Below the pieces are notes generated by a model. It ran no database searches, had not been told where the DNA came from, and worked only from the letters and a program-made list of their open reading frames with translations. DNA of 64,000 bases. It comes from Clostridia bacterium. GTDB lineage: Bacteria > Bacillota > Clostridia > Oscillospirales > CAG-272. The DNA lies in the NCBI GenBank assembly GCA_017482355.1, contig JAFUNJ010000012.1, positions 124,001 through 188,000 of the forward strand, written 5' to 3'. Position numbers and translations under genes: made by a program. Below are positions 1 to 64,000 of this stretch, in pieces. How positions within the stretch are numbered: position 1 is the first letter of the stretch; every line of letters starts with the position of its first letter.

Positions 1-1
1 G

Positions 2-595
2 GGTGTTCCCGTTTCTGCAATCGTATTCGGCGGCAGACGAGCAAAGACCGCTCCCCTCGTATATCAGTCCTTTAACTGGCAGCACGGCTCCTTCGTCGGC
101 TCCATCATGGCTTCCGAGACCACGGCTGCTGCTTCCGGCGCTGTAGGCGTAGTTCGCCGCGACCCGATGGCAATGCGTCCCTTCGTTGGATACAACATGG
201 GCGACTACTTCCAGCACTGGCTTGATATGGGCAAGAACATCCCGAATCCCCCTGCGATCTTCCACATTAACTGGTTCCGCACCGACGACGAGGGTCACTT
301 CATTTGGCCCGGATTCGGTGACAACCTCCGCGTTCTTCTCTGGATCCTCGACCGTTGCGAAGGCAAGGTTGACGCTATCGAGACCGCTATCGGTTACGTT
401 CCGAATGCTGAAGACATCAACATTGAAGGTCTCAGCGACGTTACGCTTGACACCATCAAGGAGCTTCTCTCCGTTGATACCGCTTCCTGGAAGGAAGACG
501 TTGAGAACATCAAGGAGTTCTACTCTCTCATCGGCGACCACGTTCCCGCTACTATGTACGAGGAACTTGCAGCGCTCGAAAAGAGACTCGGCTAA
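2..595 (+). CDS. pckG: Phosphoenolpyruvate carboxykinase (GTP), C-terminal part
   Basis: Only the last 197 residues are inside the window; the gene begins upstream of base 1. The enzyme interconverts oxaloacetate plus GTP with phosphoenolpyruvate plus GDP and CO2 in the cytoplasm, at the link between the TCA cycle and glycolysis/gluconeogenesis. The fragment carries the GTP-PEPCK signatures FGGRR, the run SETTAAASGA, then RRDPMAMRPFVGYN followed by HWLDMG, all characteristic of the GTP-using family rather than the ATP-using one. The C-terminus ends normally in a charged helix and is followed by a strong terminator. Identity is secure; nothing can be said about its promoter or start. Confidence 0.96.
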   Translation, partial: GVPVSAIVFGGRRAKTAPLVYQSFNWQHGSFVGSIMASETTAAASGAVGVVRRDPMAMRPFVGYNMGDYFQHWLDMGKNIPNPPAIFHINWFRTDDEGHFIWPGFGDNLRVLLWILDRCEGKVDAIETAIGYVPNAEDINIEGLSDVTLDTIKELLSVDTASWKEDVENIKEFYSLIGDHVPATMYEELAALEKRLG

Positions 596-607
596 TATTA
601 AAAAGTC

Positions 608-640
608 GGACCGCATCGAAAGATGCGGTCCTTATTTTTT
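608..640 (+). terminator. Intrinsic terminator of the PEPCK gene
   Basis: A perfect 10-bp stem (GGACCGCATC / GATGCGGTCC) with a short GAAA-type loop is followed by TTATTTTTT, 13 bases behind the PEPCK stop codon. Confidence 0.9.
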
Positions 641-650
641 GCAAAACAAA

Positions 651-671
651 AACCGAGCTGAGTGCTCGGTT
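651..671 (-). terminator. Terminator of the small membrane protein gene
   Basis: AACCGAGC / GCTCGGTT forms an 8-bp stem that overlaps the stop codon of the minus-strand gene. Read on the minus strand it is followed by a T-rich run (TTTTTGTTTT). It makes the PEPCK/small-gene junction convergent. Confidence 0.75.
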
Positions 672-967
672 TAATCTTTTACGATCGTTACGCCCGACTG
701 AAACTGCGAAACGTTCTCGCCATAATCGAAGGTCGATTCCGTTGCGTAAAGCTTTTTGATCACCTTATTATAATTGTGCAATGCCAAATATGAAAAAACG
801 AAGAGAAGAGCGATCGAGATCACGATCACAATAATCGCCCAGATCCTAAACGATTTTTTCGATTTGCTTTTTTTATTCTCTTTGTGGTCATAAGAAAGAC
901 GGTAAGTCGAGCCGCCATAGGACGAATCGAGCGAAACGCTTTCGGGATTTTGATTTTCAGAAGTCAC
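671..967 (-). CDS. Small single-pass membrane protein, unknown function
   Basis: 98 residues, not recognised as a named family. Residues about 1-40 are polar with a Lys/Ser-rich stretch (KENKKSKSKKSFR). One hydrophobic segment covers about 42-64 (IWAIIVIVISIALLFVFSYLAL). The C-terminal 35 residues are hydrophilic. The lysine-rich side suggests an N-in topology with a short extracellular tail. The start is GTG, chosen because AGGGGAA stands 7 bases upstream. The gene is monocistronic: it faces the PEPCK terminator on one side and trmL, in the same orientation, 122 bases upstream. No function should be assigned. Confidence 0.7.
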   Translation of the reverse strand: MTSENQNPESVSLDSSYGGSTYRLSYDHKENKKSKSKKSFRIWAIIVIVISIALLFVFSYLALHNYNKVIKKLYATESTFDYGENVSQFQSGVTIVKD

Positions 968-1089
968 AAAGATTCCCCTAAAAGTTTATTTTCTACTCAT
1001 ATAATATCAGTAAATTTTAAACTTTTCGTGTCCTCTTTGTTGATTTTTTTGCCTGTCCTTGTAAATAAACAAATAATTCGGTCGTATTT

Positions 1090-1578
1090 TTAAATCTCCG
1101 AAAGGATGCCTGCAGTTTTCAGCGTCTCAAAGTTATCCTGGCGGAGTACCTCGTATGCCGCTATCGCAACGCAGTTTCCGAGGTTAAGCGAGCGAAGCGA
1201 CGCTCTCATCGGAATACGCACCGTATCATCGGGGCGTGTTCTTAAATAATCCTCGGGAAGTCCGCAGGATTCCTTTCCGAAAACGAGATACGGCTCCTCG
1301 GGATATGTTATATCGGTATAACAGTTCTTCCCTTTTTGGGAATAGAAAAACAGGTTATCGTTTTCGTGCTTGACCAGAAATTCATCAAAGGAATCATAGT
1401 AAGTAATATCGAGCTTGTCCCAGTAATCAAGACCTGCTCTTTTCAGCTTAGCACTCGTTATCTCAAATCCAAAAGGACGGACAAGATGAAGCGACGCTCC
1501 CGTAACGGCGCAGGTTCGGGCAATATTTCCCGTATTCTGCGGAATTTCCGGCTCTATAAGACAAATGTGTAATTTCAT
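1090..1578 (-). CDS. trmL: tRNA (cytidine(34)-2'-O)-methyltransferase TrmL
   Basis: A 162-residue SPOUT-superfamily methyltransferase of the usual TrmL length. In this family the enzyme 2'-O-methylates the wobble nucleotide of tRNA-Leu isoacceptors using SAM. Visible hallmarks are the N-terminal EPEIPQNTGNIARTC motif, the central FGKESCGLP motif and the C-terminal IPMRASLRSLNLGNCVAIAAYE, which form the trefoil knot that binds SAM. The gene is divergent from secA, with its own promoter at 1608-1636. GGAG stands about 9 bases before the ATG. The family assignment is very secure; the exact tRNA target is inferred from the family. Confidence 0.94.
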   Translation of the reverse strand: MKLHICLIEPEIPQNTGNIARTCAVTGASLHLVRPFGFEITSAKLKRAGLDYWDKLDITYYDSFDEFLVKHENDNLFFYSQKGKNCYTDITYPEEPYLVFGKESCGLPEDYLRTRPDDTVRIPMRASLRSLNLGNCVAIAAYEVLRQDNFETLKTAGILSEI

Positions 1579-1607
1579 TTCGTTTTTTCTCCAAATTTGA
1601 TAGCTTG

Positions 1608-1636
1608 ATTATACTATATTTTAACTTATATTTCAA
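1608..1636 (-). promoter_or_regulatory. SigA-type promoter of trmL
   Basis: On the minus strand TTGAAA (1631-1636) and TATAAT (1608-1613) are separated by 17 bases, about 30 bases before the trmL start codon. Confidence 0.75.
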
Positions 1637-1671
1637 GTATTTATAAATATTTACAATTACCCCTTTTAATA

Positions 1672-1701
1672 TTGGAAAAAATATGATACAATTATTATAA
1701 T
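1672..1701 (+). promoter_or_regulatory. SigA-type promoter of secA
   Basis: TTGGAA and TATAAT with an 18-base spacer, 33 bases before the secA ATG; divergent from the trmL promoter. Confidence 0.65.
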
Positions 1702-1734
1702 TATATTTGAATTTCCTCTCGAAAGGACATAAAT

Positions 1735-4482
1735 ATGGGACTTTTTAATTCTATCTTCGGATCCTACTCTCAAAGACAGATAAAGAAGATAACTCCGACC
1801 GTTAACAAGATCGAAGCACTTGCCGATAAATATAAGGCAATGACAGACGCAGAGCTTCGCTCTATGACCGACGTTCTCAAGGGTCGGCTCAATGACGGCG
1901 AGACTCTTGACGATATTCTCCCCGACGCATTTGCGGTCATTCGCGAGGCGGACGACCGAGTTCTCGGCAAGCGTCCCTTCCGCGTTCAGCTCATGGGCGG
2001 TATAATTCTCCATCAGGGCAGAATCGCCGAAATGAAAACGGGCGAAGGTAAGACCCTTGTCGCTACCCTTCCTGCTTATCTTAATGCGCTTACGGGTAAC
2101 GGCGTTCATATAGTAACGGTAAACGAATACCTTGCGGCTCTCGGCGCCGAAGAAATGGGACGTGTTTACGAATTTCTCGGACTTACTACCGGTCTTATCA
2201 TCCGCGATCAGACAAAGGAAGAGAAAAAGGCAGCTTACGACGCCGACATAACCTACGGAACAAACAACGAGTTCGGCTTCGACTATCTGCGTGACAACAT
2301 GGTCATCTACCGTGACCGTCTTTGCCAGCGCGGACACGCGTTTGCTATCGTCGACGAGGTCGACTCGATACTTATTGATGAAGCGAGAACTCCTCTTATC
2401 ATTTCGGGCGAGGGCGATAAGTCTACCGATCTTTACGACCGCGCAGACGCTTTCGTTCGTACCCTTAAGCAATACCGCATCAAGGAAATGGACGATAAGG
2501 TCTCGACTGACACCATTAACGCCGACTACATCGTCGACGAAAAGGCAAGGACCGCTACTCTTACCGAAAGCGGTGTTCTCAAGGCAGAAAAGTTCTTTAA
2601 CGTCGAAAATCTTTCCGACTCGGAAAACACGACTCTTTCTCACCACATCAACCAGGCGATCAAGGCGCACGGAACGATGGTCCGCGACGTTGACTACGTA
2701 AACAAGGACGGACAGATAATCATCGTCGACAGCTTCACGGGCCGTCTTATGCCCGGACGCCGTTATTCCGACGGTCTACATCAGGCGATAGAGGCAAAGG
2801 AAAAGGTAAAGATCGAAAAGGAAAACAAGACCTTGGCGACCATCACCTTTCAGAACTACTTCCGTATGTACAAGAAGCTCTCGGGTATGACAGGTACCGC
2901 GCTTACAGAGGATGCAGAATTCCGAGAGATATACTATCTTGACGTTGTCGAGGTTCCAACCAACAAGCCGATGATAAGAAGGGACCATCCCGACGTCGTT
3001 TATAAGAACGTGCGCGGAAAGTACCGCGCTATCGTCGATCAGGTAATTGAATGTCACGAAAAGGGACAGCCCGTTCTTGTCGGTACTGTTTCGATCGAAA
3101 AATCCGAGGAGCTTTCCAAGCTTCTTAAGCGCGAGGGTATCAAGCATACCGTCCTTAACGCGAAATATCACGAAAAGGAAGCCGAGATAGTTGCTAACGC
3201 AGGTAAATTCGGCACCGTTACAATTTCGACTAACATGGCAGGACGTGGTACCGACATTATGCTCGGCGGTAACCCCGAGTTCCTAGCCAAGCAGGAAATG
3301 ATAAAGAACGGCTACGACGAGGATGTCGTCGGTCTTGCTATCGGTTCTTCCCTCTCGGTCTCCGACGAGGTTCTTGAAGCACGCAAGGTGTACCGTGAAC
3401 TCTTTGAAAAGTACAAGAAGCAGATCGAGCCCGAGGCAGAAAAGATCAAGGCAGCAGGCGGTCTCTTTATAATCGGCACAGAGCGCCACGAAAGCCGACG
3501 CATTGACAACCAGCTACGCGGTCGTTCGGGGCGTCAAGGAGACCCCGGTGAATCGCGCTTCTTCCTTTCTCTTGAAGACGATCTTATGCGTCTTTTCGGA
3601 AGCGAGAGAATCCTCGGAATGGTAGAGCGTCTCGGTCTTGAGGAAACTCAGCCCATTTCGGCAGGTATTCTTTCTCATTCCATCGAGGACGCGCAGAAGC
3701 GTCTTGAAGCAAACAACTTTGCACGCCGTAAGCACGTACTTAGCTACGACGACGTAATGAATCAGCAGAGAACGATAATCTACGGCCAGCGTCGTGAGGT
3801 GCTTGACGGTGCCGATATGAAGGAAAAGATCCTTGCTATGATCGAGGAGGTCATCGTGAGCAAGGTTGACGAGTTCGTCAATCCCGAAAATCCCGCTGAG
3901 TGGAATTTCGATGCTCTCCGTTCCTACTTCCTCGGAACTCTTACGACCAATGACGATTTCCGTTTCAGCGACGAGGAGCTTGAAAACGTCGTTACAGCCG
4001 ACATTGAGCAGCTTCTTCTGAGTCGTTCCGAAAAGCTTTATGCCGAAAAGGAAGAAATGTTCGGCTCCGACATGCGTGAGATCGAGCGTATTATACTCCT
4101 TCAGAACGTCGACAGAAAGTGGATGGAGCATCTTGACGCCATGGACGATCTCAAGGGCAGTATCGGTCTTAACGCCTACGCTCAGAGAAATCCGATAAAC
4201 GAATACCGCATTCAGAGTGCTGATATGTTCGACATGATGAACTCAGAGATCAAGGAAGACACTGTCAGAATGATCCTTTCCGTTCAGCCGAGACGCGAGA
4301 TCAAGCGTGTTGAGGTAGCAAAGGTAAAGAACGAGGGCTTCGTTGGCTCGGGTGAGCCCGCAAAGAAAAAGCCGGTCGTTCACAAAAAGAGCGAAAAGGT
4401 AGGACGTAATGATCCCTGCCCCTGCGGCAGCGGTAAGAAATATAAGAAGTGCTGCGGAAGAACCGAAGGAGACGACGAATAA
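1735..4482 (+). CDS. secA: Preprotein translocase ATPase SecA
   Basis: 915 residues, full length. SecA is the cytoplasmic motor that pushes unfolded preproteins through SecYEG by ATP hydrolysis. NBD1 carries the DEAD-type Walker A TGEGKT (102-107) and [16 protein letters not shown]; the preprotein cross-linking domain follows. NBD2 contains [12 protein letters not shown] and [13 protein letters not shown]. The C-terminus ends in the zinc-binding SEC-C motif [13 protein letters not shown] (from about 895), which binds SecB or lipids in characterised homologues. In the conserved VTVNxYLAxRDAE stretch the RD pair is replaced ([10 protein letters not shown]). GAAAGGA precedes the ATG. A membrane-protein gene starts 3 bases after the stop, suggesting coupled translation. 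yajC, which also serves the Sec machinery, lies about 5 kb downstream. Confidence 0.98.
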
Positions 4483-4485
4483 ATA

Positions 4486-5823
4486 ATGAAATACCGTTTA
4501 TTTCTATTTGGTCTTTTCTTCCTTATAAATCCGTATTTTTGGGTATTTGATATTCTACCCGACTTTATCGGTCTGCTTATCATGGCGAAGGCGATAAAGC
4601 CGCTTACCGACATATCGCCCTCTATGGAAGCAGCATCCAAGGGCTTCAAAAAAGCCGCCGCTCTCTCAATTGCCCAGCTCGGACTTATAATACCTATGAT
4701 CTCGATCGTTAATTCCGATCCGACGTTCAATATGGTATTCTCATTCTGCTTCAGCATTCTCCGTATCATTTTCCTTGTTCCCGCTTTTCACGAGTTGTTT
4801 AACGGATTTGCATATTTTGCAGATAGGCATGCTGAAAAAGGAAATACCGTTTCGGTAGCAAAATTAAAGATCGTAAGAACTTTAATGCAGATATACGTTA
4901 TAATCCACGGCGTTCTTTCCTCCTTCCCCGAAATAGTTTATTTCAAGGTAAACGATTCAGGACTGACAGGAAGCTTTGAGGAAATATATCCCCTTGCGCC
5001 GTTCAGATTGGGCATAATCGTGCTTTGCGCAATGATCGTCGCGGTGATCTCAGTAGGATGGTATATCGCAGTCTGCATATACTTCTCCTCCCTCCGAAAA
5101 AAAGCCGCATTCAACAGGGGTATAACTGCAGATATTTCATCCTTCGTCAGAAGTGAAAAAATGCGCGTAATGTCGGCAATAAGACCTGCAGTCACCTGCT
5201 TTATCATTGCGTGCTTCTGTTCCGTCGGATATTATATCGACGGAAAGGCGGTCATTCCGCCGTACTTCGCGCCGATCCTTCATATAGCTGTAATATCGTG
5301 CCTGCGCAGGGTCATCGACAAGAAGGTCACACGTGCCTTTTCGATCGTTGCGGTCGTTCTTGCGTTTCCGCTTCAGCTGTTTTACGAATTTTTTGCTACC
5401 ATGTATCACGAAACCGCGTCGTTTGCATTCAGGGACGTTAAGTTCTACTTTATGTTCCCGTTCTTCTTTAACGTGATATACACTGCGTTCCTTATCGTTT
5501 CATCGGTATGCGTCGGAATCGCTCTTTACAGGGCGACAAAGCAGCACACGGGACTTTTCTGGGAAGCAGAATACGTGACGCACAATACTAAGGCGGCAAG
5601 TGAAAAGCTGCGCCGTCTGACTCTTTCGGTCGTCCTGACGGTCGCCACATGTTTGCTATCTGTGTTTAACACTTACGCATACAGACATCTTTATGACAAG
5701 CCGATTCTCAACACGGTTTCCCTCGCTTTGGGCGTGTTGATTGCAATTTGCGCGTCGATCCTCTACACGTCGGTTCGTTCTTCGATTCTCGAAAAGTATT
5801 CGACGGAAAATAAAATGAATTAA
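4486..5823 (+). CDS. Polytopic membrane protein, unknown function, coupled to secA
   Basis: 445 residues with roughly ten hydrophobic segments spread over the whole length, beginning at about residue 3 (FLFGLFFLINPYFWVFDILP). There is no signal sequence separate from the first helix. Hydrophilic loops are short and Lys/Arg-rich, and no catalytic motif was recognised. The ATG lies 3 bases after the secA stop with no separate promoter, so it is probably made by re-initiation from the secA message. A symmetric terminator follows at once. Position next to secA does not prove a role in export. Unidentified. Confidence 0.8.
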   Translation: MKYRLFLFGLFFLINPYFWVFDILPDFIGLLIMAKAIKPLTDISPSMEAASKGFKKAAALSIAQLGLIIPMISIVNSDPTFNMVFSFCFSILRIIFLVPAFHELFNGFAYFADRHAEKGNTVSVAKLKIVRTLMQIYVIIHGVLSSFPEIVYFKVNDSGLTGSFEEIYPLAPFRLGIIVLCAMIVAVISVGWYIAVCIYFSSLRKKAAFNRGITADISSFVRSEKMRVMSAIRPAVTCFIIACFCSVGYYIDGKAVIPPYFAPILHIAVISCLRRVIDKKVTRAFSIVAVVLAFPLQLFYEFFATMYHETASFAFRDVKFYFMFPFFFNVIYTAFLIVSSVCVGIALYRATKQHTGLFWEAEYVTHNTKAASEKLRRLTLSVVLTVATCLLSVFNTYAYRHLYDKPILNTVSLALGVLIAICASILYTSVRSSILEKYSTENKMN

Positions 5824-5850
5824 AAAAGAGAGCCATCGGCTCTCTTTTTT
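5823..5850. terminator. Bidirectional terminator between secA operon and topB
   Basis: AAAAAGAGAGCC / GGCTCTCTTTTTT with an ATC loop. A-tract and T-tract on either side let it serve both convergent genes. Confidence 0.88.
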
Positions 5851-7966
5851 AATTAAAGTCAAACACTGCACGTCCGTCTTCAAGCTTGAGACAAGCTTCG
5901 AAGCTCTTGCCCGATTTCTTTGAAACAAAGCCCGAAAGCTTTTCGGTTCTGCCGTTTGTCAAAAGCTGCTTGACAGCGGACAGCGGAATTACGCGCGAGC
6001 AAATACGCATACTGACGGCAAATTTGCATCCGTTTTCGCGGTATGATCCGCAGCCGTAGCCGAAGTTGGTTCGGCGCACCTCGCCGCCGCAAAGCGGACA
6101 TTTGCCGACTGTCTGCATAAAGAAGCCGATATCGGTATCGTTTGCAAAGCTATCGCCCTTACGATCGAAGACCTCTGATATTTCTGCTTTAGCAAGCTCA
6201 ACGCTGTCTCCGACGCTGCATTCACCTCTGAAAACGCGTTTCAGCGACTTACCAAGCTCGGCAGTTTTATATTTATCCATGCTTATCTGCATGGCTTTAA
6301 GCGATTCTATCAGATATTCACCGTCCGGTAGAATCGTATAAACGTCCTTATTAAGCTTTATGTAACCGCTCTTTCGGGCGTTATCTATAATTCCAGTTCT
6401 CGTTGCCTCGGTGCCAAGCTCAAGTCCTTCGAATATCGCCTTGTATTCCTCGGTATCGTCGGCTTTTTCGGGATCGGAATTCTCCTGTGCCTTTTCTTGC
6501 TTGAAGGGATTTTTAAGGTAGTTATTGAGCGTTTCTATCGTGTAATGCTTGGGCGGATTGGTCTCCTTTTCGACCGGCTCAAAATTGATATTGACCGCGT
6601 CGCCCTTGTTAAGCTGAGGAAGGACCTTGTCCTTTCCGCTGTAATCGTCATACTTCGTCCAGCCGCGCTCGACGATGACCGTTCCCTTAAGCGCAAATTC
6701 CTCAAGATCACCTACAGCTATCTTTATCTCACTCTTATTGACAACACAGTCCTCGGCACAGAACACCGCGACGAAACGGCGGAATACCGTCGAATACACC
6801 TGCATTTCCTTTTCAGATAGGCGCGATTTATCTGGGATCTTATACGTTGGAGTCAGAGCCGAGTGTGATTCAATCTTGCTGTCGTCGAATATAGTCTTTT
6901 TATCCTTGAAGGCAAGCGGATAACCGAGCTTTTTACAGTTCTCGATTATCTTTCTTATCTTATCCTTTTCGGCTGTCGCAAGATACTCGGAGTTTGTACG
7001 TGGATAGGTAAGATAACCCTCCTCATAAAGCTTCTGAACGATCTCAAGACTTTCCGCCATTGACATCTTATATTTCTTACCGAGCACGTTCTGGAGCTTT
7101 GAAAGCGAGTAAAGCTTTCCGGGGGAAAGCGTGTCTTTTTTCTTTTTTACGTCGGTAACGGTTGCACCTACGGCGTTATACTGATCGCAGAGATTTTTCG
7201 CCTTAATAAAATCGGTCTTATCGAACTTCGTTTTCGACTGTAATTCGATCATCTCACCGTTAGTTTCCGCCTTACTGACGAGTGCGTAATAAATATCGGG
7301 CACGAAATTTCTTATCGCCATATCGCGCTCATAAATGGCAAGCACTATCGGTACTATAACACGTCCGACGCGAAGGAGCTTTCCGCTTTTAAGCGTCGCA
7401 TAGCGCGTGAGATTCACGCCGTATAGCCAGTCGATGAATGTGCGTGCATAGCCCTCGTTAGCAAGGTTATCGTATTCGTCCTCACTCTTCATATCGCGGA
7501 GCGCGGCGGCAACAGTTTCGGGCGTCTGGTCGGGAAGCCACAGGCGAAGAAGCGGCTTCGGTTTTTTCAGCGCTTTATTTACACAGGTACGGACTATTAT
7601 TTCTCCCTCTCGGTCGGCGTCTCCTGCGTTTACTATCTTGTCTACGTCGGGACGGTTACAGAGGTCCTCGATAATTTTGAACTGCCTTATAACTCCGTCG
7701 TCACGGTCACCGTTATCGCCCTTGCGTAATTCGTATCGAAACTCGCTCGGGAAGCAAGGAAGATTGTCCATACACCAATACTTCTGCCCCTCGGGAAGAG
7801 GTCTGTAGCTTTCGATATCACAAAGCCCGAAAAGGTGTCCGAATGCCCAGCTTACCAGGTATCCGCACCCCTCGAAATATCCGTTTTTCTTTTGCATTTG
7901 CCCGATGCCTGCGCAGATATTTCGCGCCAAGCTCGGCTTTTCGGCTATAATAAGTATCATATTCAC
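5849..7966 (-). CDS. topB: DNA topoisomerase III (type IA)
   Basis: 705 residues. Type IA topoisomerases nick one strand through a tyrosine, pass the other strand and reseal, helping to resolve replication and recombination intermediates. The N-terminal Toprim domain shows IIAEKPSLA and NAGDADREGEI (acidic metal-binding residues). The active-site segment is YLTYPRTNSEYL, with the catalytic tyrosine at about 320. Near the C-terminus (from about 623) a four-cysteine zinc finger, CPLCGG then CGSYRENGC, is followed by a topoisomerase C-terminal repeat. The chosen start is GTG with GAAGG about 12 bases upstream; an in-frame ATG two codons later is possible. Such genes occur both on chromosomes and on conjugative elements, but no conjugation gene is nearby. 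Confidence 0.93.
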   Translation of the reverse strand: MNMILIIAEKPSLARNICAGIGQMQKKNGYFEGCGYLVSWAFGHLFGLCDIESYRPLPEGQKYWCMDNLPCFPSEFRYELRKGDNGDRDDGVIRQFKIIEDLCNRPDVDKIVNAGDADREGEIIVRTCVNKALKKPKPLLRLWLPDQTPETVAAALRDMKSEDEYDNLANEGYARTFIDWLYGVNLTRYATLKSGKLLRVGRVIVPIVLAIYERDMAIRNFVPDIYYALVSKAETNGEMIELQSKTKFDKTDFIKAKNLCDQYNAVGATVTDVKKKKDTLSPGKLYSLSKLQNVLGKKYKMSMAESLEIVQKLYEEGYLTYPRTNSEYLATAEKDKIRKIIENCKKLGYPLAFKDKKTIFDDSKIESHSALTPTYKIPDKSRLSEKEMQVYSTVFRRFVAVFCAEDCVVNKSEIKIAVGDLEEFALKGTVIVERGWTKYDDYSGKDKVLPQLNKGDAVNINFEPVEKETNPPKHYTIETLNNYLKNPFKQEKAQENSDPEKADDTEEYKAIFEGLELGTEATRTGIIDNARKSGYIKLNKDVYTILPDGEYLIESLKAMQISMDKYKTAELGKSLKRVFRGECSVGDSVELAKAEISEVFDRKGDSFANDTDIGFFMQTVGKCPLCGGEVRRTNFGYGCGSYRENGCKFAVSMRICSRVIPLSAVKQLLTNGRTEKLSGFVSKKSGKSFEACLKLEDGRAVFDFN

Positions 7967-7999
7967 ATTATACTACATCCTTCAAAAAAAATCAATGCC

Positions 8000-8028
8000 T
8001 TGACACATCCTTGCTGTAATGTTATAAT
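8000..8028 (+). promoter_or_regulatory. Consensus promoter of the 8057 gene
   Basis: TTGACA and TATAAT, both perfect, with a 17-base spacer; the start codon lies 29 bases downstream. Confidence 0.88.
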
Positions 8029-8056
8029 GTTTAAAGAAACATTTTGGAGATTAATA

Positions 8057-8605
8057 ATGAACGATTATTCCAGTATAACCGAGTATTCCGTTACAAAGAA
8101 AAGAAGCAAGCTGTATAACGTGGCGAGGATCGTCGCCCCTATCGTCACCGGTGTGGTGCCGATCTTGTATTCCGTATTTATGCTGTTCGCGTACGGGTTT
8201 CCGCCATACCCAATTCCAATCATTACACTTGCGGTCTTACTTTCGTTTATTACTGCAAGATATTTTCGCCGTATCGATTACGATTACAGAATCGTAGGTA
8301 ACGAGCTGTTTTTCTCTATCGTATATAACCGCCGTAAGCGCAAGGAGCTTGGTTCGATAGATATTTCGCTGCTTGACAAGTTCGCCCCGTATTCGGGAAA
8401 ATATTATGACGAGGCGGCAAGTGCTTCTTATGTTAAGGTATACGATCTTTGTTCGTCTGTAACCGATCCATACGTTTTCTACGCAGTTGAAAAAGACGAG
8501 GAAAGCGGAAGCAAGACACTGTATATATTTAACGCCTCGGAAAAAATGTTAAAGCTTATCAAGCTTTACAACCGCCGTGCAATAACCGATTACCCAAATG
8601 AATAA
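8057..8605 (+). CDS. Two-helix membrane protein, unknown (possibly DUF6106-like)
   Basis: 182 residues. The start is the ATG at 8057, with TTGGAGA 6 bases upstream and a perfect promoter before it; a longer reading frame running back into topB has neither. Two adjacent hydrophobic segments (about 25-47 and 53-70) are followed by a soluble domain of about 110 residues that begins YRIVGNELFFSIVYNRRKRKEL. That pattern recalls a PH-like or DUF6106-type cytoplasmic domain, but the resemblance is from memory and weak. The next gene overlaps or nearly abuts it. Function unknown. Confidence 0.75.
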   Translation: MNDYSSITEYSVTKKRSKLYNVARIVAPIVTGVVPILYSVFMLFAYGFPPYPIPIITLAVLLSFITARYFRRIDYDYRIVGNELFFSIVYNRRKRKELGSIDISLLDKFAPYSGKYYDEAASASYVKVYDLCSSVTDPYVFYAVEKDEESGSKTLYIFNASEKMLKLIKLYNRRAITDYPNE

Positions 8606-8648
8606 TAATCGCCCTCACAGCATAATAATTGTCTGCGGGGGTGATTTT

Positions 8649-9167
8649 TTGAAAAGAGCATTTACGGCACTGTGTGCCGTTATTCTTGTTTTTTTCGTCT
8701 CATGCGGAGACGGCAGGGAGACAAAGAGACTGGATATTGATTATCCTTTTGATATTCACGCTTTTATAAAATTCGACGGCAGAGACTATGAGGCAGACGT
8801 TACGCTGACAGGCGAAAATGAGATAAGGATCATATTTTGTGCCCCCGAAAGCTTAAAAAATACCGTTTTGGAAATGAAAAACGGAGAATCATATCTTCAC
8901 GTCTCGGGCGTAACTCTACCGATAAATGACGGCGGTTACTCCTCCGAAAACGGGCTATTACTTATCCGACACCTTTTTACGGTTTCTCAGAAAAACTACA
9001 CCGACGCTTCCGTTATAAAACACGGTGGCGTCAAATACAGCGTTGAAAATTACACGACAAACGAAGGAAAGATCAGCGCTTATTTCGTTTCGGGCAAGCA
9101 AATGCCCGACAAGATAAGCGCTAACTTACACGGACACGAGATCGAGCTAATAATTGTTAACGATTAA
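8649..9167 (+). CDS. Putative lipoprotein, unknown function
   Basis: 172 residues from a TTG start with GGGGGTGA 4-5 bases upstream. With this start the N-terminus is a classical lipoprotein signal: KR, a hydrophobic run of about 15, then the lipobox VFFVSC with the acylated cysteine near residue 19, followed by GDG. An upstream ATG at 8598 would put 17 extra residues before the signal, so TTG is preferred. The mature part is beta-rich and polar, with no motif recognised. It follows the 8057 gene closely and is probably co-transcribed with it. Predicted location is the outer face of the cytoplasmic membrane. Confidence 0.72.
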   Translation: MKRAFTALCAVILVFFVSCGDGRETKRLDIDYPFDIHAFIKFDGRDYEADVTLTGENEIRIIFCAPESLKNTVLEMKNGESYLHVSGVTLPINDGGYSSENGLLLIRHLFTVSQKNYTDASVIKHGGVKYSVENYTTNEGKISAYFVSGKQMPDKISANLHGHEIELIIVND

Positions 9168-9185
9168 TTAAATTTGCTTTTTCTA

Positions 9186-9214
9186 TTGTATTCTCCCGAA
9201 AAATAAGGTATAAT
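9186..9214 (+). promoter_or_regulatory. Promoter of yajC
   Basis: TTGTAT and TATAAT with a 17-base spacer, 34 bases before the yajC start. The -35 box is weak. Confidence 0.5.
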
Positions 9215-9247
9215 TACCCTGTACGTTAAAATTTGGAGGAATTGTAA

Positions 9248-9541
9248 ATGTTAGGAACTATATTAATGCTCGTACTTACGGTAGTCGTTTTCTATTTCTT
9301 CGCTATCCGTCCGCAGAAAAAGCAGGAAAAAGAAACTGCAGCAATGCGTAACAGCATCACCGTCGGTGACGAGATAATTACAATAGGCGGTATAATCGGA
9401 ACCGTCATAATCGTCAAGGACGACAAGATGATGATCGAGACCGGTAACGACCGCACAAAGCTCACGATTCTCAAGAGCGCGGTAAGAACCGTTCTTCACG
9501 ACGATGAGCCCGCTACTGACTCCGGTGAAAAGCCGCAGTAA
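9248..9541 (+). CDS. yajC: Preprotein translocase subunit YajC
   Basis: 97 residues. YajC is a small single-pass accessory subunit of SecDF-YajC, which assists SecYEG-dependent export. It has one N-terminal membrane helix (about 2-20) followed by the family motif FFAIRPQKKQEKE and the conserved core GDEIITIGGIIGTV, then an acidic tail. GGAGGA stands 7 bases before the ATG. No secD or secF lies beside it in this window. It is followed by a strong terminator and then a TIGR04086-type membrane protein gene, a neighbourhood I recall as common in Clostridia. Confidence 0.95.
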   Translation: MLGTILMLVLTVVVFYFFAIRPQKKQEKETAAMRNSITVGDEIITIGGIIGTVIIVKDDKMMIETGNDRTKLTILKSAVRTVLHDDEPATDSGEKPQ

Positions 9542-9552
9542 TTTTTCGGAAT

Positions 9553-9608
9553 AAAAAATCCCCTTTAAGAATATTCTTTGATAAAGGATATTTTTGAAGG
9601 GGTTTTTT
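9553..9608 (+). terminator. Long-stem terminator behind yajC
   Basis: AAAAAATCCCCTT pairs with AAGGGGTTTTTT around an inner AT-rich hairpin; the T-tract follows on the plus strand. Confidence 0.8.
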
Positions 9609-9630
9609 ATTTTCCCCGAAGGAGAAGAAA

Positions 9631-10053
9631 ATGATAAAAACTTTAAACGCATCTCCATTGATCCCCGCGCTCAAGGGCGCGGCAATATCGCTTCTTTGTT
9701 CTTTCGTCGCCATTTTGGCATCGGCGTTTTTCTTGACCGAAAGCAAGGGGCTTGATATGTTGGCGGCGGTTTTACCCAAGGTATTTCAGGTCGTCTCTGC
9801 ACTTGTCGGCGGCTTCTTTGCAGGTAAATTCTCTAAAGAAAGGGGCTACCTTTCCGGGATATTTAGCGGTCTGCTATTCAGCGCCATCATAACCGTCGGC
9901 GCGCTTATTAACTCCGGATTCCGCCTTTATTACGTGCTTATCAGCACTCTGATCATCACTCTTGCCTCATTTGTCGGCGCACTTCTGAGCAGAGAAAAAG
10001 CAAAAAGCGGCGCGGCTAAAAGAAAGTCGATCATGAAAAAAATGCGTCCTTAA
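9631..10053 (+). CDS. TIGR04086/DUF3792-type membrane protein
   Basis: 140 residues with four hydrophobic helices (about 13-36, 43-66, 74-93, 98-118) and a very basic C-terminal tail (KSGAAKRKSIMKKMR). Size, four-helix layout and position directly after yajC match the TIGR04086 family of Firmicute membrane proteins, whose role is not known to me. GGAGAAG precedes the ATG. It lies between the yajC terminator and the promoter of the SPFH gene, so it may depend on read-through from yajC; no separate promoter was seen. Confidence 0.75.
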   Translation: MIKTLNASPLIPALKGAAISLLCSFVAILASAFFLTESKGLDMLAAVLPKVFQVVSALVGGFFAGKFSKERGYLSGIFSGLLFSAIITVGALINSGFRLYYVLISTLIITLASFVGALLSREKAKSGAAKRKSIMKKMRP

Positions 10054-10064
10054 TACGAAAATAC

Positions 10065-10093
10065 TTTACAACACTACTTTGATGTGATATAAT
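10065..10093 (+). promoter_or_regulatory. Promoter of the SPFH gene
   Basis: TTTACA and TATAAT with a 17-base spacer, 31 bases before the start codon. Confidence 0.75.
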
Positions 10094-10123
10094 AATTATA
10101 TCATAGAAAAAGGAGTATAAGTT

Positions 10124-11077
10124 ATGGATCCGATTATTATAGTTGTCATTGCCGTAGCTGTTCTGATACTTCTTCTCGCTGCCTGCATTAGGATCGTTCC
10201 TCAGGCAACCGAGTACGTAGTAGAATTTCTCGGTAAATATCAGAAGACCTGGTCAGCAGGCATTCACTGGAAATGGCCGATCATTCAGGTCGTTGCAAAG
10301 AAGGTAACGCTCAAGGAGCAGGTGCTTGACTCGCCTCCTCAGCCCGTTATCACGAAGGATAACGTTACTATGCAGATAGATACCGTTATTTTCTACGCTA
10401 TCTACGATTCGAAGCTTTACTGCTACGGTGCGGTAAATCCCATTTCAGCTCTCTCTAATCTCGCCGCTACGACCCTTCGTAACATCGTCGGTGAGCTTGA
10501 GCTTGACGATACGCTCACGTCGCGCGACACCATCAACGGAAAGATGACCGAAATTCTTGACGACGCAACCGACAAGTGGGGCATCAAGGTAAACCGCGTT
10601 GAGCTTAAGAACATCATTCCGCCTGCTGAAATTCAGAATGCGATGGAAAAGCAGATGAAAGCAGAACGTGACCGCCGTGAGACGCTTCTCGAAGCTGAAG
10701 GACACAAGGCGGCTGTTATCACCCGTGCAGAGGGTGATAAGCAAGCAATGATCCTTGCCGCAGAGGGTGAAAGAGACGCACGCATCGCAAGAGCAGAGGG
10801 TGAAGCACAAGCTATTTACCTCGCTAAAAAGGCAGAGGCAGACGGTTTGGCTGCGCTCAAAGAGGCAGGCGCCGACACCGCCGTCCTCGAGCTTAAGAAG
10901 TTCGAGGCGCTCATTGCTATGTCGAACGGACGCGCATCGAAGATCATCGTTCCGACCGACGTTGTAAATATGACGAAGTCGAACGTTATGTTCTCCGAAA
11001 CGTCAGGTCTTGGCGACGTGACCGATCCCGCTCCCGAGGATCCCAAGAAGAAAAAGACAGATCCCTGCTGCGACTGA
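10124..11077 (+). CDS. SPFH/band 7 (stomatin-like) membrane protein
   Basis: 317 residues. SPFH proteins form oligomeric membrane scaffolds, often associated with quality-control proteases; no partner protease gene is adjacent here. An N-terminal helix (about 4-23) anchors it. The SPFH domain follows with VPQATEYVVEFLGKY and TKDNVTMQIDTVIFYAI. A long Ala/Glu-rich coiled coil (about 180-260) contains repeats of the form AEGxxxA. The tail ends in KKKKTDPCCD; two terminal cysteines are unusual and could be lipidated or metal-binding, which is only a guess. It is closest in style to QmcA/YbbK. AAGGAG precedes the ATG, and it has its own promoter and terminator. Confidence 0.9.
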   Translation: MDPIIIVVIAVAVLILLLAACIRIVPQATEYVVEFLGKYQKTWSAGIHWKWPIIQVVAKKVTLKEQVLDSPPQPVITKDNVTMQIDTVIFYAIYDSKLYCYGAVNPISALSNLAATTLRNIVGELELDDTLTSRDTINGKMTEILDDATDKWGIKVNRVELKNIIPPAEIQNAMEKQMKAERDRRETLLEAEGHKAAVITRAEGDKQAMILAAEGERDARIARAEGEAQAIYLAKKAEADGLAALKEAGADTAVLELKKFEALIAMSNGRASKIIVPTDVVNMTKSNVMFSETSGLGDVTDPAPEDPKKKKTDPCCD

Positions 11078-11098
11078 TTATCTGCAATAAATTGATAA

Positions 11099-11141
11099 AA
11101 CACACCGCCGAGAGCATTTTGCTCTTGGCGGTGTGTGTTTT
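11099..11141. terminator. Bidirectional terminator (SPFH gene / XRE operon)
   Basis: Stem CACACCGCC plus AGAGC, ATTTT loop, then the complementary arm and TGTTTT. Both convergent genes end next to it. Confidence 0.85.
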
Positions 11142-11150
11142 CATAACAAA

Positions 11151-11372
11151 CTATTTCGTATCTTTTTTTATTTTCCCGAGCAATTCGTCTGTTGAAACTC
11201 CTAGAATATCTGACAGAGCAGGAAGAAGAAATATATCGGGATAGCATATCTCCCTTTCCCATTTTGATACCGCAAAGGCGCTTACTCCCAAAAGATCACC
11301 AAACTCACTTTGGTTTATTCTGTGTTTTTTGCGGTAGTTTAAAATATACTCGGCTATACGGATGTTGCTCAT
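11151..11372 (-). CDS. XRE-family helix-turn-helix regulator
   Basis: 73 residues, essentially a single Cro/C1-type HTH domain. Helix 2 and the recognition helix are visible as NQSEFGDLLGVSAFAVSKWE, and the closing segment PDIFLLPALSDILGVSTDELL is typical. As a stand-alone DNA-binding domain it probably acts as a dimeric repressor of its own operon. Its ATG overlaps the stop of the upstream ArsR-DUF2087 gene by one base (TAATG), so the two are translationally coupled. It is the last gene of the four-gene operon starting at 12886. Confidence 0.9.
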   Translation of the reverse strand: MSNIRIAEYILNYRKKHRINQSEFGDLLGVSAFAVSKWEREICYPDIFLLPALSDILGVSTDELLGKIKKDTK

Positions 11373-11905
11373 TATTTCACTCTTCTATATATCTCTCTGT
11401 CTCTGGTCATCATACCGAAAGCGATCATCTCGCGGCGAATCGTACAATAATCCTCATGATATCGCAAAATGATCTCATTAACATCTTTTTCGTCATATTC
11501 ACGATCAGTTTCAAACTGTTTAAGTATCTCAGCAAGCACAATCTCTCGCTTCTTTCTCTGCGTCGGTATCTGAGTCAGTTTGCCGTATTTGAAGAAGTTT
11601 GATATGACCGTTCTTTTGTATTTTTCTTCGGTATCAACAATTTGCTCGTCTTTCTTTATAAGTTCGTAAAGGGGTTTATTGAAAATATCTCGGTTAAGGG
11701 AATAGATAATATAAAATTGTGAGCGGGAGCAGTTGACCACTCCTGCAGACACCATCTTTTTGAGATGATAACAGATAGTAGCAGGGGTAAGTGACAGCTC
11801 GCAGGCGATTTTCTCAACGTATGAATCCTCTTTCAAAAGAATATTGAGGATTTCAAGGCGTGTTTCGTCGGCAAGGAGCTTAAGAAGTGCAAGCTTATCT
11901 TTCAC
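11372..11905 (-). CDS. ArsR-type regulator fused to DUF2087
   Basis: 177 residues. Residues about 1-75 form an ArsR/SmtB-like winged HTH (LLADETRLEILNILL, then the recognition region TPATICYHLKKMVSAGVV). Residues about 115-177 match the DUF2087 pattern: KKREIVLAEILKQFE, Y-x-EKDVNEIILRYHEDYCTIRR, then FGMMTRDREIYRRV. In my knowledge this fusion is a known but uncharacterised regulator type. The usual ArsR metal-binding cysteine signature (ELCVCDL-like) is absent, so metal sensing is unlikely. The start is GTG with AAGGAAG 7 bases upstream, overlapping the stop of the preceding gene by 3 bases (GTGA). It probably controls the promoter at 12927. Confidence 0.88.
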   Translation of the reverse strand: MKDKLALLKLLADETRLEILNILLKEDSYVEKIACELSLTPATICYHLKKMVSAGVVNCSRSQFYIIYSLNRDIFNKPLYELIKKDEQIVDTEEKYKRTVISNFFKYGKLTQIPTQRKKREIVLAEILKQFETDREYDEKDVNEIILRYHEDYCTIRREMIAFGMMTRDREIYRRVK

Positions 11906-12390
11906 ACTATCACTTCCTTTCGTTTATCCCACGCCTCGCTAAGGCATTCTTTCGCAAAGCGCAATCCACCGATGCGTTCTTCAAGCTCAACTTTTTCCCA
12001 ATCGGTAGAATTTAGAATCCTCGATTCATGCTTTGCAATTTCTGAATCCACAAAAGCAATAGTGCCATAATACAACGCGTAATCGCGCTTTTCAGAGTCA
12101 GGAGCATCATCATAAAGTGCCAGATATTCGGGTGTCGCAGCAAAAATATCGTTCAGTTGGGGAATCAGATAATGCGTTTTGGTATTGCTTTCGGCTACTC
12201 GATGGTTAAGCGAAAAAATAGCACACACATTTGATACACCTGCATATCGATGCTTTGCGCGTATGTATTCTGTGATTTGTTTTTTCTTTGCGATCGGGTC
12301 TTTGTCCAATGTGTCGCAAAAGCTCTCAATTTTCCGAGTTTCAATATTGATTAATTCTTTTGCGGTTTTAAAAAAACACGAATTATCCAT
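11902..12390 (-). CDS. Helical protein of unknown function (operon gene 2)
   Basis: 162 residues from the ATG at 12390, which has AGGAGAG 5 bases upstream; the longer frame has no ribosome site. Predicted all-alpha and soluble, with no signal peptide or membrane helix. No family recognised. The C-terminal half (YLALYDDAPDSEKRDYALYY, then a helix with HESRILN, then EKVELEERIGG and a conserved-looking W) is arranged like the C-terminal half of the upstream gene product, so the two may be diverged paralogues. The start overlaps the upstream stop by 8 bases and the stop overlaps the ArsR-type gene, so it is tightly coupled on both sides. Confidence 0.75.
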   Translation of the reverse strand: MDNSCFFKTAKELINIETRKIESFCDTLDKDPIAKKKQITEYIRAKHRYAGVSNVCAIFSLNHRVAESNTKTHYLIPQLNDIFAATPEYLALYDDAPDSEKRDYALYYGTIAFVDSEIAKHESRILNSTDWEKVELEERIGGLRFAKECLSEAWDKRKEVIV

Positions 12391-12886
12391 TTTCACTCTC
12401 CTTATCTGCAAAAGCAAAGACAAACAAACCGTTCTTAACTCTGAAATCTCTCCACATAGTCAGAATTTCATCCAAAACTTCTTTTTTAAGCTTTGCCTTA
12501 AATATCTTTTGAGGATCTCCGTCTCTTTGAGCTTCTGCAAGCTCTGCATTATAGGTATAATAAAAATTCGCTCTCATAAAGATTTCGGGGTATAAAGCGA
12601 CTGCCATAATGCCTTTTTCTTCCTCGGACAGGTTGTTATAATAGGTCGCAAGATCAGAGAAGCGACTAATTAAATTGTTAAATCTCTTTACCATAAATTC
12701 AATAGCACGATCTGTACCGGATAAAAGTCCCGCGGCGGTCGCCACGTTGTAAATGCCCGCTTTTAACTGCAAAGCTCCCCTTTCCGTAGGATGTTCTTTC
12801 CCTATCGCTTCGACTTCTTCCTTGCAAGCATTATGCTTTTGTTTTGTGATTGTCCATAATCCGTTGAATATTTCTTGCTGATTCAT
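12383..12886 (-). CDS. Helical protein of unknown function (operon gene 1)
   Basis: 167 residues from the ATG at 12886, with AAAGGCGG 8-9 bases upstream and a consensus promoter ending 41 bases before it. The longer frame reaches into that promoter and is rejected. Predicted all-alpha and cytoplasmic. Visible pieces are RAIEFMVKRFNNLISRFSDLAT, YNNLSEEEKGIMAVALYPEIF and KAKLKKEVLDEILTMWRDFR. No catalytic motif was recognised. First gene of the operon that ends with an ArsR-DUF2087 and an XRE regulator. Function unknown; a stress-responsive or self-regulated module is an inference from the regulators only. Confidence 0.75.
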   Translation of the reverse strand: MNQQEIFNGLWTITKQKHNACKEEVEAIGKEHPTERGALQLKAGIYNVATAAGLLSGTDRAIEFMVKRFNNLISRFSDLATYYNNLSEEEKGIMAVALYPEIFMRANFYYTYNAELAEAQRDGDPQKIFKAKLKKEVLDEILTMWRDFRVKNGLFVFAFADKESENG

Positions 12887-12926
12887 ATAATATATCCGCC
12901 TTTCTGTTATTGCCGGCTTTACTGAT

Positions 12927-12955
12927 ATTATAAACATCTAATCACTTTAAGTCAA
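12927..12955 (-). promoter_or_regulatory. Promoter and likely operator of the four-gene regulator operon
   Basis: On the minus strand TTGACT (12950-12955) and TATAAT (12927-12932) with a 17-base spacer. The element TGATTAGA occurs twice on the minus strand, once just upstream of the -35 box (about 12974-12981) and once inside the spacer (about 12937-12944). That placement is expected for a repressor such as the operon's own ArsR or XRE protein. Confidence 0.8.
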
Positions 12956-12994
12956 TAGTATTTAGATGATTTTCTAATCAGTTAAACCAACGGT

Positions 12995-13028
12995 TTAAAA
13001 AACGAGAGCAACTGTTTAGTTGCTCTCG
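12995..13028 (-). terminator. Terminator of the apgM-lepB-rbgA-rnhB-HAD operon
   Basis: CGAGAGCAACT / AGTTGCTCTCG stem followed on the minus strand by GTTTTTTAA, 21 bases after the HAD stop codon. Confidence 0.85.
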
Positions 13029-13048
13029 GCGGTGTATTGAGTTTGCTA

Positions 13049-13840
13049 TTATGAAAACAGTGCTTTATTCACTTCTAGAAGCGACGGTGCAACGAAGTCG
13101 GGCTTATCGGCTTCTTCTGCGTTATCGACGTCTGCCTGCTTCGTTTCGCCCGAAAGGACGAGAACGGACGTAACACCGTTACGCTTACCAAGTGCGATGT
13201 CGGTATAGAGGCGGTCGCCGAAGATGACCATATCCTCGGGCGCTGTTTCGGTTATCTGACACATCATATCAAGAGCCGATTTATAGGGCTTACCGAAATA
13301 GGTCGGGGTTACGCCCGTCGATGCGGTAACGAACGCGGAGATCGCTCCGCTGTCGGGAATGAATCCGTCCTCGGTCGGACAGTTGAAGTCGGGGTGAGTT
13401 GAGATGTACTCCGCGCCGTTACGAACGAGGCGGCAAGCGGTATCGAGCTTTGCATAAGTGAGTGTAGTATCGAAGCTCGTTACGACTATCGGTGCATCGT
13501 CCGAAAGCTCGATGCCCGAATTTACGAACTGCGTTTCAAGCTCGGGCGTGCCGACAAGGTAGCACTTCTTCCCTGCTCGGTTGCGAAGCAAGAACTGCAC
13601 CGTTACGTCGCCAGCCGTGAGGATCTCGTTTCTACTCGGCTCAAAGCCCATACGGGTGAGCTTTTCATAGTAGAAATCGGGGTTATGCGATGCGTTATTC
13701 GTGAAGAAAAGCACCTTATATCCGTTTTTACGGAGGTTCTTAATAAACTCGATAGCGTAATCAAAGACCTTCGCGCCGAGGTAGATCGTGCCGTCTTGGT
13801 CAAAGACGAAAAGCTTTTTGTTTTTAAGTGTGTTTTTCAT
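13049..13840 (-). CDS. HAD-superfamily phosphatase, subfamily IIA (NagD-like)
   Basis: 263 residues. The nucleophile motif VFDQDGTIYLG is at residues about 12-22, motif II is FFTNNAS, and the metal-binding motif is VIFGDRLYTDIALGKRNG near the C-terminus. A C2-type cap between them (with TSFDTTLTYAKL, FNCPTEDGFIPDSG and TYFGKPYKSALD) is the HAD-IIA signature of NagD, 4-nitrophenylphosphatase and phosphoglycolate phosphatase homologues. It hydrolyses a small phosphomonoester whose identity cannot be read from sequence. Last gene of the housekeeping operon, 4 bases after rnhB. GGAG inside the end of rnhB serves as its ribosome site. Confidence 0.9.
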   Translation of the reverse strand: MKNTLKNKKLFVFDQDGTIYLGAKVFDYAIEFIKNLRKNGYKVLFFTNNASHNPDFYYEKLTRMGFEPSRNEILTAGDVTVQFLLRNRAGKKCYLVGTPELETQFVNSGIELSDDAPIVVTSFDTTLTYAKLDTACRLVRNGAEYISTHPDFNCPTEDGFIPDSGAISAFVTASTGVTPTYFGKPYKSALDMMCQITETAPEDMVIFGDRLYTDIALGKRNGVTSVLVLSGETKQADVDNAEEADKPDFVAPSLLEVNKALFS

Positions 13841-13844
13841 AATT

Positions 13845-14462
13845 TTACTCCAATCTGAACGAGCGTCTGTGCTCGGGCGTTATTCCGTATTTTTTGATTG
13901 CTTCGTAGTGCTCCTTCGTCGGGTAACCCTTATGCTTTGCGAAGCCGTATTCGGGGTACTTTTTATCAAGCTCAAGGCAAGAGCGGTCACGCTCGACCTT
14001 GGCTAGGATCGACGCCGCCGCGATGCTCGGACTCTTTGAGTCGCCCTTGACTATCGCCTTTGCGGGAATCGTGAATCCCCTCGTCTGGTTTCCGTCGACA
14101 AGCACATAGTCGGGCTTCGGATCAAGCATATCAATCGCACGGCGCATGGCAAGAAGCGCGGCGTTAAGGATGTTAAGTTCATCAATTTCTGCCGCCGTCG
14201 CGTAAGCTATACCGTAGCTTATTGCTTCTTCCTTGATCTTATCGTAAAGGACTTCTCTCTTCTTCTCGGTAAGCTTTTTACTGTCGTTCAGCCCCTCGAT
14301 AACGAGTCCCTGCGGCAAGATGACCGCCGCCGCGTAGACGCTTCCAGCAAGCGGGCCTCTGCCTGCCTCGTCGGTTCCGCAGACGACAGCGTATCCCTGC
14401 TCTACGGCTTCGTTTTCAAAAAAGTAATCCATAATATAAAATACGGGGAATAAAAATTTCAT
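13845..14462 (-). CDS. rnhB: Ribonuclease HII
   Basis: 205 residues. RNase HII cleaves RNA in RNA-DNA hybrids and removes misincorporated ribonucleotides from DNA. Motifs are VCGTDEAGRGPLAGSVYAAA (first catalytic Asp and the adjacent Glu), LNDSKKLTEKKRE, DYVLVDGNQ (catalytic Asp), KGDSKSPSIAAASILAKVER and the HKGYPTKEHYEAI region. The ATG at 14462 is preferred: AGGAG stands 8 bases upstream, whereas the GTG three codons earlier is too close to it. The first 15 residues are hydrophobic and may not be conserved; an internal ATG (MDYFFEN) is an alternative start but lacks a ribosome site. Confidence 0.94.
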   Translation of the reverse strand: MKFLFPVFYIMDYFFENEAVEQGYAVVCGTDEAGRGPLAGSVYAAAVILPQGLVIEGLNDSKKLTEKKREVLYDKIKEEAISYGIAYATAAEIDELNILNAALLAMRRAIDMLDPKPDYVLVDGNQTRGFTIPAKAIVKGDSKSPSIAAASILAKVERDRSCLELDKKYPEYGFAKHKGYPTKEHYEAIKKYGITPEHRRSFRLE

Positions 14463-14481
14463 TCCCCGCACTCCTCTCTCA

Positions 14482-15345
14482 TTAGGGTTCTTCTAGTGTC
14501 ATTCTGCCGATCTTACCGCCTCTGAATTCGTCAAGAAGCATAACAGCGGTTCTTTCGGTGTTTACTTCTCCGCCGCTTATAAGAAATCCGCGCTTTCTTC
14601 CGATAGTTTCAAACAGATCGTAGTCGATCATGTCATCGTACTGCGACATATCGCCGAGCTTGTAGCGTGTCGAAAGAAGCTCGGGATATTTTTTACGCAG
14701 GCGTCCGCAAAGAATTATTGCAATTCTTTCCTGATCAAGGATCTCGTCTCTTATCGCACCTGTGAGCGCAAGGTTTTCACCGACGGTCTGATCCTCAAAT
14801 TTCGGCCAAAGCACGCCCGGGGTATCGAGAAGCTCGATTCCGTATTTCGTCGTTATCCACTGCTTATCGCGCGTTACACCGGGACGGTCCTCGACCTTTG
14901 CGCGTCTAGAACCCGCAAGGCGGTTTATAAGCGAGGATTTACCGACGTTCGGTATTCCTGCGATCATGACGCGCAGGGTCTTGCCCGTCATCCCCTTGTT
15001 TTCGTATCTTGCAAGCTTCTCGGAAAGCAGTCCTCTGATTTTATCAGGTATTTCATTAATTCCCGCACCGCTTGCGCTATCTATAAAGAGGCAGGACTTC
15101 CCCTCTTTTTCATAGTAACGCTTCCATCTGCTTATCGACTCGGGATCGGCGAGGGCAGATTTACTGAAAAGCGTAAGCACGGGCTTATTACCGACTATTT
15201 TATGCAGCTCGGGGTTCTTCGAGCTAATCGGAATTCGCGCGTCGAGAATTTCAATGACCGCATCTACCTGCGGCAGCATCTCCTTCATCATTCTGCGCGT
15301 TTTCGCCATATGCCCGGGGAACCATTGTATCAGCTCTGATGGCAT
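14482..15345 (-). CDS. rbgA: Ribosome biogenesis GTPase RbgA (YlqF)
   Basis: 287 residues. RbgA is a circularly permuted GTPase needed for late assembly of the 50S subunit. The N-terminal [17 protein letters not shown] motif binds rRNA/ribosome. G1 is [14 protein letters not shown] (about 128) and G3 is [10 protein letters not shown], preceded by PGVTRDKQW. The G4 motif, expected as NKxD at about residue 58, reads SKSA here ([10 protein letters not shown]): both the Asn and the Asp that read the guanine base are missing. The rest is canonical, so it is probably functional but may have altered nucleotide specificity. It sits between lepB and rnhB, a frequent Firmicute order. CGGAGAG precedes the ATG. 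Confidence 0.95.
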
Positions 15346-15357
15346 TTTATCTCTCCG

Positions 15358-15939
15358 TTACTCAACAGGACCAAAACCGTCAAAAGGCAGGAAGCGGTAT
15401 ATTACCTGACCGATAATGTATCTCTCATCAATAAAACCAACGTCATCATAACGGCTGTCAAGCGAGTCATTACGGTTATCACCCATAACGAACACGTGAC
15501 CGTCAGGAACAGTGATCTCGTCCCCAAAATGCTCCTCCCAATTGCGCATCGGAACGCTTCCGACAACAATATACGGCTCTTCAAGCGGAAATCCGTCTAC
15601 GTATATCTTCCAGTTTTCGAGGTCAAGGCGGACAGTCTGTCCCTCTGTTGCGATAATGCGCTTTACGAGCGGCTTATCGAGACCGTAATTTTCTGACTGA
15701 CAGACGATAATATCGCCCTGCTTCGGCTCATAGAATATCTGACGTACTAAGAGCTTATCGTTATCCGAAAGCGTAGGATGCATTGAGTTTCCGTCGACAA
15801 CCGCGATACGTGCTACAAACGAGAAAAGTATAAACACAGCCGCAACGGAAACTATAAATATTTCCAGCCATTCGAAGACCGTCTGTGACGGTTTCTTCTG
15901 TTCGATTTCAATTTCTTTGTTATGATCAAAATTAATCAA
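15358..15939 (-). CDS. lepB: Signal peptidase I
   Basis: 193 residues, the short Gram-positive form. It removes Sec and Tat signal peptides on the outer face of the membrane. One N-terminal membrane helix (about 24-46) precedes the catalytic Ser in VVDGNSMHPTL and the general-base Lys in PLVKRIIATEGQ; box E is FVMGDNRNDSLDSR. The start is TTG with GGCGGAAG about 6 bases upstream; no better ATG exists. It lies 19 bases after apgM and 12 bases before rbgA in the same operon. Confidence 0.95.
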   Translation of the reverse strand: MINFDHNKEIEIEQKKPSQTVFEWLEIFIVSVAAVFILFSFVARIAVVDGNSMHPTLSDNDKLLVRQIFYEPKQGDIIVCQSENYGLDKPLVKRIIATEGQTVRLDLENWKIYVDGFPLEEPYIVVGSVPMRNWEEHFGDEITVPDGHVFVMGDNRNDSLDSRYDDVGFIDERYIIGQVIYRFLPFDGFGPVE

Positions 15940-15958
15940 GTTTTCTTCCGCCTTAAAA

Positions 15959-17155
15959 TTATTTTACAAGCACGGACATAAGATCGTGTCCGCGAGGGAT
16001 ATAGTAATTCTTTTCAGACGCGCTCTTTTCGCAGAAGCAGTCAACACCGTCTGCTTCCTCGTTCGAGCGGTATATCATAAAGGGAACGGGATCAAGTGTG
16101 TGAGTTCTCTTTACGATAGGAGTAGGATGATCCGGAAGGATCATTATCGAAAAATCCTCTCCGCTGCTCTTAAGATACTCATATATCGGCTTAAGTATTC
16201 TTTCGCTTATATGACCGATGCTTGCTATCTTATTCTCGGTTTCTGCGCGGTGTCCGCATTCATCGGGACCTTCGACGTGAACGTATACGAGGTCTTTTCC
16301 GCGCTTAAATGCGTCGATGGCCGCGTTTGCCTTGCCCTCGTAATTCGTTTTATAGTTACCCGTTGCGCCCTCGACATCGACCGATTCCATTTCGGCGCAG
16401 ATTCCGATTCCCTTTATAAGATCGACTGCCGAAATAACCGTTGCGTCAAGTCCCCATTTTTCCTTAAACGAGGATAGCGCCGGCTTTTCTCCGGGACTCC
16501 AGAGCCATATAGAATTTGCCGGCTTAAGACCGCGCGCCTTACGCGCAAGATTTACGGGATGGTCCTTCAGAATCTCGTAGCTATCGCGTATAAGCGTTGC
16601 GTACGGCTCGGGAGGCATTATGTCTTTCACCCCGTGACCGAGATGGTCATGAGGACGCTCAAACTCCTTGTATTCGGGCGGATCGTTCCATATCATACAG
16701 TGACGGTAGCTGACACCCGGATAAAAAGCTCTCTTATCGGTCTTGAATTTCTCGTGGAGCGTTTTAATAAGCTCGGCTGCTTCTTCCGTCGTTATCTCGT
16801 CGGCAGAATGGTCAAGCATTATTTTATCATCATAGTTTTCCCCGTCCTCGGAGACAGTAACGACGTTACAGCGGAAGGCGATATCACCCTCATTCATCGT
16901 AAGACGCATCGACATTGCCTCAAGAGGCGAGCGTCCCTTCGAATATATAGCAGGGTCGTACGAGAGGATCGCAAGATTTGCCGTATCGCTCTCGGGCACC
17001 ATGTGCGACGGGACGTTTGACACCGTACCGACAGTCGATACCCTTGCAAGCGCGTCAAGCGTCGGCTTATCGGCACATTCAAACGGGGTTTTATTATCAA
17101 GCTCGGAGATAGGATAATCTGCCGCGCCGTCGGGGATAAGTACGAGATATTTCAT
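15959..17155 (-). CDS. apgM: Cofactor-independent phosphoglycerate mutase, archaeal type
   Basis: 398 residues. It interconverts 2- and 3-phosphoglycerate in glycolysis, without 2,3-bisphosphoglycerate, using two metal ions and a phosphoserine intermediate. The alkaline-phosphatase-fold motifs are LVLIPDGAADYP at the N-terminus, the nucleophile region PESDTANLAILSYDP, the HCMIWND segment, VHVEGPDECGHR and MILPDHPTP near the C-terminus. It belongs to the short ApgM class rather than the about 510-residue GpmI. First gene of the operon running to 13049, with its own promoter. Confidence 0.94.
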   Translation of the reverse strand: MKYLVLIPDGAADYPISELDNKTPFECADKPTLDALARVSTVGTVSNVPSHMVPESDTANLAILSYDPAIYSKGRSPLEAMSMRLTMNEGDIAFRCNVVTVSEDGENYDDKIMLDHSADEITTEEAAELIKTLHEKFKTDKRAFYPGVSYRHCMIWNDPPEYKEFERPHDHLGHGVKDIMPPEPYATLIRDSYEILKDHPVNLARKARGLKPANSIWLWSPGEKPALSSFKEKWGLDATVISAVDLIKGIGICAEMESVDVEGATGNYKTNYEGKANAAIDAFKRGKDLVYVHVEGPDECGHRAETENKIASIGHISERILKPIYEYLKSSGEDFSIMILPDHPTPIVKRTHTLDPVPFMIYRSNEEADGVDCFCEKSASEKNYYIPRGHDLMSVLVK

Positions 17156-17190
17156 GTTTTCGCCTTCTTTTATAAAATACTACAAATATT

Positions 17191-17219
17191 ATTATAACAT
17201 ATATTTCTATTATTTACAA
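17191..17219 (-). promoter_or_regulatory. Promoter of the apgM operon
   Basis: TTGTAA and TATAAT on the minus strand with a 17-base spacer, 36 bases before the apgM start. Confidence 0.7.
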
Positions 17220-17238
17220 GTATATATATCGGATTTTT

Positions 17239-19671
17239 TTAATTATTGACCGCAACTGTATAACGTCCGCCCGTCAGCTCGAGCGTCAGTCGTTCGCCGT
17301 CGCGAACGCAATGGACCCTGCGTTCATTTACAAGCAGCGTATCGCCCTTTGAGATCAAGCTCACTTTTGCGGTAGTTCCCTTAGGAATAACAAAGTCGTA
17401 GATACAGCTTTCCCCCTCAACACGCCAGCCGCTTTCGATTTTTCCCGCGCGGGAATCATAGGTCGCGTGTGCATACTTTATTCTCTTCTGTCCTGTCGGT
17501 AAGGTCTTTCGGAAATCGGGGCTAGGCGCGAGAATAAAGGTTTTAAACGCAGGATTTTCGGGATCGGGATTGATACCGCAAATTCCGCTATAGAACCATT
17601 CCGCAACCGCACCGTAGGAATAATGATTAAAGGAATTCATCGAAACGTCGCCGAAGCCCTTTTCTTTAGTGTAGGAATTCCATCTTTCCCATATCGTAGT
17701 AGCACCCTGTCTAACCGAATAGAGCCAACTCGGATCCTTTGTCTGAAGCAACAGCGAATAACAAAGATCATGCAGACCGACCTTTGAAAGCGTCTGATTA
17801 AGTATTCCCGTTCCGACAAAGCCGGTGCTGAGGGTATAGTCGTTATCGGTGATAAGCTTGCGAAGTTCTGTTACAAATGAATCCTTCATTTCACCGTCGA
17901 CCATATCGAAGGCAAGAGGTAGAAGATACGAGGTCTGCGTTCTGACGGTCAGTGCCCCGTCCTTCACGTACAGATTTTTCCAGTGCTCGACAATGCGGTC
18001 AAACAGATTGCGGTAGTACTCGGCACGGTCGTTTTTATCGAGTATTTCGCTGAAACGCGCCATAAGAAGCGCGTCGTAGGCGTAGTAACAAACGCTTATG
18101 TATTTTTCATCGGTAACGTCGTAATTGAGCCAGTCGCCAAATGTCGGTCTGGGTCCTTCAAGACCGTATCTTTCGAGGTGCTTCATATAGTATTCCATTG
18201 AGTCATAATGCTCTGAAATTATCGACTTATCGCCATACATCAAATAAAGACGGTAAGGAACGATAAGCGCCGCATCGCCCCACGCGGCATCAGCGTATTG
18301 AGGCCATCCGAGGAACGGTATAACGCAGGAATACGCGCCTTCTATCGTCGTCTGCGAATCTCTTGCGTCACCGAGCCATTTGCGCATGAACCTCTCAATA
18401 TCAGCCATGTAAGACGCCGCACCGCAGAATATATGAGTATCACCTGTCCAGCCGAGGCGCTCATCGCGCTGCGGACAGTCTGTCGGAATCGACAGATAAT
18501 TGCCTCTCATTCCCCAAACGGCGTTTGAATAAAGGCGGTTTACCTCGTCGTTATCGCAAACAAAGCTTCCCGTTTCGGTAATATCGGAGCCGACGACCTC
18601 GCCGATAACGCTATGAAGCGTAATATCGCGATCGGCAAATATTTCAATGTATCTGAAGCCGTAGAAAACGTGAGAGGGAGCGTAAACTGCCTTGTTCTCA
18701 CCCGAGGTTATAAGAATATAACGAGCAAGTGCCGAACGGTAATTTTCGATGTACAGACTTCCCTTAGGACCGTCGTTACCGCGGTTGCGGTCACCGCTGT
18801 CGTTGAGCATTTCGGCAAACAGAGTTTCAACTCTCGTTCCGCGCTCGGCGGTCAGTTCATATTTAGGCCAACCGACCATATTCTGACCGAAGTCTATAAC
18901 GAGGTGCTCTCCTGCCTTGATCAATATATCTTTATAGTCGTTTTTGTACTCGGACACCTTTTTGACTTCGCCCATATCGCTTCCGTTATAGACAGTGCCG
19001 TCATAAATATATCCGCATACGGGTGAAAGCAAAAGCCCGTCTCTTACGCGAACGTCATCACCTTCAAACGGTACGATCTCGCCTTCAAAACCGTCGAAAA
19101 GGACTGCGTTTTCCCAAGTATAATATTCGGGATCGACAGACGGATGAGGAAGCGTCATATCGGTATACTGTCCGTCCCATATATCTGCGCGGCGTACCTG
19201 TCCGCCGACCATTGTCTGCCAGCTTTCGTCGGAGGAAATGAGCTCGCTTCTGCCGTCACGGTAATGGATCTCTATCTCTCCCGCAAACGCGTTCGGCTTA
19301 AATTCGTACACACCGAAGCTTATGCGTCCGTTCCACCATCCGGAGGCGATATCACAAACGAAAATATTGTTTTCACGGCACATTTCGGTTATGTCGTATT
19401 CCGATTCAAACACTCTGCATCTGTAATCAGTCCACCCAGGCAGCATCTCGTCTTTACCGACGCGCTCACCGTTTATATAAAGGCGGTATACGCCGAGTGC
19501 CGTTGTGCGCAGAATTACGCGCTCAACATCTTTACCGAGCGAAAATTCCTTTTTGACATTCAAAATTCCGTCTCCCGGCTCAAGTGTCAGCGTTCGTCTG
19601 TTTTTCCCTTCGATTCTTTCGGTAAAAGAAGCTGAATGACCGTTTTTTGTAATAAACTTTGCGTTTTTCAT
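17239..19671 (-). CDS. Alpha-L-rhamnosidase, GH78
   Basis: 810 residues without a signal peptide, so probably cytoplasmic. GH78 enzymes release terminal L-rhamnose from pectin-derived oligosaccharides, flavonoid glycosides and similar substrates by an inverting mechanism. N-terminal beta domains include the Bac_rhamnosid_N part (LGVYRLYINGERVG, MLPGWTDYRCRVF, ASGWWNGRISF). The (alpha/alpha)6 barrel starts around 370 and shows PTDCPQRDERLGWTGDTHIF near 404, with the general-acid Glu in DERLGW, and later ATTIWERWNSY, MNSFNHYSYGAVAEW and a C-terminal beta domain. CGGAGGA precedes the ATG. Single-gene unit with a strong promoter; no transporter or regulator is adjacent. Confidence 0.93.
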   Translation of the reverse strand: MKNAKFITKNGHSASFTERIEGKNRRTLTLEPGDGILNVKKEFSLGKDVERVILRTTALGVYRLYINGERVGKDEMLPGWTDYRCRVFESEYDITEMCRENNIFVCDIASGWWNGRISFGVYEFKPNAFAGEIEIHYRDGRSELISSDESWQTMVGGQVRRADIWDGQYTDMTLPHPSVDPEYYTWENAVLFDGFEGEIVPFEGDDVRVRDGLLLSPVCGYIYDGTVYNGSDMGEVKKVSEYKNDYKDILIKAGEHLVIDFGQNMVGWPKYELTAERGTRVETLFAEMLNDSGDRNRGNDGPKGSLYIENYRSALARYILITSGENKAVYAPSHVFYGFRYIEIFADRDITLHSVIGEVVGSDITETGSFVCDNDEVNRLYSNAVWGMRGNYLSIPTDCPQRDERLGWTGDTHIFCGAASYMADIERFMRKWLGDARDSQTTIEGAYSCVIPFLGWPQYADAAWGDAALIVPYRLYLMYGDKSIISEHYDSMEYYMKHLERYGLEGPRPTFGDWLNYDVTDEKYISVCYYAYDALLMARFSEILDKNDRAEYYRNLFDRIVEHWKNLYVKDGALTVRTQTSYLLPLAFDMVDGEMKDSFVTELRKLITDNDYTLSTGFVGTGILNQTLSKVGLHDLCYSLLLQTKDPSWLYSVRQGATTIWERWNSYTKEKGFGDVSMNSFNHYSYGAVAEWFYSGICGINPDPENPAFKTFILAPSPDFRKTLPTGQKRIKYAHATYDSRAGKIESGWRVEGESCIYDFVIPKGTTAKVSLISKGDTLLVNERRVHCVRDGERLTLELTGGRYTVAVNN

Positions 19672-19702
19672 TTTGTCCTCCGTTTATCGGGTATTCAATA
19701 TG

Positions 19703-19730
19703 ATTATACCATACGGGGTAAGTATGTCAA
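19703..19730 (-). promoter_or_regulatory. Promoter of the GH78 gene
   Basis: TTGACA and TATAAT on the minus strand with a 16-base spacer, 31 bases before the start codon. Confidence 0.8.
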
Positions 19731-19786
19731 TGTTGTTTTTTAATCTGAAAAAGCGTTTATATTTAACATTTTCTTCGTTTTCCCAC

Positions 19787-19815
19787 TTGAAAATTAATTT
19801 GGAATGTAGTATAAT
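19787..19815 (+). promoter_or_regulatory. Promoter of the LCP-glyS unit
   Basis: TTGAAA and TATAAT with a 17-base spacer; divergent from the GH78 promoter. Confidence 0.75.
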
Positions 19816-19874
19816 GTAATATGGTTATTTTTGTTCAGATAACCGAAAGATATTTTGAAAGGTAGTAATGGTAA

Positions 19875-20873
19875 TTGAGCGCAGTAAGAAACTTTGTTAT
19901 AACGCTCCTAATATCGCTTTTGATATTCGGTCTTGTAGCATTCGCTATTCTTCAATTTGCAGATGACGAATTATTCGGTCGAGGCGAAGGCTTAGGTGAC
20001 GGCGCACACAATAGCGGTAACAACGTCACAACTACTCCCGATCTTCCTCCCCCTCCCGATGGCTTTGACGCAATAAAGGGTGAAAGCATGACCGCCCTTT
20101 TTATAGGCACCGACTATCTGCCCGGCGTTTATAACGATTATGAATACGCAGGTCAGCGTCCCGACGGCTTTGACGGCGAGATACGAGAGATCGAAACAGA
20201 CACCATAATTCTTGCAAGGATAAACAAGGAGACAGGTGAGGCAATATTCTGTCCGATCCCCGCCATCACGCAGATAACAATAAACGGTCACTCAACGACC
20301 CTTGAAAAGCTTTATTATCAAAAAGGCATCTCGGCACTGCGTGAGCAGGTAACGGCGCTCACGGGACTGCCGATAGATTTCCACGCAATTGTCACAATTG
20401 ATGGGCTTTCACACATTATCGACGATTTCGGAGGAATCGAATTCCACGTTCCACAGGATATGAATTACGTCGATCTCGATCAGCAGATCGAAATTGATCT
20501 GAAATCGGGAACACAGATCCTTGACGGTAAAAACGCTACCGATATGCTACGTTATTGGTCTTACAGTGATGAAGACGTGAGCCGACGCAGAGTCGGATGT
20601 AACTTCCTGAAGGCGCTTATCAATAAGGTCATGACAGACGTTTCGATGAACGATGCAAGAGCCGCGTTCTTTAAGTATGAAAGCTACATAAGCACAGATC
20701 TTACAATCGCTATGTTAGACGAAAACGCAGACCTTATCTTCGCTTATCCGAAGCTTACGATAAGAGATTACACATACCCCGGAACAACAACGGGTAAGGG
20801 TCTTGACGCGGTATTCACTCCGAACGTTTCAAAGGCAACCGAATTTTTCATTGCATATAAATTTAAGGGTTAA
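19875..20873 (+). CDS. LytR-CpsA-Psr (LCP) family envelope protein
   Basis: 332 residues. LCP enzymes transfer undecaprenyl-phosphate-linked polymers (teichoic acids, capsule) onto peptidoglycan outside the membrane. One N-terminal helix (about 8-27) is followed by a Gly/Thr/Pro-rich linker and the LCP domain from about 75: MTALFIGTDYL, ETDTIILARINKETGEA, then the substrate-contacting arginines in EDVSRRRVGCNFLKAL. The frame opens with TTG at 19875. A better-placed ATG at 19868 (GAAAGG 5 bases upstream) is in a different frame and closes after about 32 codons, so the true N-terminus is uncertain. glyS follows 27 bases downstream and appears co-transcribed. Confidence 0.87.
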   Translation: MSAVRNFVITLLISLLIFGLVAFAILQFADDELFGRGEGLGDGAHNSGNNVTTTPDLPPPPDGFDAIKGESMTALFIGTDYLPGVYNDYEYAGQRPDGFDGEIREIETDTIILARINKETGEAIFCPIPAITQITINGHSTTLEKLYYQKGISALREQVTALTGLPIDFHAIVTIDGLSHIIDDFGGIEFHVPQDMNYVDLDQQIEIDLKSGTQILDGKNATDMLRYWSYSDEDVSRRRVGCNFLKALINKVMTDVSMNDARAAFFKYESYISTDLTIAMLDENADLIFAYPKLTIRDYTYPGTTTGKGLDAVFTPNVSKATEFFIAYKFKG

Positions 20874-20900
20874 GACAAAGACGCAAGAAAGGATAAAATT

Positions 20901-22322
20901 ATGCTTAACACAGAAAAAACAATGGACAAAATAGTCGCTCTTTGCAAGGGCAGAGGTTTCATATTCGCGGGCTCCGAAATTTACGGCGGTCTTGCTAATA
21001 CATGGGATTACGGTCCTCTCGGAGTCGAGCTTAAAAATAACGTAAAGCGCGCTTGGTGGAAGAAATTCGTTCAGGAGAATAAGTATAACGTCGGTCTTGA
21101 CGCGGCTATTCTTATGAACCCTCAGACATGGGTAGCATCGGGACATCTTGCGGGCTTCTCCGATCCGCTTATGGACTGTAAAGAGTGTAAGGAGCGTTTC
21201 CGTGCCGACAAGCTCATCGAGGATTGGTGTACCGAAAATAACTACACCCTTCCGAAGCCGATCGATGCATTCTCGCAGGAAGAAATGAAGAACTTTGTAG
21301 AGGATAACAATATCCCCTGCCCCACCTGCGGAAAGCACAATTTCACCGACATCCGTCAGTTTAACCTTATGTTCAAGACCTTCCAGGGCGTAACCGAGGA
21401 CGCGAAAAATACCGTTTATCTCCGTCCCGAGACCGCACAGGGTATTTTTACAAACTTCGTAAACGTTCAGAGAACGACGAGAAAGAAGCTCCCCTTCGGT
21501 ATCGGACAGATCGGTAAATCCTTCCGTAACGAGATCACTCCCGGAAACTTCATTTTCCGCGTTCGTGAGTTCGAGCAGATGGAGCTTGAGTTCTTCTGCA
21601 AGCCCGGAACCGACCTTGAATGGTTCAACTATTGGAGAAGCTTCTGCCATAACTGGCTTCTTGCTATCGGTCTTAAGGACGAGAATATTCGTCTGCGCGA
21701 CCACGATCCCGAAGAGCTTTGCTTCTACTCTAAGGCAACGACCGACTTCGAGTTCCTCTTCCCGTTCGGCTGGGGCGAGCTTTGGGGCGTTGCTGACCGT
21801 ACCGACTACGACCTTACCCAGCATCAGAACGTATCGGGTAAGGACCTCACCTACTTCGATCAGGAAACTAACGAGCATTATATTCCCTACGTCGTTGAGC
21901 CGTCGCTCGGCGTTGAAAGAACCGTTCTTTCCGTTCTCTGCGACGCTTACGACGAGGAGGTCGTTGACGCTGAAAAGAACGACGTAAGAACCGTTCTCCG
22001 TCTCCATCCGTTCCTCGCTCCCTTCAAGGCGGCAGTTCTTCCCCTCTCGAAGAAGCTCTCCGAAAAGGCGACCGAGATATACGAGGAGCTTTCAAAGTAC
22101 TTCAGCGTTGATTATGACGACGCCGGCTCTATCGGTAAGAGATACCGCCGTGAGGACGAGATCGGAACTCCTCTCTGCGTGACCGTCGACTTCGACACCG
22201 TCGGCGACGCGGAAAAGGAAGGCGATAACTGCGTCACAGTCCGCGACCGCGACACTATGGAGCAGGTTCGTATCCCGATTTCCGAGCTTCGTGCTTATAT
22301 CGAAAAGAAGATAGAATTCTGA
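20901..22322 (+). CDS. glyS: Glycyl-tRNA synthetase, dimeric class II type
   Basis: 473 residues of the alpha2-type enzyme that charges tRNA-Gly. Motifs are the N-terminal [20 protein letters not shown], the zinc-ligand pairs CKECKERF and CPTCGKHNF, motif 2 ([21 protein letters not shown]) and motif 3 ([14 protein letters not shown]), then an anticodon-binding domain ([49 protein letters not shown]). GAAAGGA precedes the ATG. No T-box is visible upstream, since only 27 bases separate it from the LCP gene; control must come from the upstream promoter. Confidence 0.97.
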
Positions 22323-22335
22323 TAACTAAAAGTAG

Positions 22336-22369
22336 GCGATACTCGGTATAGTGCCTGGTATCGCTTGTT
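22336..22369 (+). terminator. Possible terminator behind glyS
   Basis: GCGATAC / GTATCGC stem with a 15-base loop followed by TTGTTT. Weak T-tract. Confidence 0.4.
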
Positions 22370-22422
22370 TAATACATACATCACAGCTTAAATCCACACC
22401 GAATTTTGGGGAACATAATATT

Positions 22423-23124
22423 ATGACTATCAACTGCGTTTGGGAGCACAATGGTAACGACACTTTGCTATATGCGGTGAATTGTATCGGCGCATATACC
22501 CGTGGTGAATGCCTTGAAGTGGCTATAGCTAAGATGCCCGGGGAGATTGTTTCTTATCTCAAATGGTTGGGCAGGGATACCTCCGATAACATAGAAGTTG
22601 TGATCATTGGTGAAAAAGACTCCGATCTTGCTATCAAGGATGCCGATTCCGACGTTCTTTTTGAAAGTGAAAAAGCACCGCTAACGATGGAAGAATATGA
22701 AAAATTGAAAAATCTTGCATTGAAGTCGGCAAATGATTTTCTTTCCTTATATGAGTCTATCCCTAACAAGAGTGCTTCCGCAATAGCAGAACGCAAGACC
22801 TTTTACGGTAAAGTCCCTCGCTCGGCTGATGAAATGTATGAGCATACGAAAAATGTCAACGAGTATTATTTTGCTGAGATAGAGGTCGATGCCAATAATG
22901 GCGGCAATATATATGAATGCCGCAAGCGTGGATTTGAAGCACTTGAAACAAAGCCCGATTTTCTTCAAAATTTAGTTTTCGAAGGTAGCTACGGCGAAGA
23001 TTGGACGCTCCGCAAGGTCATGCGTCGTTTCATCTGGCACGATAGAATTCATGCCAAAGCGATGTATCGAATGGCGGTAAAGGTGTTTGGTGCGGAGAAC
23101 GTATCAAATCCGTTTTGCTTATGA
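22423..23124 (+). CDS. HicB-like plus DinB-like protein, unknown function
   Basis: 233 residues from the ATG at 22423; the longer frame starts inside the glyS terminator hairpin. The N-terminal 45 residues (CVWEHNGNDTLLYAVNCIGAYTRGECLEVAIAKM) look like a HicB-type small beta-alpha domain. The C-terminal half resembles the DinB four-helix fold, with NVNEYYFAEIE and the motif RRFIWHDRIHAKAMYRMA, whose two histidines could bind metal. Related proteins are common in Clostridia, often next to GNAT and methyltransferase genes as here. Enzymatic role unknown. It is followed directly by the acetyltransferase gene. Confidence 0.7.
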   Translation: MTINCVWEHNGNDTLLYAVNCIGAYTRGECLEVAIAKMPGEIVSYLKWLGRDTSDNIEVVIIGEKDSDLAIKDADSDVLFESEKAPLTMEEYEKLKNLALKSANDFLSLYESIPNKSASAIAERKTFYGKVPRSADEMYEHTKNVNEYYFAEIEVDANNGGNIYECRKRGFEALETKPDFLQNLVFEGSYGEDWTLRKVMRRFIWHDRIHAKAMYRMAVKVFGAENVSNPFCL

Positions 23125-23138
23125 AAGGATCTATTACG

Positions 23139-23629
23139 ATGAATTACATAATAAAACAAATGCAGACCGAAGATGAAATCGACGGCAAGGGGTATGTTCA
23201 CTATAAGTCGTGGCAGGAAACCTATGCAGGACTTATTGATGCCGAGTATTTGAAGAATATGACCGAGGAAAAGTGTAAGTCAATTGCTCACAAATGGACG
23301 GACAATATTATTGTTGCCAAGGACGGCGACGAGGTTATCGGTTTGTCGGTTATGGAAAATGTAGAGATGATACGCTTGCTGATTGCGGCGAGATATTTTC
23401 TATCTACGTTCTTGCCGATTACCACGGTCAAAAGGTCGGTTATGAACTGATGAACGCCGCTTTTAACAAGCTGTCTGATTATAAAAATATTGCCGTTTGG
23501 GTGCTGAAAGGCAACGAGCGAGCCATCAAATTTTACGAGAGATACGGTTTCCGCTTTGATGGCACAGAGCAAGAAATAAAGCTCGGTACACCCAGCACGG
23601 AGTTGAAGATGGTTTATAAAAGAGACTAA
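23139..23629 (+). pseudogene. GNAT acetyltransferase, interrupted by a single-base frameshift
   Basis: The first frame (ATG 23139, AAAGGA upstream) encodes residues 1-69 of a GNAT domain (SWQETYAGLIDAEYLKNM, then AKDGDEVIG). The remainder, VGYGKCRDD, EIFSIYVLADYHGQKVGYEL (acetyl-CoA-binding motif A) and AIKFYERYGFRFDG, is in the next frame. Adding one T to the TTT run at 23342-23344 restores ...VIGFVGYGKC... and one full-length protein of about 163 residues. Either the gene is recently inactivated or the base was lost in sequencing/assembly. No canonical slippery heptamer is present, so programmed frameshifting is unlikely. Confidence 0.85.
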
Positions 23630-23649
23630 AATGGATAAGAGATAGAAAT

Positions 23650-24444
23650 ATGAACTTAAATGAACTTGCCAAAATACAAAACGAAACCGAACGTGTAAAT
23701 CGAACCTACGATATATTCAACGAGGACGCGCGGCTCAATCATTCAAAAGCAGCGAGAGTTGAATTTCTGACCACCGTTCACTACATAGAAAAATACTTGA
23801 AAGTTGGCGACAAGATACTCGATATCGGCGCAGGCGCAGGTGAATACAGCATTTACTTTGCCCGTAAGGGTTATGAGGTGTCGGCTCTTGAGCTTGCCGA
23901 CGCCAATATTGCTGCTTTCAAAAAGAAGCTCACCCCCGAAGATAAAATCGACCTCGTTCAAGGTAACGCCCTCGATCTCTCTCGCTATGCAGACAAGTCG
24001 TTTGATATTGTCCTTCTCTTCGGTCCGCTTTACCATCTCCAAAATGATGCGGACAAACAGAAATGTATCAGCGAAGCAAAGCGTGTCTGTAAGGACGGCG
24101 GTAAGATCTTCTTTGCCTTCATTTCAAACGACTTTGTTTTCCTTACCGAATTCGGATATGACGTTAATTATTTTAGCAACGGCGATTACGATAAGGAAAC
24201 CTTCAAGCTTAATGACTTTCCGTTTGTATTCCATACGGTTGGTGCTGCGAGAAAGCTTCTTACAGACGGCGGCGTAAACATACTGCACGAGGTTGCGTCC
24301 GACGGTGCCTCCGAGCTTTTGGCGGCGAGAATTAATGAAATGACTGACGAGGACTATGCACAGTATCTACGCTATCACTTCTACATTTGCGAAAAGCCGG
24401 AGCTGCTTGGAATGACAAATCATTTGCTGTTTGTAGGAGAATGA
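23650..24444 (+). CDS. Class I SAM-dependent methyltransferase
   Basis: 264 residues. The Rossmann-fold motif I is KILDIGAGAGEYSIYFARKGYEV (about 57-79), the acidic residue of motif II is in ALELADANI, and the post-II motif is QGNALDLSRYADKSFDIVLLFGPLYHL. The substrate-binding C-terminal region is not diagnostic. Such genes accompany DinB-like and GNAT genes in small Clostridial clusters and are usually annotated only as methyltransferase domain proteins. It ends before a strong bidirectional terminator. Small molecule or protein target unknown. Confidence 0.88.
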   Translation: MNLNELAKIQNETERVNRTYDIFNEDARLNHSKAARVEFLTTVHYIEKYLKVGDKILDIGAGAGEYSIYFARKGYEVSALELADANIAAFKKKLTPEDKIDLVQGNALDLSRYADKSFDIVLLFGPLYHLQNDADKQKCISEAKRVCKDGGKIFFAFISNDFVFLTEFGYDVNYFSNGDYDKETFKLNDFPFVFHTVGAARKLLTDGGVNILHEVASDGASELLAARINEMTDEDYAQYLRYHFYICEKPELLGMTNHLLFVGE

Positions 24445-24461
24445 AAAAACGGTATTATAGA

Positions 24462-24495
24462 AACAAACCCGATGGAATTTTCCATCGGGTTTGTT
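24462..24495. terminator. Bidirectional terminator (methyltransferase / GH2)
   Basis: 15-bp perfect stem AACAAACCCGATGGA with a four-base loop; both convergent genes end beside it. Confidence 0.8.
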
Positions 24496-24496
24496 C

Positions 24497-26230
24497 TTAG
24501 TCTTCTATTGCCGCTTTTTTAGAGAGGATCGGGTAGATCTGCTCGGGCGGGAATTTCGGCTTTCTTTCGTAGGTGCAGAGACCGTTCTGCTCCTGCTCTA
24601 TATCGTAAAGCTGGGTATAGCAATATCCGAAGATATTGGGGTTATCAAGCAGAACGTCGGTCAGACCCTTAAGGCGAGACATAAATTCTTCCTCCGTCTC
24701 GGGACCCTTGCCGTAGCCCCAGCCGTTACCGTGAGCCGCCCATACGAATCCGCCGTACTCGCTTACGAAGAACGGGAGCGAGGGGTCGTAATACTGTCTT
24801 CCCTGCTCAAGGTGAGGCGAGGACGCATTTCCGAGAGTTTTAGGATCTGAGAAGGTCTGAGCAAAGGTCTTTACTACCTGCTCGTAATCGTGAACGTCGA
24901 ATATATCGGTCTTAACGTGATAATAACCGCTCGTATCAATGCAAGGACGGGTCGGGTCTGCCGCCTTCGTTGCATCGTAAACGGTAGAGAGAAGCTCGTC
25001 GCGCTGACGGTAAAGCTCGTTATAATCGGGTCTGTGACCTTTGAGGTTTTCGGTCTCGTTCTGCGGACACCAGCCGATGATCGACGGATGGTTGAAATCG
25101 CGCTCGATCTCCTCGAGCCATTCGGGAAGAATGCTGTATATCGCCTCGGGACGGGTGTGATCAAGACCCCAGTCGGCGTATTCGCCCCAAAGGAGATAGC
25201 CCTTGCGGTCAGCGTGATAGAAGAATCTTTCTTCAAAGACTTTCTCGTGAGGACGTGCGCCGTTGAAGCCCAATTCAATAGCGAGGTCGATATCGTGTTC
25301 AAGTGCTTCATCGCTCGGCGCGGTATAAAGACCGTCGGGATAGAAGCCCTGGTCAAGAACAAGACGCTGGAAGACGCTTTTTCCGTTAAGAAGGAATTTC
25401 TTATCGCGGAATTCAACCGAGCGAAGTCCGAAATAGCTCTTTACTGTATCGTCGCCGAAGGTGAGTATGAGGTCGTAAAGACCGCCCTTGCCGACCTCCC
25501 AAAGGTGCTTCTCTGTAAGCTTAAGCGTGAATGATGTATATCCGCAGGTTACGTCGGCCGATGCTTCGCCGCAATCCTTGCCGTCGAACGACGCTTTAAC
25601 GGTAATCTTTCCGTCGCCCTTTACCCACGCCATAACTGTGAGAGATCCCTCGTCTACGTTCGGATAATACTTGACCTTTTCTATATAATTTTTCGGTGTA
25701 AATTCGAGCCATACCGTCTGCCAAATACCCGTCGTTCTCGTATAGAAGCAGCCGAAGGAATCCTGCTTATAGCACTGCTTGCCCGAGGGGATAAGTCCGC
25801 TCTTTTCGTTATCGGTCGCGTGGAGCGCGATCTCGTTTTCGCCTGCGGTAAGGTAATCGGTGATCTCAAACTTAAATGAAACGTAACCGCCCTTGTGAGT
25901 ACCGACCTGCTTGCCGTTCACGTAAACCGTCGCCTCGTAGTCAACTGCGCCAAAGTGGATAAAAACTCTTCCCTTAAGCTGCTCTTCTGTCACGCTGACA
26001 GTTCTTTTGTACCAGACCGACTTCATGAAGTCGGTGTCGCCGATGCCCGAAAGCTCACTCTGCGGGCAGAACGGAACGTTGATCGACGCTGAAAGCGCCT
26101 TTCCGTTCTCATAAAGCTTACGGTCAAGACCGGTGTTTTCACGGTCGATCTCAAACTGCCAGATGCCGTTGAGGTTCGTCCAGCTTTCTCTTTCGAATTG
26201 AGGTTTCGGATGCTCTAAGCGATATATCAT
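24497..26230 (-). CDS. Glycoside hydrolase family 2 (beta-galactosidase/beta-glucuronidase type)
   Basis: 577 residues, no signal peptide. The N-terminal sugar-binding jelly-roll is seen in WTNLNGIWQFEID and GAVDYEATVYVNGKQVGTH, then an Ig-like domain, then the TIM barrel from about 285. The acid/base Glu is at about 392 (WCPQNETEN) and the nucleophile Glu at about 491 (FFVSEYGGF). These residues make it a retaining exo-beta-glycosidase; galactose, glucuronate or another sugar cannot be chosen from sequence. The ATG at 26230 has GGGAG 8 bases upstream; a TTG five codons earlier is rejected. Divergent from an AraC regulator that probably controls it. Confidence 0.92.
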   Translation of the reverse strand: MIYRLEHPKPQFERESWTNLNGIWQFEIDRENTGLDRKLYENGKALSASINVPFCPQSELSGIGDTDFMKSVWYKRTVSVTEEQLKGRVFIHFGAVDYEATVYVNGKQVGTHKGGYVSFKFEITDYLTAGENEIALHATDNEKSGLIPSGKQCYKQDSFGCFYTRTTGIWQTVWLEFTPKNYIEKVKYYPNVDEGSLTVMAWVKGDGKITVKASFDGKDCGEASADVTCGYTSFTLKLTEKHLWEVGKGGLYDLILTFGDDTVKSYFGLRSVEFRDKKFLLNGKSVFQRLVLDQGFYPDGLYTAPSDEALEHDIDLAIELGFNGARPHEKVFEERFFYHADRKGYLLWGEYADWGLDHTRPEAIYSILPEWLEEIERDFNHPSIIGWCPQNETENLKGHRPDYNELYRQRDELLSTVYDATKAADPTRPCIDTSGYYHVKTDIFDVHDYEQVVKTFAQTFSDPKTLGNASSPHLEQGRQYYDPSLPFFVSEYGGFVWAAHGNGWGYGKGPETEEEFMSRLKGLTDVLLDNPNIFGYCYTQLYDIEQEQNGLCTYERKPKFPPEQIYPILSKKAAIED

Positions 26231-26275
26231 ATTATTTTCTCCCAATAAAATATTATTTGGTCTACCTTTAATTTA

Positions 26276-26304
26276 ATTATAAGCCGTTTGTACCGTTCAT
26301 TCAA
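26276..26304 (-). promoter_or_regulatory. Promoter of the GH2 gene
   Basis: TTGAAT and TATAAT on the minus strand with a 17-base spacer, 46 bases upstream of the start. Confidence 0.7.
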
Positions 26305-26324
26305 TAACAAAATGTCCGATTTTA

Positions 26325-26353
26325 TTGACATATTCTACTGTTTATGATAATAT
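26325..26353 (+). promoter_or_regulatory. Promoter of the araC-type gene
   Basis: TTGACA and TAATAT with a 17-base spacer. The two divergent promoters lie within 80 bases, a layout that allows one bound AraC protein to control both. Confidence 0.75.
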
Positions 26354-26379
26354 GATTTCAAACACTTACGGAGGCAAAA

Positions 26380-27156
26380 ATGATAGTTTTGACCGAGATA
26401 CGCCACATGTGGCCCGAAAAGCACATACTTATCAACCGTCCGCAGGGACTTCCCGTATATACTTTTCTCCACTTCATAAACAGCGTTGAGGTCACGATCG
26501 ACGGGCGTTCCTACATAACGAAGCCGCACACGTGTCTTATATATTCGCCGAAAACACCGCAGCTGTTTCAGTACGGCAGCCCCATGGTACACGACTGGTT
26601 TCATTTTACCGTAGATGATTCCGATTATTTCAGCAATATCTCGCTTCCAACCGACGTTCTGCTCACGCCCACGCATTCCGAGTTTATAACTCCGATCGTC
26701 AAAGAGCTTGAGCACGAATTTTTCGCCGATAAGGATATGGGAAAGGCACTTATGTCGGCAAAGAGTGAGGAGTTGTTTATAAAGCTTTCGCGTGCAGTGT
26801 CAGGCGAGATACCATACGGCGTATCGCTTGATACGGAAGAACGCTTCCGCGAGCTTCGCTCTGACATTTTCTCCGATTTGTCTTATCCTTGGAAGGTGTC
26901 CGAAATGGCAAAGAGAGTAGGATTAAGTCCGTCGCGTTTTTACAGCACGTACCGCTCCGTATTCGGTAATTCTCCGATGAACGACCTGATTTCCGCACGA
27001 ATTGACGCGGCGAAAAATATGCTTTCCTTCAGTAATTTGCGAATAAATGAAATCGCGGAAAACCTCGGATACAATAACGTAACTCACTTCATGCGTCAGT
27101 TCGCATCAAACGTCGGAATGTCCCCGGGTGTATACAGAAAAAGCTCCCGAAAGTGA
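26380..27156 (+). CDS. AraC-family transcriptional regulator
   Basis: 258 residues. The N-terminal part (to about 150) is a cupin-like sensing domain with HFINSVEVTIDGRSY and LIYSPKTPQLFQYG. The C-terminal part has two helix-turn-helices: KVSEMAKRVGLSPSRFYSTYRSVFGNSPM and INEIAENLGYNNVTHFMRQF, ending in the family motif GMSPGVYRKS. GGAGG stands 6 bases before the ATG. As the divergent neighbour of a GH2 gene it most likely activates that gene in response to its sugar. Its stop codon lies 4 bases from the convergent recombinase stop, inside a long inverted repeat. Confidence 0.93.
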   Translation: MIVLTEIRHMWPEKHILINRPQGLPVYTFLHFINSVEVTIDGRSYITKPHTCLIYSPKTPQLFQYGSPMVHDWFHFTVDDSDYFSNISLPTDVLLTPTHSEFITPIVKELEHEFFADKDMGKALMSAKSEELFIKLSRAVSGEIPYGVSLDTEERFRELRSDIFSDLSYPWKVSEMAKRVGLSPSRFYSTYRSVFGNSPMNDLISARIDAAKNMLSFSNLRINEIAENLGYNNVTHFMRQFASNVGMSPGVYRKSSRK

Positions 27157-27178
27157 CGCGTCACTCTATCGGAAGCTT
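27141..27178. repeat. Inverted repeat spanning two convergent stop codons
   Basis: Outer arms AAGCTCCCGA (27141-27150) and TCGGAAGCTT (27169-27178) pair with one mismatch, around a perfect 14-bp palindrome AGTGACGCGTCACT (27151-27164). There is no T-tract on either side, so it is not an ordinary terminator, though a cruciform or attenuator is possible. Confidence 0.7.
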
Positions 27179-28525
27179 GTAGTAAATATCCGTTTTATTA
27201 TAGGTTACGATTATCTTTTCAATAAGACTGCGCAGGACGTTCTGCTTTTCCCTAAGCGTCATAAGATCCCAAGCGTCGCGCACGTTCTTTAGCCCCGAAC
27301 GCATTTCAATTAGATCCGATAATTCCGCCTTTTCCCTCTCAAGCTCGGCCTTGCGCTTTTTGGCGCTGTCGAGCTCTTTTTTTATCTCGTCAATAGCTTC
27401 CTTTAGCGCATCGTCGCCCGAATCGGAATAGAGGTTATAAAGATTTTTCAGGCGTTTGTTAAGCCGCGCGATCTGTCCGTCAACAAGCTCTCCGGCATCT
27501 TTTCTCTCCTGCTTTTCATCTTCAATCTCCTTGTCTGCAATCATAAACAGGTCTTTTTTGACGGCGTCCTCAAGCTCGTCTGCCCATATTTTGAAGTTAT
27601 CACATTTTTCTCCGTGAGATAGGTGCGGCTTGCCCTTGTCCTGCGAGTAGCAATATATCTTATACCCCGCCTTGCCCCATTTCTGATAACGCATTTTTGA
27701 TCCGCATACGCCGCAGTGTATAAGACCCGCAAGCAGACATTTGTCGCCGTAGCGCACCCGTGAGCGCTCCTCCATCATTTTTAGGGCGCGGTTATAGGTC
27801 TCCTCCGACACTATCGCCTCGTGCTGACCCTTATATTCGTTACCGTTATAGACGATATATCCGCAGTTCGTCTTTCGGCGCAGGATCTGCTCCGCCATTC
27901 TCTCGTATTTCAGCCCGACGGAACGCGCCACCGACATCATTGAGTGCCCGTCGAGATAAAGCTGATACATCAGCCGCACCGTATCCGCATCTGAATTCGG
28001 GATGAGTATTCCCTTTTCGCTGTCGTAATCGTAGCCGAAGGGGATCTTTCCACCGCCGCGCCAAAGTCCGCTTTTGACGCGCTCCTTCATTCCCATTCGA
28101 GTTCTTTCCTTGATCGTCTCGCGCTCAAGCTGAGCGAAGGCAGACATAATTCCGAGCATAGCTCGTCCGATAGGCGTTGATGTGTCCATGTTTTCGTTCA
28201 GCGACACGAAGCTGACACCGTTGGGGATAAGCACGTCCTCAATAAGATACAACGTGTCCTTTTGGCTTCTTGAGAGTCGGTCGAGCTTATAAACGATAAC
28301 ATGACTTATTTTGCCTGCTTCGATATCTGCTATCAGCTCACTTAGGCGCGGACGGTTTATATTACTTCCGCTGAAGCCGCCGTCGGTATAAACCTCGTAT
28401 TTCTTGATACCGCGGCTGACGCAGTAGGCGATAAGCATCTCCTCCTGCGCTTCTATCGAATATCCCTCTTCCCTTTGCGCGTCGGTAGAAACTCTTATAT
28501 ACAGCGCGGCTTTTTTATCATCCAT
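27161..28525 (-). CDS. Large serine recombinase
   Basis: 454 residues. Domains in order: resolvase catalytic domain (about 5-150) with nucleophile Ser13 in YIRVSTDAQREEGYSI, IVYKLDRLSRSQKDTLYLI, and the ERETIKERT linker; recombinase domain (about 155-260) with PFGYDYDSEKG; zinc ribbon CGVCGSKMRY ... CYSQ ... KC (about 275-310); then a Lys/Glu-rich coiled coil (about 340-420). This is the architecture of phage integrases and Tn4451/Tn5397-type transposases, which insert or excise DNA at short att sites. No other mobile-element gene lies nearby, so it may be a relic, a minimal element or a domesticated switch. It overlaps a 54-residue gene upstream by 8 bases. Confidence 0.95.
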   Translation of the reverse strand: MDDKKAALYIRVSTDAQREEGYSIEAQEEMLIAYCVSRGIKKYEVYTDGGFSGSNINRPRLSELIADIEAGKISHVIVYKLDRLSRSQKDTLYLIEDVLIPNGVSFVSLNENMDTSTPIGRAMLGIMSAFAQLERETIKERTRMGMKERVKSGLWRGGGKIPFGYDYDSEKGILIPNSDADTVRLMYQLYLDGHSMMSVARSVGLKYERMAEQILRRKTNCGYIVYNGNEYKGQHEAIVSEETYNRALKMMEERSRVRYGDKCLLAGLIHCGVCGSKMRYQKWGKAGYKIYCYSQDKGKPHLSHGEKCDNFKIWADELEDAVKKDLFMIADKEIEDEKQERKDAGELVDGQIARLNKRLKNLYNLYSDSGDDALKEAIDEIKKELDSAKKRKAELEREKAELSDLIEMRSGLKNVRDAWDLMTLREKQNVLRSLIEKIIVTYNKTDIYYKLPIE

Positions 28526-28682
28526 CGTGTCTGGTTGGTATTACCTTGTCGGTTATACTGTTTTGGGATGTGCGCCTGCGCACCTCGTTTACGGCTTCCG
28601 CTATTTCGGGGGTTATTACTTTCACCGAGGTCAGCTCCTTTTCGCTGACTGTAACGCCGTTTAGGTATCTGACGAATTCCAT
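28518..28682 (-). CDS. Small protein coupled to the serine recombinase
   Basis: 54 residues, polar and probably helical, beginning MEFVRYLNGVTVSEKEL and ending IPTRHDG. The ATG at 28682 has GAGGTG 5 bases upstream, and the stop lies 8 bases inside the recombinase gene (ATGGATGA), so translation is coupled. A basic segment, EVRRRTSQ, suggests nucleic-acid or recombinase contact. I do not recognise a named family, but small genes in this position are seen before lone serine recombinases. A candidate recombination directionality or accessory factor is only an inference from position. Confidence 0.65.
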   Translation of the reverse strand: MEFVRYLNGVTVSEKELTSVKVITPEIAEAVNEVRRRTSQNSITDKVIPTRHDG

Positions 28683-28729
28683 ATTATCACCTCACGTTGA
28701 TTATCGACGCGCAATACCCCGCTTATGCC

Positions 28730-28758
28730 TTGAAATATTAGTACAAGTATGATAGAAT
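28730..28758 (+). promoter_or_regulatory. Promoter of comEC
   Basis: TTGAAA and TAGAAT with a 17-base spacer, 30 bases before the comEC start. GAAAGGAGA precedes the ATG. Confidence 0.65.
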
Positions 28759-28788
28759 GAGTCGAATACGCTCGAAAGGAGAGACAAT

Positions 28789-31047
28789 ATGTTGAACACA
28801 ATTAAAGACAGACCGCTACTGTTTTTCGTTCTCTCCTTTTTCTTTGGAATGGTCATATCGCCGTTATTGCCATTCACTACAAAGGCGGTACTAACGGTTT
28901 TACTTTTGACCGTCATTTTCGTGACTGCCTCTCAGCGCCGTCCGCTTATCGGCAAAATGAGAAAGGTTGCTGTCACGCTTCCGATTCTCATCGGGATCAT
29001 TTTCGGCACGGTCTATCAGTATTTTGCCGTCGAGAAGCCGAAAGACGAGATAACCGCTTTAAGCGGAAGTGAAAAAGAAATCATCGCCGTTGTTGAAGAG
29101 GTCTCATTCAGCGAGGAATATTTCACCGCGTACAAGGTGCGTGTCGTACGTATCGAAGATGAAAAGGTCGGCTTTTCCTGTGCGCTTTCCATTCCATACG
29201 ATATTGGTGCCGAAGAAAACGACGTTCTTCGTTTGAAGGTCATGTTTAATTTACCTGAAAAGGAAAGCTACGGCTTTTCGCTACGCGAATACTATTCCTC
29301 TCGCGGTATTTACGTTTTAGCAGAGTCGACAGACGAAAATGCGAGGGTGATCGGCTTCGACCGTTCGATACCGTCGTTTTTCAGAAACCTGTCAAACGGT
29401 ATATCGGTCAAGCTGAAAACCTCACTTGGTCGCGAACACGGCGGTTTCGTTTCAGGTCTTCTTATCGGCAGAAAAAGCGATATTCCCGATTCGGTAACGA
29501 CCTCCTTCCGCTATCTTGGCATTTCACACGTATTATCCGTCAGCGGTCTGCATCTTGCGATACTTGCCGGAACACTTGTCATGTTCTTAAAGGCGCTGAC
29601 TGTACGCAGAAGCGTTCGATACCTGATTACCTTCGGATTTATAATATTCTTTATTCTTTTAACGGGCTCTCCGCCGTCTGTCATTCGTTCGGGGATCATG
29701 CTGATACTCCTTCTTATGGCAGAAGTTCTCGGGCGCGACTACGATCCGATCACATCTCTTTCTATTGCGGCATTTGTGATCGTCCTCTTTTCGCCGACCG
29801 CAATTTACGACGCGGGATTCATTCTCTCGGTCAGCGCAACAGCCGGAATCGTGCTTCTCGGTTCGCCGGTAACGAAGTGGCTTTACCACATAAGTGACGG
29901 CAAGAGCTTTTGGCTTAGAATCTTTACGCGGCTGCTTACGGTTATTTCTTTAACTGCGTCAGCAACGGTGTTCACACTTCCTGCAATATGGTATTTCTTC
30001 GGAGAGACATCGTCTGTTTCACTTCTATCAAACATTCTCTTTATACCGCTGATCACGGCGCTTATGTATCTTTCTGTACTGTTTTTGATCTTTTACAGAA
30101 CGCCGCTTGCGCCGTCGCTCTCCGGAATAACGTCGTCTATGGCAGAACTTGTTACCGATCTGTCTGACGGCTTGATGAAGATCCTTCCGCCGCCGATAGA
30201 TCTGACGTACAGCTTCACCTTTATCCCCGTCACTATCGCGCTTTGCGTTCTGACCGTTTTGTTGATCAAGAAAAAGCGCGCACTTGCGCTGGTTCTTTCG
30301 CTTTCAACCTTTGCTCTTTCGTATTTCGGATGCCTTGTGTACTATGATGATCTGCACAAGGGTGAAGAAAATATCGTATATTCGAGTGTGAACGGAAACG
30401 ATTACATTATCGTTAATACCGATAACAAAACTCTGCTTTGCGATTTTTCTGACGGCGGTTATTCGTCTGCGCGACGCGTAACAGAGCTTATTCAGCCAAA
30501 GCTACACGATACGTCGGTCGATACTATCCTTCTCACTCATCTTCACCGAAAGCATATAGATATGATAAGTCGGCTTTCCGATAACGGCAGAATCAAACAG
30601 CTTTATATTCCGTCACCCCAAAACGATGATGAAAATATATTTGCAGAAGCGATACGAGATTCCGCCAAAAACCGCGGAATTGAGGTCATTACCTACAACA
30701 GCGACCGCGACGTTACCTTTGATTTTTCGGGCATAAAAATTACGCTCTATAAAAAAGCGTATATCAAACGATCCGTTCAGCCCCTGCACCTGATGAAAAT
30801 AGAGGGAAAACGCGATTTTCTCTATGTAGGAAGTGCGGTATTCGAAAGTGAATTAAACGAAAAGGCACTTTCGCTCTTTGAAGGCACCGAAGTGCTTTTC
30901 CTCGGCGCACACGGACCGCTTATCAAAAAGCCGTTGATACCGCTTGATTTCGAAGGTGAAGTTCTCGCATCAAATATTGAAACAAACGAAGCGTATCAAA
31001 CGAGCTATACTAAAGTCGGATTCTATAAGAAATATATAACGAGATAG
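28789..31047 (+). CDS. comEC: ComEC/Rec2-type DNA uptake channel protein
   Basis: 752 residues. ComEC is the polytopic membrane channel that carries one DNA strand into the cytoplasm during transformation. The N-terminal part has three helices and the DUF4131-like beta region with FSLREYYSSRGIYVLAES. The Competence domain starts near 240 with ISHVLSVSGLHLAILAG (about 250) and LLTGSPPSVIRSGIML. A C-terminal metallo-beta-lactamase-like domain (about 525-752) follows, but its metal motif reads THLHRKHID (about 583-590) instead of HxHxDH: the Asp is Lys. The domain may therefore lack nuclease activity. No comEA or comF neighbour is present; the window gives no evidence that the strain is competent. 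Confidence 0.9.
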   Translation: MLNTIKDRPLLFFVLSFFFGMVISPLLPFTTKAVLTVLLLTVIFVTASQRRPLIGKMRKVAVTLPILIGIIFGTVYQYFAVEKPKDEITALSGSEKEIIAVVEEVSFSEEYFTAYKVRVVRIEDEKVGFSCALSIPYDIGAEENDVLRLKVMFNLPEKESYGFSLREYYSSRGIYVLAESTDENARVIGFDRSIPSFFRNLSNGISVKLKTSLGREHGGFVSGLLIGRKSDIPDSVTTSFRYLGISHVLSVSGLHLAILAGTLVMFLKALTVRRSVRYLITFGFIIFFILLTGSPPSVIRSGIMLILLLMAEVLGRDYDPITSLSIAAFVIVLFSPTAIYDAGFILSVSATAGIVLLGSPVTKWLYHISDGKSFWLRIFTRLLTVISLTASATVFTLPAIWYFFGETSSVSLLSNILFIPLITALMYLSVLFLIFYRTPLAPSLSGITSSMAELVTDLSDGLMKILPPPIDLTYSFTFIPVTIALCVLTVLLIKKKRALALVLSLSTFALSYFGCLVYYDDLHKGEENIVYSSVNGNDYIIVNTDNKTLLCDFSDGGYSSARRVTELIQPKLHDTSVDTILLTHLHRKHIDMISRLSDNGRIKQLYIPSPQNDDENIFAEAIRDSAKNRGIEVITYNSDRDVTFDFSGIKITLYKKAYIKRSVQPLHLMKIEGKRDFLYVGSAVFESELNEKALSLFEGTEVLFLGAHGPLIKKPLIPLDFEGEVLASNIETNEAYQTSYTKVGFYKKYITR

Positions 31048-31119
31048 TATGGCAAATAACTCTATTCAAACGTTTTATAATTCCATTACATATCTGTTCT
31101 GCCCAATTATTTATTATCT

Positions 31120-31149
31120 AAAAAGCACCTGCTTCCGCAGGTGCTTTTT
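31120..31149. terminator. Bidirectional terminator (comEC / polC operon)
   Basis: AAAAAGCACCTGC / GCAGGTGCTTTTT with a TTCC loop, between the convergent ends of comEC and polC. Confidence 0.9.
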
Positions 31150-31152
31150 AAT

Positions 31153-34100
31153 TCAGAAGAAAGTTATCTGGTTCGTTTCGGAAAGTCCCTCGAGCGCTCC
31201 GCTTTCACGAAGCACCTCGATAACGGATTTTGTCAGCTTTGCTTTAACGCGAAGCTCCTCGACCGAGAATATCTCGCCGCTGTCGCGCGCCTCGGCTATT
31301 GCCTTTGCGGCGTTTTCACCGAGTCCTCCGAGCGAGTTGAACGGAAGACGGATCTTGCCGTCCTCGGGAACGTATGCGAATGCGTCACTCTTGAAATAGT
31401 TAACGGGCAGGAAGCGAATACCTCTTGCATAGCATTCGTTTATCAGGTTCAGAGTCGAAAGCGAGGAAAGCTCCTTTTGAGACGCCTCGTAATTCGGATC
31501 CTGTATACGCTTCATTTCGGCAACTACTCCGCTCTTTCCCTTCATCGCAATGGCGGCGTCGAATCCGCCCGGGGCGGCGGTAAAGAACGCGGCGTAGAAT
31601 GTAAGCGGCATGTGTACCTTATACCATCCGAGACGGATAGCCGACATAACGTATGCTGCGGCGTGCGCCTTCGGGAACATGTACTTGATCTTCTTACACG
31701 AACCGATATACCAATCGGGAACGCCCGTCTCGATCATCGTCTGCTCCCATTCGGGCTTAAGTCCCTTACCCTTACGGACACTCTCCATTATCTGGAAGGA
31801 AAGCGCACTGTCAACGCCGTAGCGGATAAGGTCGTTCATTATGTTGTCTCGACATCCGATAACGTGCGAAATATCGCATATTTCCTGCTTGATAAGCTCC
31901 TGCGCATTACCCGTCCAAACGTCGGTTCCGTGCGACAGACCCGAGATCTGAAGCAGATCAGCAAAGTTCTTCGGCTTCGCCTCCTCGACCATCTTCATAA
32001 CGAATTTCGTACCGAATTCGGGCAGACCGAACGTACCGAGATGCGCGTCTATCTGCTCGGGCGTTACACCGAGCGGCTTCGTCGAGGCGAAAAGCTCGTA
32101 GACCGACGGATCGTTCATCGGAACGTCCATAACGCTTGTGTTACTGTACTTTTCAAGCCACTTATATTTGGTCGGAATATCGTGTCCGAGCTCGTCGAGC
32201 TTGAGAAGCGTATCGTGCAGATATGAGAACGTGAAATGTGTAGTTACGATATCGGAATTAGGGTCGTCGGCAGGATGCTGGACGGGGCAGAAATCGTATA
32301 TCTCGTATTCACGCGGAACGACGACGATACCGCCCGGGTGCTGACCCGTCGTTCTCTTTACGCCAACGCAATGCTTGACGAGACGCTCTACCTCCGCCTT
32401 ATTGACGGTAATTCCGCGCTCTTCAAGGTATTTCATAACGTAACCAAAGACCGTCTTATCGGCGAGACCTCCGATAGTTCCTGCGCGGAAGACGTTTTCG
32501 GCACCGAAAAGCTCTTCTGTGTATTTATGTACCTTGCCCTGCACCTCTCCTGAGAAGTTAAGGTCGATATCGGGCGACTTTTCTCCGTGGAAACCGAGGA
32601 AGGTCTCAAACGGTATATCGTGACCGTCGCCGACGAGCTTAGTTCCGCATTTAGGGCAGGTAGCGTCGGGCAGGTCAAAGCCAGAGCCCGCCTTATCGGG
32701 ATTCGAAAAATCGCTGTACTGACAGTTAGGGCAATAATAGTGCGGCGGAAGCGGATTTACCTCGGAAATTCCCGCCATTGATGCTACAAATGACGAGCCG
32801 ACCGAGCCACGCGAGCCAACAAGATATCCCTGCTCCTCGCTGTATTGAACGAGCTTCTGTGCAATCATATAAAGCACCGCAAAGCCGTTCTTTATGATCG
32901 AGGTGAGCTCCTTATCAAGTCGCGTCTTGACTATCTCGGGAATGGGGTCGCCGTACTTTTTCTTCGCGTTTTCGTAGCAGATGCGTTGAAGATCCTCCTC
33001 CGCGCCCTCCATATTCGGGGTAAAGGTTCCCTTCGGAAAGGGGCGGATGTCGCTTTCTATCATATCTGCGATCTTATTCGTATTTGTAATAACGACTTCC
33101 CTTGCGCGATCCTCGCCGAGATATTCAAACTCCTTAAGCATCTCCTTGGTCGTACGGAAATAAATTCCCGTATCCTTATCGGCATCGGAGAACTTCATTC
33201 CCGCAAGAAGTATTTTTCGGTATATTTCGTCGTGTTTTTCAAGGAAGTGTGCGTCGCAGGTCGCAACTACGGGCTTTCCAAGCTCGTCCGCTATCGAGAT
33301 CAGCTTGCGGTTGAAGTCGCGGAGCGCTTCCTCATCTGATGCCTGACCCTTATCAATAAGATAACGGTTATTGCATATCGGCTGAATTTCGATATAGTCG
33401 TAATACGATGCTATTTCAAGCAGGTCTGCACGCGGACGGTTTCCAAGCATCGCTTCAAAGAGCTGACCCTCAGAGCAGGCAGAGCCGATTATAAGTCCCT
33501 CTCTGTGCTCGTCAAGCACCGTTTTCGGGATTCTCGGGTGGCGCTTATAATAATCTAGGTAGCTGTACGAAACAAGCTTATATAGGTTCTTGAGTCCCGT
33601 CTTATTCTTGACAAGAATTATCATATGATTCGTACGAAGCTTCAGGCAGTCGACCTTATCCGACATTGCGGCAGTCATCGCGGAAAGGGTTTTTAGTCCC
33701 TCCTCCTGGAGCTTTTCAGCCATTTTGAAGAAGATGAGCGCGAGCATTTCCGCGTCATCTGATGCACGGTGATGATTGAACTCACCGAGTCCGAAATAGT
33801 TAGCCAGCGTATCAAGCTTATGCTTATTAAGATCGGGATTGACGTAACGCGAGAGCGCAACGGTATCAAGATAGGTGTTTTCAAACAGCATTCCGTTATC
33901 GTCGCACACGCGGCGTATAAAGGAAATATCAAAGCCCGCGTTGTGTGCGATAAGCACACGGTTGCCCGCAAAACTGAGAAATTCCTCGACGGCTTCTTTC
34001 TGCGTCGGCGCGTCCTTGACCATATCGTCGGAGATTCCCGTAAGCTTGACAACCTCCTCGGGAATCGGCTTTTCGGGATTTACGAAGGTATTGAAAACAT

Positions 34101-35517
34101 CAAGAACCTCGCCGTTTTTAACGCGCACTGCACCGATTTCGGTTATACCGTCGTTACGGAAGGACAGACCCGTCGTTTCAATATCGAAAACGATAAATTC
34201 ATCGGATTCAAAGGTCGCATCTTGCTTACCGTAAACGGCACGTGCGGTATCGTCAACGAAATACGCCTCCATACCGTAGATGACCTTCTGTCCGAGCTTT
34301 TCGGACGCGAGCATCGCCTCCTGATAGCCCTGCACGTTACCGTGATCGGTAATTGCGACTGCCTTATGCCCCCAGGCCTTTGCGGTCTTGACCGCAACGT
34401 CGGGCGGGATAAGAGCGTCCATCGCGGACATCTGGGTATGAAGATGAAGCTCAACGCGCTTTTCGGGCGCATTATCCATACGCTCAAGCTTCTTTATTTT
34501 CATTATTGCACTCGGCGTGAGCGCAAGCTCGTTATCAAAATTATCGGTCTTAACGTAACCGTTTACCGCGATCGGCGTGCCGTCCTTAAGTGACGATAGA
34601 AGCGAATTTGCTTCATCTGTCGGCAGTACACTCTTACAGTATATAGACGCGTCATCGTCTGTAAGCGCGAAATTGACGATCATCTTTCCGCCCTTGCGCG
34701 TTTCCTTTGAGTCTATCGAATAGGCAACGCCGAGAACGGTAATGCCTCGTATCGGCGTCGTTATATTGCGAAGCGGAGCGGGATCTATTTCAAATGCGTT
34801 TCCAAACATCAGCTCGGGACTTGATATGTCAAAGGTCATATTTCCGACCTTGACAATTCCGTCGTTTATCTCGGGAGTCGAAATTCCGTCAGAATAAAGA
34901 GAAACTACCCTTTTACGCTCCGGCTCGACGATCTCAACCGTCGTTTCGCGGTTCTTTTCAAATTCTTCTGCCGCCATAGTGATAAGCGCGGCGTTCTTCT
35001 CTTTTTCGTAGCTTTCGTAGTCGAAAACGTAGTCGTCCTGCTGCTTTATCTCGACCTCGTACGTTAGCGAAAACTCCGAACGGATAATATCGGAAAGGAT
35101 CTTCGGAGTGTCTGCGTGATAAAGGATTTCAATTCCGCCGTTACCAAACGCGATCTCAACCGTTATTTTGCTGTCCTCTATATACGCTCTGTAATCCTTG
35201 AAAAATCCGCGCGAAACGGCACCCGTTCTCTGAAGCTCCTTTATCGCCTCGGGCAGATACTTTTCAGAAAAAAGCTCCGACGGGTACTGAGGATAAATGA
35301 TCATTCCGTTAAGCTGATACGCCTCGGCGATCTCTTTTTCAATACCGTAAAGAACGTCCTTTTCAACTATCGACGGAAAATCAACGAAAACCTCAAGCAG
35401 TCGCTTGTCTTTATCGGCACGGAAACGGCTGACTGTCGCTTTTTCGAGAATATATCTATTTTCGTTTCCCGGAAAATATTTATTAAATTTTGTCAGAAAA
35501 GCGACCTTCGTCTCCAT
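31153..35517 (-). CDS. polC: DNA polymerase III alpha subunit, PolC type
   Basis: 1454 residues, full length for the Gram-positive replicative polymerase. Order of domains: N-terminal domains, OB fold (about 235-345), PHP domain beginning HLHTQMSAMDALIPPDV, interrupted by a DEDDh proofreading exonuclease from about 441 (FIVFDIETTGLSFRNDGITEIGAV ... LIAHNAGFDISFI ... HRASDDAEM). The polymerase core follows, with a zinc-binding CPNC...CPKC pair, the catalytic PDIDLNFSGEVQ, GTIGGLADKT and HPGGIVVVP. The C-terminus ends in SETNQITFF, close to the usual beta-clamp-binding end. Last gene of the pyrH operon. AAAGGA precedes the ATG. Confidence 0.98.
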   Translation of the reverse strand: METKVAFLTKFNKYFPGNENRYILEKATVSRFRADKDKRLLEVFVDFPSIVEKDVLYGIEKEIAEAYQLNGMIIYPQYPSELFSEKYLPEAIKELQRTGAVSRGFFKDYRAYIEDSKITVEIAFGNGGIEILYHADTPKILSDIIRSEFSLTYEVEIKQQDDYVFDYESYEKEKNAALITMAAEEFEKNRETTVEIVEPERKRVVSLYSDGISTPEINDGIVKVGNMTFDISSPELMFGNAFEIDPAPLRNITTPIRGITVLGVAYSIDSKETRKGGKMIVNFALTDDDASIYCKSVLPTDEANSLLSSLKDGTPIAVNGYVKTDNFDNELALTPSAIMKIKKLERMDNAPEKRVELHLHTQMSAMDALIPPDVAVKTAKAWGHKAVAITDHGNVQGYQEAMLASEKLGQKVIYGMEAYFVDDTARAVYGKQDATFESDEFIVFDIETTGLSFRNDGITEIGAVRVKNGEVLDVFNTFVNPEKPIPEEVVKLTGISDDMVKDAPTQKEAVEEFLSFAGNRVLIAHNAGFDISFIRRVCDDNGMLFENTYLDTVALSRYVNPDLNKHKLDTLANYFGLGEFNHHRASDDAEMLALIFFKMAEKLQEEGLKTLSAMTAAMSDKVDCLKLRTNHMIILVKNKTGLKNLYKLVSYSYLDYYKRHPRIPKTVLDEHREGLIIGSACSEGQLFEAMLGNRPRADLLEIASYYDYIEIQPICNNRYLIDKGQASDEEALRDFNRKLISIADELGKPVVATCDAHFLEKHDEIYRKILLAGMKFSDADKDTGIYFRTTKEMLKEFEYLGEDRAREVVITNTNKIADMIESDIRPFPKGTFTPNMEGAEEDLQRICYENAKKKYGDPIPEIVKTRLDKELTSIIKNGFAVLYMIAQKLVQYSEEQGYLVGSRGSVGSSFVASMAGISEVNPLPPHYYCPNCQYSDFSNPDKAGSGFDLPDATCPKCGTKLVGDGHDIPFETFLGFHGEKSPDIDLNFSGEVQGKVHKYTEELFGAENVFRAGTIGGLADKTVFGYVMKYLEERGITVNKAEVERLVKHCVGVKRTTGQHPGGIVVVPREYEIYDFCPVQHPADDPNSDIVTTHFTFSYLHDTLLKLDELGHDIPTKYKWLEKYSNTSVMDVPMNDPSVYELFASTKPLGVTPEQIDAHLGTFGLPEFGTKFVMKMVEEAKPKNFADLLQISGLSHGTDVWTGNAQELIKQEICDISHVIGCRDNIMNDLIRYGVDSALSFQIMESVRKGKGLKPEWEQTMIETGVPDWYIGSCKKIKYMFPKAHAAAYVMSAIRLGWYKVHMPLTFYAAFFTAAPGGFDAAIAMKGKSGVVAEMKRIQDPNYEASQKELSSLSTLNLINECYARGIRFLPVNYFKSDAFAYVPEDGKIRLPFNSLGGLGENAAKAIAEARDSGEIFSVEELRVKAKLTKSVIEVLRESGALEGLSETNQITFF

Positions 35518-35529
35518 TTACGTATCCTT

Positions 35530-36609
35530 TCAATTTCCGAGCGTCATTATCTCCTCAATCAGAGTCGGAATGACCTCGTCCTCTTTTATTTTTCTGATTA
35601 TCTCACCGCGGCGGAAAAGAAGTGCTTCCCCGATTCCGCCGGCAATTCCGACGTCGGCTTCTCGCGCCTCGCCGGGTCCGTTTACGGCACAGCCCATAAC
35701 TGCGACCGTAAGCGGCTTATTTACTTTTATGTTTGCGACCTTGTCTTCAAGCTCTTTAGCAAGAGATATAAGGTCGATCTTAGTTCTGCCGCACGTCGGG
35801 CAGGAAACTATGTTGATAGCGTTATTATCTTGCAGACCGAGCGCGTGAAGGATCGCCTTACCCTGCTTTACTTCGGTCACGGGGTCGTCGGTAAGAGAGA
35901 CACGAAGAGTGTCTCCTATGCCTTCAAGAAGGAGTCCGCCGATTCCTGCCGCACTTTTAACGGTGCCGTATTTCTCGGTTCCCGCCTCGGTAACGCCGAG
36001 GTGAAGCGGATAGTCGCATTCCGAGGCAATAATGCGCATTGCCCTTTGCATCGTTCTTACGTCGGACGATTTTACTGCAACGATTATATCGCTAAAATCG
36101 TATTTTTCAAGAAGCGAAATATGCGTTCTCGCGCTTTCGGCAAGTGCCTCCGCCGTAGGTGAGCCGTGCTTCTTAAGAAGCTCCTTTTCGAGAGATCCAC
36201 CGTTTACGCCTATTCGTATCGGCACGCCCGCATTCTTGCAAGCTGTAACGACCTCTTTTACGCGGCTTTCGTCGCCTATATTGCCGGGGTTTATTCTGAT
36301 CTTGTCAGCGCCTGCCGCCGCACTTTCGATAGCGAGACGGTGACTGAAATGAATATCGGCAACTATCGGCATCGTGATGTCGGAGCTTTTTAGCTTATAA
36401 AGCGTTTTTACCGCGTCATCATCGGGAACAGTCATTCTGATAATATCACAGCCCGCGTCCTGGAGGCGCTTCATCTGACCGTATAGCGCGTTGTAGTCGC
36501 TGCTCGATACGTTCGTCATCGACTGAACCGAAATCGGCGCATCTCCGCCGATATAAAGATTACCGACCTTTATTTTTTTGCTTTTTCTTCTATACTCGTT
36601 GTAGTTCAT
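35530..36609 (-). CDS. ispG: 4-hydroxy-3-methylbut-2-enyl diphosphate synthase (flavodoxin)
   Basis: 359 residues. IspG performs the penultimate step of the MEP isoprenoid pathway, reducing MEcPP to HMBPP with a [4Fe-4S] cluster. The TIM-barrel start reads VGNLYIGGDAPISVQSMTN. The cluster ligands are in SCPTCGRTKIDL and VMGCAVNGPGEA, with the closing Glu in the latter. Length matches the short bacterial form without an insert. It lies 12 bases upstream of polC and 260 bases downstream of rseP; that intergenic stretch holds a repeat cluster that could weaken read-through. GGGG is 6 bases from the ATG. Confidence 0.96.
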   Translation of the reverse strand: MNYNEYRRKSKKIKVGNLYIGGDAPISVQSMTNVSSSDYNALYGQMKRLQDAGCDIIRMTVPDDDAVKTLYKLKSSDITMPIVADIHFSHRLAIESAAAGADKIRINPGNIGDESRVKEVVTACKNAGVPIRIGVNGGSLEKELLKKHGSPTAEALAESARTHISLLEKYDFSDIIVAVKSSDVRTMQRAMRIIASECDYPLHLGVTEAGTEKYGTVKSAAGIGGLLLEGIGDTLRVSLTDDPVTEVKQGKAILHALGLQDNNAINIVSCPTCGRTKIDLISLAKELEDKVANIKVNKPLTVAVMGCAVNGPGEAREADVGIAGGIGEALLFRRGEIIRKIKEDEVIPTLIEEIMTLGN

Positions 36610-36695
36610 TTTATACCCCGTTTAAGCGTCAACAATTTCATAAGACTCCGCTCGTATATGGTGTTGAACATTAATAAGCACCTCGACTCTGATCT

Positions 36696-36821
36696 ACCTT
36701 CTCCAGCGGGAGAAGGTGGCTGCGACGAAGGAGCAGACGGATGAGGTGTCGGATGAGGGAACTTACTCCTCATCCACCACAGGCGTTCCGCCTGTGGTCC
36801 CCTTCTCCCTCAGGAGAAGGT
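36696..36821. repeat. Palindromic repeat cluster (REP/MITE-like) between rseP and ispG
   Basis: Four hairpins in a row: ACCTTCTCC/GGAGAAGGT (36696-36717), GGATGAGG/CCTCATCC (36751-36775), ACCACAGGCG/CGCCTGTGGT (36777-36798) and CCTTCTCC/GGAGAAGG (36801-36820). The first and last units are inverted versions of each other, so the whole is a symmetrical, folded element. A 23-base core is repeated exactly at 46882-46904. It lies inside the pyrH-polC operon in a non-coding gap of 260 bases (36610-36869), which otherwise shows nothing recognisable. Confidence 0.8.
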
Positions 36822-36869
36822 ATCTGGTTGCATCACGCTCACAGTTTAACTCTTTACTGTTTATATAAC

Positions 36870-37907
36870 TCACCCGAACAGCTTAATTACGTCCTTAAAG
36901 CTGATTATCAGCATAAGCAGAAGCAAAAGAACCATTCCCGCAAAATGGATATATCCCTCGACCTCGCGCTTAAGGGGCTTGCGGCGGATCGCCTCGATAA
37001 TGAGGAATAAGATTCGTCCACCGTCTAGGGCAGGAAGCGGAAGCAGATTCATAACTCCGAGGTTAAGCGCTATCACCGCAGTCAGATTTATCAAGCTCTT
37101 TCCACCGTCACCTGACTTTGCCGCCTTGCCTATCTCGCTTGTAATACCGACGGGACCCGACATCTGGTCAAGTCCGTATTTGCCCGTGATAAGATCAATT
37201 ACCGACTCCCAGATCATCTCGACAGTCGTTACCGAACGGTTAAAGGTATGCTTGAAGAATACGCCGAAGCCGAATTCTTCTCTTTCGACGCTGAATACAA
37301 GTGCCTCGTATTCTTTGCCTTCCTTGTCGGTCAGTGTTTCATAAAATTCGATTCCTTCAAGAGTGACCTTCTTTCCGTCACGCTCAACTACGACTGTATT
37401 CGACTTTTTTCCGTCATGGAACATTGTATAGCTGAGGTCGTACGCAGTGTGAACCTTCTCACCGTTTATGGAAATGATCTTATCTCCGACCTCAAGTCCG
37501 CCTTCGATAGCAGCATAGCTTTCGGAAAGATTCGCGACCCTGGTATTTCCGAGGGAATCAGATGTCATTCCGACAAGTATTCCGACGAGAATGAAGCCGC
37601 AAAGAAGATTCATGACCGAACCTGCGACCATGATGAGAAATCTCTGCCAAACGGGCTTTTTATTAAGGGAATTTTCCGATTCGTTTTCCTCGTCCTCGCC
37701 GTCCATGCTTACAAATCCGCCAATCGGTATTGCACGGAGAGAATAGGCAATCCCTGTCTTTTTCGAGGTTTTCGATATAAGCTTCGGACCCATTCCGATA
37801 GCAAATTCCTTAATTCCTACCTTAAAGGTACGCGCCATTATATAATGACCGAATTCGTGTATCAAAATAAGGAATCCGAAAATCAGTATCGCTATTACTA
37901 TACTCAA
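36870..37907 (-). CDS. rseP: Site-2 intramembrane metalloprotease RseP
   Basis: 345 residues from a TTG start with GGAGG 6-7 bases upstream (the GGAGG is in the end of dxr). This start places the first helix and HEFGH at residues 17-21, as usual. The zinc motif HEFGHYIMAR, a PDZ domain (GGLEVGDKIISINGEKV, about 145-215) and the third ligand motif LPLPALDGGRILFLIIEAI near 300 are all present. M50 proteases cleave membrane-anchored anti-sigma factors or remnant signal peptides. The position between dxr and ispG in an envelope-synthesis operon is the standard bacterial arrangement. A GTG or ATG start inside dxr is rejected. Confidence 0.95.
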   Translation of the reverse strand: MSIVIAILIFGFLILIHEFGHYIMARTFKVGIKEFAIGMGPKLISKTSKKTGIAYSLRAIPIGGFVSMDGEDEENESENSLNKKPVWQRFLIMVAGSVMNLLCGFILVGILVGMTSDSLGNTRVANLSESYAAIEGGLEVGDKIISINGEKVHTAYDLSYTMFHDGKKSNTVVVERDGKKVTLEGIEFYETLTDKEGKEYEALVFSVEREEFGFGVFFKHTFNRSVTTVEMIWESVIDLITGKYGLDQMSGPVGITSEIGKAAKSGDGGKSLINLTAVIALNLGVMNLLPLPALDGGRILFLIIEAIRRKPLKREVEGYIHFAGMVLLLLLMLIISFKDVIKLFG

Positions 37908-37909
37908 AA

Positions 37910-39049
37910 TTATGCCTCCGCAATTTCTTTGATTCTGATCCTCGCCCATCTGTCTGCTTCCTCAATATCGGAAAGCGTGGGCGAAGCTATATTTTCCGCC
38001 TCCTCCGTTACGCGTATGACCGCGTCGGAAAGGCCGAGATAAGTAAGCTTATCGCGCAAAAACAGCTCCACTGCCATTTCGTCGGCGCCGTTCATAACGG
38101 CAGGGACGATTCCGCCTCGCGTAAATGCACGTCTTGCGAGGGGCAGAAGCGGAAAATTCACATCATCGGGCACGCCGAAGGTGAGCGAGCGGAGCGTCTT
38201 AAAATCAAGCTCTTTTACGGGGCTGTCAAAGCGCTCGGGATAGGTCAGCGCGTACTGTACGCAAAGACGCATATCGGGCACGCCCATTTCGGCGATTATC
38301 GCATTGTCAATATATTCGACCATCGAATGTATTATACTTTCACGGTGAACAGTAACCTCAACGTCGTCAATGTCAACGCCGAAAAGATGCGCGGCTTCAA
38401 TAACCTCGAAGCCCTTATTCATCATCGTCGAGGAATCTATCGTTATTCTGTTGCCCATATCCCATGTCGGATGCGCAAGCGCTTCGGCAGGGGTTATCTT
38501 TTCAAGCTCTTCCCTGCTTTTTCCGTAGAACGGTCCGCCCGATGCGGTGAGAATAAGCTTCTTGACCTTCTGACCCGTCAGGCACTGGAAAATAGCCGAA
38601 TGCTCACTGTCAACGGGGAGAATATCGACTCCGCGCTTTTTCGCCTCACGCATCACGAACGTACCGTAGGTAACTAGCGATTCTTTATTTGCAAGCGCGA
38701 GCTTTTTGCCGCCAAGAACCGTTGCAACCGTCGGACGAAGTCCCGCGATACCCGAAAGCGAATTAAGAACTGTATCACACTCTGATATCTCGCAAAGCGT
38801 TTCAGACGCCCTTTCGCCCGAGATAATCTTAGTATCGGTATCACGTACCGCGATCTTCAGCTCATTTGCCGATTTTTCATCCGCAACCGCACAGTATATC
38901 GGCTTATATTTTCTAATCTGTTCTTCAAGAGCAGAAATACTCCTTCTGCCCGAGATCCCGACGACGCGGATGCCGAGATGGTCGCAAACGTCGAGCGCCT
39001 GCTTACCGACGGAGCCCGTCGAGCCGAGGATAACGAGGTCTTTTGTCAT
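37910..39049 (-). CDS. dxr: 1-deoxy-D-xylulose 5-phosphate reductoisomerase
   Basis: 379 residues. Dxr converts DXP to MEP with NADPH, the committed step of isoprenoid synthesis. The NADPH-binding N-terminus reads LVILGSTGSVGKQALDV; LANKESLVTYG, VDSEHSAIFQCL, the flexible loop LTASGGPFYG and HPTWDMGNRITIDSSTMMNKGFEVIEA, with metal-binding acidic residues and the catalytic loop, are all in place. The ATG at 39049 has GAGG 6 bases upstream; a TTG four codons earlier is rejected. The stop lies 2 bases before the rseP start. Confidence 0.97.
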   Translation of the reverse strand: MTKDLVILGSTGSVGKQALDVCDHLGIRVVGISGRRSISALEEQIRKYKPIYCAVADEKSANELKIAVRDTDTKIISGERASETLCEISECDTVLNSLSGIAGLRPTVATVLGGKKLALANKESLVTYGTFVMREAKKRGVDILPVDSEHSAIFQCLTGQKVKKLILTASGGPFYGKSREELEKITPAEALAHPTWDMGNRITIDSSTMMNKGFEVIEAAHLFGVDIDDVEVTVHRESIIHSMVEYIDNAIIAEMGVPDMRLCVQYALTYPERFDSPVKELDFKTLRSLTFGVPDDVNFPLLPLARRAFTRGGIVPAVMNGADEMAVELFLRDKLTYLGLSDAVIRVTEEAENIASPTLSDIEEADRWARIRIKEIAEA

Positions 39050-39057
39050 AATATTCC

Positions 39058-39888
39058 TCAATTAAAAAGTGTAAAGGATGAAACGAAATTCGTCAGGAAG
39101 TAAATGCAGGCAGATGTTACGATAATACTGTCAAAACGGTCGAGAACGCCACCGTGACCGGGGAAAAGCTTGCCATAATCCTTGATCTCAAACTTACGCT
39201 TGATAAGCGACATTATAAGGTCGCCGCACTGCGAAAGAATGCTGACGAGAAGTGAAACGATAATAAGTGCAAGATAGTTCGGTGTCGCACCGCTGATCTT
39301 TCCCACAATAAATCCGTAAAGAATCGTAAAGCCGACAGCGAAAAGCGTTCCGCCGACAGCACCCTCAACGGTCTTCTTCGGGCTGACAGCCGGAATAAGC
39401 TTGTGCTTACCGAGAAGCATTCCCGTAAAGTATGCAAAGGTGTCTGTCATCCAGGAAATGATGAACGGCAAGAAATATATATATTCTCCGAAATCCATAT
39501 CACGAAGCAGCACCATAGAAGCAAAGCCGAATGCAACGTAAACCGTTGTTGCACCGGAGAGTGCCGCCTTGTCGACAGTGAACTTCTCTCCCGAGAATAC
39601 CGAAACAATAAGCATATATGTTATTACCGCAAAGGAAATAAGAAAAAGGTAGCCGTAAAGATTTAATCCGTCGTAGTAACGAACGAAGAACGGAAGACCT
39701 GCACCGATGAGAATTGCGGCAATTGAGGAAAGCCACTGCTTCTTGCTGCCTATACAGCTCTGCATTTCATAAGCACCGAGAGCACCGAAAAACGCCATAA
39801 GTATAGGAAACGCCACGGTATCCGACCAAATAAAGAACGGCACCATAAGTGCTACCATAATTATTGCTGTTATAACTCTTGTTTTCAT
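39058..39888 (-). CDS. cdsA: Phosphatidate cytidylyltransferase
   Basis: 276 residues, about eight membrane helices. CdsA makes CDP-diacylglycerol from CTP and phosphatidic acid, the precursor of all phospholipids. The CDP-alcohol signature region is SWMTDTFAYFTGMLLGKHKLIP followed by SPKKTVEGAVGG, then the C-terminal KRKFEIKDYGKLFPGHGGVLDRFDS, which is the family pattern. The ATG at 39888 has GGAG 6 bases upstream; the ATG five codons earlier, overlapping uppS, has no good ribosome site. It sits between uppS and dxr as in most bacteria. Confidence 0.96.
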   Translation of the reverse strand: MKTRVITAIIMVALMVPFFIWSDTVAFPILMAFFGALGAYEMQSCIGSKKQWLSSIAAILIGAGLPFFVRYYDGLNLYGYLFLISFAVITYMLIVSVFSGEKFTVDKAALSGATTVYVAFGFASMVLLRDMDFGEYIYFLPFIISWMTDTFAYFTGMLLGKHKLIPAVSPKKTVEGAVGGTLFAVGFTILYGFIVGKISGATPNYLALIIVSLLVSILSQCGDLIMSLIKRKFEIKDYGKLFPGHGGVLDRFDSIIVTSACIYFLTNFVSSFTLFN

Positions 39889-39899
39889 ACTGATCTCCG

Positions 39900-40622
39900 T
39901 CATACACCGCCGTAGCGGCGCTTTCTTTTGTAAAATTCAAAAACACATTCGTCAACGCTCTTTTCGTCAAAATCGGGCCAAAGCGTAGACGTAAAATAAA
40001 GCTCCGAATAAGCCGAATCCCAAAGGAGGAAGTTGCTTAAGCGAGTTTCCGCGCCCGTTCTTACAATAAGGTCGGGGGCGGGGCTGTCTTTTGTATAAAG
40101 ATGCGAGGTTATATCGTCCTCCGTTATCTCGGTCTTGCCTTCTTTTATGAGCGCATTGACTGCGTGAACGATATCATCGCGCCCGCCGTAGTTTACTGCG
40201 ATATTAAGTATCTTTTCGCGGTCAAACGAATCCTGCTCGAGCTTCACCATTCGCTCAGCTATCTCGGGCGGGAAAACGCTCTTGTCTCCAAGGAAATGAA
40301 CCTGTATGTTTCTCTCTTTCCAGCTTTCCTCGGCGTCGGAAAGGTAGTCAACGAAAAGCGAAAGAATGGTATCGACCTCTTCCTTCGGACGCTTCCAGTT
40401 TTCGGTAGAAAACGCGTAAACGGTTACTGCCTTAATGCCCGAATCTCCGCAATATTCGATTATCTTCTTAAAAACCTTTGCTCCGACGGAATGTCCGTAT
40501 GTACGCGGCATTCCGCGCTTTTTCGCCCATCTACCGTTACCGTCCATAATGAACGCAATATGCTGAAGGCGTTTTTCTTTATTCGTCTCAACTGCCTTCG
40601 GGATCTTGTTTTTTCCAAACAT
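39900..40622 (-). CDS. uppS: Isoprenyl transferase (undecaprenyl diphosphate synthase)
   Basis: 240 residues. UppS condenses eight isopentenyl units onto farnesyl diphosphate in cis to give the C55 carrier lipid for cell-wall polymers. The catalytic Asp is in IAFIMDGNGRWAKKRGMPRTYGH (about 26-30), followed by AVTVYAFSTENWKRP and the C-terminal RTGAETRLSNFLLWDSAYSELYF. Only a weak AGGA precedes the ATG. A hairpin without a T-tract separates it from frr. Confidence 0.97.
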   Translation of the reverse strand: MFGKNKIPKAVETNKEKRLQHIAFIMDGNGRWAKKRGMPRTYGHSVGAKVFKKIIEYCGDSGIKAVTVYAFSTENWKRPKEEVDTILSLFVDYLSDAEESWKERNIQVHFLGDKSVFPPEIAERMVKLEQDSFDREKILNIAVNYGGRDDIVHAVNALIKEGKTEITEDDITSHLYTKDSPAPDLIVRTGAETRLSNFLLWDSAYSELYFTSTLWPDFDEKSVDECVFEFYKRKRRYGGV

Positions 40623-40646
40623 AATTTGTCCTATTTCTGCACAATG

Positions 40647-40670
40647 GGGCTGGCGTTTTTGCGCCAGCCC
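40647..40670 (-). other. Hairpin between frr and uppS
   Basis: GGGCTGGCG / CGCCAGCCC with a six-base loop. No T-run follows on the minus strand, so it looks like a processing or attenuation hairpin rather than a terminator. Confidence 0.55.
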
Positions 40671-40689
40671 GTGTGTCTTATAATTTTGA

Positions 40690-41244
40690 TCAGATAGCCA
40701 TTATCTCGGAAGACTTCTTCGCGGTGACGTTGTCGACTTCCTTGATGTACTTATCGGTAAGATCCTGAACGCTCTTCTCGGATGCCTTCTGCTCATCCTC
40801 GGTCATCTCGGACTTCTTCTTCATATCCTTGCACTTGTCGATGGCATCGCGGCGGATATTACGGATAGCAACCTTTGCATCCTCGCCCATCTTCGCTACC
40901 TGCTTGGTAAGCTCCTTACGGCGATCCTCGGTAAGAGCCGGGAACGAAAGACGAATGACCTTACCGTCGTTCTGGGGATTGATTCCGAGGTCGGAGGCAA
41001 GAATCGCTTTTTCGATCGCCTTAAGCGTAGTTGCGTCCCAGGGCTGAATAGCAAGGGTGCGCGCGTCGGGAGTCGTGATCTGCGCAACGGCGCTTATCTG
41101 AGTAGGAGTTCCGTAATATTCAACGGTGATCTTGTTAAGAACGTTAGCGTTCGCTCTGCCTACACGGACAGATTCAAGCTCGGTCTGGTAAGACGCGATG
41201 CTCTTTTTCATTTTTTCTTCATAAGCTTTTGTATCGAGTTTCAT
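40690..41244 (-). CDS. frr: Ribosome recycling factor
   Basis: 184 residues, the normal length. RRF splits post-termination ribosomes together with EF-G. Domain I helices are recognisable in SIASYQTELESVRVGRANAN (from about 14), domain II in QPWDATTLKAIEKAI, and the third helix in RLSFPALTEDRRKELTKQVAK and AKVAIRNIRRDA. It follows pyrH by 25 bases, the universal pyrH-frr pairing, and is transcribed from the pyrH promoter. Confidence 0.98.
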   Translation of the reverse strand: MKLDTKAYEEKMKKSIASYQTELESVRVGRANANVLNKITVEYYGTPTQISAVAQITTPDARTLAIQPWDATTLKAIEKAILASDLGINPQNDGKVIRLSFPALTEDRRKELTKQVAKMGEDAKVAIRNIRRDAIDKCKDMKKKSEMTEDEQKASEKSVQDLTDKYIKEVDNVTAKKSSEIMAI

Positions 41245-41269
41245 ATCTAATAACCTTTCTCTGTTTTAA

Positions 41270-41983
41270 TTACTTTACTATCGTACCGATCTTTTCGCCC
41301 TTGATCGCGCGAATTATGTTCTGCGGATCGTCGAGACCGAAAATATGAAGCGGTATCTTATTTTCCTTACCGAAGGAAGCGGCGGTTGCGTCGATGACCT
41401 TCATATCGTGGCTGAGGATATCCATATAGCTGATCTCATCGAGCTTGACAGCCGTAGGATCAAGACGCGGATCGGCAGTATATACGCCGTCTATATTCTT
41501 TGCCATCATAACTACGTCTGCGTTTATCTCAGCCGCGCGGAGCATAGCGGTCGTATCAGTCGAGAAGAAGGGGCATCCCGTACCGCATCCGAAGATGACG
41601 ATCTTACCCTTTTCCAGGTGATGTACCGCCTTATTTCTGATATATGGCTCTGCAACCTCGTGCATCGCAATAGCCGTCATAACACGGCAGTCAGCTCCGA
41701 GCTGAACGAATGCGTCCTGGATAGCGAGAGCGTTAATAACTGTTGCGATCATGCCCATGTGGTCTGCACGCGTTCTGTCCATATCGCCGCCCTGACGACC
41801 TCTCCAGATATTACCTGCGCCGACGACGAGCGCGACCTCAACGCCAAGCTCGTTACATTCCTTGATAGCAAGGCAAATTTCTCTTACGAAATTATAATTG
41901 AGAATACCGTCCTTCTGCCCTGCGGCAAGCGCTTCACCCGAAAGCTTGATAAGTACTCTCTTGTACCGTGTCTGATTCTCCAT
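41270..41983 (-). CDS. pyrH: UMP kinase
   Basis: 237 residues of the bacterial hexameric amino-acid-kinase-fold enzyme that phosphorylates UMP to UDP. Motifs: RVLIKLSGEALAAGQ at the N-terminus, VGAGNIWRGRQGGDMDRTRADHMGMIATVINA in the centre, then GTGCPFFSTDTTAMLRA and the C-terminal DATAASFGKENKIPLHIF. First gene of the operon that runs to polC. GAGGAGG stands 4-5 bases before the ATG. Its leader carries a 10-bp hairpin. Confidence 0.98.
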   Translation of the reverse strand: MENQTRYKRVLIKLSGEALAAGQKDGILNYNFVREICLAIKECNELGVEVALVVGAGNIWRGRQGGDMDRTRADHMGMIATVINALAIQDAFVQLGADCRVMTAIAMHEVAEPYIRNKAVHHLEKGKIVIFGCGTGCPFFSTDTTAMLRAAEINADVVMMAKNIDGVYTADPRLDPTAVKLDEISYMDILSHDMKVIDATAASFGKENKIPLHIFGLDDPQNIIRAIKGEKIGTIVK

Positions 41984-41999
41984 AAAACCTCCTCGCCCG

Positions 42000-42029
42000 A
42001 AGGCATAAATTTACCGGTTTTTATGCCTT
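42000..42029 (-). promoter_or_regulatory. Hairpin in the pyrH leader
   Basis: AAGGCATAAA / TTTATGCCTT with a ten-base loop containing ACCGGT, between the pyrH promoter and its ribosome site. No T-tract, so a regulatory or stabilising stem rather than a terminator. Confidence 0.5.
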
Positions 42030-42068
42030 TTCCTCAATAATAGGAGATGCGCATAAAATCACATAGTA

Positions 42069-42097
42069 ATTTTACCACCTTTTAACCGATTTGTAAA
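42069..42097 (-). promoter_or_regulatory. Promoter of the pyrH-frr-...-polC operon
   Basis: TTTACA and TAAAAT on the minus strand with a 17-base spacer, about 86 bases upstream of pyrH. Confidence 0.65.
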
Positions 42098-42156
42098 CAG
42101 GAATTTTGCAATTTCGGCAAATTTTCTGTTACTTTTTTTAAATTATAAACTAATTC

Positions 42157-42185
42157 TTGACAAATAAAGAAAATAAGGTTATAAT
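42157..42185 (+). promoter_or_regulatory. Consensus promoter of the valS T-box transcript
   Basis: Perfect TTGACA and TATAAT with a 17-base spacer; transcription should begin near 42192. Confidence 0.9.
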
Positions 42186-42191
42186 AACCCT

Positions 42192-42421
42192 ATAAATGCG
42201 ATGACGGTGAAGAGTACCCGTAAAATAGCTATCAGAGAGCCGCAGGCAGCTGGAAATGCGGCAGCGAAAGGACGGAGAAGGTCGCACCGTAGCAGTGGAA
42301 AGAAAGCTTATGCAAGTAGAATCCGCCGTGAATCTGCGTAAAGGATGAAAGAGTGCGTGCTTTTGCACGAATTCAGGTGGTACCGCGCTTACGGCGTCCT
42401 GTTTTTACGGGGCGTTTTATT
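42192..42421 (+). promoter_or_regulatory. T-box riboswitch, valine specifier GUC
   Basis: Leader RNA that senses uncharged tRNA-Val and lets transcription read into valS. Stem I begins with GATGACGGTGAAGAGTA and carries the AGAGAG element and a distal loop. The 3' side of the specifier loop reads AGAAGGTCG between ACGG and CACCGT, giving the codon GUC at 42281-42283. The T-box bulge sequence AGGTGGTACCGCG is at 42375-42387. The competing terminator is CGTCCTG / CGGGGCG followed by TTTTATTTTTT (42394-42424). Specifier and downstream gene agree. Confidence 0.95.
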
Positions 42422-42462
42422 TTTTGCTTCGACGAAAACGAAAACTATTAAGGAGAAATGTT

Positions 42463-45108
42463 ATGACAAACGAACTTCCGAAGAATTATAACCCTGCGGA
42501 ATTTGAAGACCGTCTTTACAAATTTTGGGAAGAAAACGGCTACTTCCGTCCCTCGGGTGATAAGAGCGCACCGACGTTCTCGATGGTTATTCCCCCTCCG
42601 AACGTAACGGGTCAGCTTCACATGGGTCACGCACTTGATGAGACCCTTCAGGACATTCTTGTCCGCTATAAGAGAATGCAGGGCTTCGATACCCTTTGGG
42701 TGCCCGGAACCGACCACGCGGGAATCGCAACGCAGATAAAGGTCGAGGAGCGCCTCCGCGTTGACGAAAATCTTACCAGATACGACCTCGGACGCGAAAA
42801 GTTCCTTGAGCGCGTTTGGGGCTGGAAGGATATGTACGAAAACCGTATAACGAGTCAGCTCCGCAAGCTCGGCGCGTCCTGCGACTGGTCGCATCAGCGC
42901 TTTACTATGGACGAGGGATGCTCGAAGAGCGTCCGCGAGGTATTCGTAAACCTATATGAAAAGGGACTTATCTACCGTGGCTACCGTATTATAAACTGGT
43001 GCCCCCGTTGCCTTACCGCCCTCTCCGACGCAGAGGTCGAATATAAGGATCAGCCCGGCTTCTTCTGGCACATCAAGTACCCGATAATCGGTGAAGACGG
43101 CTACGTTGAGGTTGCCACCACACGTCCTGAGACGATGTTCGGCGATACCGCAATTGCCGTAAACCCCGAGGACGAGAACACCAAGCATCTTATCGGCAAA
43201 AAGGTTCTTCTTCCTATCGTAAACCGCGAGATTCCCGTTATCGCAGACGATTACGTTGAGATCGGATTCGGCACGGGCTGCGTTAAGATCACGCCCGCAC
43301 ACGACCCCAATGACTTCCTTGTAGGTCAGCGTCACAACCTCGAGCAAATCAAGGTCATGAACGACGACGCAACTATGAATGCCTACGCAGGCAAATACGA
43401 GGGAATGGATCGCTACGCTTGCCGCAAGGCGCTTGTAGCTGATCTCGAAGCAGAGGGCTACCTCGTCAAGACCGTGCCGCACGACCACAACGTCGGCGTT
43501 TGCTACCGTTGCGGAACGACCGTTGAGCCGATGACGAGCGATCAGTGGTTCGTTAAGATGAAGCCGCTTGCCGAGCCGGCTATCGAGGCAGTTGAGAACG
43601 GAAGCATCAATTTCGTTCCCGAGCGTTTCTCCAAAAACTATTTCAACTGGATGAACAACATCCTTGACTGGTGTATTTCCCGTCAGCTCTGGTGGGGACA
43701 CCGTATTCCTGCGTTCTACTGTGATGAATGCGGCGAGATGACAGTATCTAAGACCGATATTGAAACCTGCCCGAAGTGCGGAGCAAAGGTTCGCCAGGAC
43801 GAGGACGTTCTTGACACATGGTTCTCCTCTGCACTCTGGCCCTTCTCTACCCTCGGCTGGCCTGAAACGACTGAGGATCTCAAGAGATACTACCCGACAG
43901 ATGTACTCGTCACCGGCTACGACATAATCACGTTCTGGGTATCGAGAATGATATTCTCCGGCCTTGAGCACATGAATGAAAAGCCCTTCTCTACCGTATT
44001 CATTCACGGTCTCGTCCGTGACGCGCAGGGCAGAAAGATGTCGAAGTCTCTCGGAAACGGTATAGATCCCCTTGAAATCATCGAAAAATACGGCGCTGAT
44101 GCACTCAGATTCGCGCTTGCGACGGGTAACTCCCCCGGAAACGATATGCGCTTCTCCGACGAGAAGATCGAGAGTGCTAGAAACTTCGCAAACAAGCTTT
44201 GGAACGCTTCGCGTTTCGTTCGTATGAACCTCACGATCGACAAGATCGAGCTTCCCGACGAAAGCAAGCTTTCACTTGAAGATAAGTGGATACTCAACGA
44301 GTACAACGCGCTTGTAAACAACGTAGTTTACAACCTCGACAAGTTCGAGATCGGCGTTGCTCTCGGTGCTATCTACTCCTTCACATGGGACATCTTCTGT
44401 GACTGGTACATTGAGATCGCAAAGTCGCGCCTTAACGAAAAGGACACCGAAGCAAACCTCACCTGCCAGAACGTGATCGCTTACGTTCTCTACGGCACCC
44501 TCAAGCTTCTCCATCCCTTTATGCCCTTCATCACCGAGGAGATCTTCGCGTCGCTTCCTCACGAGTGCGACAGCATTATGATCTCGGCATATCCGAAGTA
44601 TGACGAAGCACTTTCCTTCCCGACCGACGCCGAGAAGATGAACAAGATCATCGACGCGATCAAGGCGATCAGAGCACGCCGCAGTGAAATGAACGTTCCG
44701 CCATCCAAGAAGGCGACCGTATATATCGCAACGAAATATAACGACATTTTCGGAGCAAACAGCGAGCCGTTCTTTATCCGTCTTGCATCTGCTTCCTCTG
44801 TCGTTGTTGCGGAAACGTTCAACGAAAATGACATTAGCGCAGACAACGCAGTTCAGATCGTAACCGACTCCGCGTCTATCTTCCTTCCCCTTTCCGATAT
44901 TATCGACTTCGAAAAGGAAAGAGCGCGTCTTGAAGGTGAAAAGACCAAGGTTGAAGGTGAAATCGAAAGAATCGAAAAGAAGCTGTCGAACGAGGGCTTC
45001 GTTTCGAAGGCGCCCGCGGCAGTCGTTGAAGGCGAAAAGGCAAAGATGGCTAAATACCGCGAGACTCTTGACGGTATAATCTCTGCTCTTAACGCTCTTC
45101 CGAGGTAA
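42463..45108 (+). CDS. valS: Valyl-tRNA synthetase
   Basis: 881 residues, class I. It charges tRNA-Val and edits mischarged threonine. The HIGH-type motif is [14 protein letters not shown] (about 40-53). The CP1 editing domain carries [37 protein letters not shown] precedes a zinc-like CDEC...CPKC pair. The KMSKS motif is in [11 protein letters not shown] at about 523. The C-terminal coiled coil (about 830-880) begins [20 protein letters not shown] and is typical of ValRS. AAGGAG stands 8 bases before the ATG at 42463; an upstream ATG lies in the T-box terminator and is rejected. Controlled by the T-box in front. Confidence 0.98.
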
Positions 45109-45111
45109 AAG

Positions 45112-45660
45112 ATGAAGCGCTTTGAGATAAACAACTACCTCTGGTCCGATAACGGATACGAGCCGAAGGCATGGGCAGAGCTTCATCTGACTGATGAAAA
45201 GCTCTACATTAAGCTTACCGCCTGCGAAAAGGAGCCCTGCGCGCGCTTTGCGTACGGTCCCGACGCTCACGTTTATTGGGACAGCTGTCTTGAATGCTTC
45301 CTTTCATTTAACGGAAGCCCCTACTATATCAACCTTGAGACAAACTCGATAGGCGGATACTATTCCGCCTACCGTACCGGCATGGATAACTGTCAGATCG
45401 TCGACGTTTTTGCCGAAAACGGCAAGCCCAGGCCAACCGTACTCGACGATATGTGGTACGTTGAGGTAACGCTCGATATGGCTAAGGTAAAGGCGCTTTT
45501 CGGTATCGAGAAGATCGAGAGCTTGCGCGGAAACTTCTATAAGTGCGGCGACGAAACTCCGCTTCCCCACTTCGGTATGTGGAGCGTTATCGAATCAAGC
45601 GAGCCGGCATTCCATAAGCCCGAATTTTTCGGTGATATTGATATTGCGGAGATTAGCTGA
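45112..45660 (+). CDS. Carbohydrate-binding family 9-like protein
   Basis: 182 residues, no signal peptide, starting 3 bases after the valS stop. The pattern WDSCLECFLSFNGSPYYINLETNSIGG, then DMWYVEVTLDMAKVKALFG and the closing LPHFGMWSVIESSEPAFHKPEFFG, matches the CBM9-like domain found as stand-alone proteins in Firmicutes and Bacteroidetes. Those domains bind sugars, but the cytoplasmic location and coupling to valS leave the role open. Function inferred from the fold only. Confidence 0.75.
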   Translation: MKRFEINNYLWSDNGYEPKAWAELHLTDEKLYIKLTACEKEPCARFAYGPDAHVYWDSCLECFLSFNGSPYYINLETNSIGGYYSAYRTGMDNCQIVDVFAENGKPRPTVLDDMWYVEVTLDMAKVKALFGIEKIESLRGNFYKCGDETPLPHFGMWSVIESSEPAFHKPEFFGDIDIAEIS

Positions 45661-45661
45661 G

Positions 45662-45865
45662 ATGGAACAGACAAAGCTTGACAGAATCAATGAGCTCGCC
45701 AAAAAGGCAAAGACCGAGGAGCTTACACCCGAGGAAAAGGCCGAGCAGAAAAAGCTCCGTGAGGAGTATATTCTCGAATTTCGCGCAGGTCTGCGCGGTA
45801 TTCTCGATAATACCTATATTCAGTATCCCGACGGAACTACGGTCAAGGTCGAGAAAAAGAAATAA
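45662..45865 (+). CDS. DUF896 (UPF0291, YnzC-like) protein
   Basis: 67 residues. The two-helix core LDRINELAKKAKTEELTPEEKAEQKKLREEYI is the DUF896 signature, followed by the conserved FRAGLRGILDNT. Bacillus YnzC/YneA-operon relatives are small cytoplasmic proteins of uncertain role. The ATG directly follows the stop of the CBM9-like gene, and GGAG in the end of that gene serves as ribosome site. An earlier in-frame start is rejected. Last gene of the valS operon. Confidence 0.92.
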   Translation: MEQTKLDRINELAKKAKTEELTPEEKAEQKKLREEYILEFRAGLRGILDNTYIQYPDGTTVKVEKKK

Positions 45866-45916
45866 GGTAAATTTTTCGAGTTTAAAGTAATATATCCCTT
45901 AAGAAATAAAAAACAC

Positions 45917-45950
45917 AAAAGCGAGCCGTGAAAAACGGCTCGCTTTTTTT
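45917..45950. terminator. Bidirectional terminator (valS operon / SHOCT gene)
   Basis: AAAAGCGAGCCGT / ACGGCTCGCTTTTTTT with a GAAAA loop. Confidence 0.9.
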
Positions 45951-45987
45951 GCATTCAGATATTTCGGTCTACTGAAAGCAAAAAGTA

Positions 45988-46524
45988 TCAAACACCCAAC
46001 AATTGCTTTTTCTTTGCCTCAAATTCTTCTTGAGTAATGATTCCTTGCTCAAGAAGATTCTTGAACTTAAGTATTTCATCTGCGGCAGAATTTGTTGAAT
46101 CTGAAACTTCAACGACATCGTTATCCTTGTAGTTTTCAAATGCCTTTTTTATTACTGCACCGACAGAATTGGCAAAATCATTAGTTTTTCCAAAGCTGAA
46201 CATACCGCTACAAAACAGAATTCTGTTTGTATCTTTCATAGCATTGAGATTTTGTGCACTACCAAAATCTATACCCACAACTCTATTTTTGGAATTCATA
46301 CCCGTCAAAAATACCACTTGAGCAAACTGAGAATTCATATTTGCTTTAACAATATCTATCCCAATATATTCCTTAAAATACCAAGTCATGGTTTTGTTTC
46401 CATTAAGGTATCCAACAACCTTATTATCGTAAACTTCAAGTGTATCGTGCCACAAGTTACCTGCAAGCGTTGTTTTCTTTCTCTGTCCAGCGGGAACGAT
46501 GATTCTTTCAATTAAATTATCCAT
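45988..46524 (-). CDS. SHOCT-domain protein with N-terminal PH-like domain
   Basis: 178 residues from the ATG at 46524 (GGAGG 5 bases upstream); the longer frame runs into a terminator. Residues about 10-120 are beta-rich, with VYDNKVVGYLNGNKTMTWYFKEYIGIDIV and VVFLTGMNSKNRVVGIDFG, consistent with a PH-like fold. The last 30 residues form a SHOCT domain: EILKFKNLLEQGIITQEEFEAKKKQLLG. SHOCT domains are short C-terminal modules of unknown role, thought to mediate oligomerisation. The gene sits directly behind the structured RNA and its terminator, which may control it. No signal peptide. Confidence 0.85.
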   Translation of the reverse strand: MDNLIERIIVPAGQRKKTTLAGNLWHDTLEVYDNKVVGYLNGNKTMTWYFKEYIGIDIVKANMNSQFAQVVFLTGMNSKNRVVGIDFGSAQNLNAMKDTNRILFCSGMFSFGKTNDFANSVGAVIKKAFENYKDNDVVEVSDSTNSAADEILKFKNLLEQGIITQEEFEAKKKQLLGV

Positions 46525-46540
46525 GATTTCCTCCAAAAAC

Positions 46541-46570
46541 AAAAAAGTGCGCCAACCGAGGTCAGCGCAC
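46541..46570 (-). terminator. Intrinsic terminator of the structured RNA
   Basis: GTGCGCTGACC / GGTTGGCGCAC on the minus strand followed by TTTTTTGTTTTT, ending about 15 bases before the SHOCT ATG. Its placement makes expression of the SHOCT gene depend on read-through. Confidence 0.88.
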
Positions 46571-46754
46571 CGAAAAACGCAAACTCCGATTGTCGCGAAA
46601 CAAACTTCAACAGAAAAGGGGTTACCTTGTACTATTTCAAAGGGGAGCTTGCGCTTTTACCAAATTCCACCTTTGAAATAGTATGTCAAAAAAAGGTATA
46701 ATTATCCCATAAAGATAAAAATCCCCTTGTTTCTGTTTATTTAGTTTGTTTCGC
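46541..46754 (-). ncRNA. Structured RNA with nested long hairpin, 6S-like or 5' regulatory leader
   Basis: Transcript predicted from the promoter at 46761-46789 to the terminator at 46541-46570, about 214 bases. Its 5' end GCGAAACAAACT (46743-46754) pairs perfectly with 46595-46606. A second stem pairs 46723-46737 with 46609-46621 with a two-base bulge. A third pairs TACTATTTCAAAGG (46670-46683) with 46630-46643, 14 perfect bp. The tip contains AGC-GCAA-GCT, a GNRA tetraloop stem. Between stems 2 and 3 the 5' side has 39 bases and the 3' side 8, i.e. a large one-sided bubble. A single long rod closed at its ends with an internal bubble is the 6S RNA plan. The SHOCT gene immediately behind also allows an attenuator or riboswitch. 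Class unknown. Confidence 0.6.
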
Positions 46755-46760
46755 AATTTC

Positions 46761-46789
46761 ATTATATCACTCATAAAGACAAATTGCAA
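46761..46789 (-). promoter_or_regulatory. Promoter of the structured RNA
   Basis: TTGCAA and TATAAT on the minus strand with a 17-base spacer; the predicted start falls at the first base of the closing stem of the RNA. Confidence 0.75.
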
Positions 46790-46790
46790 T

Positions 46791-46827
46791 AAAAAACTGC
46801 GAAAAATTAAGTTTTCGCAGTTTTTTT
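46791..46827. terminator. Bidirectional terminator behind the GDPD gene
   Basis: AACTGCGAAAA / TTTTCGCAGTT with an ATTAAG-type loop and T-runs on both sides. It closes the minus-strand operon running from 52311. Confidence 0.85.
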
Positions 46828-46881
46828 GTTGATTATTATGAAGTCGTCTATCGTTTTTATGAAATAATTGGCGCGTTGTTT

Positions 46882-46904
46882 TACCTTCTCCAGCGGGAGA
46901 AGGT
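46882..46904. repeat. Second copy of the palindromic repeat core
   Basis: The hairpin ACCTTCTCC-AGCG-GGAGAAGGT plus one flanking base is identical to 36695-36717. It starts 5 bases after the GDPD stop codon and in the same orientation relative to transcription. Confidence 0.8.
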
Positions 46905-46908
46905 ATTC

Positions 46909-47688
46909 TTACGGCTCGAATTCTTCAAAAATAAACGTCTTGTAGCGCTTTTTTGAATTGTTCAGATCGCTCGCGCTTTTGATCGTCCAGCAGACCATGT
47001 GTGCGCCGAGAAGCGAGCAGAGGCGAAGCGAAAGATTCTTATAGTTATGTTCATAGGCGATAAAATGCGGACGGGACAAAAAGTTGAGAAGCAGATAACG
47101 AAGAAGCTTACTGATCAGTCCTTTTTTATCGTCTCGCTTACCGAACGCTGTCGAAAGCTGACCGCGAATTACCTTAGGGCGGTGCTTTTTAAACCAGCGA
47201 AGGTGCAAGGGATTAAATGACTCAACACAGTAGATGCCGTCGTAATTATCGAGAAGCTCGGCGGCTTTTTCGCAGACCTCAACGTTCGCGTTTTCGCCTT
47301 TAATTTCGGCAACAAGCGGAACCTTTCCTCCGATAATGTCAAGCACCTCTTTCAAGGTCGGAACACCTATCAAACGAAGCTCCCTTGCAGTAAGCTCGGA
47401 CACCTTTTTATCGACGCCGAACACTCTTTTCAAGGTGTAGTCGTGGTTAATAACGGCGACCTTGTCGCTCGAGAGCTGAATATCAAGCTCTATTCCGTAT
47501 CCGAGCTCGACAGCTTTTTCAAACGCTTTACGCGTGTTTTCCTTTATGTCACCGCCGTGAAGCCCGCGGTGAGCGATAAGCTTACCGTCAAACTCCGCCA
47601 CCTTGCGTCCGTTTGCGGGGCAGATTGCAAAGAAATACAAGAATACGAGTGCGCCGATAACGGCGAGTATTATATATAGTACCATCAT
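46909..47688 (-). CDS. Membrane-anchored glycerophosphodiester phosphodiesterase
   Basis: 259 residues. GDPD enzymes hydrolyse glycerophosphodiesters to glycerol 3-phosphate and an alcohol. One N-terminal helix (about 3-24) precedes the catalytic domain. Visible motifs are KLIAHRGLHGGDIKENTRKAF (catalytic His with the adjacent Arg), YGIELDIQLSSDKVAVINHDYTLKR (metal-binding Glu and Asp, second His), VAEIKGE and the C-terminal MVCWTIKSASDL. The chosen ATG overlaps the MFS stop region by no more than a few bases; a TTG two codons earlier is possible. Last gene of the DUF1934 operon, just before the palindromic repeat. Confidence 0.92.
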   Translation of the reverse strand: MMVLYIILAVIGALVFLYFFAICPANGRKVAEFDGKLIAHRGLHGGDIKENTRKAFEKAVELGYGIELDIQLSSDKVAVINHDYTLKRVFGVDKKVSELTARELRLIGVPTLKEVLDIIGGKVPLVAEIKGENANVEVCEKAAELLDNYDGIYCVESFNPLHLRWFKKHRPKVIRGQLSTAFGKRDDKKGLISKLLRYLLLNFLSRPHFIAYEHNYKNLSLRLCSLLGAHMVCWTIKSASDLNNSKKRYKTFIFEEFEP

Positions 47689-47690
47689 GA

Positions 47691-49247
47691 TCAATCATCC
47701 ACGCTAAGGTTTTCAAGAATAGATTTTTTTGCTTCGAATTTGCTGTCACCGTGCTTAACGAATAGCATCGTGACTATCGCAAGACCCGAGAATACAGCGG
47801 CATACGGGAAGAGAGCCGTATCTGCTATACTGTCCATGAGGATTCCGGAGAATATCGGGGTAATGATCTGTGCAGCCATAGATGCAGTATAGTAGTAACC
47901 TGTGTATTTGCCAATATCACCGCCCGAGCACATTTCAACCGCCATCGGGAAGGAGTTAACGTTTATCGTAGCCCATCCTATACCGGCAAGCGCGAACATA
48001 ACATTCATCAGCATTGCTGGAGAGGAAGCGTTCATAAAGGATGCCGCAGTAAAAGCCGTCGTCAGCATTATTACGCCGCCAATGATCGTCTTCTTTCTTC
48101 CGATCTTTGAAGCAATCATACCCGCAGGCAGATATGCAACAATTGCAAATATCTGTGCAAGCATCATCGTCATGTTATAATCCTTATTCAGGACGTTCGT
48201 TGCATATACGGCGTATTTTGAGGTAACAGCATTGTATCCGAAATACCAAAATGCAACCGACAAAAGGATAAAGATTAGCGATGTCTTTTCTGATTTAGTC
48301 AGTTTTTTCTTTTCGGAATCAGCTTCTGCTTCTTCCTCGATTCCGTATTTTATACTGTCCGCGCGCATCTCTTCCGCCCATTTCTTTTCTTTGACCGTCA
48401 AAAGGAATATGATAAGAGACACGAGCATAACTCCGGCAATGACACCGTAGTATACGGTATAATTCATCAGCTGATTTTTAACTGCCGACGTAGCAAACAC
48501 CATACCGAGCACGAGAACGATTATACCGCCCGCTGTACCCATCAGGTTTATTATTGCATTTGCCTTGCTTCGCAGGGGCTTCACCGTTATATCCGGCATA
48601 AGCGCTACCGCAGGCGATCGGAATATCGACATTGAAACAAGAAGCGCAAACAGAAGCACTACGAACAGTATCAGCTCAGTAGAATTTTCCGACGTTTTTT
48701 CTGCAACGTACGCTTGTCTTGCGGGAGCTACGTAATTGGTGTAAAGCGGATTTATCTCCTCCTTGCCGTTTTCGTCAAGATAGGTGGATCTGACCGCCGT
48801 AAAGTCCTCTTTGCTTTCAAACACCTCGGAAAGCACGAATTCCTTACCGTCTGGCGTGCGCAGCTGCCTTTCGGACTGCGCATCATAGATCACACTGAGT
48901 GCCGCGGGATCGTCTATCTTCGAGACCTCAGATATATTTTTGAGCTGTGCGTTATCAACTACCGAAAGCCCCATAAGAATAACGGCAGCCAATATCGTAC
49001 CTACAAGAATAAACGGGGTTCTCTTTCCCCTTTTTCCGTTGTGCTTATCAGATATGGCGCCGAAAAGAGGCAAAAGAAATACTGCAAGCACGTTATCAAG
49101 AGCCATAATTGCGCCCGACCACGTCTGCGACATACCGAATTTATTTGTCAGTATTACGGGTATCGTTGCATCGTATGCCTGCCAAAATGCAGTTATCGCA
49201 AAAAACGCAAATCCGCACAGAAGCGTACGCTTGTAATTGAGCTTCAT
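47691..49247 (-). CDS. MFS transporter, sugar-transporter-like
   Basis: 518 residues, 12 predicted membrane helices, with a polar loop of about 95 residues after helix 3-4 (from about 95) and a second in the middle (KKWAEEMRADSIKYGIEEEAEAD). Signature elements are FWQAYDATIPVILTNKFGMS, LPLFGAISDKHNGKRGKRTPFILVG and the repeated SPAVALMPDITVKPLRSKANAIIN in the second bundle. The style is that of the SLC45/GPH-like sugar-cation symporters. Substrate unknown; the GDPD neighbour suggests nothing specific. Overlaps gtrA by 4 bases (ATGA). Confidence 0.87.
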   Translation of the reverse strand: MKLNYKRTLLCGFAFFAITAFWQAYDATIPVILTNKFGMSQTWSGAIMALDNVLAVFLLPLFGAISDKHNGKRGKRTPFILVGTILAAVILMGLSVVDNAQLKNISEVSKIDDPAALSVIYDAQSERQLRTPDGKEFVLSEVFESKEDFTAVRSTYLDENGKEEINPLYTNYVAPARQAYVAEKTSENSTELILFVVLLFALLVSMSIFRSPAVALMPDITVKPLRSKANAIINLMGTAGGIIVLVLGMVFATSAVKNQLMNYTVYYGVIAGVMLVSLIIFLLTVKEKKWAEEMRADSIKYGIEEEAEADSEKKKLTKSEKTSLIFILLSVAFWYFGYNAVTSKYAVYATNVLNKDYNMTMMLAQIFAIVAYLPAGMIASKIGRKKTIIGGVIMLTTAFTAASFMNASSPAMLMNVMFALAGIGWATINVNSFPMAVEMCSGGDIGKYTGYYYTASMAAQIITPIFSGILMDSIADTALFPYAAVFSGLAIVTMLFVKHGDSKFEAKKSILENLSVDD

Positions 49248-49657
49248 ACTTTATCCGCCTTTTCTTTTTTTGTAAATATCAGTTTACCAAAGAAATAGTT
49301 AGTTATAACAACTATGACCGACGCTGCAATTTTTGTTGCAACCTTATTGAAATCCATAACGTCGACAGCAAGTGTGAATATGCCTTCCTGCATGAAAAAC
49401 GACAAGAGACGGCTTCCGGCGAAAACGCAAAATTCGGCAGCAATCGCCTTTATACCTCTGCGCTTGCTTTCAAACACAAATATCTTATTTGTTGTATAAG
49501 CAAATATGACCGCTCCAAACCATGCAGCAGTATTGGCAACGTGATGGTTTGCGACCATATACAAAAGAAAGGATATTGTGAAATCGACAACCGTTGTCAG
49601 TGTGCCGAATATCATATATTTTATCTGTCTTTTATACTTCTTTATAATGCCTATCAT
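49244..49657 (-). CDS. GtrA-family membrane protein
   Basis: 137 residues with four membrane helices. The signature KYMIFGTLTTVVDFTISFLLY at the N-terminus, AYTTNKIFVFES in the middle and NYFFGKLIFT at the end identify the GtrA/DPMS family, which moves or positions polyprenyl-phosphate sugars for cell-surface glycosylation. No glycosyltransferase partner gene is adjacent. Overlaps rnmV by 4 bases upstream and the MFS gene by 4 bases downstream, so it is fully embedded in the operon. Confidence 0.93.
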   Translation of the reverse strand: MIGIIKKYKRQIKYMIFGTLTTVVDFTISFLLYMVANHHVANTAAWFGAVIFAYTTNKIFVFESKRRGIKAIAAEFCVFAGSRLLSFFMQEGIFTLAVDVMDFNKVATKIAASVIVVITNYFFGKLIFTKKEKADKV

Positions 49658-50244
49658 TTTTCTATCTCGTTTATTATTTCCTTGTAGCGGTCATAACCAA
49701 ACAGCAGGTTGATCGCTTCGATGAGCGCGTTTGTTGATATATTGTCCGGAAGCGAGCATTTTGCACAGAGCTTTTTTCTTTTTTCGACACTTCCCGAGTT
49801 TCCGAGAAGACCGTCGCAAAACAGGTCGGTTTTGGTCACTTTACGTGCGTTTTTTTGCGTTTTTTGTACCAAAAACGGCTCGAAAAGCTCACGCAAAATC
49901 GAGGTGTCCATTCCCTCGACGCCGAGAAGTCCTTCCTTTGACGCTTCGTCCTTACGCTTCTCCTTGCCCTTGATCTTCGGGATATAGAGATGCGTTAGCT
50001 GATGAGACGGGATCAGCGCGCGAAGATGGTTTCTGATCACAAGACCGCCGCCGTCACTGTCGGTAAGGACGATGAGTCCGTGCTCATTTGCGATTTTTTT
50101 CAGCATTTCGCGCTTTTTTTCGTCCTTGAAGATACCGAAGCCGTTAAGGCAGATTATCTCGCTTTCGATAATTGACGAAAGCTTAATTTTATCGTACTTT
50201 CCTTCGACGATCACCGGACTTACTAGCTTCAGCTTTTCTGACAC
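49654..50244 (-). CDS. rnmV: Ribonuclease M5
   Basis: 196 residues. RNase M5 matures 5S rRNA in Gram-positive bacteria. The Toprim domain shows VIVEGKYDKIKLSSI (catalytic Glu) and LIVLTDSDGGGLVIRNHLR (DxD), and the C-terminal DUF4093 part reads LPDNISTNALIEAINLLFGYDRYKEI. The start is GTG and the gene overlaps the upstream membrane-protein gene by about 56 bases in another frame. In many Firmicutes rnmV is next to ksgA or tatD; here it is not. Confidence 0.94.
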   Translation of the reverse strand: MSEKLKLVSPVIVEGKYDKIKLSSIIESEIICLNGFGIFKDEKKREMLKKIANEHGLIVLTDSDGGGLVIRNHLRALIPSHQLTHLYIPKIKGKEKRKDEASKEGLLGVEGMDTSILRELFEPFLVQKTQKNARKVTKTDLFCDGLLGNSGSVEKRKKLCAKCSLPDNISTNALIEAINLLFGYDRYKEIINEIEK

Positions 50245-50764
50245 GTTCCTCTTCCGCCTTCTTGAGTTTTATGACTATATAGACCGTCGCACCGATCGAC
50301 GCTCCCGTTATTAATAGCGATACGATGAGCGGAACAAAGTGCGGAGCGCCGCTTCCGACGCCTGTTGCGGAAATAAACGATACGACCGGCAGTATGAACA
50401 CCGATATGAGCATATCGAAAAATCCGTCATCCAGCACGTTTGTCGTGCCGTTTATTATTACTATTCCGTAGCTGAGCGACGCCAATCCGAAAAGGATCGA
50501 AAAGGCAAGCGTTACGAAGGTCTTATTATACATTGCCGCGAGAACGATAGTAGCAGCTACAACTGTCAATGTCATCCATCCGAGCACGACACCCGGTTGT
50601 CTGCTGTATGCGATGTCCGTCGTACTCAGTGACTGATACATCACCGACAGTATCATAATGGAAAGCGCCGGCGCAATCATAACAGCAGTTATCAGCTTAT
50701 CCTTCAGTGCGCGGTCAAAGCGTTCTATGCGCTTGCTTTCCTTATCTCTTTGTTTCTTATTCAT
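50189..50764 (-). CDS. Four-helix membrane protein, unknown function
   Basis: 191 residues. A very basic N-terminus (MNKKQRDKESKRIERF) is followed by four hydrophobic segments (about 24-44, 58-80, 84-104, 115-170) and a basic tail ending SGDRRRKVR. No family recognised. AAGGAGG stands about 10 bases before the ATG, and the intervening bases GGGCGTAGCCC can fold into a small hairpin that would partly hide the ribosome site. The 3' end overlaps rnmV by 56 bases. Function unknown. Confidence 0.75.
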   Translation of the reverse strand: MNKKQRDKESKRIERFDRALKDKLITAVMIAPALSIMILSVMYQSLSTTDIAYSRQPGVVLGWMTLTVVAATIVLAAMYNKTFVTLAFSILFGLASLSYGIVIINGTTNVLDDGFFDMLISVFILPVVSFISATGVGSGAPHFVPLIVSLLITGASIGATVYIVIKLKKAEEERVRKAEASKSGDRRRKVR

Positions 50765-50779
50765 AGGGCTACGCCCTCC

Positions 50780-51802
50780 TTATCTTCTCGTAGTTTCGAT
50801 AACGAGACGTTCGAGAATAACGTAATTATCAAGCTTCGAGGACTTGATCATCAGATCCGCCTCATAGCACTTTTCAGTAAGCTCACGAAGCCGCTTTACC
50901 GTTGTGCGCGACGCGCTCTTTGCGTAAAGAGACGCCTTGTACTCATGGAACTTAAGCTTCTTTGCGATCTCGGAAAGAGGTATCGCGTTCTCGGTAGAGT
51001 ATTTGATTATCCCGAGGTCGCATATCACTCTCGAGATGCTTCCGAGTATGATCTCGGGCTTTTCCTTCTGCTTCTTCATTTCGCCGAGAACCGAGAACGC
51101 CTTTTGAGCATCAAGGTCAAGTATCGCGTTTGCAAAGTCGAACGCTGCTATCTCTTTTCTTTCTCCGCAGACCGTCAGCACGTCGTCAGAAGTCAGCTTT
51201 TCCCTGCCCTGCGTTTTGAGGTAACAGGAAAGCTTATCTATTTCGTTTGAGAGTGCGTACATATCGCATCCGATCCTGTCGATAAGCAGAGTTACCGTAT
51301 CGGGCGGAGCGATTATCAGCTCCGAAGCAAAATGCTTTGCAACCCACGCAGCAAGACGCGCAGGCGTCTCCTTTTCAAATACAACAGGGGCGAGAATCTC
51401 GCTTAAAAGCTTAAACTCCTTTGACGGCGCTTTCTTGTTACCAATATCAAATTCGTCCGGCTCAGTATAAAGAACAAGGATATTATACTCGTATTCCGGA
51501 AGGCGGCGCAAGACAGACGCGAGCGCCTCGAGGTCACTTTCCGACATTGACGAAATATATATCGAATTTACTTCAATAAGCTTTCTTTCCGCCATCATAG
51601 GAAGCGCCTCTATCGCGGCAAAAAGGCGTTCGGGTGAATAGTTTTCACCCGACAGAATGATATGATTGAAAACGTCACCCTCGTAAACTGCCGTTTTGCG
51701 AAGCGTTGACAGATAGTGTCTTTTCAGGTAGTCCTCTTCACCACAGAAGAGATAGCCGCCCTTTAGCTTTTTCAGCTCTGTACGAAATTCGTTCGGTGTC
51801 AT
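50780..51802 (-). CDS. holA: DNA polymerase III delta subunit
   Basis: 340 residues. Delta opens the beta clamp as part of the clamp loader. The N-terminal AAA-like fold without Walker motifs is recognisable in GGYLFCGEEDYLKRHYLSTLRKTAV, the central ILVLYTEPDEFD and the family motif IDRIGCDMYALSNEIDKLSCYL; the C-terminal collar domain contains KEIAAFDFANAILDLDAQKAFSVL and KLKFHEYKASLYAKSA. Overlaps the DUF1934 gene by 4 bases (ATGA). Confidence 0.92.
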   Translation of the reverse strand: MTPNEFRTELKKLKGGYLFCGEEDYLKRHYLSTLRKTAVYEGDVFNHIILSGENYSPERLFAAIEALPMMAERKLIEVNSIYISSMSESDLEALASVLRRLPEYEYNILVLYTEPDEFDIGNKKAPSKEFKLLSEILAPVVFEKETPARLAAWVAKHFASELIIAPPDTVTLLIDRIGCDMYALSNEIDKLSCYLKTQGREKLTSDDVLTVCGERKEIAAFDFANAILDLDAQKAFSVLGEMKKQKEKPEIILGSISRVICDLGIIKYSTENAIPLSEIAKKLKFHEYKASLYAKSASRTTVKRLRELTEKCYEADLMIKSSKLDNYVILERLVIETTRR

Positions 51803-52311
51803 ATAGGTGTTACCTTAATAAAAAGCTTGTTTCTTTCGGTATTTACGCCTCTGATCTCAATACAGTAATCAAGTAGGATCGCGCCGCCTTTTTCGGTGAC
51901 GGTATTTCCGACCTTTCTCGTATTGACCGTAAATTCTACAGGCATATACGGTGTTTCATAGCTGCATCTCTGGCGCTTGTTTACAGGATCGAAGCAAAAT
52001 GCGGCACTAAGCTCACCGCTTCTCGTCATAGTAACGGTCTCTTTGTTTTTTGTATCGAAAATGAGCGTCGTAACGCAATCAAGCCCGATTTCCTCGGGCT
52101 CCTTATACGTTATATACGCCTTGCCGTTTTCCTCGCGGTATTCGCCGCGCACGGTGTATTCGATCACCTCGTCACATTCTTCCTTCATCATCTCGTAAGG
52201 AAGACGCTCGCCGTTATCGGAACGAAAATATCCGTCCTTTAAGGTCGCAGTATATTTATCGGCGAGGGCAAGGTCTGTCACCGTTGATTTTATTTTGATT
52301 TTTACGTCCAC
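51799..52311 (-). CDS. DUF1934 (YwiB-like) protein
   Basis: 170 residues, a beta-barrel fold related to lipocalins. The pattern EPEEIGLDCVTTLIFDTKNKETVTMTRSGELSAAFCFDP, then TPYMPVEFTVNTRKVGNTV and GGAILLDYCIEIRG, fits DUF1934/YwiB. Biochemical role unknown; relatives often lie near argS or rpoE in Bacillus. The start is GTG with only a weak GGAT upstream. First gene of the operon that contains holA, rnmV, gtrA, the MFS transporter and GDPD. Confidence 0.85.
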   Translation of the reverse strand: MDVKIKIKSTVTDLALADKYTATLKDGYFRSDNGERLPYEMMKEECDEVIEYTVRGEYREENGKAYITYKEPEEIGLDCVTTLIFDTKNKETVTMTRSGELSAAFCFDPVNKRQRCSYETPYMPVEFTVNTRKVGNTVTEKGGAILLDYCIEIRGVNTERNKLFIKVTPI

Positions 52312-52348
52312 AGTTTGATCCGTTTCTTTATATATTTATACAGAGTAA

Positions 52349-52377
52349 AGTATAACATATTAACGCACGCTTGTCAA
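52349..52377 (-). promoter_or_regulatory. Promoter of the DUF1934-holA-...-GDPD operon
   Basis: TTGACA and TATACT on the minus strand with a 17-base spacer, 38 bases upstream of the first gene. Confidence 0.85.
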
Positions 52378-52465
52378 CCACGGTGGAATTTTCTGATAAA
52401 CTTATATCTTTCAAGGGGAGAAATGGTTTCGGCTCTGAAAAACGCGGTAGTTTTTTAAGAAAAAG

Positions 52466-52499
52466 CAGTGCCGACGCAAGCTGAATTGCGTCGGCACTG
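52466..52499. terminator. Terminator of the second GH2 gene
   Basis: 14-bp perfect stem CAGTGCCGACGCAA / TTGCGTCGGCACTG followed on the minus strand by CTTTTTCTT and on the plus strand by TTTTGTTGTTTTT. Confidence 0.85.
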
Positions 52500-52510
52500 T
52501 TTTGTTGTTT

Positions 52511-54865
52511 TTATTCGGCTATAATATTAACTGAGCTTTCAAGCTCGCCCGAGGTAACTTTAAGAGTAACGTCTGATCCGACAGTTGTCTTTATAATCGC
52601 AAGCGCCTGACCTCTGAAGGTGTGGCAGGTTGACGCGGTATAATCGTCATCACTGCAGGGACGCGCGCAGAAAATTGCTTCAAGAGAGCCGCCGACAACT
52701 TCGGCGGAAAGCGTCTCATCATAATCTCTTATGATATTTCCGTCACAATCAGTTACAGTAATATCAACGTAGATAAGCCGTCTGTCTTCCCAAGTGTAGC
52801 CGTTGTTCTCCACGTTCAGAAGGAGTTTTGACGGCTTTGAGCAGGTATAAAGCGTGGCTCTTGACTGTTCCTTACCGTCCTTTATGGCAACTGCGGTTAT
52901 TTTGCCCTTTTCATATACTGCATCAAGGGTAGCAATTGCTTTGACGGGCTTGGTTTCGCCTACGAATTTATCGTTTATGTACCATTTTACCGAATCGGCT
53001 TTGGTATACGCCTCGGCAACAAACGGCTTGCCTTCATATTCGTCTTCAAAGCTCCAGGTCTCTTCAACGTCATGCCAGTGCCAGCGAGTGCCGTAATGCT
53101 GCTTTCCGTAATGCTTTGGATGGGTTACAAAAATTCTTATAGGGGTATTGTCAAACCAAACTGCCTCGCGGTAATAGGATAGAGGTCTACGCATACCGCA
53201 AAGGTCAAGGTCGCCTTGGAAACAGCTCTTCCACGGATACTTTATGGGGTGAACCTTAGCAACCTCGTCTTCCCAATAGGAAATGCCCATTCCAACCTCT
53301 CCGAGATTGTCGATAGCTGTCCAGGTGAAGTCGCCAATGTTATAGGAATTATTTAAAACGTTGTTCCAATAGTCAAAAATGTTTGAAGTCGAGCCGATAT
53401 TCCAGTTTTCGGAACCCCAGATAACCTTGTCGGGATTTGCTTTGTGGAACTGCTCATATTTTGAATGATAATAGTTGCATCCGATGATATCAAGCGGCGC
53501 CTCGATCGGCTTTGTGATCTCGATGATTTTTTCGACATCTCCGTTTCCCGTGCGAGATGCCATATACTCCTTATAATCTGCCGTGTCGATGTCCTCTGAG
53601 CGATATTCGGCCAAGGAAATCTTTTGAATTGCGGCGGTTACAAGCTTTGTATCATCGTACTTTTTCACCTCGGCAACCATTTCCTTCGAAAGCTCGGCTC
53701 CGCCCGAGGTACCGTCGATTTCGTATATCTCGTTTCCTATGGAATAGGAGAGAACGCAGGGGTGGTTTCGGTCGCGTCTTACCATAAGGGCAAGATCTTC
53801 ACGCCATCTGTCGTTAAAGAAAATGTGATAATCGTGTGTAACAAATTTTCTCTTATTCCAAACGTCAAACGCCTCGTCCATCAAAAACATTCCAAGCTCG
53901 TCGCAGGCGTTAAGAAGCGCAAGAGACGGCGGATTATGTGCAATTCTTACCGCATTAAAGCCCGCTTCCTTCAAAAGTCGAATCTTTCTTCTTTCGCTTT
54001 CCGCGTATGCCTTTGCACCTAACGCACCGTGGTCGTGATGAATGCATCCGCCCCTGAGCTTGATGCTTTTGCCGTTTACAACAAGACCGTTTTCGGCAGA
54101 AACCTCGACGGTCTTAATACCGAAATTCTCTATGGTTGTGTCGGTTAAATTGTTGTTTGTGAAAATCTCTGCTTTCAGCGTGTAAAGGTTTGGAGTGTCT
54201 ACGTCCCAAAGCTTCGGATTCAAAACAGTAAGTCTTGTTTCCAACTTGTTTTTGCCCTTTTTAAGATGAACTTCCATGGTATCCGTCAAAACATCATTAC
54301 CGTTTTTCTCGCTTACTGTAAAGGCAATTTTAGCAGTAACATCCTCGTCCGAGCTTACTGTATAGGAGAGATTGATTTCTGCCATATTGTCCTTAACTTG
54401 AGCAGTGGAAACAAACATGTCCCACGGCTCGATTCTTACAGCACCGCCCTCATACAAAAAGACATCGCGATAAAGCCCCGCACCGCTATACCAACGGGTA
54501 GAGTGTTCAATGGGATTTGTTGTGATTACAAGCTTGTTATTTATGCCGTAAACGATGCTATCCGTCAGGTCAACAAGATACGGAGTGTAGCCGTGTGGAT
54601 GAATTTTAAGAACATTCTCGTTCAAGCTTGTCTCGGAGATACTGTATGCACCGTCGACGTGAAGAATGTAGTGCTTATTTTTTTCAAAGGTCAAAAACTT
54701 CGCATATTTTCCGCAACCAAGACGGAAATAACCGTTGTTTTCATCACCGTTTTCATCTCTTTCTTGAACAACGGAGTAATCGTGGGGAAGGTCAACGTCT
54801 TGATATCCGTTATTAATTGGTATTTCCGTGAACTTCCAGTTTTTGCTGATGCAGGTTTTAATCAT
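52511..54865 (-). CDS. Glycoside hydrolase family 2 beta-galactosidase-like protein
   Basis: 784 residues, no signal peptide. Order: N-terminal jelly roll (GYFRLGCGKYAKFLTFE), Ig-like domain, TIM barrel (GCIHHDHGALGAKAYAESE, NAVRIAHNPPSLALLNACDELGMFLMDEAFD), then DUF4982-type and C5-type beta domains (WYINDKFVGETKPVKAIATL, YVDITVTDCDGNIIRDYDE). Acid/base Glu at about 379 (SIGNEIYE), nucleophile Glu at about 486 (IWGSENWN). The accessory domains match the longer GH2 beta-galactosidases of gut bacteria. The ATG at 54865 has AAAGGAG upstream; a longer frame reaches the promoter. Its codons are more AT-rich than those of the neighbouring operons, which may reflect later acquisition. Confidence 0.92.
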   Translation of the reverse strand: MIKTCISKNWKFTEIPINNGYQDVDLPHDYSVVQERDENGDENNGYFRLGCGKYAKFLTFEKNKHYILHVDGAYSISETSLNENVLKIHPHGYTPYLVDLTDSIVYGINNKLVITTNPIEHSTRWYSGAGLYRDVFLYEGGAVRIEPWDMFVSTAQVKDNMAEINLSYTVSSDEDVTAKIAFTVSEKNGNDVLTDTMEVHLKKGKNKLETRLTVLNPKLWDVDTPNLYTLKAEIFTNNNLTDTTIENFGIKTVEVSAENGLVVNGKSIKLRGGCIHHDHGALGAKAYAESERRKIRLLKEAGFNAVRIAHNPPSLALLNACDELGMFLMDEAFDVWNKRKFVTHDYHIFFNDRWREDLALMVRRDRNHPCVLSYSIGNEIYEIDGTSGGAELSKEMVAEVKKYDDTKLVTAAIQKISLAEYRSEDIDTADYKEYMASRTGNGDVEKIIEITKPIEAPLDIIGCNYYHSKYEQFHKANPDKVIWGSENWNIGSTSNIFDYWNNVLNNSYNIGDFTWTAIDNLGEVGMGISYWEDEVAKVHPIKYPWKSCFQGDLDLCGMRRPLSYYREAVWFDNTPIRIFVTHPKHYGKQHYGTRWHWHDVEETWSFEDEYEGKPFVAEAYTKADSVKWYINDKFVGETKPVKAIATLDAVYEKGKITAVAIKDGKEQSRATLYTCSKPSKLLLNVENNGYTWEDRRLIYVDITVTDCDGNIIRDYDETLSAEVVGGSLEAIFCARPCSDDDYTASTCHTFRGQALAIIKTTVGSDVTLKVTSGELESSVNIIAE

Positions 54866-54893
54866 ATTGATGCTCCTTTCGCTTGTTGATTCA

Positions 54894-54922
54894 ATATTAT
54901 CACACAAAATAAAAAAAGTCAA
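54894..54922 (-). promoter_or_regulatory. Promoter of the second GH2 gene
   Basis: TTGACT and TAATAT on the minus strand with a 17-base spacer. The 331-base gap 54866-55196 holds this promoter, a short GCCC-TTC-GGGC hairpin followed by T7 on the minus strand (54958-54975) and the yerC promoter; nothing else was seen in it. Confidence 0.75.
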
Positions 54923-55083
54923 CGAAAGTTTTTATAATACTTTTAATTTTGACGTTCAAAAAAAGCCCGAAGGGCGCATCACTGTACCAAATAGTGTAAA
55001 CATCACTTTGCGTGGTTGTCCGTTAAGGGTGATCTTATATCACATAATATACAAATAACCGACTTGCTTTGTGAAATTTTATG

Positions 55084-55112
55084 TTGACAAAGTCAATAAA
55101 GGGTGGTACAAT
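55084..55112 (+). promoter_or_regulatory. Promoter of the yerC-methyltransferase unit
   Basis: TTGACA and TACAAT with a 17-base spacer; the leader to the start codon is about 78 bases. Confidence 0.8.
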
Positions 55113-55196
55113 ATGTTGTGGACAGGCGCGAATGAGGTCGTTTATCGTCGCGCCGAACAAAAACGTTCGCTTTCGCGAATAAAACAGGAGGACATT

Positions 55197-55490
55197 ATGT
55201 CTGACAAGATCAGAGATGAACAGACCGATTTTCTGTTCAAAGCAATTCTCTCGCTTAGCGACATTGATGAGTGCTACGCGTTTTTCGAGGATCTTTGCAC
55301 TGTTTCCGAGATCCGTGAAATGGCGAAGCGTCTTACAGCCGCAAGAATGCTCAACAAGAATTACATTTATTCCGATATCGCGGAGAAAACGGGACTCAGC
55401 ACCGCGACGATCAGCCGTGTAAACCGTTGTCTTAAATACGGTAGCGACGGATATGCAGCTGTAATTCCGCGCATTGAAAAGCGCAGATGA
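55197..55490 (+). CDS. YerC/YecD-family TrpR-like regulator
   Basis: 97 residues from the ATG at 55197, with GGAGGA just upstream; the longer frame begins inside the promoter. The whole protein is the Trp-repressor-like fold: LSLSDIDECYAFFEDLCTVSEIREMAKRLTAARML, then the helix-turn-helix YSDIAEKTGLSTATISRVNRCLKYG. YerC proteins resemble TrpR but their ligand is not established. It overlaps the following methyltransferase by 4 bases (ATGA), suggesting joint production. Confidence 0.92.
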   Translation: MSDKIRDEQTDFLFKAILSLSDIDECYAFFEDLCTVSEIREMAKRLTAARMLNKNYIYSDIAEKTGLSTATISRVNRCLKYGSDGYAAVIPRIEKRR

Positions 55491-56230
55491 GTTATTCAGC
55501 AATAGCTGAGTGCTACGATGCGCTCAATTCCCATATTGACTACGAGGCGTTTGCTTCCTTTCTGAATAGAGAAATAAGAGCCGGCGGTATTTCCGACGGC
55601 TCTATTGTTCTTGACCTCGCCTGCGGAACCGGTAATATTACCCTTCCCTTGCTTAAGCGCGGTTACGATATGATCGGAGTCGATCTTTCAGGCGATATGC
55701 TGAATATTGCAAGGAACAAAAAGGGCGGCGACAAGGTTCTATGGCTTTGTCAGGATATGCGCTCATTTGAGCTTTACGGAACGGTTGGAGCTGTCGTATG
55801 CTGCCTTGACAGTATAAATTATCTTACCTCGCGAAATGGGCTAATCAAATGCTTTTCTCTCGTTCACAACTATCTTGATCCGAACGGTATATTTATTTTC
55901 GACGTCAACACACCGTACAAGTTCGAGCAGGTTTACGGAAACAACCACTACATTCTCGAGGACAACGGAATATACTGCGGCTGGCAGAATTATTTTGACA
56001 AAAAGTCGGGACTATGCGATTTTGAGCTTTCCTTTTTTTACGAAAACGACGACGGAAGCTACACTCGTCTTGACGAAACTCAGACAGAACGCTGCTTTAG
56101 CATCAGGACTTTGACTAATCTACTTGTCAAAAACGGTTTTGAGATCATCAAGGTCGTTTCCGATTTTGATGATTCACCCGTCAAGGATACCGATGAACGC
56201 GCTTATTTTGTCTGCCGTGCGATAAAATGA
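55487..56230 (+). CDS. Class I SAM-dependent methyltransferase
   Basis: 247 residues. Motif I is VLDLACGTGNITLPLLKRGYD (about 42-62), followed by GVDLSGDMLNIARNK and CCLDSINYLTSRNGL, then FIFDVNTPYKFEQVYG, a pattern shared with the YjjT/TylF-like small-molecule methyltransferases next to yerC in Firmicutes. The substrate cannot be deduced. Translation is coupled to the YerC-like gene. No clear terminator follows before the next promoter. Confidence 0.88.
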   Translation: MSYSAIAECYDALNSHIDYEAFASFLNREIRAGGISDGSIVLDLACGTGNITLPLLKRGYDMIGVDLSGDMLNIARNKKGGDKVLWLCQDMRSFELYGTVGAVVCCLDSINYLTSRNGLIKCFSLVHNYLDPNGIFIFDVNTPYKFEQVYGNNHYILEDNGIYCGWQNYFDKKSGLCDFELSFFYENDDGSYTRLDETQTERCFSIRTLTNLLVKNGFEIIKVVSDFDDSPVKDTDERAYFVCRAIK

Positions 56231-56240
56231 GATATTATTC

Positions 56241-56269
56241 TTGATTTGTTCATTTATCGGTGGTATGAT
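56241..56269 (+). promoter_or_regulatory. Promoter of the 56298 gene
   Basis: TTGATT and TATGAT with a 17-base spacer, 29 bases before the start. Confidence 0.7.
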
Positions 56270-56297
56270 ATATTCAGTATCTTTTAGGAGTTTTTAA

Positions 56298-57284
56298 ATG
56301 AAAAGAATTTTCTCTATAGTTATTGCGCTTATTACTGTCAGTGCGCTCTTCACCTTAGCTCTTCCCGTTTCGGCAAAGTCGGTTCACAAGAGCACCGTGA
56401 GCCTTATCGGCATAAATAAAAACCAGTCGGGCTCCGGTTACGAATGGGACAACTATCACAACGTCCTCACTCTTGACGGTCTCAACGTCAAGACATCGGA
56501 TGATTACGGCTTGAAAATACCTGACGAAAATGATTATACTCCTACCACTTCCAGTATCAATGCTACAACCACCGTCGTTCTCAAAGGCGACAACTACATT
56601 GAAGCGAAAAAGGCAGCCATTTTTATCGAAGGAAAGGTCGTTTTCAAGGGAAGCGGAACTCTTACTCTCGTTTCCGAAACAGGAATATTCTGCAGCTCCT
56701 CCGATAAAACCGATTCCCTTTCGATAATCGGCGGTAATTACAAGATAACGGCTAAGGGAATCGGCATAGTTTCCGATTTCCACAGAGTGTCGTTTTCCAA
56801 CTGTAACGTGACCGTTAAAACGTCGTCAGATATTGCCATAAAGGCGCAGACCGTCACAACCGGCGCAAAGACAGTTTTAACTGCAAACGGTTCGATATCC
56901 GGCAAGGATAAAATTCAGATCGAATCTTCCTCTGTTACCGTAAATGCAAAGAACGCGGCGCTTATTTCCGACAAGCTCGTTTTCACCTCAGTTACCGTTA
57001 AGGCGGGCGACTCAGCAAGTAATCTTACCGATATCGATATTAAAAATTCTTCCTATAACGGACAGAAGTCCGTAAAGATAATTTCGAACTACGACGGACA
57101 GAAAAAGAGCGTATTCTTTGGCGATGACGTTCCGAGATACGTTGATATTATCGTTATAATCCTCGGCGTCGGAATTATTGCTTGCGCTATTGCTCTTCCG
57201 ATTCTTCGCAAGAAAAAGAAGGTAAAGGAAGCGATCGCAAAGCGCGACGCTGAGCAAGCGCAGAGCAAAAAGAAAAAGAATTGA
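56298..57284 (+). CDS. Exported beta-rich repeat protein with C-terminal membrane anchor
   Basis: 328 residues. Signal peptide about 1-26 (MKRIFSIVIALITVSALFTLA...VSA). Residues about 30-275 are a series of short beta strands with repeated Lys-x-Ser/Thr-x-Val patterns (NATTTVVLKGDN, GSGTLTLVSETGIF, SFSNCNVTVKTSSDIAIKA, VTVNAKNAALISDKLVFTSVTVKA), suggesting a right-handed beta-helix or carbohydrate-binding domain. A membrane helix at about 280-300 is followed by a highly charged tail ending KKKKKN, so the protein is anchored with its body outside. No named family recognised with confidence. UUCG-loop terminator behind it. Confidence 0.8.
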   Translation: MKRIFSIVIALITVSALFTLALPVSAKSVHKSTVSLIGINKNQSGSGYEWDNYHNVLTLDGLNVKTSDDYGLKIPDENDYTPTTSSINATTTVVLKGDNYIEAKKAAIFIEGKVVFKGSGTLTLVSETGIFCSSSDKTDSLSIIGGNYKITAKGIGIVSDFHRVSFSNCNVTVKTSSDIAIKAQTVTTGAKTVLTANGSISGKDKIQIESSSVTVNAKNAALISDKLVFTSVTVKAGDSASNLTDIDIKNSSYNGQKSVKIISNYDGQKKSVFFGDDVPRYVDIIVIILGVGIIACAIALPILRKKKKVKEAIAKRDAEQAQSKKKKN

Positions 57285-57289
57285 TCTTT

Positions 57290-57313
57290 CCCCGCTTCGG
57301 CGGGGATTTTTCT
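57290..57313 (+). terminator. Terminator with UUCG tetraloop
   Basis: CCCCGC-TTCG-GCGGGG followed by ATTTTTCTT. Confidence 0.88.
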
Positions 57314-57344
57314 TAAAAATTTACAAATTCCCACATATTGTTTA

Positions 57345-57373
57345 TTGACTTTTTGCCGTATGTATTATATCAT
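57345..57373 (+). promoter_or_regulatory. Promoter of the transglutaminase-like gene
   Basis: TTGACT and TATCAT with a 17-base spacer, 32 bases upstream of the ATG. Confidence 0.6.
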
Positions 57374-57404
57374 AATGTTAGAGAACGTATTTAGGATAAT
57401 CATT

Positions 57405-59000
57405 ATGAAGTTTTTAGGTAAAATTTCAATATTCCTTCTTTCCGCCGCCATTTTTATGTCGGCGCTTGTTGTCTTTGCTGATAATACGAATGCCCAGGCG
57501 TCCAACTGGCCGTCTTTAAAGTTTACTATAAGCATTTCCGAAAAAAACAAGATCTCGGAAAATGACGAGGCAACATTAAGTGCTAAGATCTCCGACGCAG
57601 TCAGTGCGCCGTTCTTTGCGCTTACCAGAGACTATCCCGACCTTACAATGTGGACAACCGGCTTCAGCACGAGAAGCTCATATTCGATACTCACCTCGGG
57701 AACGAAAAAAACATACACCTTAACGAGCATTGAATATACCTTCAACGGTAATCAAAATTACGGCGATCCGAGCGGAATGCTTGATCAGCTAAATAACGTC
57801 GTTAACAGCTTTACTCCTTCGGGAAGTACGATGTACGACAAGCTCATCGACATTCACGATTTCATTTGCGAGATAAACACCTACGTCAAGGAGGATGACG
57901 GCGGTCTTTACTGTTATTCCGCTTACGGATCTCTTGTTAACCATAAATCTGTATGCGAGGGCTATGCAGAAGCGTTCAAGCTCCTTTGCGACAGGGCGGG
58001 GATCGAGTGCATTCTTGTCACAGGAATGTCGCTTCCGAGTAATGGGACTACGATGGAAGGACACATGTGGAACCTTGTTCACATGGACGACGGCGAGTGG
58101 TACGCGGTAGACGTTACCTGGGACGATGCAGGCGATATTGCAGAAAACTATAACTACTTCCTCGTCGGAACAGATACCGTTATCAGAGGCAAAAAGTTCA
58201 CCGAAAGTCACTTCGCAAGCTACGATTTTATTGAGATAGGCGGAGAAACGAAAACCATTGCGGATCTTGAGTATCCGACGCTTTCAAGCATTGCTTACGA
58301 CAAGGAAAACGGCAGAACAAATTATACGTACGGCGGAGAGCGCTTCCATTATAACGCACTTGACGATATTCAAAAGGAAATTTACGACAAGATGCTTGAT
58401 GCGCTTCGTAATAATATGCCCACCGATCCGTCGAAAACTCCTGCTCCCGATACCTCCGAAGGTAACGGAGACGATCCTGTAACGACAACAAAGCCCGATT
58501 CCACCACTCCCGAGGAAACGACGACGGCAGATGAAACCTCGACCGCAGATACGACGAAGGGCGATACTACTGATACAACAAGGGCGGATGAAACCACGAC
58601 CGCAGATACGACTACTCCCGAAGACACGACCGAGCCGCCTGTAATCACAACGACTGAGCCGAACGATACTACTACAGAGAACGTAACAGATCCGTCCGAT
58701 ACAACTCCAAGCAGCACAACGAAATCGCCGTCAACAAGCACGCAAAAGGAGACCGATCCTCCCGCGTCGAGCACGACGGAAAAGGTTGATACATCAGGCA
58801 ATGATACCGTGAGCGACACGACTGAAAACCCCGACAACACGGGCAGCATTACCATGCAGGGTCGGGATAACGGTCGGCGCATTCGCGAAATGCAAAAGCT
58901 ATATAAGACTGTTACGACGGTCGTTATTGTAAGTGCTATTACGAGCTTGTCTATAATAATCGGAATTTTCGTAATAAGGTACGCAAAGAAGCACAAGTAA
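57405..59000 (+). CDS. Exported transglutaminase-like protein with Thr-rich stalk and membrane anchor
   Basis: 531 residues from the ATG at 57405, where AGGA is 8 bases upstream. Signal peptide about 1-26. The transglutaminase core has its triad at Cys184 (NHKSVCEGYAEAF), His220 (EGHMWNLVHM) and Asp236 (YAVDVTWDD). From about 355 to 485 follows a low-complexity Thr/Asp/Glu/Pro stalk (TTKPDSTTPEE, repeated TTTADTT-type units), then a C-terminal membrane helix and KKHK. In eukaryote-like folds this core crosslinks or hydrolyses amide bonds; in bacteria it often acts as a protease or deamidase at the cell surface. The stalk resembles cell-wall-spanning regions. Target unknown. Confidence 0.87.
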   Translation: MKFLGKISIFLLSAAIFMSALVVFADNTNAQASNWPSLKFTISISEKNKISENDEATLSAKISDAVSAPFFALTRDYPDLTMWTTGFSTRSSYSILTSGTKKTYTLTSIEYTFNGNQNYGDPSGMLDQLNNVVNSFTPSGSTMYDKLIDIHDFICEINTYVKEDDGGLYCYSAYGSLVNHKSVCEGYAEAFKLLCDRAGIECILVTGMSLPSNGTTMEGHMWNLVHMDDGEWYAVDVTWDDAGDIAENYNYFLVGTDTVIRGKKFTESHFASYDFIEIGGETKTIADLEYPTLSSIAYDKENGRTNYTYGGERFHYNALDDIQKEIYDKMLDALRNNMPTDPSKTPAPDTSEGNGDDPVTTTKPDSTTPEETTTADETSTADTTKGDTTDTTRADETTTADTTTPEDTTEPPVITTTEPNDTTTENVTDPSDTTPSSTTKSPSTSTQKETDPPASSTTEKVDTSGNDTVSDTTENPDNTGSITMQGRDNGRRIREMQKLYKTVTTVVIVSAITSLSIIIGIFVIRYAKKHK

Positions 59001-59005
59001 TATTT

Positions 59006-59039
59006 AAGCACCTCAGTTCTTTCAAGAACTGAGGTGCTT
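59006..59039. terminator. Bidirectional terminator (transglutaminase / SLH gene)
   Basis: AAGCACCTCAGTTCTT / AAGAACTGAGGTGCTT perfect 16-bp stem with a two-base gap, between two convergent genes. Confidence 0.85.
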
Positions 59040-59043
59040 ATCT

Positions 59044-60324
59044 TTATTTGCGGTCCACGATTGCGGCGAGCATTTCGGCACAGTCGGCACGGGTAAGTGC
59101 GTCCGTCGGCGAAATCACGCCGTTTTCGGCTCTTACTACGCCTATTTCAATAAGCGCACATACAGAGTCGAGCGCGTATGAGGGCACGCTGTCCATATCC
59201 TCGAAAACAGGGACGGCCTTTGCGTCGTCTGCGCCGATAAGGGTGTCGAGGATGACACACGCTTCGGCTTTTGTTAAGCTTCTGCTACAGTCAAGCTCTT
59301 GTAGACCCTCGGCATTAATGAGTGATAGACTGTATGCGGTAAGGAGATACGGTCTGTATTCTTTGGGCTGTGACATTATCTGCTGGCCTATGTCATTTGG
59401 AACAACGGTTTTGAGCGGGGTTTCGGATGCGGTCATCGCGGCTTTCAGAAATTCACCGTACGTCACCTCTTTATCCGGCATAAAGACGTTTTCATTTCCG
59501 TCTTTGCTTCCCTCCATTACTCCCATGGAATCAAGCAGCAACGCGCCGTAATGTCCCGGATCGTATATCATGTCCTTAAATACTGCAACGCCGCCGCTTC
59601 TGCCGACAGAGATCCCAACGGTAATTTTTTCCGATCGGTTGCCGTATTTATCAATTCCCACGTAGGTGAAGCTGTCGCGTCCGACGTAGTTTTTCATGGG
59701 CGTATAGGTATATTCGCCGTTTACTCTGTCCTTGACAGTCAGAAGTCCTTTTTGGGGATAGGATACGACCTCGTATTTTATACTGTCACCGTCGGGATCA
59801 ATACATCTCATGCTTCCGCTGACCGCTATGTTCTTATACGTATTGACCGCAAAAAAGCTGTCGTCGATGCCGAGCGAGGTCGGAGAGTAGTTTCTTTGAT
59901 CAATGAAATACATAACTGCCTTGCAGGTATATTCGCCGCTGACAGTGAAGGTAAACTCCGCTTTTTCGGTACCACTGCTCGGCGTGAAGGTGAGAGACGG
60001 TATGCTTGACGCCGTTATGCTTTGCCCATTCGTAACCGCAAGCGAGCCGAGCATAAGCTTGCCTGAGCTTGCGCTCGGGAGCGATGTGATCACTATATTC
60101 TTGAGCTTATTTACTCCGAGCGCCGTCTCGAAATCCGACGACGTGAAGCTTATCTTTTCACCGCTTTGCACCGAGACTATCATCGGATCGTGCGTGGCGA
60201 TCACGTTAAAGGCCGGTGAAAGCGGCTTTTTTTCTTTATCTTTGGCTGATGCCGTCGGGGATAGCGTTATGGCAAGGCAAACGGCAAGCGCAAGTGCGGC
60301 TATGTTCTTTACTTTCTTATTCAT
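59044..60324 (-). CDS. Exported SLH-domain protein with cadherin-like module
   Basis: 426 residues. Signal peptide about 1-27 (MNKKVKNIAALALAVCLAITLS...). A beta-rich N-terminal half includes a tandem-95/cadherin-like unit, MRCIDPDGDSIKYEVVSYPQKG followed by YTPMKNYVGRDSFTYVGIDKYGNRS. The C-terminal 180 residues are S-layer homology repeats: FKDMIYDPGHYGALLLDSMGVMEG, VTYGEFLKAAM, then SLTKAEACVILDTLIGAD, FEDMDSVPSYALDSVCALIEIGVV and LTRADCAEMLAAI. SLH repeats bind pyruvylated secondary wall polymers and anchor proteins to the wall. Together with its two neighbours it is probably part of the surface layer. Confidence 0.9.
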   Translation of the reverse strand: MNKKVKNIAALALAVCLAITLSPTASAKDKEKKPLSPAFNVIATHDPMIVSVQSGEKISFTSSDFETALGVNKLKNIVITSLPSASSGKLMLGSLAVTNGQSITASSIPSLTFTPSSGTEKAEFTFTVSGEYTCKAVMYFIDQRNYSPTSLGIDDSFFAVNTYKNIAVSGSMRCIDPDGDSIKYEVVSYPQKGLLTVKDRVNGEYTYTPMKNYVGRDSFTYVGIDKYGNRSEKITVGISVGRSGGVAVFKDMIYDPGHYGALLLDSMGVMEGSKDGNENVFMPDKEVTYGEFLKAAMTASETPLKTVVPNDIGQQIMSQPKEYRPYLLTAYSLSLINAEGLQELDCSRSLTKAEACVILDTLIGADDAKAVPVFEDMDSVPSYALDSVCALIEIGVVRAENGVISPTDALTRADCAEMLAAIVDRK

Positions 60325-60439
60325 TTTCTGCCTCCGAGTGAGAAATTTTCAAGTGTTTACAAAATACACTTGTATGTTTTCGGTTTTTAACTTATAATAT
60401 CAATATGCGTTAGGTGCAAGCGATATGACGGAGGCGCGT

Positions 60440-61342
60440 ATGTTAACTGTTATTTCAAGTGAATACGACGGTATGATCTTACGCGAGTATTTACGTAACG
60501 TGCTTCGTTTGTCCCGTGCTGAGCTTACCGAGCTGAAAAAGCGTGACGACGGTATTATGCTCAACGGCGCACGCGTGACTGTTCGTGCGGTCTTAAAGGT
60601 AGGCGACGAGCTTGTTCTTTCGCGTGACGATATTGAGTCAAGTAAAGGTGTTGCTCCCGTTGAATTACCGCTAGAAATTCTCTATGAGGACGACGACGTT
60701 ATAGCGCTTAACAAGCCGCCTTTTATGCCTACTCATCCGTCACACGACCATCAGTCCGACACGCTTGCGAACGCTCTTGCCTACTATTTTGAAAGCAAGG
60801 GGATCCCTTTCGTTTTTCGTGCGGTGAACCGACTCGACCGCGACACAAGCGGTGTCGTTCTCGTTGCAAAGAATAAAAATTCCGCTTTCCTTCTTGCAAA
60901 GCAGATCGCTGAATTTAAGGTCACAAAAAAATATGTTGCAATTGTCGAGGGCGAGATACTATCATCAGGCGCGGTAGAGGGCAACATACGGCGCATAGAG
61001 GACGGACGGATGCGCCGAGGAGTTTTCCCCGACGGTCAATACGCCCTTACCGAATACGAGGTCTTAGGCGTAAAGAGCGGACTTTCCGCCTTGCTTGTCA
61101 CCCCGAAAACGGGACGGACACATCAGATACGCGTACATCTTTCTCACATAGATCACCCGATTCTCGGCGATACTCTATACGGTGACGAAAGCGGAAGCAA
61201 GCTAATAAGCCGTCAGGCGCTTCACGCATATTCGCTTACATTTTCGCTTCCCTCCAATAACGAAACCATTACTGTAAAGGCGCCGCTTCCAAGCGATATG
61301 GCGTCAATAGGTGTTTATGAACAGGATAAGGTCTTTTCTTAA
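60440..61342 (+). CDS. RluA-family pseudouridine synthase
   Basis: 300 residues from the ATG at 60440 (GGAGG 5 bases upstream); a start five codons earlier is rejected. An S4 RNA-binding domain (SRAELTELKKRDDGIMLNGARVTVRAVLKVGD) is followed by the catalytic domain: VIALNKPPFMPTHPSHDH, the catalytic Asp in AVNRLDRDTSGVVLVAKN (about 133), and the conserved VTPKTGRTHQIRVHLSHIDHPILGDTLYG. It converts uridine to pseudouridine in rRNA or tRNA; which site cannot be told from sequence. It overlaps the next gene. Confidence 0.95.
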   Translation: MLTVISSEYDGMILREYLRNVLRLSRAELTELKKRDDGIMLNGARVTVRAVLKVGDELVLSRDDIESSKGVAPVELPLEILYEDDDVIALNKPPFMPTHPSHDHQSDTLANALAYYFESKGIPFVFRAVNRLDRDTSGVVLVAKNKNSAFLLAKQIAEFKVTKKYVAIVEGEILSSGAVEGNIRRIEDGRMRRGVFPDGQYALTEYEVLGVKSGLSALLVTPKTGRTHQIRVHLSHIDHPILGDTLYGDESGSKLISRQALHAYSLTFSLPSNNETITVKAPLPSDMASIGVYEQDKVFS

Positions 61343-62429
61343 AAAAGTATCAAGGGCAATTCCGCGCTGGGCAAAGATATCTATCTGCCTTGGGCTTTTT
61401 TCGCTCGTTCTGTATGCGCTTTTTGTTGTTTCTCCTGCGTTTTCGGATTTCTTTAACCGATATCCCGCGGCGTTTTTGCGTGCAATTCTTGCTTTTATAT
61501 CAGGTATTTTTCCCTTTTCGATTGCTGAGACGCTAATCATACTTTTGCCGCTTATACTCATTATCGTTATGGTTAAAATAGCAAAGGCGGCAAGAGGAAA
61601 GCTGCGCGAGACGTTTAGGATGTTCGTTTCGATGGTCGCGGTGCTTGCTTTATTCTTTACGAGCTTTACATTTCTTTTTGCATCGGGTTATCGCGGAACG
61701 ACGCTTGATAAAAAGCTTGGCTTAGAGCGAACAGCCGTCAGCGCATCCGATCTTGACACTACCGCGAGAGCGCTTTTGGGTGAGCTCAAAAAGCTGACAC
61801 CTAAAATAAAATACGCACCTGACGGCGCCTCGGCTATGCCGCATTCGGTATTTGAAATGAACGACGAGCTTCAGGACGCTTACAAGCAGGCGACAAAGAA
61901 ATACGACTTCTTGCCCGACTTCAGAAGCAGAATCAAGCCGGTAATGTTAAGCGAGCCGATGACGCACACTCATATTTCGGGTATATACACATTCTTCACA
62001 GGCGAAAGCAATCTGAACACAAATTTCCCCGATTACACGCTTCCCTTCACCGCCGCGCACGAGCTTGCACATCAGCGCGGTATTGCGCGTGAGGACGAAG
62101 CGAACTTCGTTGCGTTTCTCGTTTGTATGGAAAGCGATGACACCTATATCAGATACAGCGGATATATGAATCTTTTTGAGTACGTTCTTTCGGCGCTTTA
62201 TGAAGCGGACAGCAAGGCGTATTTTGCGATCGTGAACGAGATGGGTAACGCTCTCATCGGCGAGATCAATGCGTATAACACCTTCTTCGACAAGTACCGT
62301 GACAACGTCGTCGCTGATGTCAGCGGAGCAATGAACGACGGTTATCTTCAGTCGCAGGGACAGGTTGCAGGGTCGCAAAGCTACGGAATGGTAGTTGATC
62401 TTGCGGTTGCGTACTATAAAAAGAAATAA
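61317..62429 (+). CDS. DUF3810 membrane protein, putative zinc protease
   Basis: 370 residues. Three membrane helices lie in the first 125 residues (about 20-42, 55-85, 105-125), followed by an extracytoplasmic-looking domain. It carries TAAHELAHQRGIAREDEANFVAF (about 245), an HExxH zinc motif with a downstream EANF glutamate, typical of gluzincin-like peptidases. Size and pattern match DUF3810. Substrate unknown. The ATG at 61317 overlaps the end of the rluA-type gene by 26 bases; no strong ribosome site is visible, so translation may be coupled. Followed by a good terminator. Confidence 0.88.
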   Translation: MNRIRSFLKKVSRAIPRWAKISICLGLFSLVLYALFVVSPAFSDFFNRYPAAFLRAILAFISGIFPFSIAETLIILLPLILIIVMVKIAKAARGKLRETFRMFVSMVAVLALFFTSFTFLFASGYRGTTLDKKLGLERTAVSASDLDTTARALLGELKKLTPKIKYAPDGASAMPHSVFEMNDELQDAYKQATKKYDFLPDFRSRIKPVMLSEPMTHTHISGIYTFFTGESNLNTNFPDYTLPFTAAHELAHQRGIAREDEANFVAFLVCMESDDTYIRYSGYMNLFEYVLSALYEADSKAYFAIVNEMGNALIGEINAYNTFFDKYRDNVVADVSGAMNDGYLQSQGQVAGSQSYGMVVDLAVAYYKKK

Positions 62430-62433
62430 GTTG

Positions 62434-62468
62434 ATCCCAAGAGCGGGCACTCTTGGGATTCTTTTTTG
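62434..62468 (+). terminator. Terminator of the rluA-DUF3810 unit
   Basis: ATCCCAAGAG / CTCTTGGGAT stem with a six-base loop followed by TCTTTTTTG. Confidence 0.88.
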
Positions 62469-62535
62469 TGGTTGACTTTCTTAACGTATTATGATACAAT
62501 AGCCAAGTGTGTAAAAAAGGAAATGAGGAAAAATA

Positions 62536-64000
62536 ATGATTACAGTATCAGATCTGAGCTTTCAGTTTGGCGGACAGCTTCTTTTTAAGGACGTTGACCT
62601 CAAGTTTACCCCCGGAAACTGTTACGGCATAATCGGTGCTAACGGTGCGGGCAAGTCGACCTTTCTTAAGATCCTTTGCGGTGAGCTTGATCCGACAAAG
62701 GGCGCTGTCACTATTCCCGACACGGTCAGAATGTCGGTACTTCGTCAGGATCACTTTGCTTTTGACGATTTTACCGTTCTTGACACCGTAATTCAGGGAA
62801 ACAAGCGTCTTTACGACATTATGAAGGAAAAGGACGCTATATACAATAAAGAGGATTTCACCGACGAGGACGGCATTCGCGCGTCTGAGCTTGAGGGCGA
62901 ATTTGCCGAGCTTAACGGCTGGGAGGCGGAGTCCGACGCTTCGAAGCTTCTTCAGGGTCTGGGACTATCCGACTCTATTCTCTACGACCTTATGTCGACC
63001 TTAAAGGAAAGCGAAAAGGTCAAGGTTCTCCTTGCGCAGGCGCTTTTCGGAAATCCCGACATTATCCTTCTCGACGAGCCGACGAACGGTCTTGACATTG
63101 ACGCCGTCAGATGGCTTGAGGACTTCCTTGCCGACTATTTCGGTACAGTGCTTGTCGTTTCGCACGACCGTCACTTCCTTAACAACGTTTGTACGAATAT
63201 CGTCGACATCGACTACGGCTCTATAAAGATGTACGTCGGTAACTACGAGTTCTGGTACGAGTCCAGCCAGCTCATGCAACGCCTTATCAAGCAGCAAAAC
63301 AAGAAAAACGAGGACAAGATCCGCGAGCTTCAGGCGTTCATTTCGCGCTTCTCTGCGAACAAAAGTAAGTCGCGTCAGGCGACAGCAAGAAGAAAGCTTC
63401 TTGACAAGATAGCTCTTGAAGAAATACCCGCGTCGAGCCGTCGTTATCCGTTCATCGGCTTTGATATGGACCGTGAGGCAGGCAAGGACATTCTCTTCGT
63501 TAATGATCTTACAAAGACCGAAAACGGCGAAATAATGTTCAAGGATCTGACTTTCACCGTAAACAAGGGCGACAAGATCGCTTTTGTCGGTAACGAACAG
63601 GCAATAACCGCGCTTTTCAAAGTTCTTATGGAAGAGACAGAGCCCGACAGCGGCTCCTTCAAGTGGGGCATCAGCATAACGAAGTCATACTTCCCTCACG
63701 ACAACTCCGAGTATTTTAACGGCTGTCACGACTCCATTCTCGACTGGATGCGCCGCTACTCGAAAGATCAGACCGAAACCTACTTGCGCGGATTCCTCGG
63801 CAGAATGCTTTTCTCAAATGAGAGCGTATTTAAGGAAGTAAACGTTCTTTCGGGCGGAGAAAAGGTAAGATGTATGTTCTCGCGTATGATGCTTTTCGGT
63901 TCGAACGTGCTTCTGCTTGACCAGCCGACCGACCATCTCGACCTTGAGTCGATCACAGCCGTAAACCACGGTCTCGACAACTTCAAGGGCAACGTGCTCT
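62536..64000 (+). CDS. ABC-F family ATPase (YbiT-like), 3' end outside the window
   Basis: 488 codons are visible; the gene continues past base 64000. Two ABC domains without membrane helices, as in ribosome-associated ABC-F translation factors. NBD1 has Walker A IIGANGAGKSTFLKIL (about 34), signature region TLKESEKVKVLLAQALFG, Walker B IILLDEPTNGLD and SHDRHFLNNV. The linker (about 250-310) is basic and coiled. NBD2 starts near 325 but its Walker A reads FVGNEQAITALFKVL, without the GKT lysine, while its signature VLSGGEKVRCMFSRMML and Walker B LLLDQPTDHLD are intact. Own start with GAGGAAAAATA upstream. Functionally a probable translation or stress factor. Confidence 0.93.
   Translation, partial: MITVSDLSFQFGGQLLFKDVDLKFTPGNCYGIIGANGAGKSTFLKILCGELDPTKGAVTIPDTVRMSVLRQDHFAFDDFTVLDTVIQGNKRLYDIMKEKDAIYNKEDFTDEDGIRASELEGEFAELNGWEAESDASKLLQGLGLSDSILYDLMSTLKESEKVKVLLAQALFGNPDIILLDEPTNGLDIDAVRWLEDFLADYFGTVLVVSHDRHFLNNVCTNIVDIDYGSIKMYVGNYEFWYESSQLMQRLIKQQNKKNEDKIRELQAFISRFSANKSKSRQATARRKLLDKIALEEIPASSRRYPFIGFDMDREAGKDILFVNDLTKTENGEIMFKDLTFTVNKGDKIAFVGNEQAITALFKVLMEETEPDSGSFKWGISITKSYFPHDNSEYFNGCHDSILDWMRRYSKDQTETYLRGFLGRMLFSNESVFKEVNVLSGGEKVRCMFSRMMLFGSNVLLLDQPTDHLDLESITAVNHGLDNFKGNVL

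Follow-up and report, generated by a model that had tools for sequence, protein, structure and literature searches.

A multicopy pseudoknotted RNA with its own promoter and terminator before accessory genes of gut Clostridia: an apparently undescribed class of structured leader

Introduction

The described RNAs closest to the one reported here are riboswitch and attenuator leaders with an intrinsic terminator, a kind with which it shares a conserved 5' leader, a pseudoknot and a terminator placed immediately upstream of the gene's ribosome site. c-di-GMP riboswitches stand before a mixed set of genes that includes surface proteins, and the genes found in this study are likewise a scattered set with surface proteins among them. 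6S RNA (RF00013) is comparable in length (about 200 nt), in forming a long hairpin with an internal bubble and in having its own promoter. The RNAs of type III toxin-antitoxin loci (ToxI, CptI) belong to units in which, according to PMC5086642, promoter, pseudoknotted RNA, terminator and gene follow one another in the same order as here.

The locus under study lies in a window of 64,000 nucleotides, by which we mean the whole stretch of DNA that was analysed, from a Clostridia bacterium (contig JAFUNJ010000012.1). A sequence-only reading had proposed that a structured RNA stands there upstream of a SHOCT gene and had offered three identities for it: a 6S-type RNA, a new attenuating leader or an independent RNA class. 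We favour, at somewhat better than even odds, the interpretation that it represents a class of structured leader RNA, apparently not described before, that switches, and by leaky termination attenuates, accessory genes. That such a class exists and is linked to genes we hold far more firmly, as judged from the comparison of its copies. Its unit, as the sequence shows, is self-contained: a promoter, a compact pseudoknotted RNA with a predicted start on the first closing-stem base, and an intrinsic terminator, all placed shortly upstream of the site where ribosomes would load on an accessory gene.

Results

The RNA and its surroundings in the window

The RNA occupies positions 46541-46754 of the window on the minus strand, a strand that the sequence-only reading had not named, and measures 214 nt, its 5' end (46754) and 3' end (46541) both being placed from the promoter and the terminator. 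The promoter consists of a -35 box TTGCAA (46784-46789; a match at four of six positions), a 17-nt spacer and a -10 box TATAAT with a TG extension (46761-46766), which ends 6 nt 5' of the RNA and thus puts the predicted start on the first base of the closing stem, as had been proposed. At the other end, the intrinsic terminator T2 (46541-46570) has its stem at 46570-46547 and its U-run at 46546-46541. It is followed by a Shine-Dalgarno sequence GGAGG (46530-46534) and by a gene for a protein of 178 aa (45988-46524) with a C-terminal SHOCT domain (PF09851, E = 6e-9, residues 149-176). Between the end of the U-run at 46541 and the ATG at 46524 we count 16 nt, close to the 15 or so given by the sequence-only reading. 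The minus strand folds at -83.3 kcal/mol (z = -8.9; equalled by 0 of 200 shuffles), and the plus strand at -71.9 (z = -8.1); because long inverted repeats fold on either strand, the direction of the RNA is read from the promoter, the terminator and the gene.

Two neighbouring features may be recorded here. A long hairpin at 46784-46826, with an A-run on one side and a T-run on the other, is likely a bidirectional terminator and overlaps the -35 region of the RNA promoter. Further along, a T-box leader (RF00230, 126.8 bits) lies on the plus strand at 42192-42404, and the gene directly 3' of it (42424-45108) is presumably a valyl-tRNA synthetase, going by its open reading frame as read by eye.

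Copies and distribution

BLAST detects at least a piece of the RNA in 23 of 59 genomes, its own included. A covariance model built from 24 copies finds five copies in the own genome at E < 1e-6, three of them long (182-192 nt to the end of the conserved tail) and two short (131 and 139 nt). With the own genome counted, the model has matches in 116 of 394 genomes sampled from the order and in 71 of 391 sampled from the class, and in the phylum sample it matches the own genome only (1 of 398); as just 6-7 candidates were scored per genome in these three samples, the counts are lower bounds. Confinement of the RNA to one order is ruled out, with 68 of the 71 positive genomes of the class sample belonging to other orders. 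Fuller scoring of 26 hand-chosen genomes (20 known positive, 6 negative) returned matches in the same 20, with up to nine in one genome (G406); among the nine in another (G377), one is an opposite-strand shadow.

An exact pattern of the tail occurs in at least 120 contigs. Most of the 80 titles listed are metagenome genomes from animal guts, and the sole strain record with a full species name among these 80 is that of Pumilibacter intestinalis (Clostridia). Three model searches gave 60, 114 and 87 matches, of which 54, 97 and 84 were used, those dropped being 21 on the opposite strand and 5 truncated where the locus ended; the search of the 120 tail-pattern loci covered all of these except 20 (L200-L219). 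The resulting 235 coordinates correspond to 225 distinct elements, 209 long and 16 short, and the tails of 97 of the 235 vary little because their loci were chosen by the exact tail pattern.

On viral contigs the exact tail pattern has 0 matches, and two looser patterns hit 3 and 5 contigs. The RNA is found on five IMG/VR contigs (L300-L304, of which L300, L301 and L302 are the same stretch) and in two unannotated phage records. In four of the five contigs the element stands near a gene that, from open reading frames read by eye, we take to encode a terminase small subunit; in L303 it precedes what we take to be a lipoprotein gene, beside such a presumed terminase gene. One of the unannotated records, from a human gut phage (L305, 338-1720), has the element before a methylase-like gene, and a similar gene follows one of the own genome's copies (L002). 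Apart from this, a Gut-1 RNA (RF01706; L077, 1826-1902) lies less than 200 nt from one element copy, and contig ends sometimes fall close beside the element, for example at L224, L235, L250, L258, L261, L271 and L281, as if the region breaks assembly.

Fold and covariation

The closing stem P1 has 12 bp (5' strand 46743-46754; 3' strand 46595-46606, assigned from the covariation alignment) and encloses P2 and P3. P2, whose sequence differs among copies, is read from the fold (46723-46737 with 46609-46621), and P3 (46670-46685 with 46630-46643) from the fold together with the complementarity of its arms, which over 204 copies averages 12.8 in cis against 7.4 in trans. The three nested stems are thus where the sequence-only reading had put them, as is its one-sided internal bubble. 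The latter is a one-sided branch between P2 and P3 (46690-46723), made up of a small side hairpin, P2a, and a U-run; a run of at least four T is present at this place in 199 of the 209 long copies, and only 64 of the 209 have a P2a-type hairpin (at most -3 kcal/mol) immediately ahead of the run. In the window and in long copies, the side hairpin and U-run look like a weak terminator or pause site within the RNA.

At the tip stands a conserved apical hairpin, GGAATTTGGTAAAAGCGCAAGCTCC (46644-46668), which is kept in the alignment A1 of 24 copies. The GNRA tetraloop noticed earlier does exist in the window copy, as GCAA closed by GC pairs, and is nevertheless no property of the family, GCGCAAGC recurring in 2 of 225 copies. 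P1 is directly followed by a conserved 3' tail of 22 nt (46573-46594), nucleotides 2-5 of which can pair with the 3' strand of P1 to form an alternative hairpin (AH, see below). A strand in the apical loop, AAAAGCGCAAGCTCC (46644-46658), and a stretch of the tail, GGAGTTTGCGTTTTT (46573-46587), are the two strands of a pseudoknot, the former assigned by ungapped, threshold-based pairing (219 of 225 copies) and the latter by pairing scores and covariation. The apical hairpin and the pseudoknot are mutually exclusive conserved pairings.

Forty copies drawn at random fold with z values between -14.6 and -3.5, the median being -8.9. The alignment used for covariation comprises 102 long copies, 101 of them distinct. 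In it, 99.2% of P1 cells are paired and 10 of the 12 pairs show changes on both sides. P1 and the pseudoknot together reach a covariation score of 0.279 against 0.124 in shuffles, none of 500 of which scores as high; shuffle tests of this kind are inflated by related sequences. The same architecture, compensatory changes included, is found across the 225 distinct copies, so that the covariation among related copies on which the proposal of a structured RNA had been made to depend is abundant.

The pseudoknot has 15 bp. Its apical strand reads AAAAATGCAAATTCC in 69 of 225 elements and is similar in most others, and its tail strand is most often the GGAGTTTGCGTTTTT of the window. Two of the 219 copies that reach the pairing threshold do so at an atypical strand, and five of the six that fail are short forms (5 of 16 short forms). 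Pairing scores average 26.6, compared with 16.0 when the sequence is reversed, and 86.8% of pseudoknot cells in the alignment are paired, a figure lowered by two badly aligned A-run columns. Long forms hardly vary in these strands, and diverged and short copies supply several of the clearest double changes. Among the 16 short copies, apical strands pair with their own tails at a mean of 20.3 versus 17.1 with foreign tails, and in 13 at least one foreign tail does better, the automatic placement of the apical strand being wrong for one short copy of the own genome and one of L291; among similar long copies of one genome, cis pairing does not exceed trans. G-U pairs are frequent in the given sense within the pseudoknot, which would fit an RNA better than a DNA structure. 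In long copies we also observed strong covariation (z = 31.6; G-C and A-T for the most part) of the position two places 5' of the apical pseudoknot strand with the base that directly follows the tail, which may extend the pseudoknot around a bulge or be a mere marker of a subfamily.

A second fold around the closing stem

A mutual-information scan of the 162 long forms (of 209) with all anchors ranks two P1 pairs first. The third pair joins position -8 of the P1 3' strand (P1') with tail position 4 (z = 46.9; 99% complementary), so that the covariation is three-way, tail nucleotide 4 complementing P1' nucleotide -8. The pairing involved is AH, in which tail nucleotides 2-5 (ACNA) would meet P1' nucleotides -9 to -6 (UNGU) across a 6-nt loop and which is mutually exclusive with P1. 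All four of its pairs are possible in 215 of 225 elements; in the 101 distinct rows, 98.8% of cells pair, 34 of them with double changes. The covariation score of AH is reached by 0 of 500 shuffles, and two of the five measures are ordinary (double-change pairs are matched by 107 of 500 shuffles, further pair types by 120 of 500). Subfamily structure raises scores of this type, and 91.3% of cells still pair when the partner is shifted by -3.

The direction of the dependence can be read from elements in which P1 is not Watson-Crick at the position concerned: in seven, P1 position 8 is a G facing U and the tail base is A, so the tail tracks P1' rather than P1. In three further elements, with G-C at this position, the tail A is unpaired. 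We read AH as a second functional fold, a reading drawn from sequence comparison; its covariation may instead reflect a tertiary contact.

Promoter lock and the genes behind the element

The tight spacing between promoter and closing stem seen in the window is a family trait. Sufficient upstream sequence is available for 222 elements. In 185 of them exactly 6 nt separate the end of the -10 box from P1; 189 have a spacer of 17 nt, and 200 have an extended -10 (TG), versus 19 in shuffled controls. At the other end, 219 of the 222 have a run of at least four T at T2 and 216 a T2 hairpin of -8 kcal/mol or below, and in 211 of all 225 the T2 stem motif begins 0-3 nt 3' of the tail.

Eight of the 225 elements have too little sequence behind them and eight have no gene call, which leaves a gene behind 209 of 217. 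It starts 40-69 nt past the tail in 146 of 209 (at a median of 26 nt past T2), whereas random windows have a gene call in 495 of 840 cases and a start within that range in 58 of the 495. This bears on the possibility that the RNA is a stand-alone non-coding RNA, with a function in trans or in the form of an RNA-protein particle, and that the gene behind it only uses its promoter through leaky termination. A promoter, a closing stem at the apparent 5' end and a terminator do make up a complete non-coding RNA gene, and tandem copies without sizeable genes exist at one locus (L291, see below), an arrangement that also speaks against a leader switch; yet so many gene starts just behind T2, far above the control, are not what a stand-alone RNA would lead one to expect, and the variable sequences of P2 and P3 suit a single conserved trans target poorly, although the conserved tail and apical loop could suit one. 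We therefore consider a stand-alone RNA unlikely, and a leader the better description.

The genes behind the element are diverse. Of 199 downstream proteins, 110 were scanned against Pfam, PADLOC and PHROGs, with at most 450 residues taken from each; among the 25 Pfam families listed of 52 are BspA-type LRR_5 (14 proteins), zinc ribbons (5), AMP-binding (3), MazE/AbrB-like (3), EcoRI-type methylase (2), LiaF-like (2) and SHOCT (2). By simple rules of our own, which are not a signal peptide predictor, 111 of the 209 downstream proteins have a hydrophobic N-terminus and 46 a lipobox-like motif, compared with 75 and 18, respectively, of 343 background ORFs. AMP-binding-type genes with similar first residues stand behind leaders of both lengths, long in L021 and L077 and short in L027, so that the form of the leader seems replaceable while the association with the gene stays. 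Separately, the SHOCT gene of a relative (L308; G007:C25, about 723-1356) has upstream of it a 44-nt piece of the leader tail and terminator region, without a whole element by the model.

A mixed gene set with surface proteins would also be in keeping with a c-di-GMP riboswitch of unusual shape. Sixteen of the 21 leader-bearing genomes searched, however, have no detected GGDEF protein (among them the own genome, only 77.5% complete), and the element has no Rfam match, which makes this identity highly improbable. The order of parts, in turn, could suggest an RNA antitoxin as in the type III loci outlined in PMC5086642, with the RNA binding its own protein. Against this stand the diversity of the proteins and the outcome of the domain searches, with no ToxN-, CptN-, TenpN- or AbiF-type toxin in the 17 PADLOC families found for the 110 scanned proteins (of 199) and no type III toxin among the 25 Pfam families listed of 52; we regard an antitoxin as very improbable.

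Shared cores and tandem copies

Near-identical RNA cores stand before unrelated genes. In one genome, L241 and L245 differ at four positions of the RNA core (counted by eye) and have different terminators and genes, and between L250 and L258, which come from two genomes, identity is 94% over 218 nt. Alignments that span the element number 3637; 1668 of them start 11-20 nt before P1 and 2318 stop 30-39 nt past the tail, edges that could stem from gene conversion, from mobility or from constraint on the RNA alone. Tandem arrangements occur as well, with two copies each at L296, L033 and L198 and four short copies at L291 (401-1380; three found by the model, the fourth by eye), each of the four with its own promoter and terminator. 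Between them lie no sizeable genes, only short, similar peptide-like frames of about 16 codons.

These observations raise the question whether the element is a dispersed mobile or gene-converted sequence that is kept mainly by spreading, its position before genes being secondary. Shared cores, the many alignments that stop near the -10 box and at T2, and the copies on viral-type contigs all point that way, as does the copy number expected of palindromic mobile elements (REP/MITE), with five copies in the own genome and up to nine matches elsewhere. But the same edges are expected if the RNA alone is constrained, and conserved ends shared by all copies permit gene conversion; covariation at 10 of 12 P1 pairs and the precise placement of gene starts speak against mere spreading. 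No empty site was seen among the orthologues, which are distant genes only: seven SHOCT orthologues besides the own gene match only in their C-terminal part, and the AMP-binding orthologues, 40-43% identical and found in 4 of 197 genomes, have no leader match. No known palindromic element was matched in Rfam, so that the concern that the palindrome is one already described finds no support there, although cores that are nearly identical do stand before unrelated genes. On balance a purely mobile element seems quite unlikely to us, more so than a stand-alone RNA, and we retain the structured leader as the preferred reading.

Comparison with RNA families and a search for attenuation

No element matches any Rfam 15 family at gathering scores, in the scan of the window or in the 40 additional locus scans. 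At E <= 5, 28 weak matches appear around the locus, all under their gathering scores and most overlapping the neighbouring hairpin at about 46781-46845. 6S RNA was considered for its similar length and its long hairpin with an internal bubble and rejected, RF00013 having no match at the locus either at its gathering score or at E <= 5. The genome's sole 6S-like match lies elsewhere (C5:224418-224628; 42.8 bits, below the cut-off of 46.4). In a search of 27 genomes, 23 (the own and 22 of 26 others) have one 6S match each, 16 of these above the cut-off and none at a listed element, and the leader has up to nine matches per genome. The probability that the RNA is a 6S RNA is, in our estimate, close to nil, and of the three identities first offered the independent class is supported both by covariation and by the missing Rfam matches on elements. 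In the literature searched, no report pairs SHOCT with a riboswitch or Christensenellales with a riboswitch, or contains the tail sequence; the tables of 3161 candidates in PMC8040213 may list the RNA.

The remaining identity, an attenuating leader, agrees with the layout and with the linkage to genes, and the exchange of terminator and antiterminator usual in attenuators was not found. T2 arms pair with leader segments no better in cis (10.3 and 9.5) than in trans (10.4 and 9.8), in a test that an invariant antiterminator would escape. In the same test the P3 arms, taken as a control, stand out clearly (12.8 in cis vs 7.4 in trans) and the pseudoknot hardly does (21.7 vs 20.8); because the pseudoknot strands are nearly invariant there, the test detects only pairings that vary between copies.

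Discussion

In the reading we favour, most transcripts would end at T2 as an RNA of about 214 nt, with some reading through and yielding the protein. The two competing sets of pairings, apical hairpin or pseudoknot at the tip and P1 or AH at the base, could constitute a two-state switch, the balance of folds setting how often T2 is read through and a signal shifting that balance. As in most copies no more than 3 nt lie between the end of the pseudoknot and the T2 stem, we would expect the pseudoknot to act on T2 by stacking or timing rather than as a classical antiterminator. The short form at L296, read by eye, illustrates this logic most clearly: one strand there has two possible partners, the apical strand or a sequence further downstream, and by pairing with the latter it would leave the apical strand free for the tail. 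Whereas the family and its linkage to genes are direct observations, we infer the switching and its signal, and the alternative pairings may be folding intermediates or a tertiary contact.

A broader interpretation, which we offer tentatively and think somewhat doubtful, is that the element is a portable, promoter-locked switch, a module from the first transcribed base to the terminator that has been copied before unrelated accessory, surface and phage-borne genes and answers to one shared signal. The RNA core might spread as a unit, perhaps through an RNA intermediate.

If the favoured reading is right, a single RNA switch with no entry in Rfam 15 would control many accessory and surface genes of gut Clostridia. 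The mechanism can be put to the test through the strict lock between promoter and P1 and through the three-way covariation, which speaks for two functional folds, and the identity of the signal would show what turns on surface proteins and accessory genes in little-cultured bacteria.

Among known systems, the RNA differs from 6S RNA in being multicopy and pseudoknotted and in escaping the 6S model at the locus, and from c-di-GMP riboswitches in having no Rfam match and in occurring mostly in genomes (16 of 21) in which no GGDEF protein was detected. With the RNAs of type III toxin-antitoxin systems it shares the order of parts and little else, each unit having one long pseudoknot in place of an array of short repeats and standing before diverse proteins; tandem repeats of short pseudoknots are not seen, and it is whole units that stand in tandem (L033, L198, L291, L296). 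Riboswitch and attenuator leaders are the nearest, with a structured RNA in the 5' leader, an intrinsic terminator and mutually exclusive conserved pairings all present here. A structured leader with a terminator is thus a known kind, within which the class itself, its promoter lock and its diverse gene set, having no match in Rfam 15 or in the literature found, are apparently undescribed; what sets it apart from other leaders of this kind, besides the antiterminator exchange not found in it, is a transcription start placed at the first base of the closing stem and the diversity of the genes that follow.
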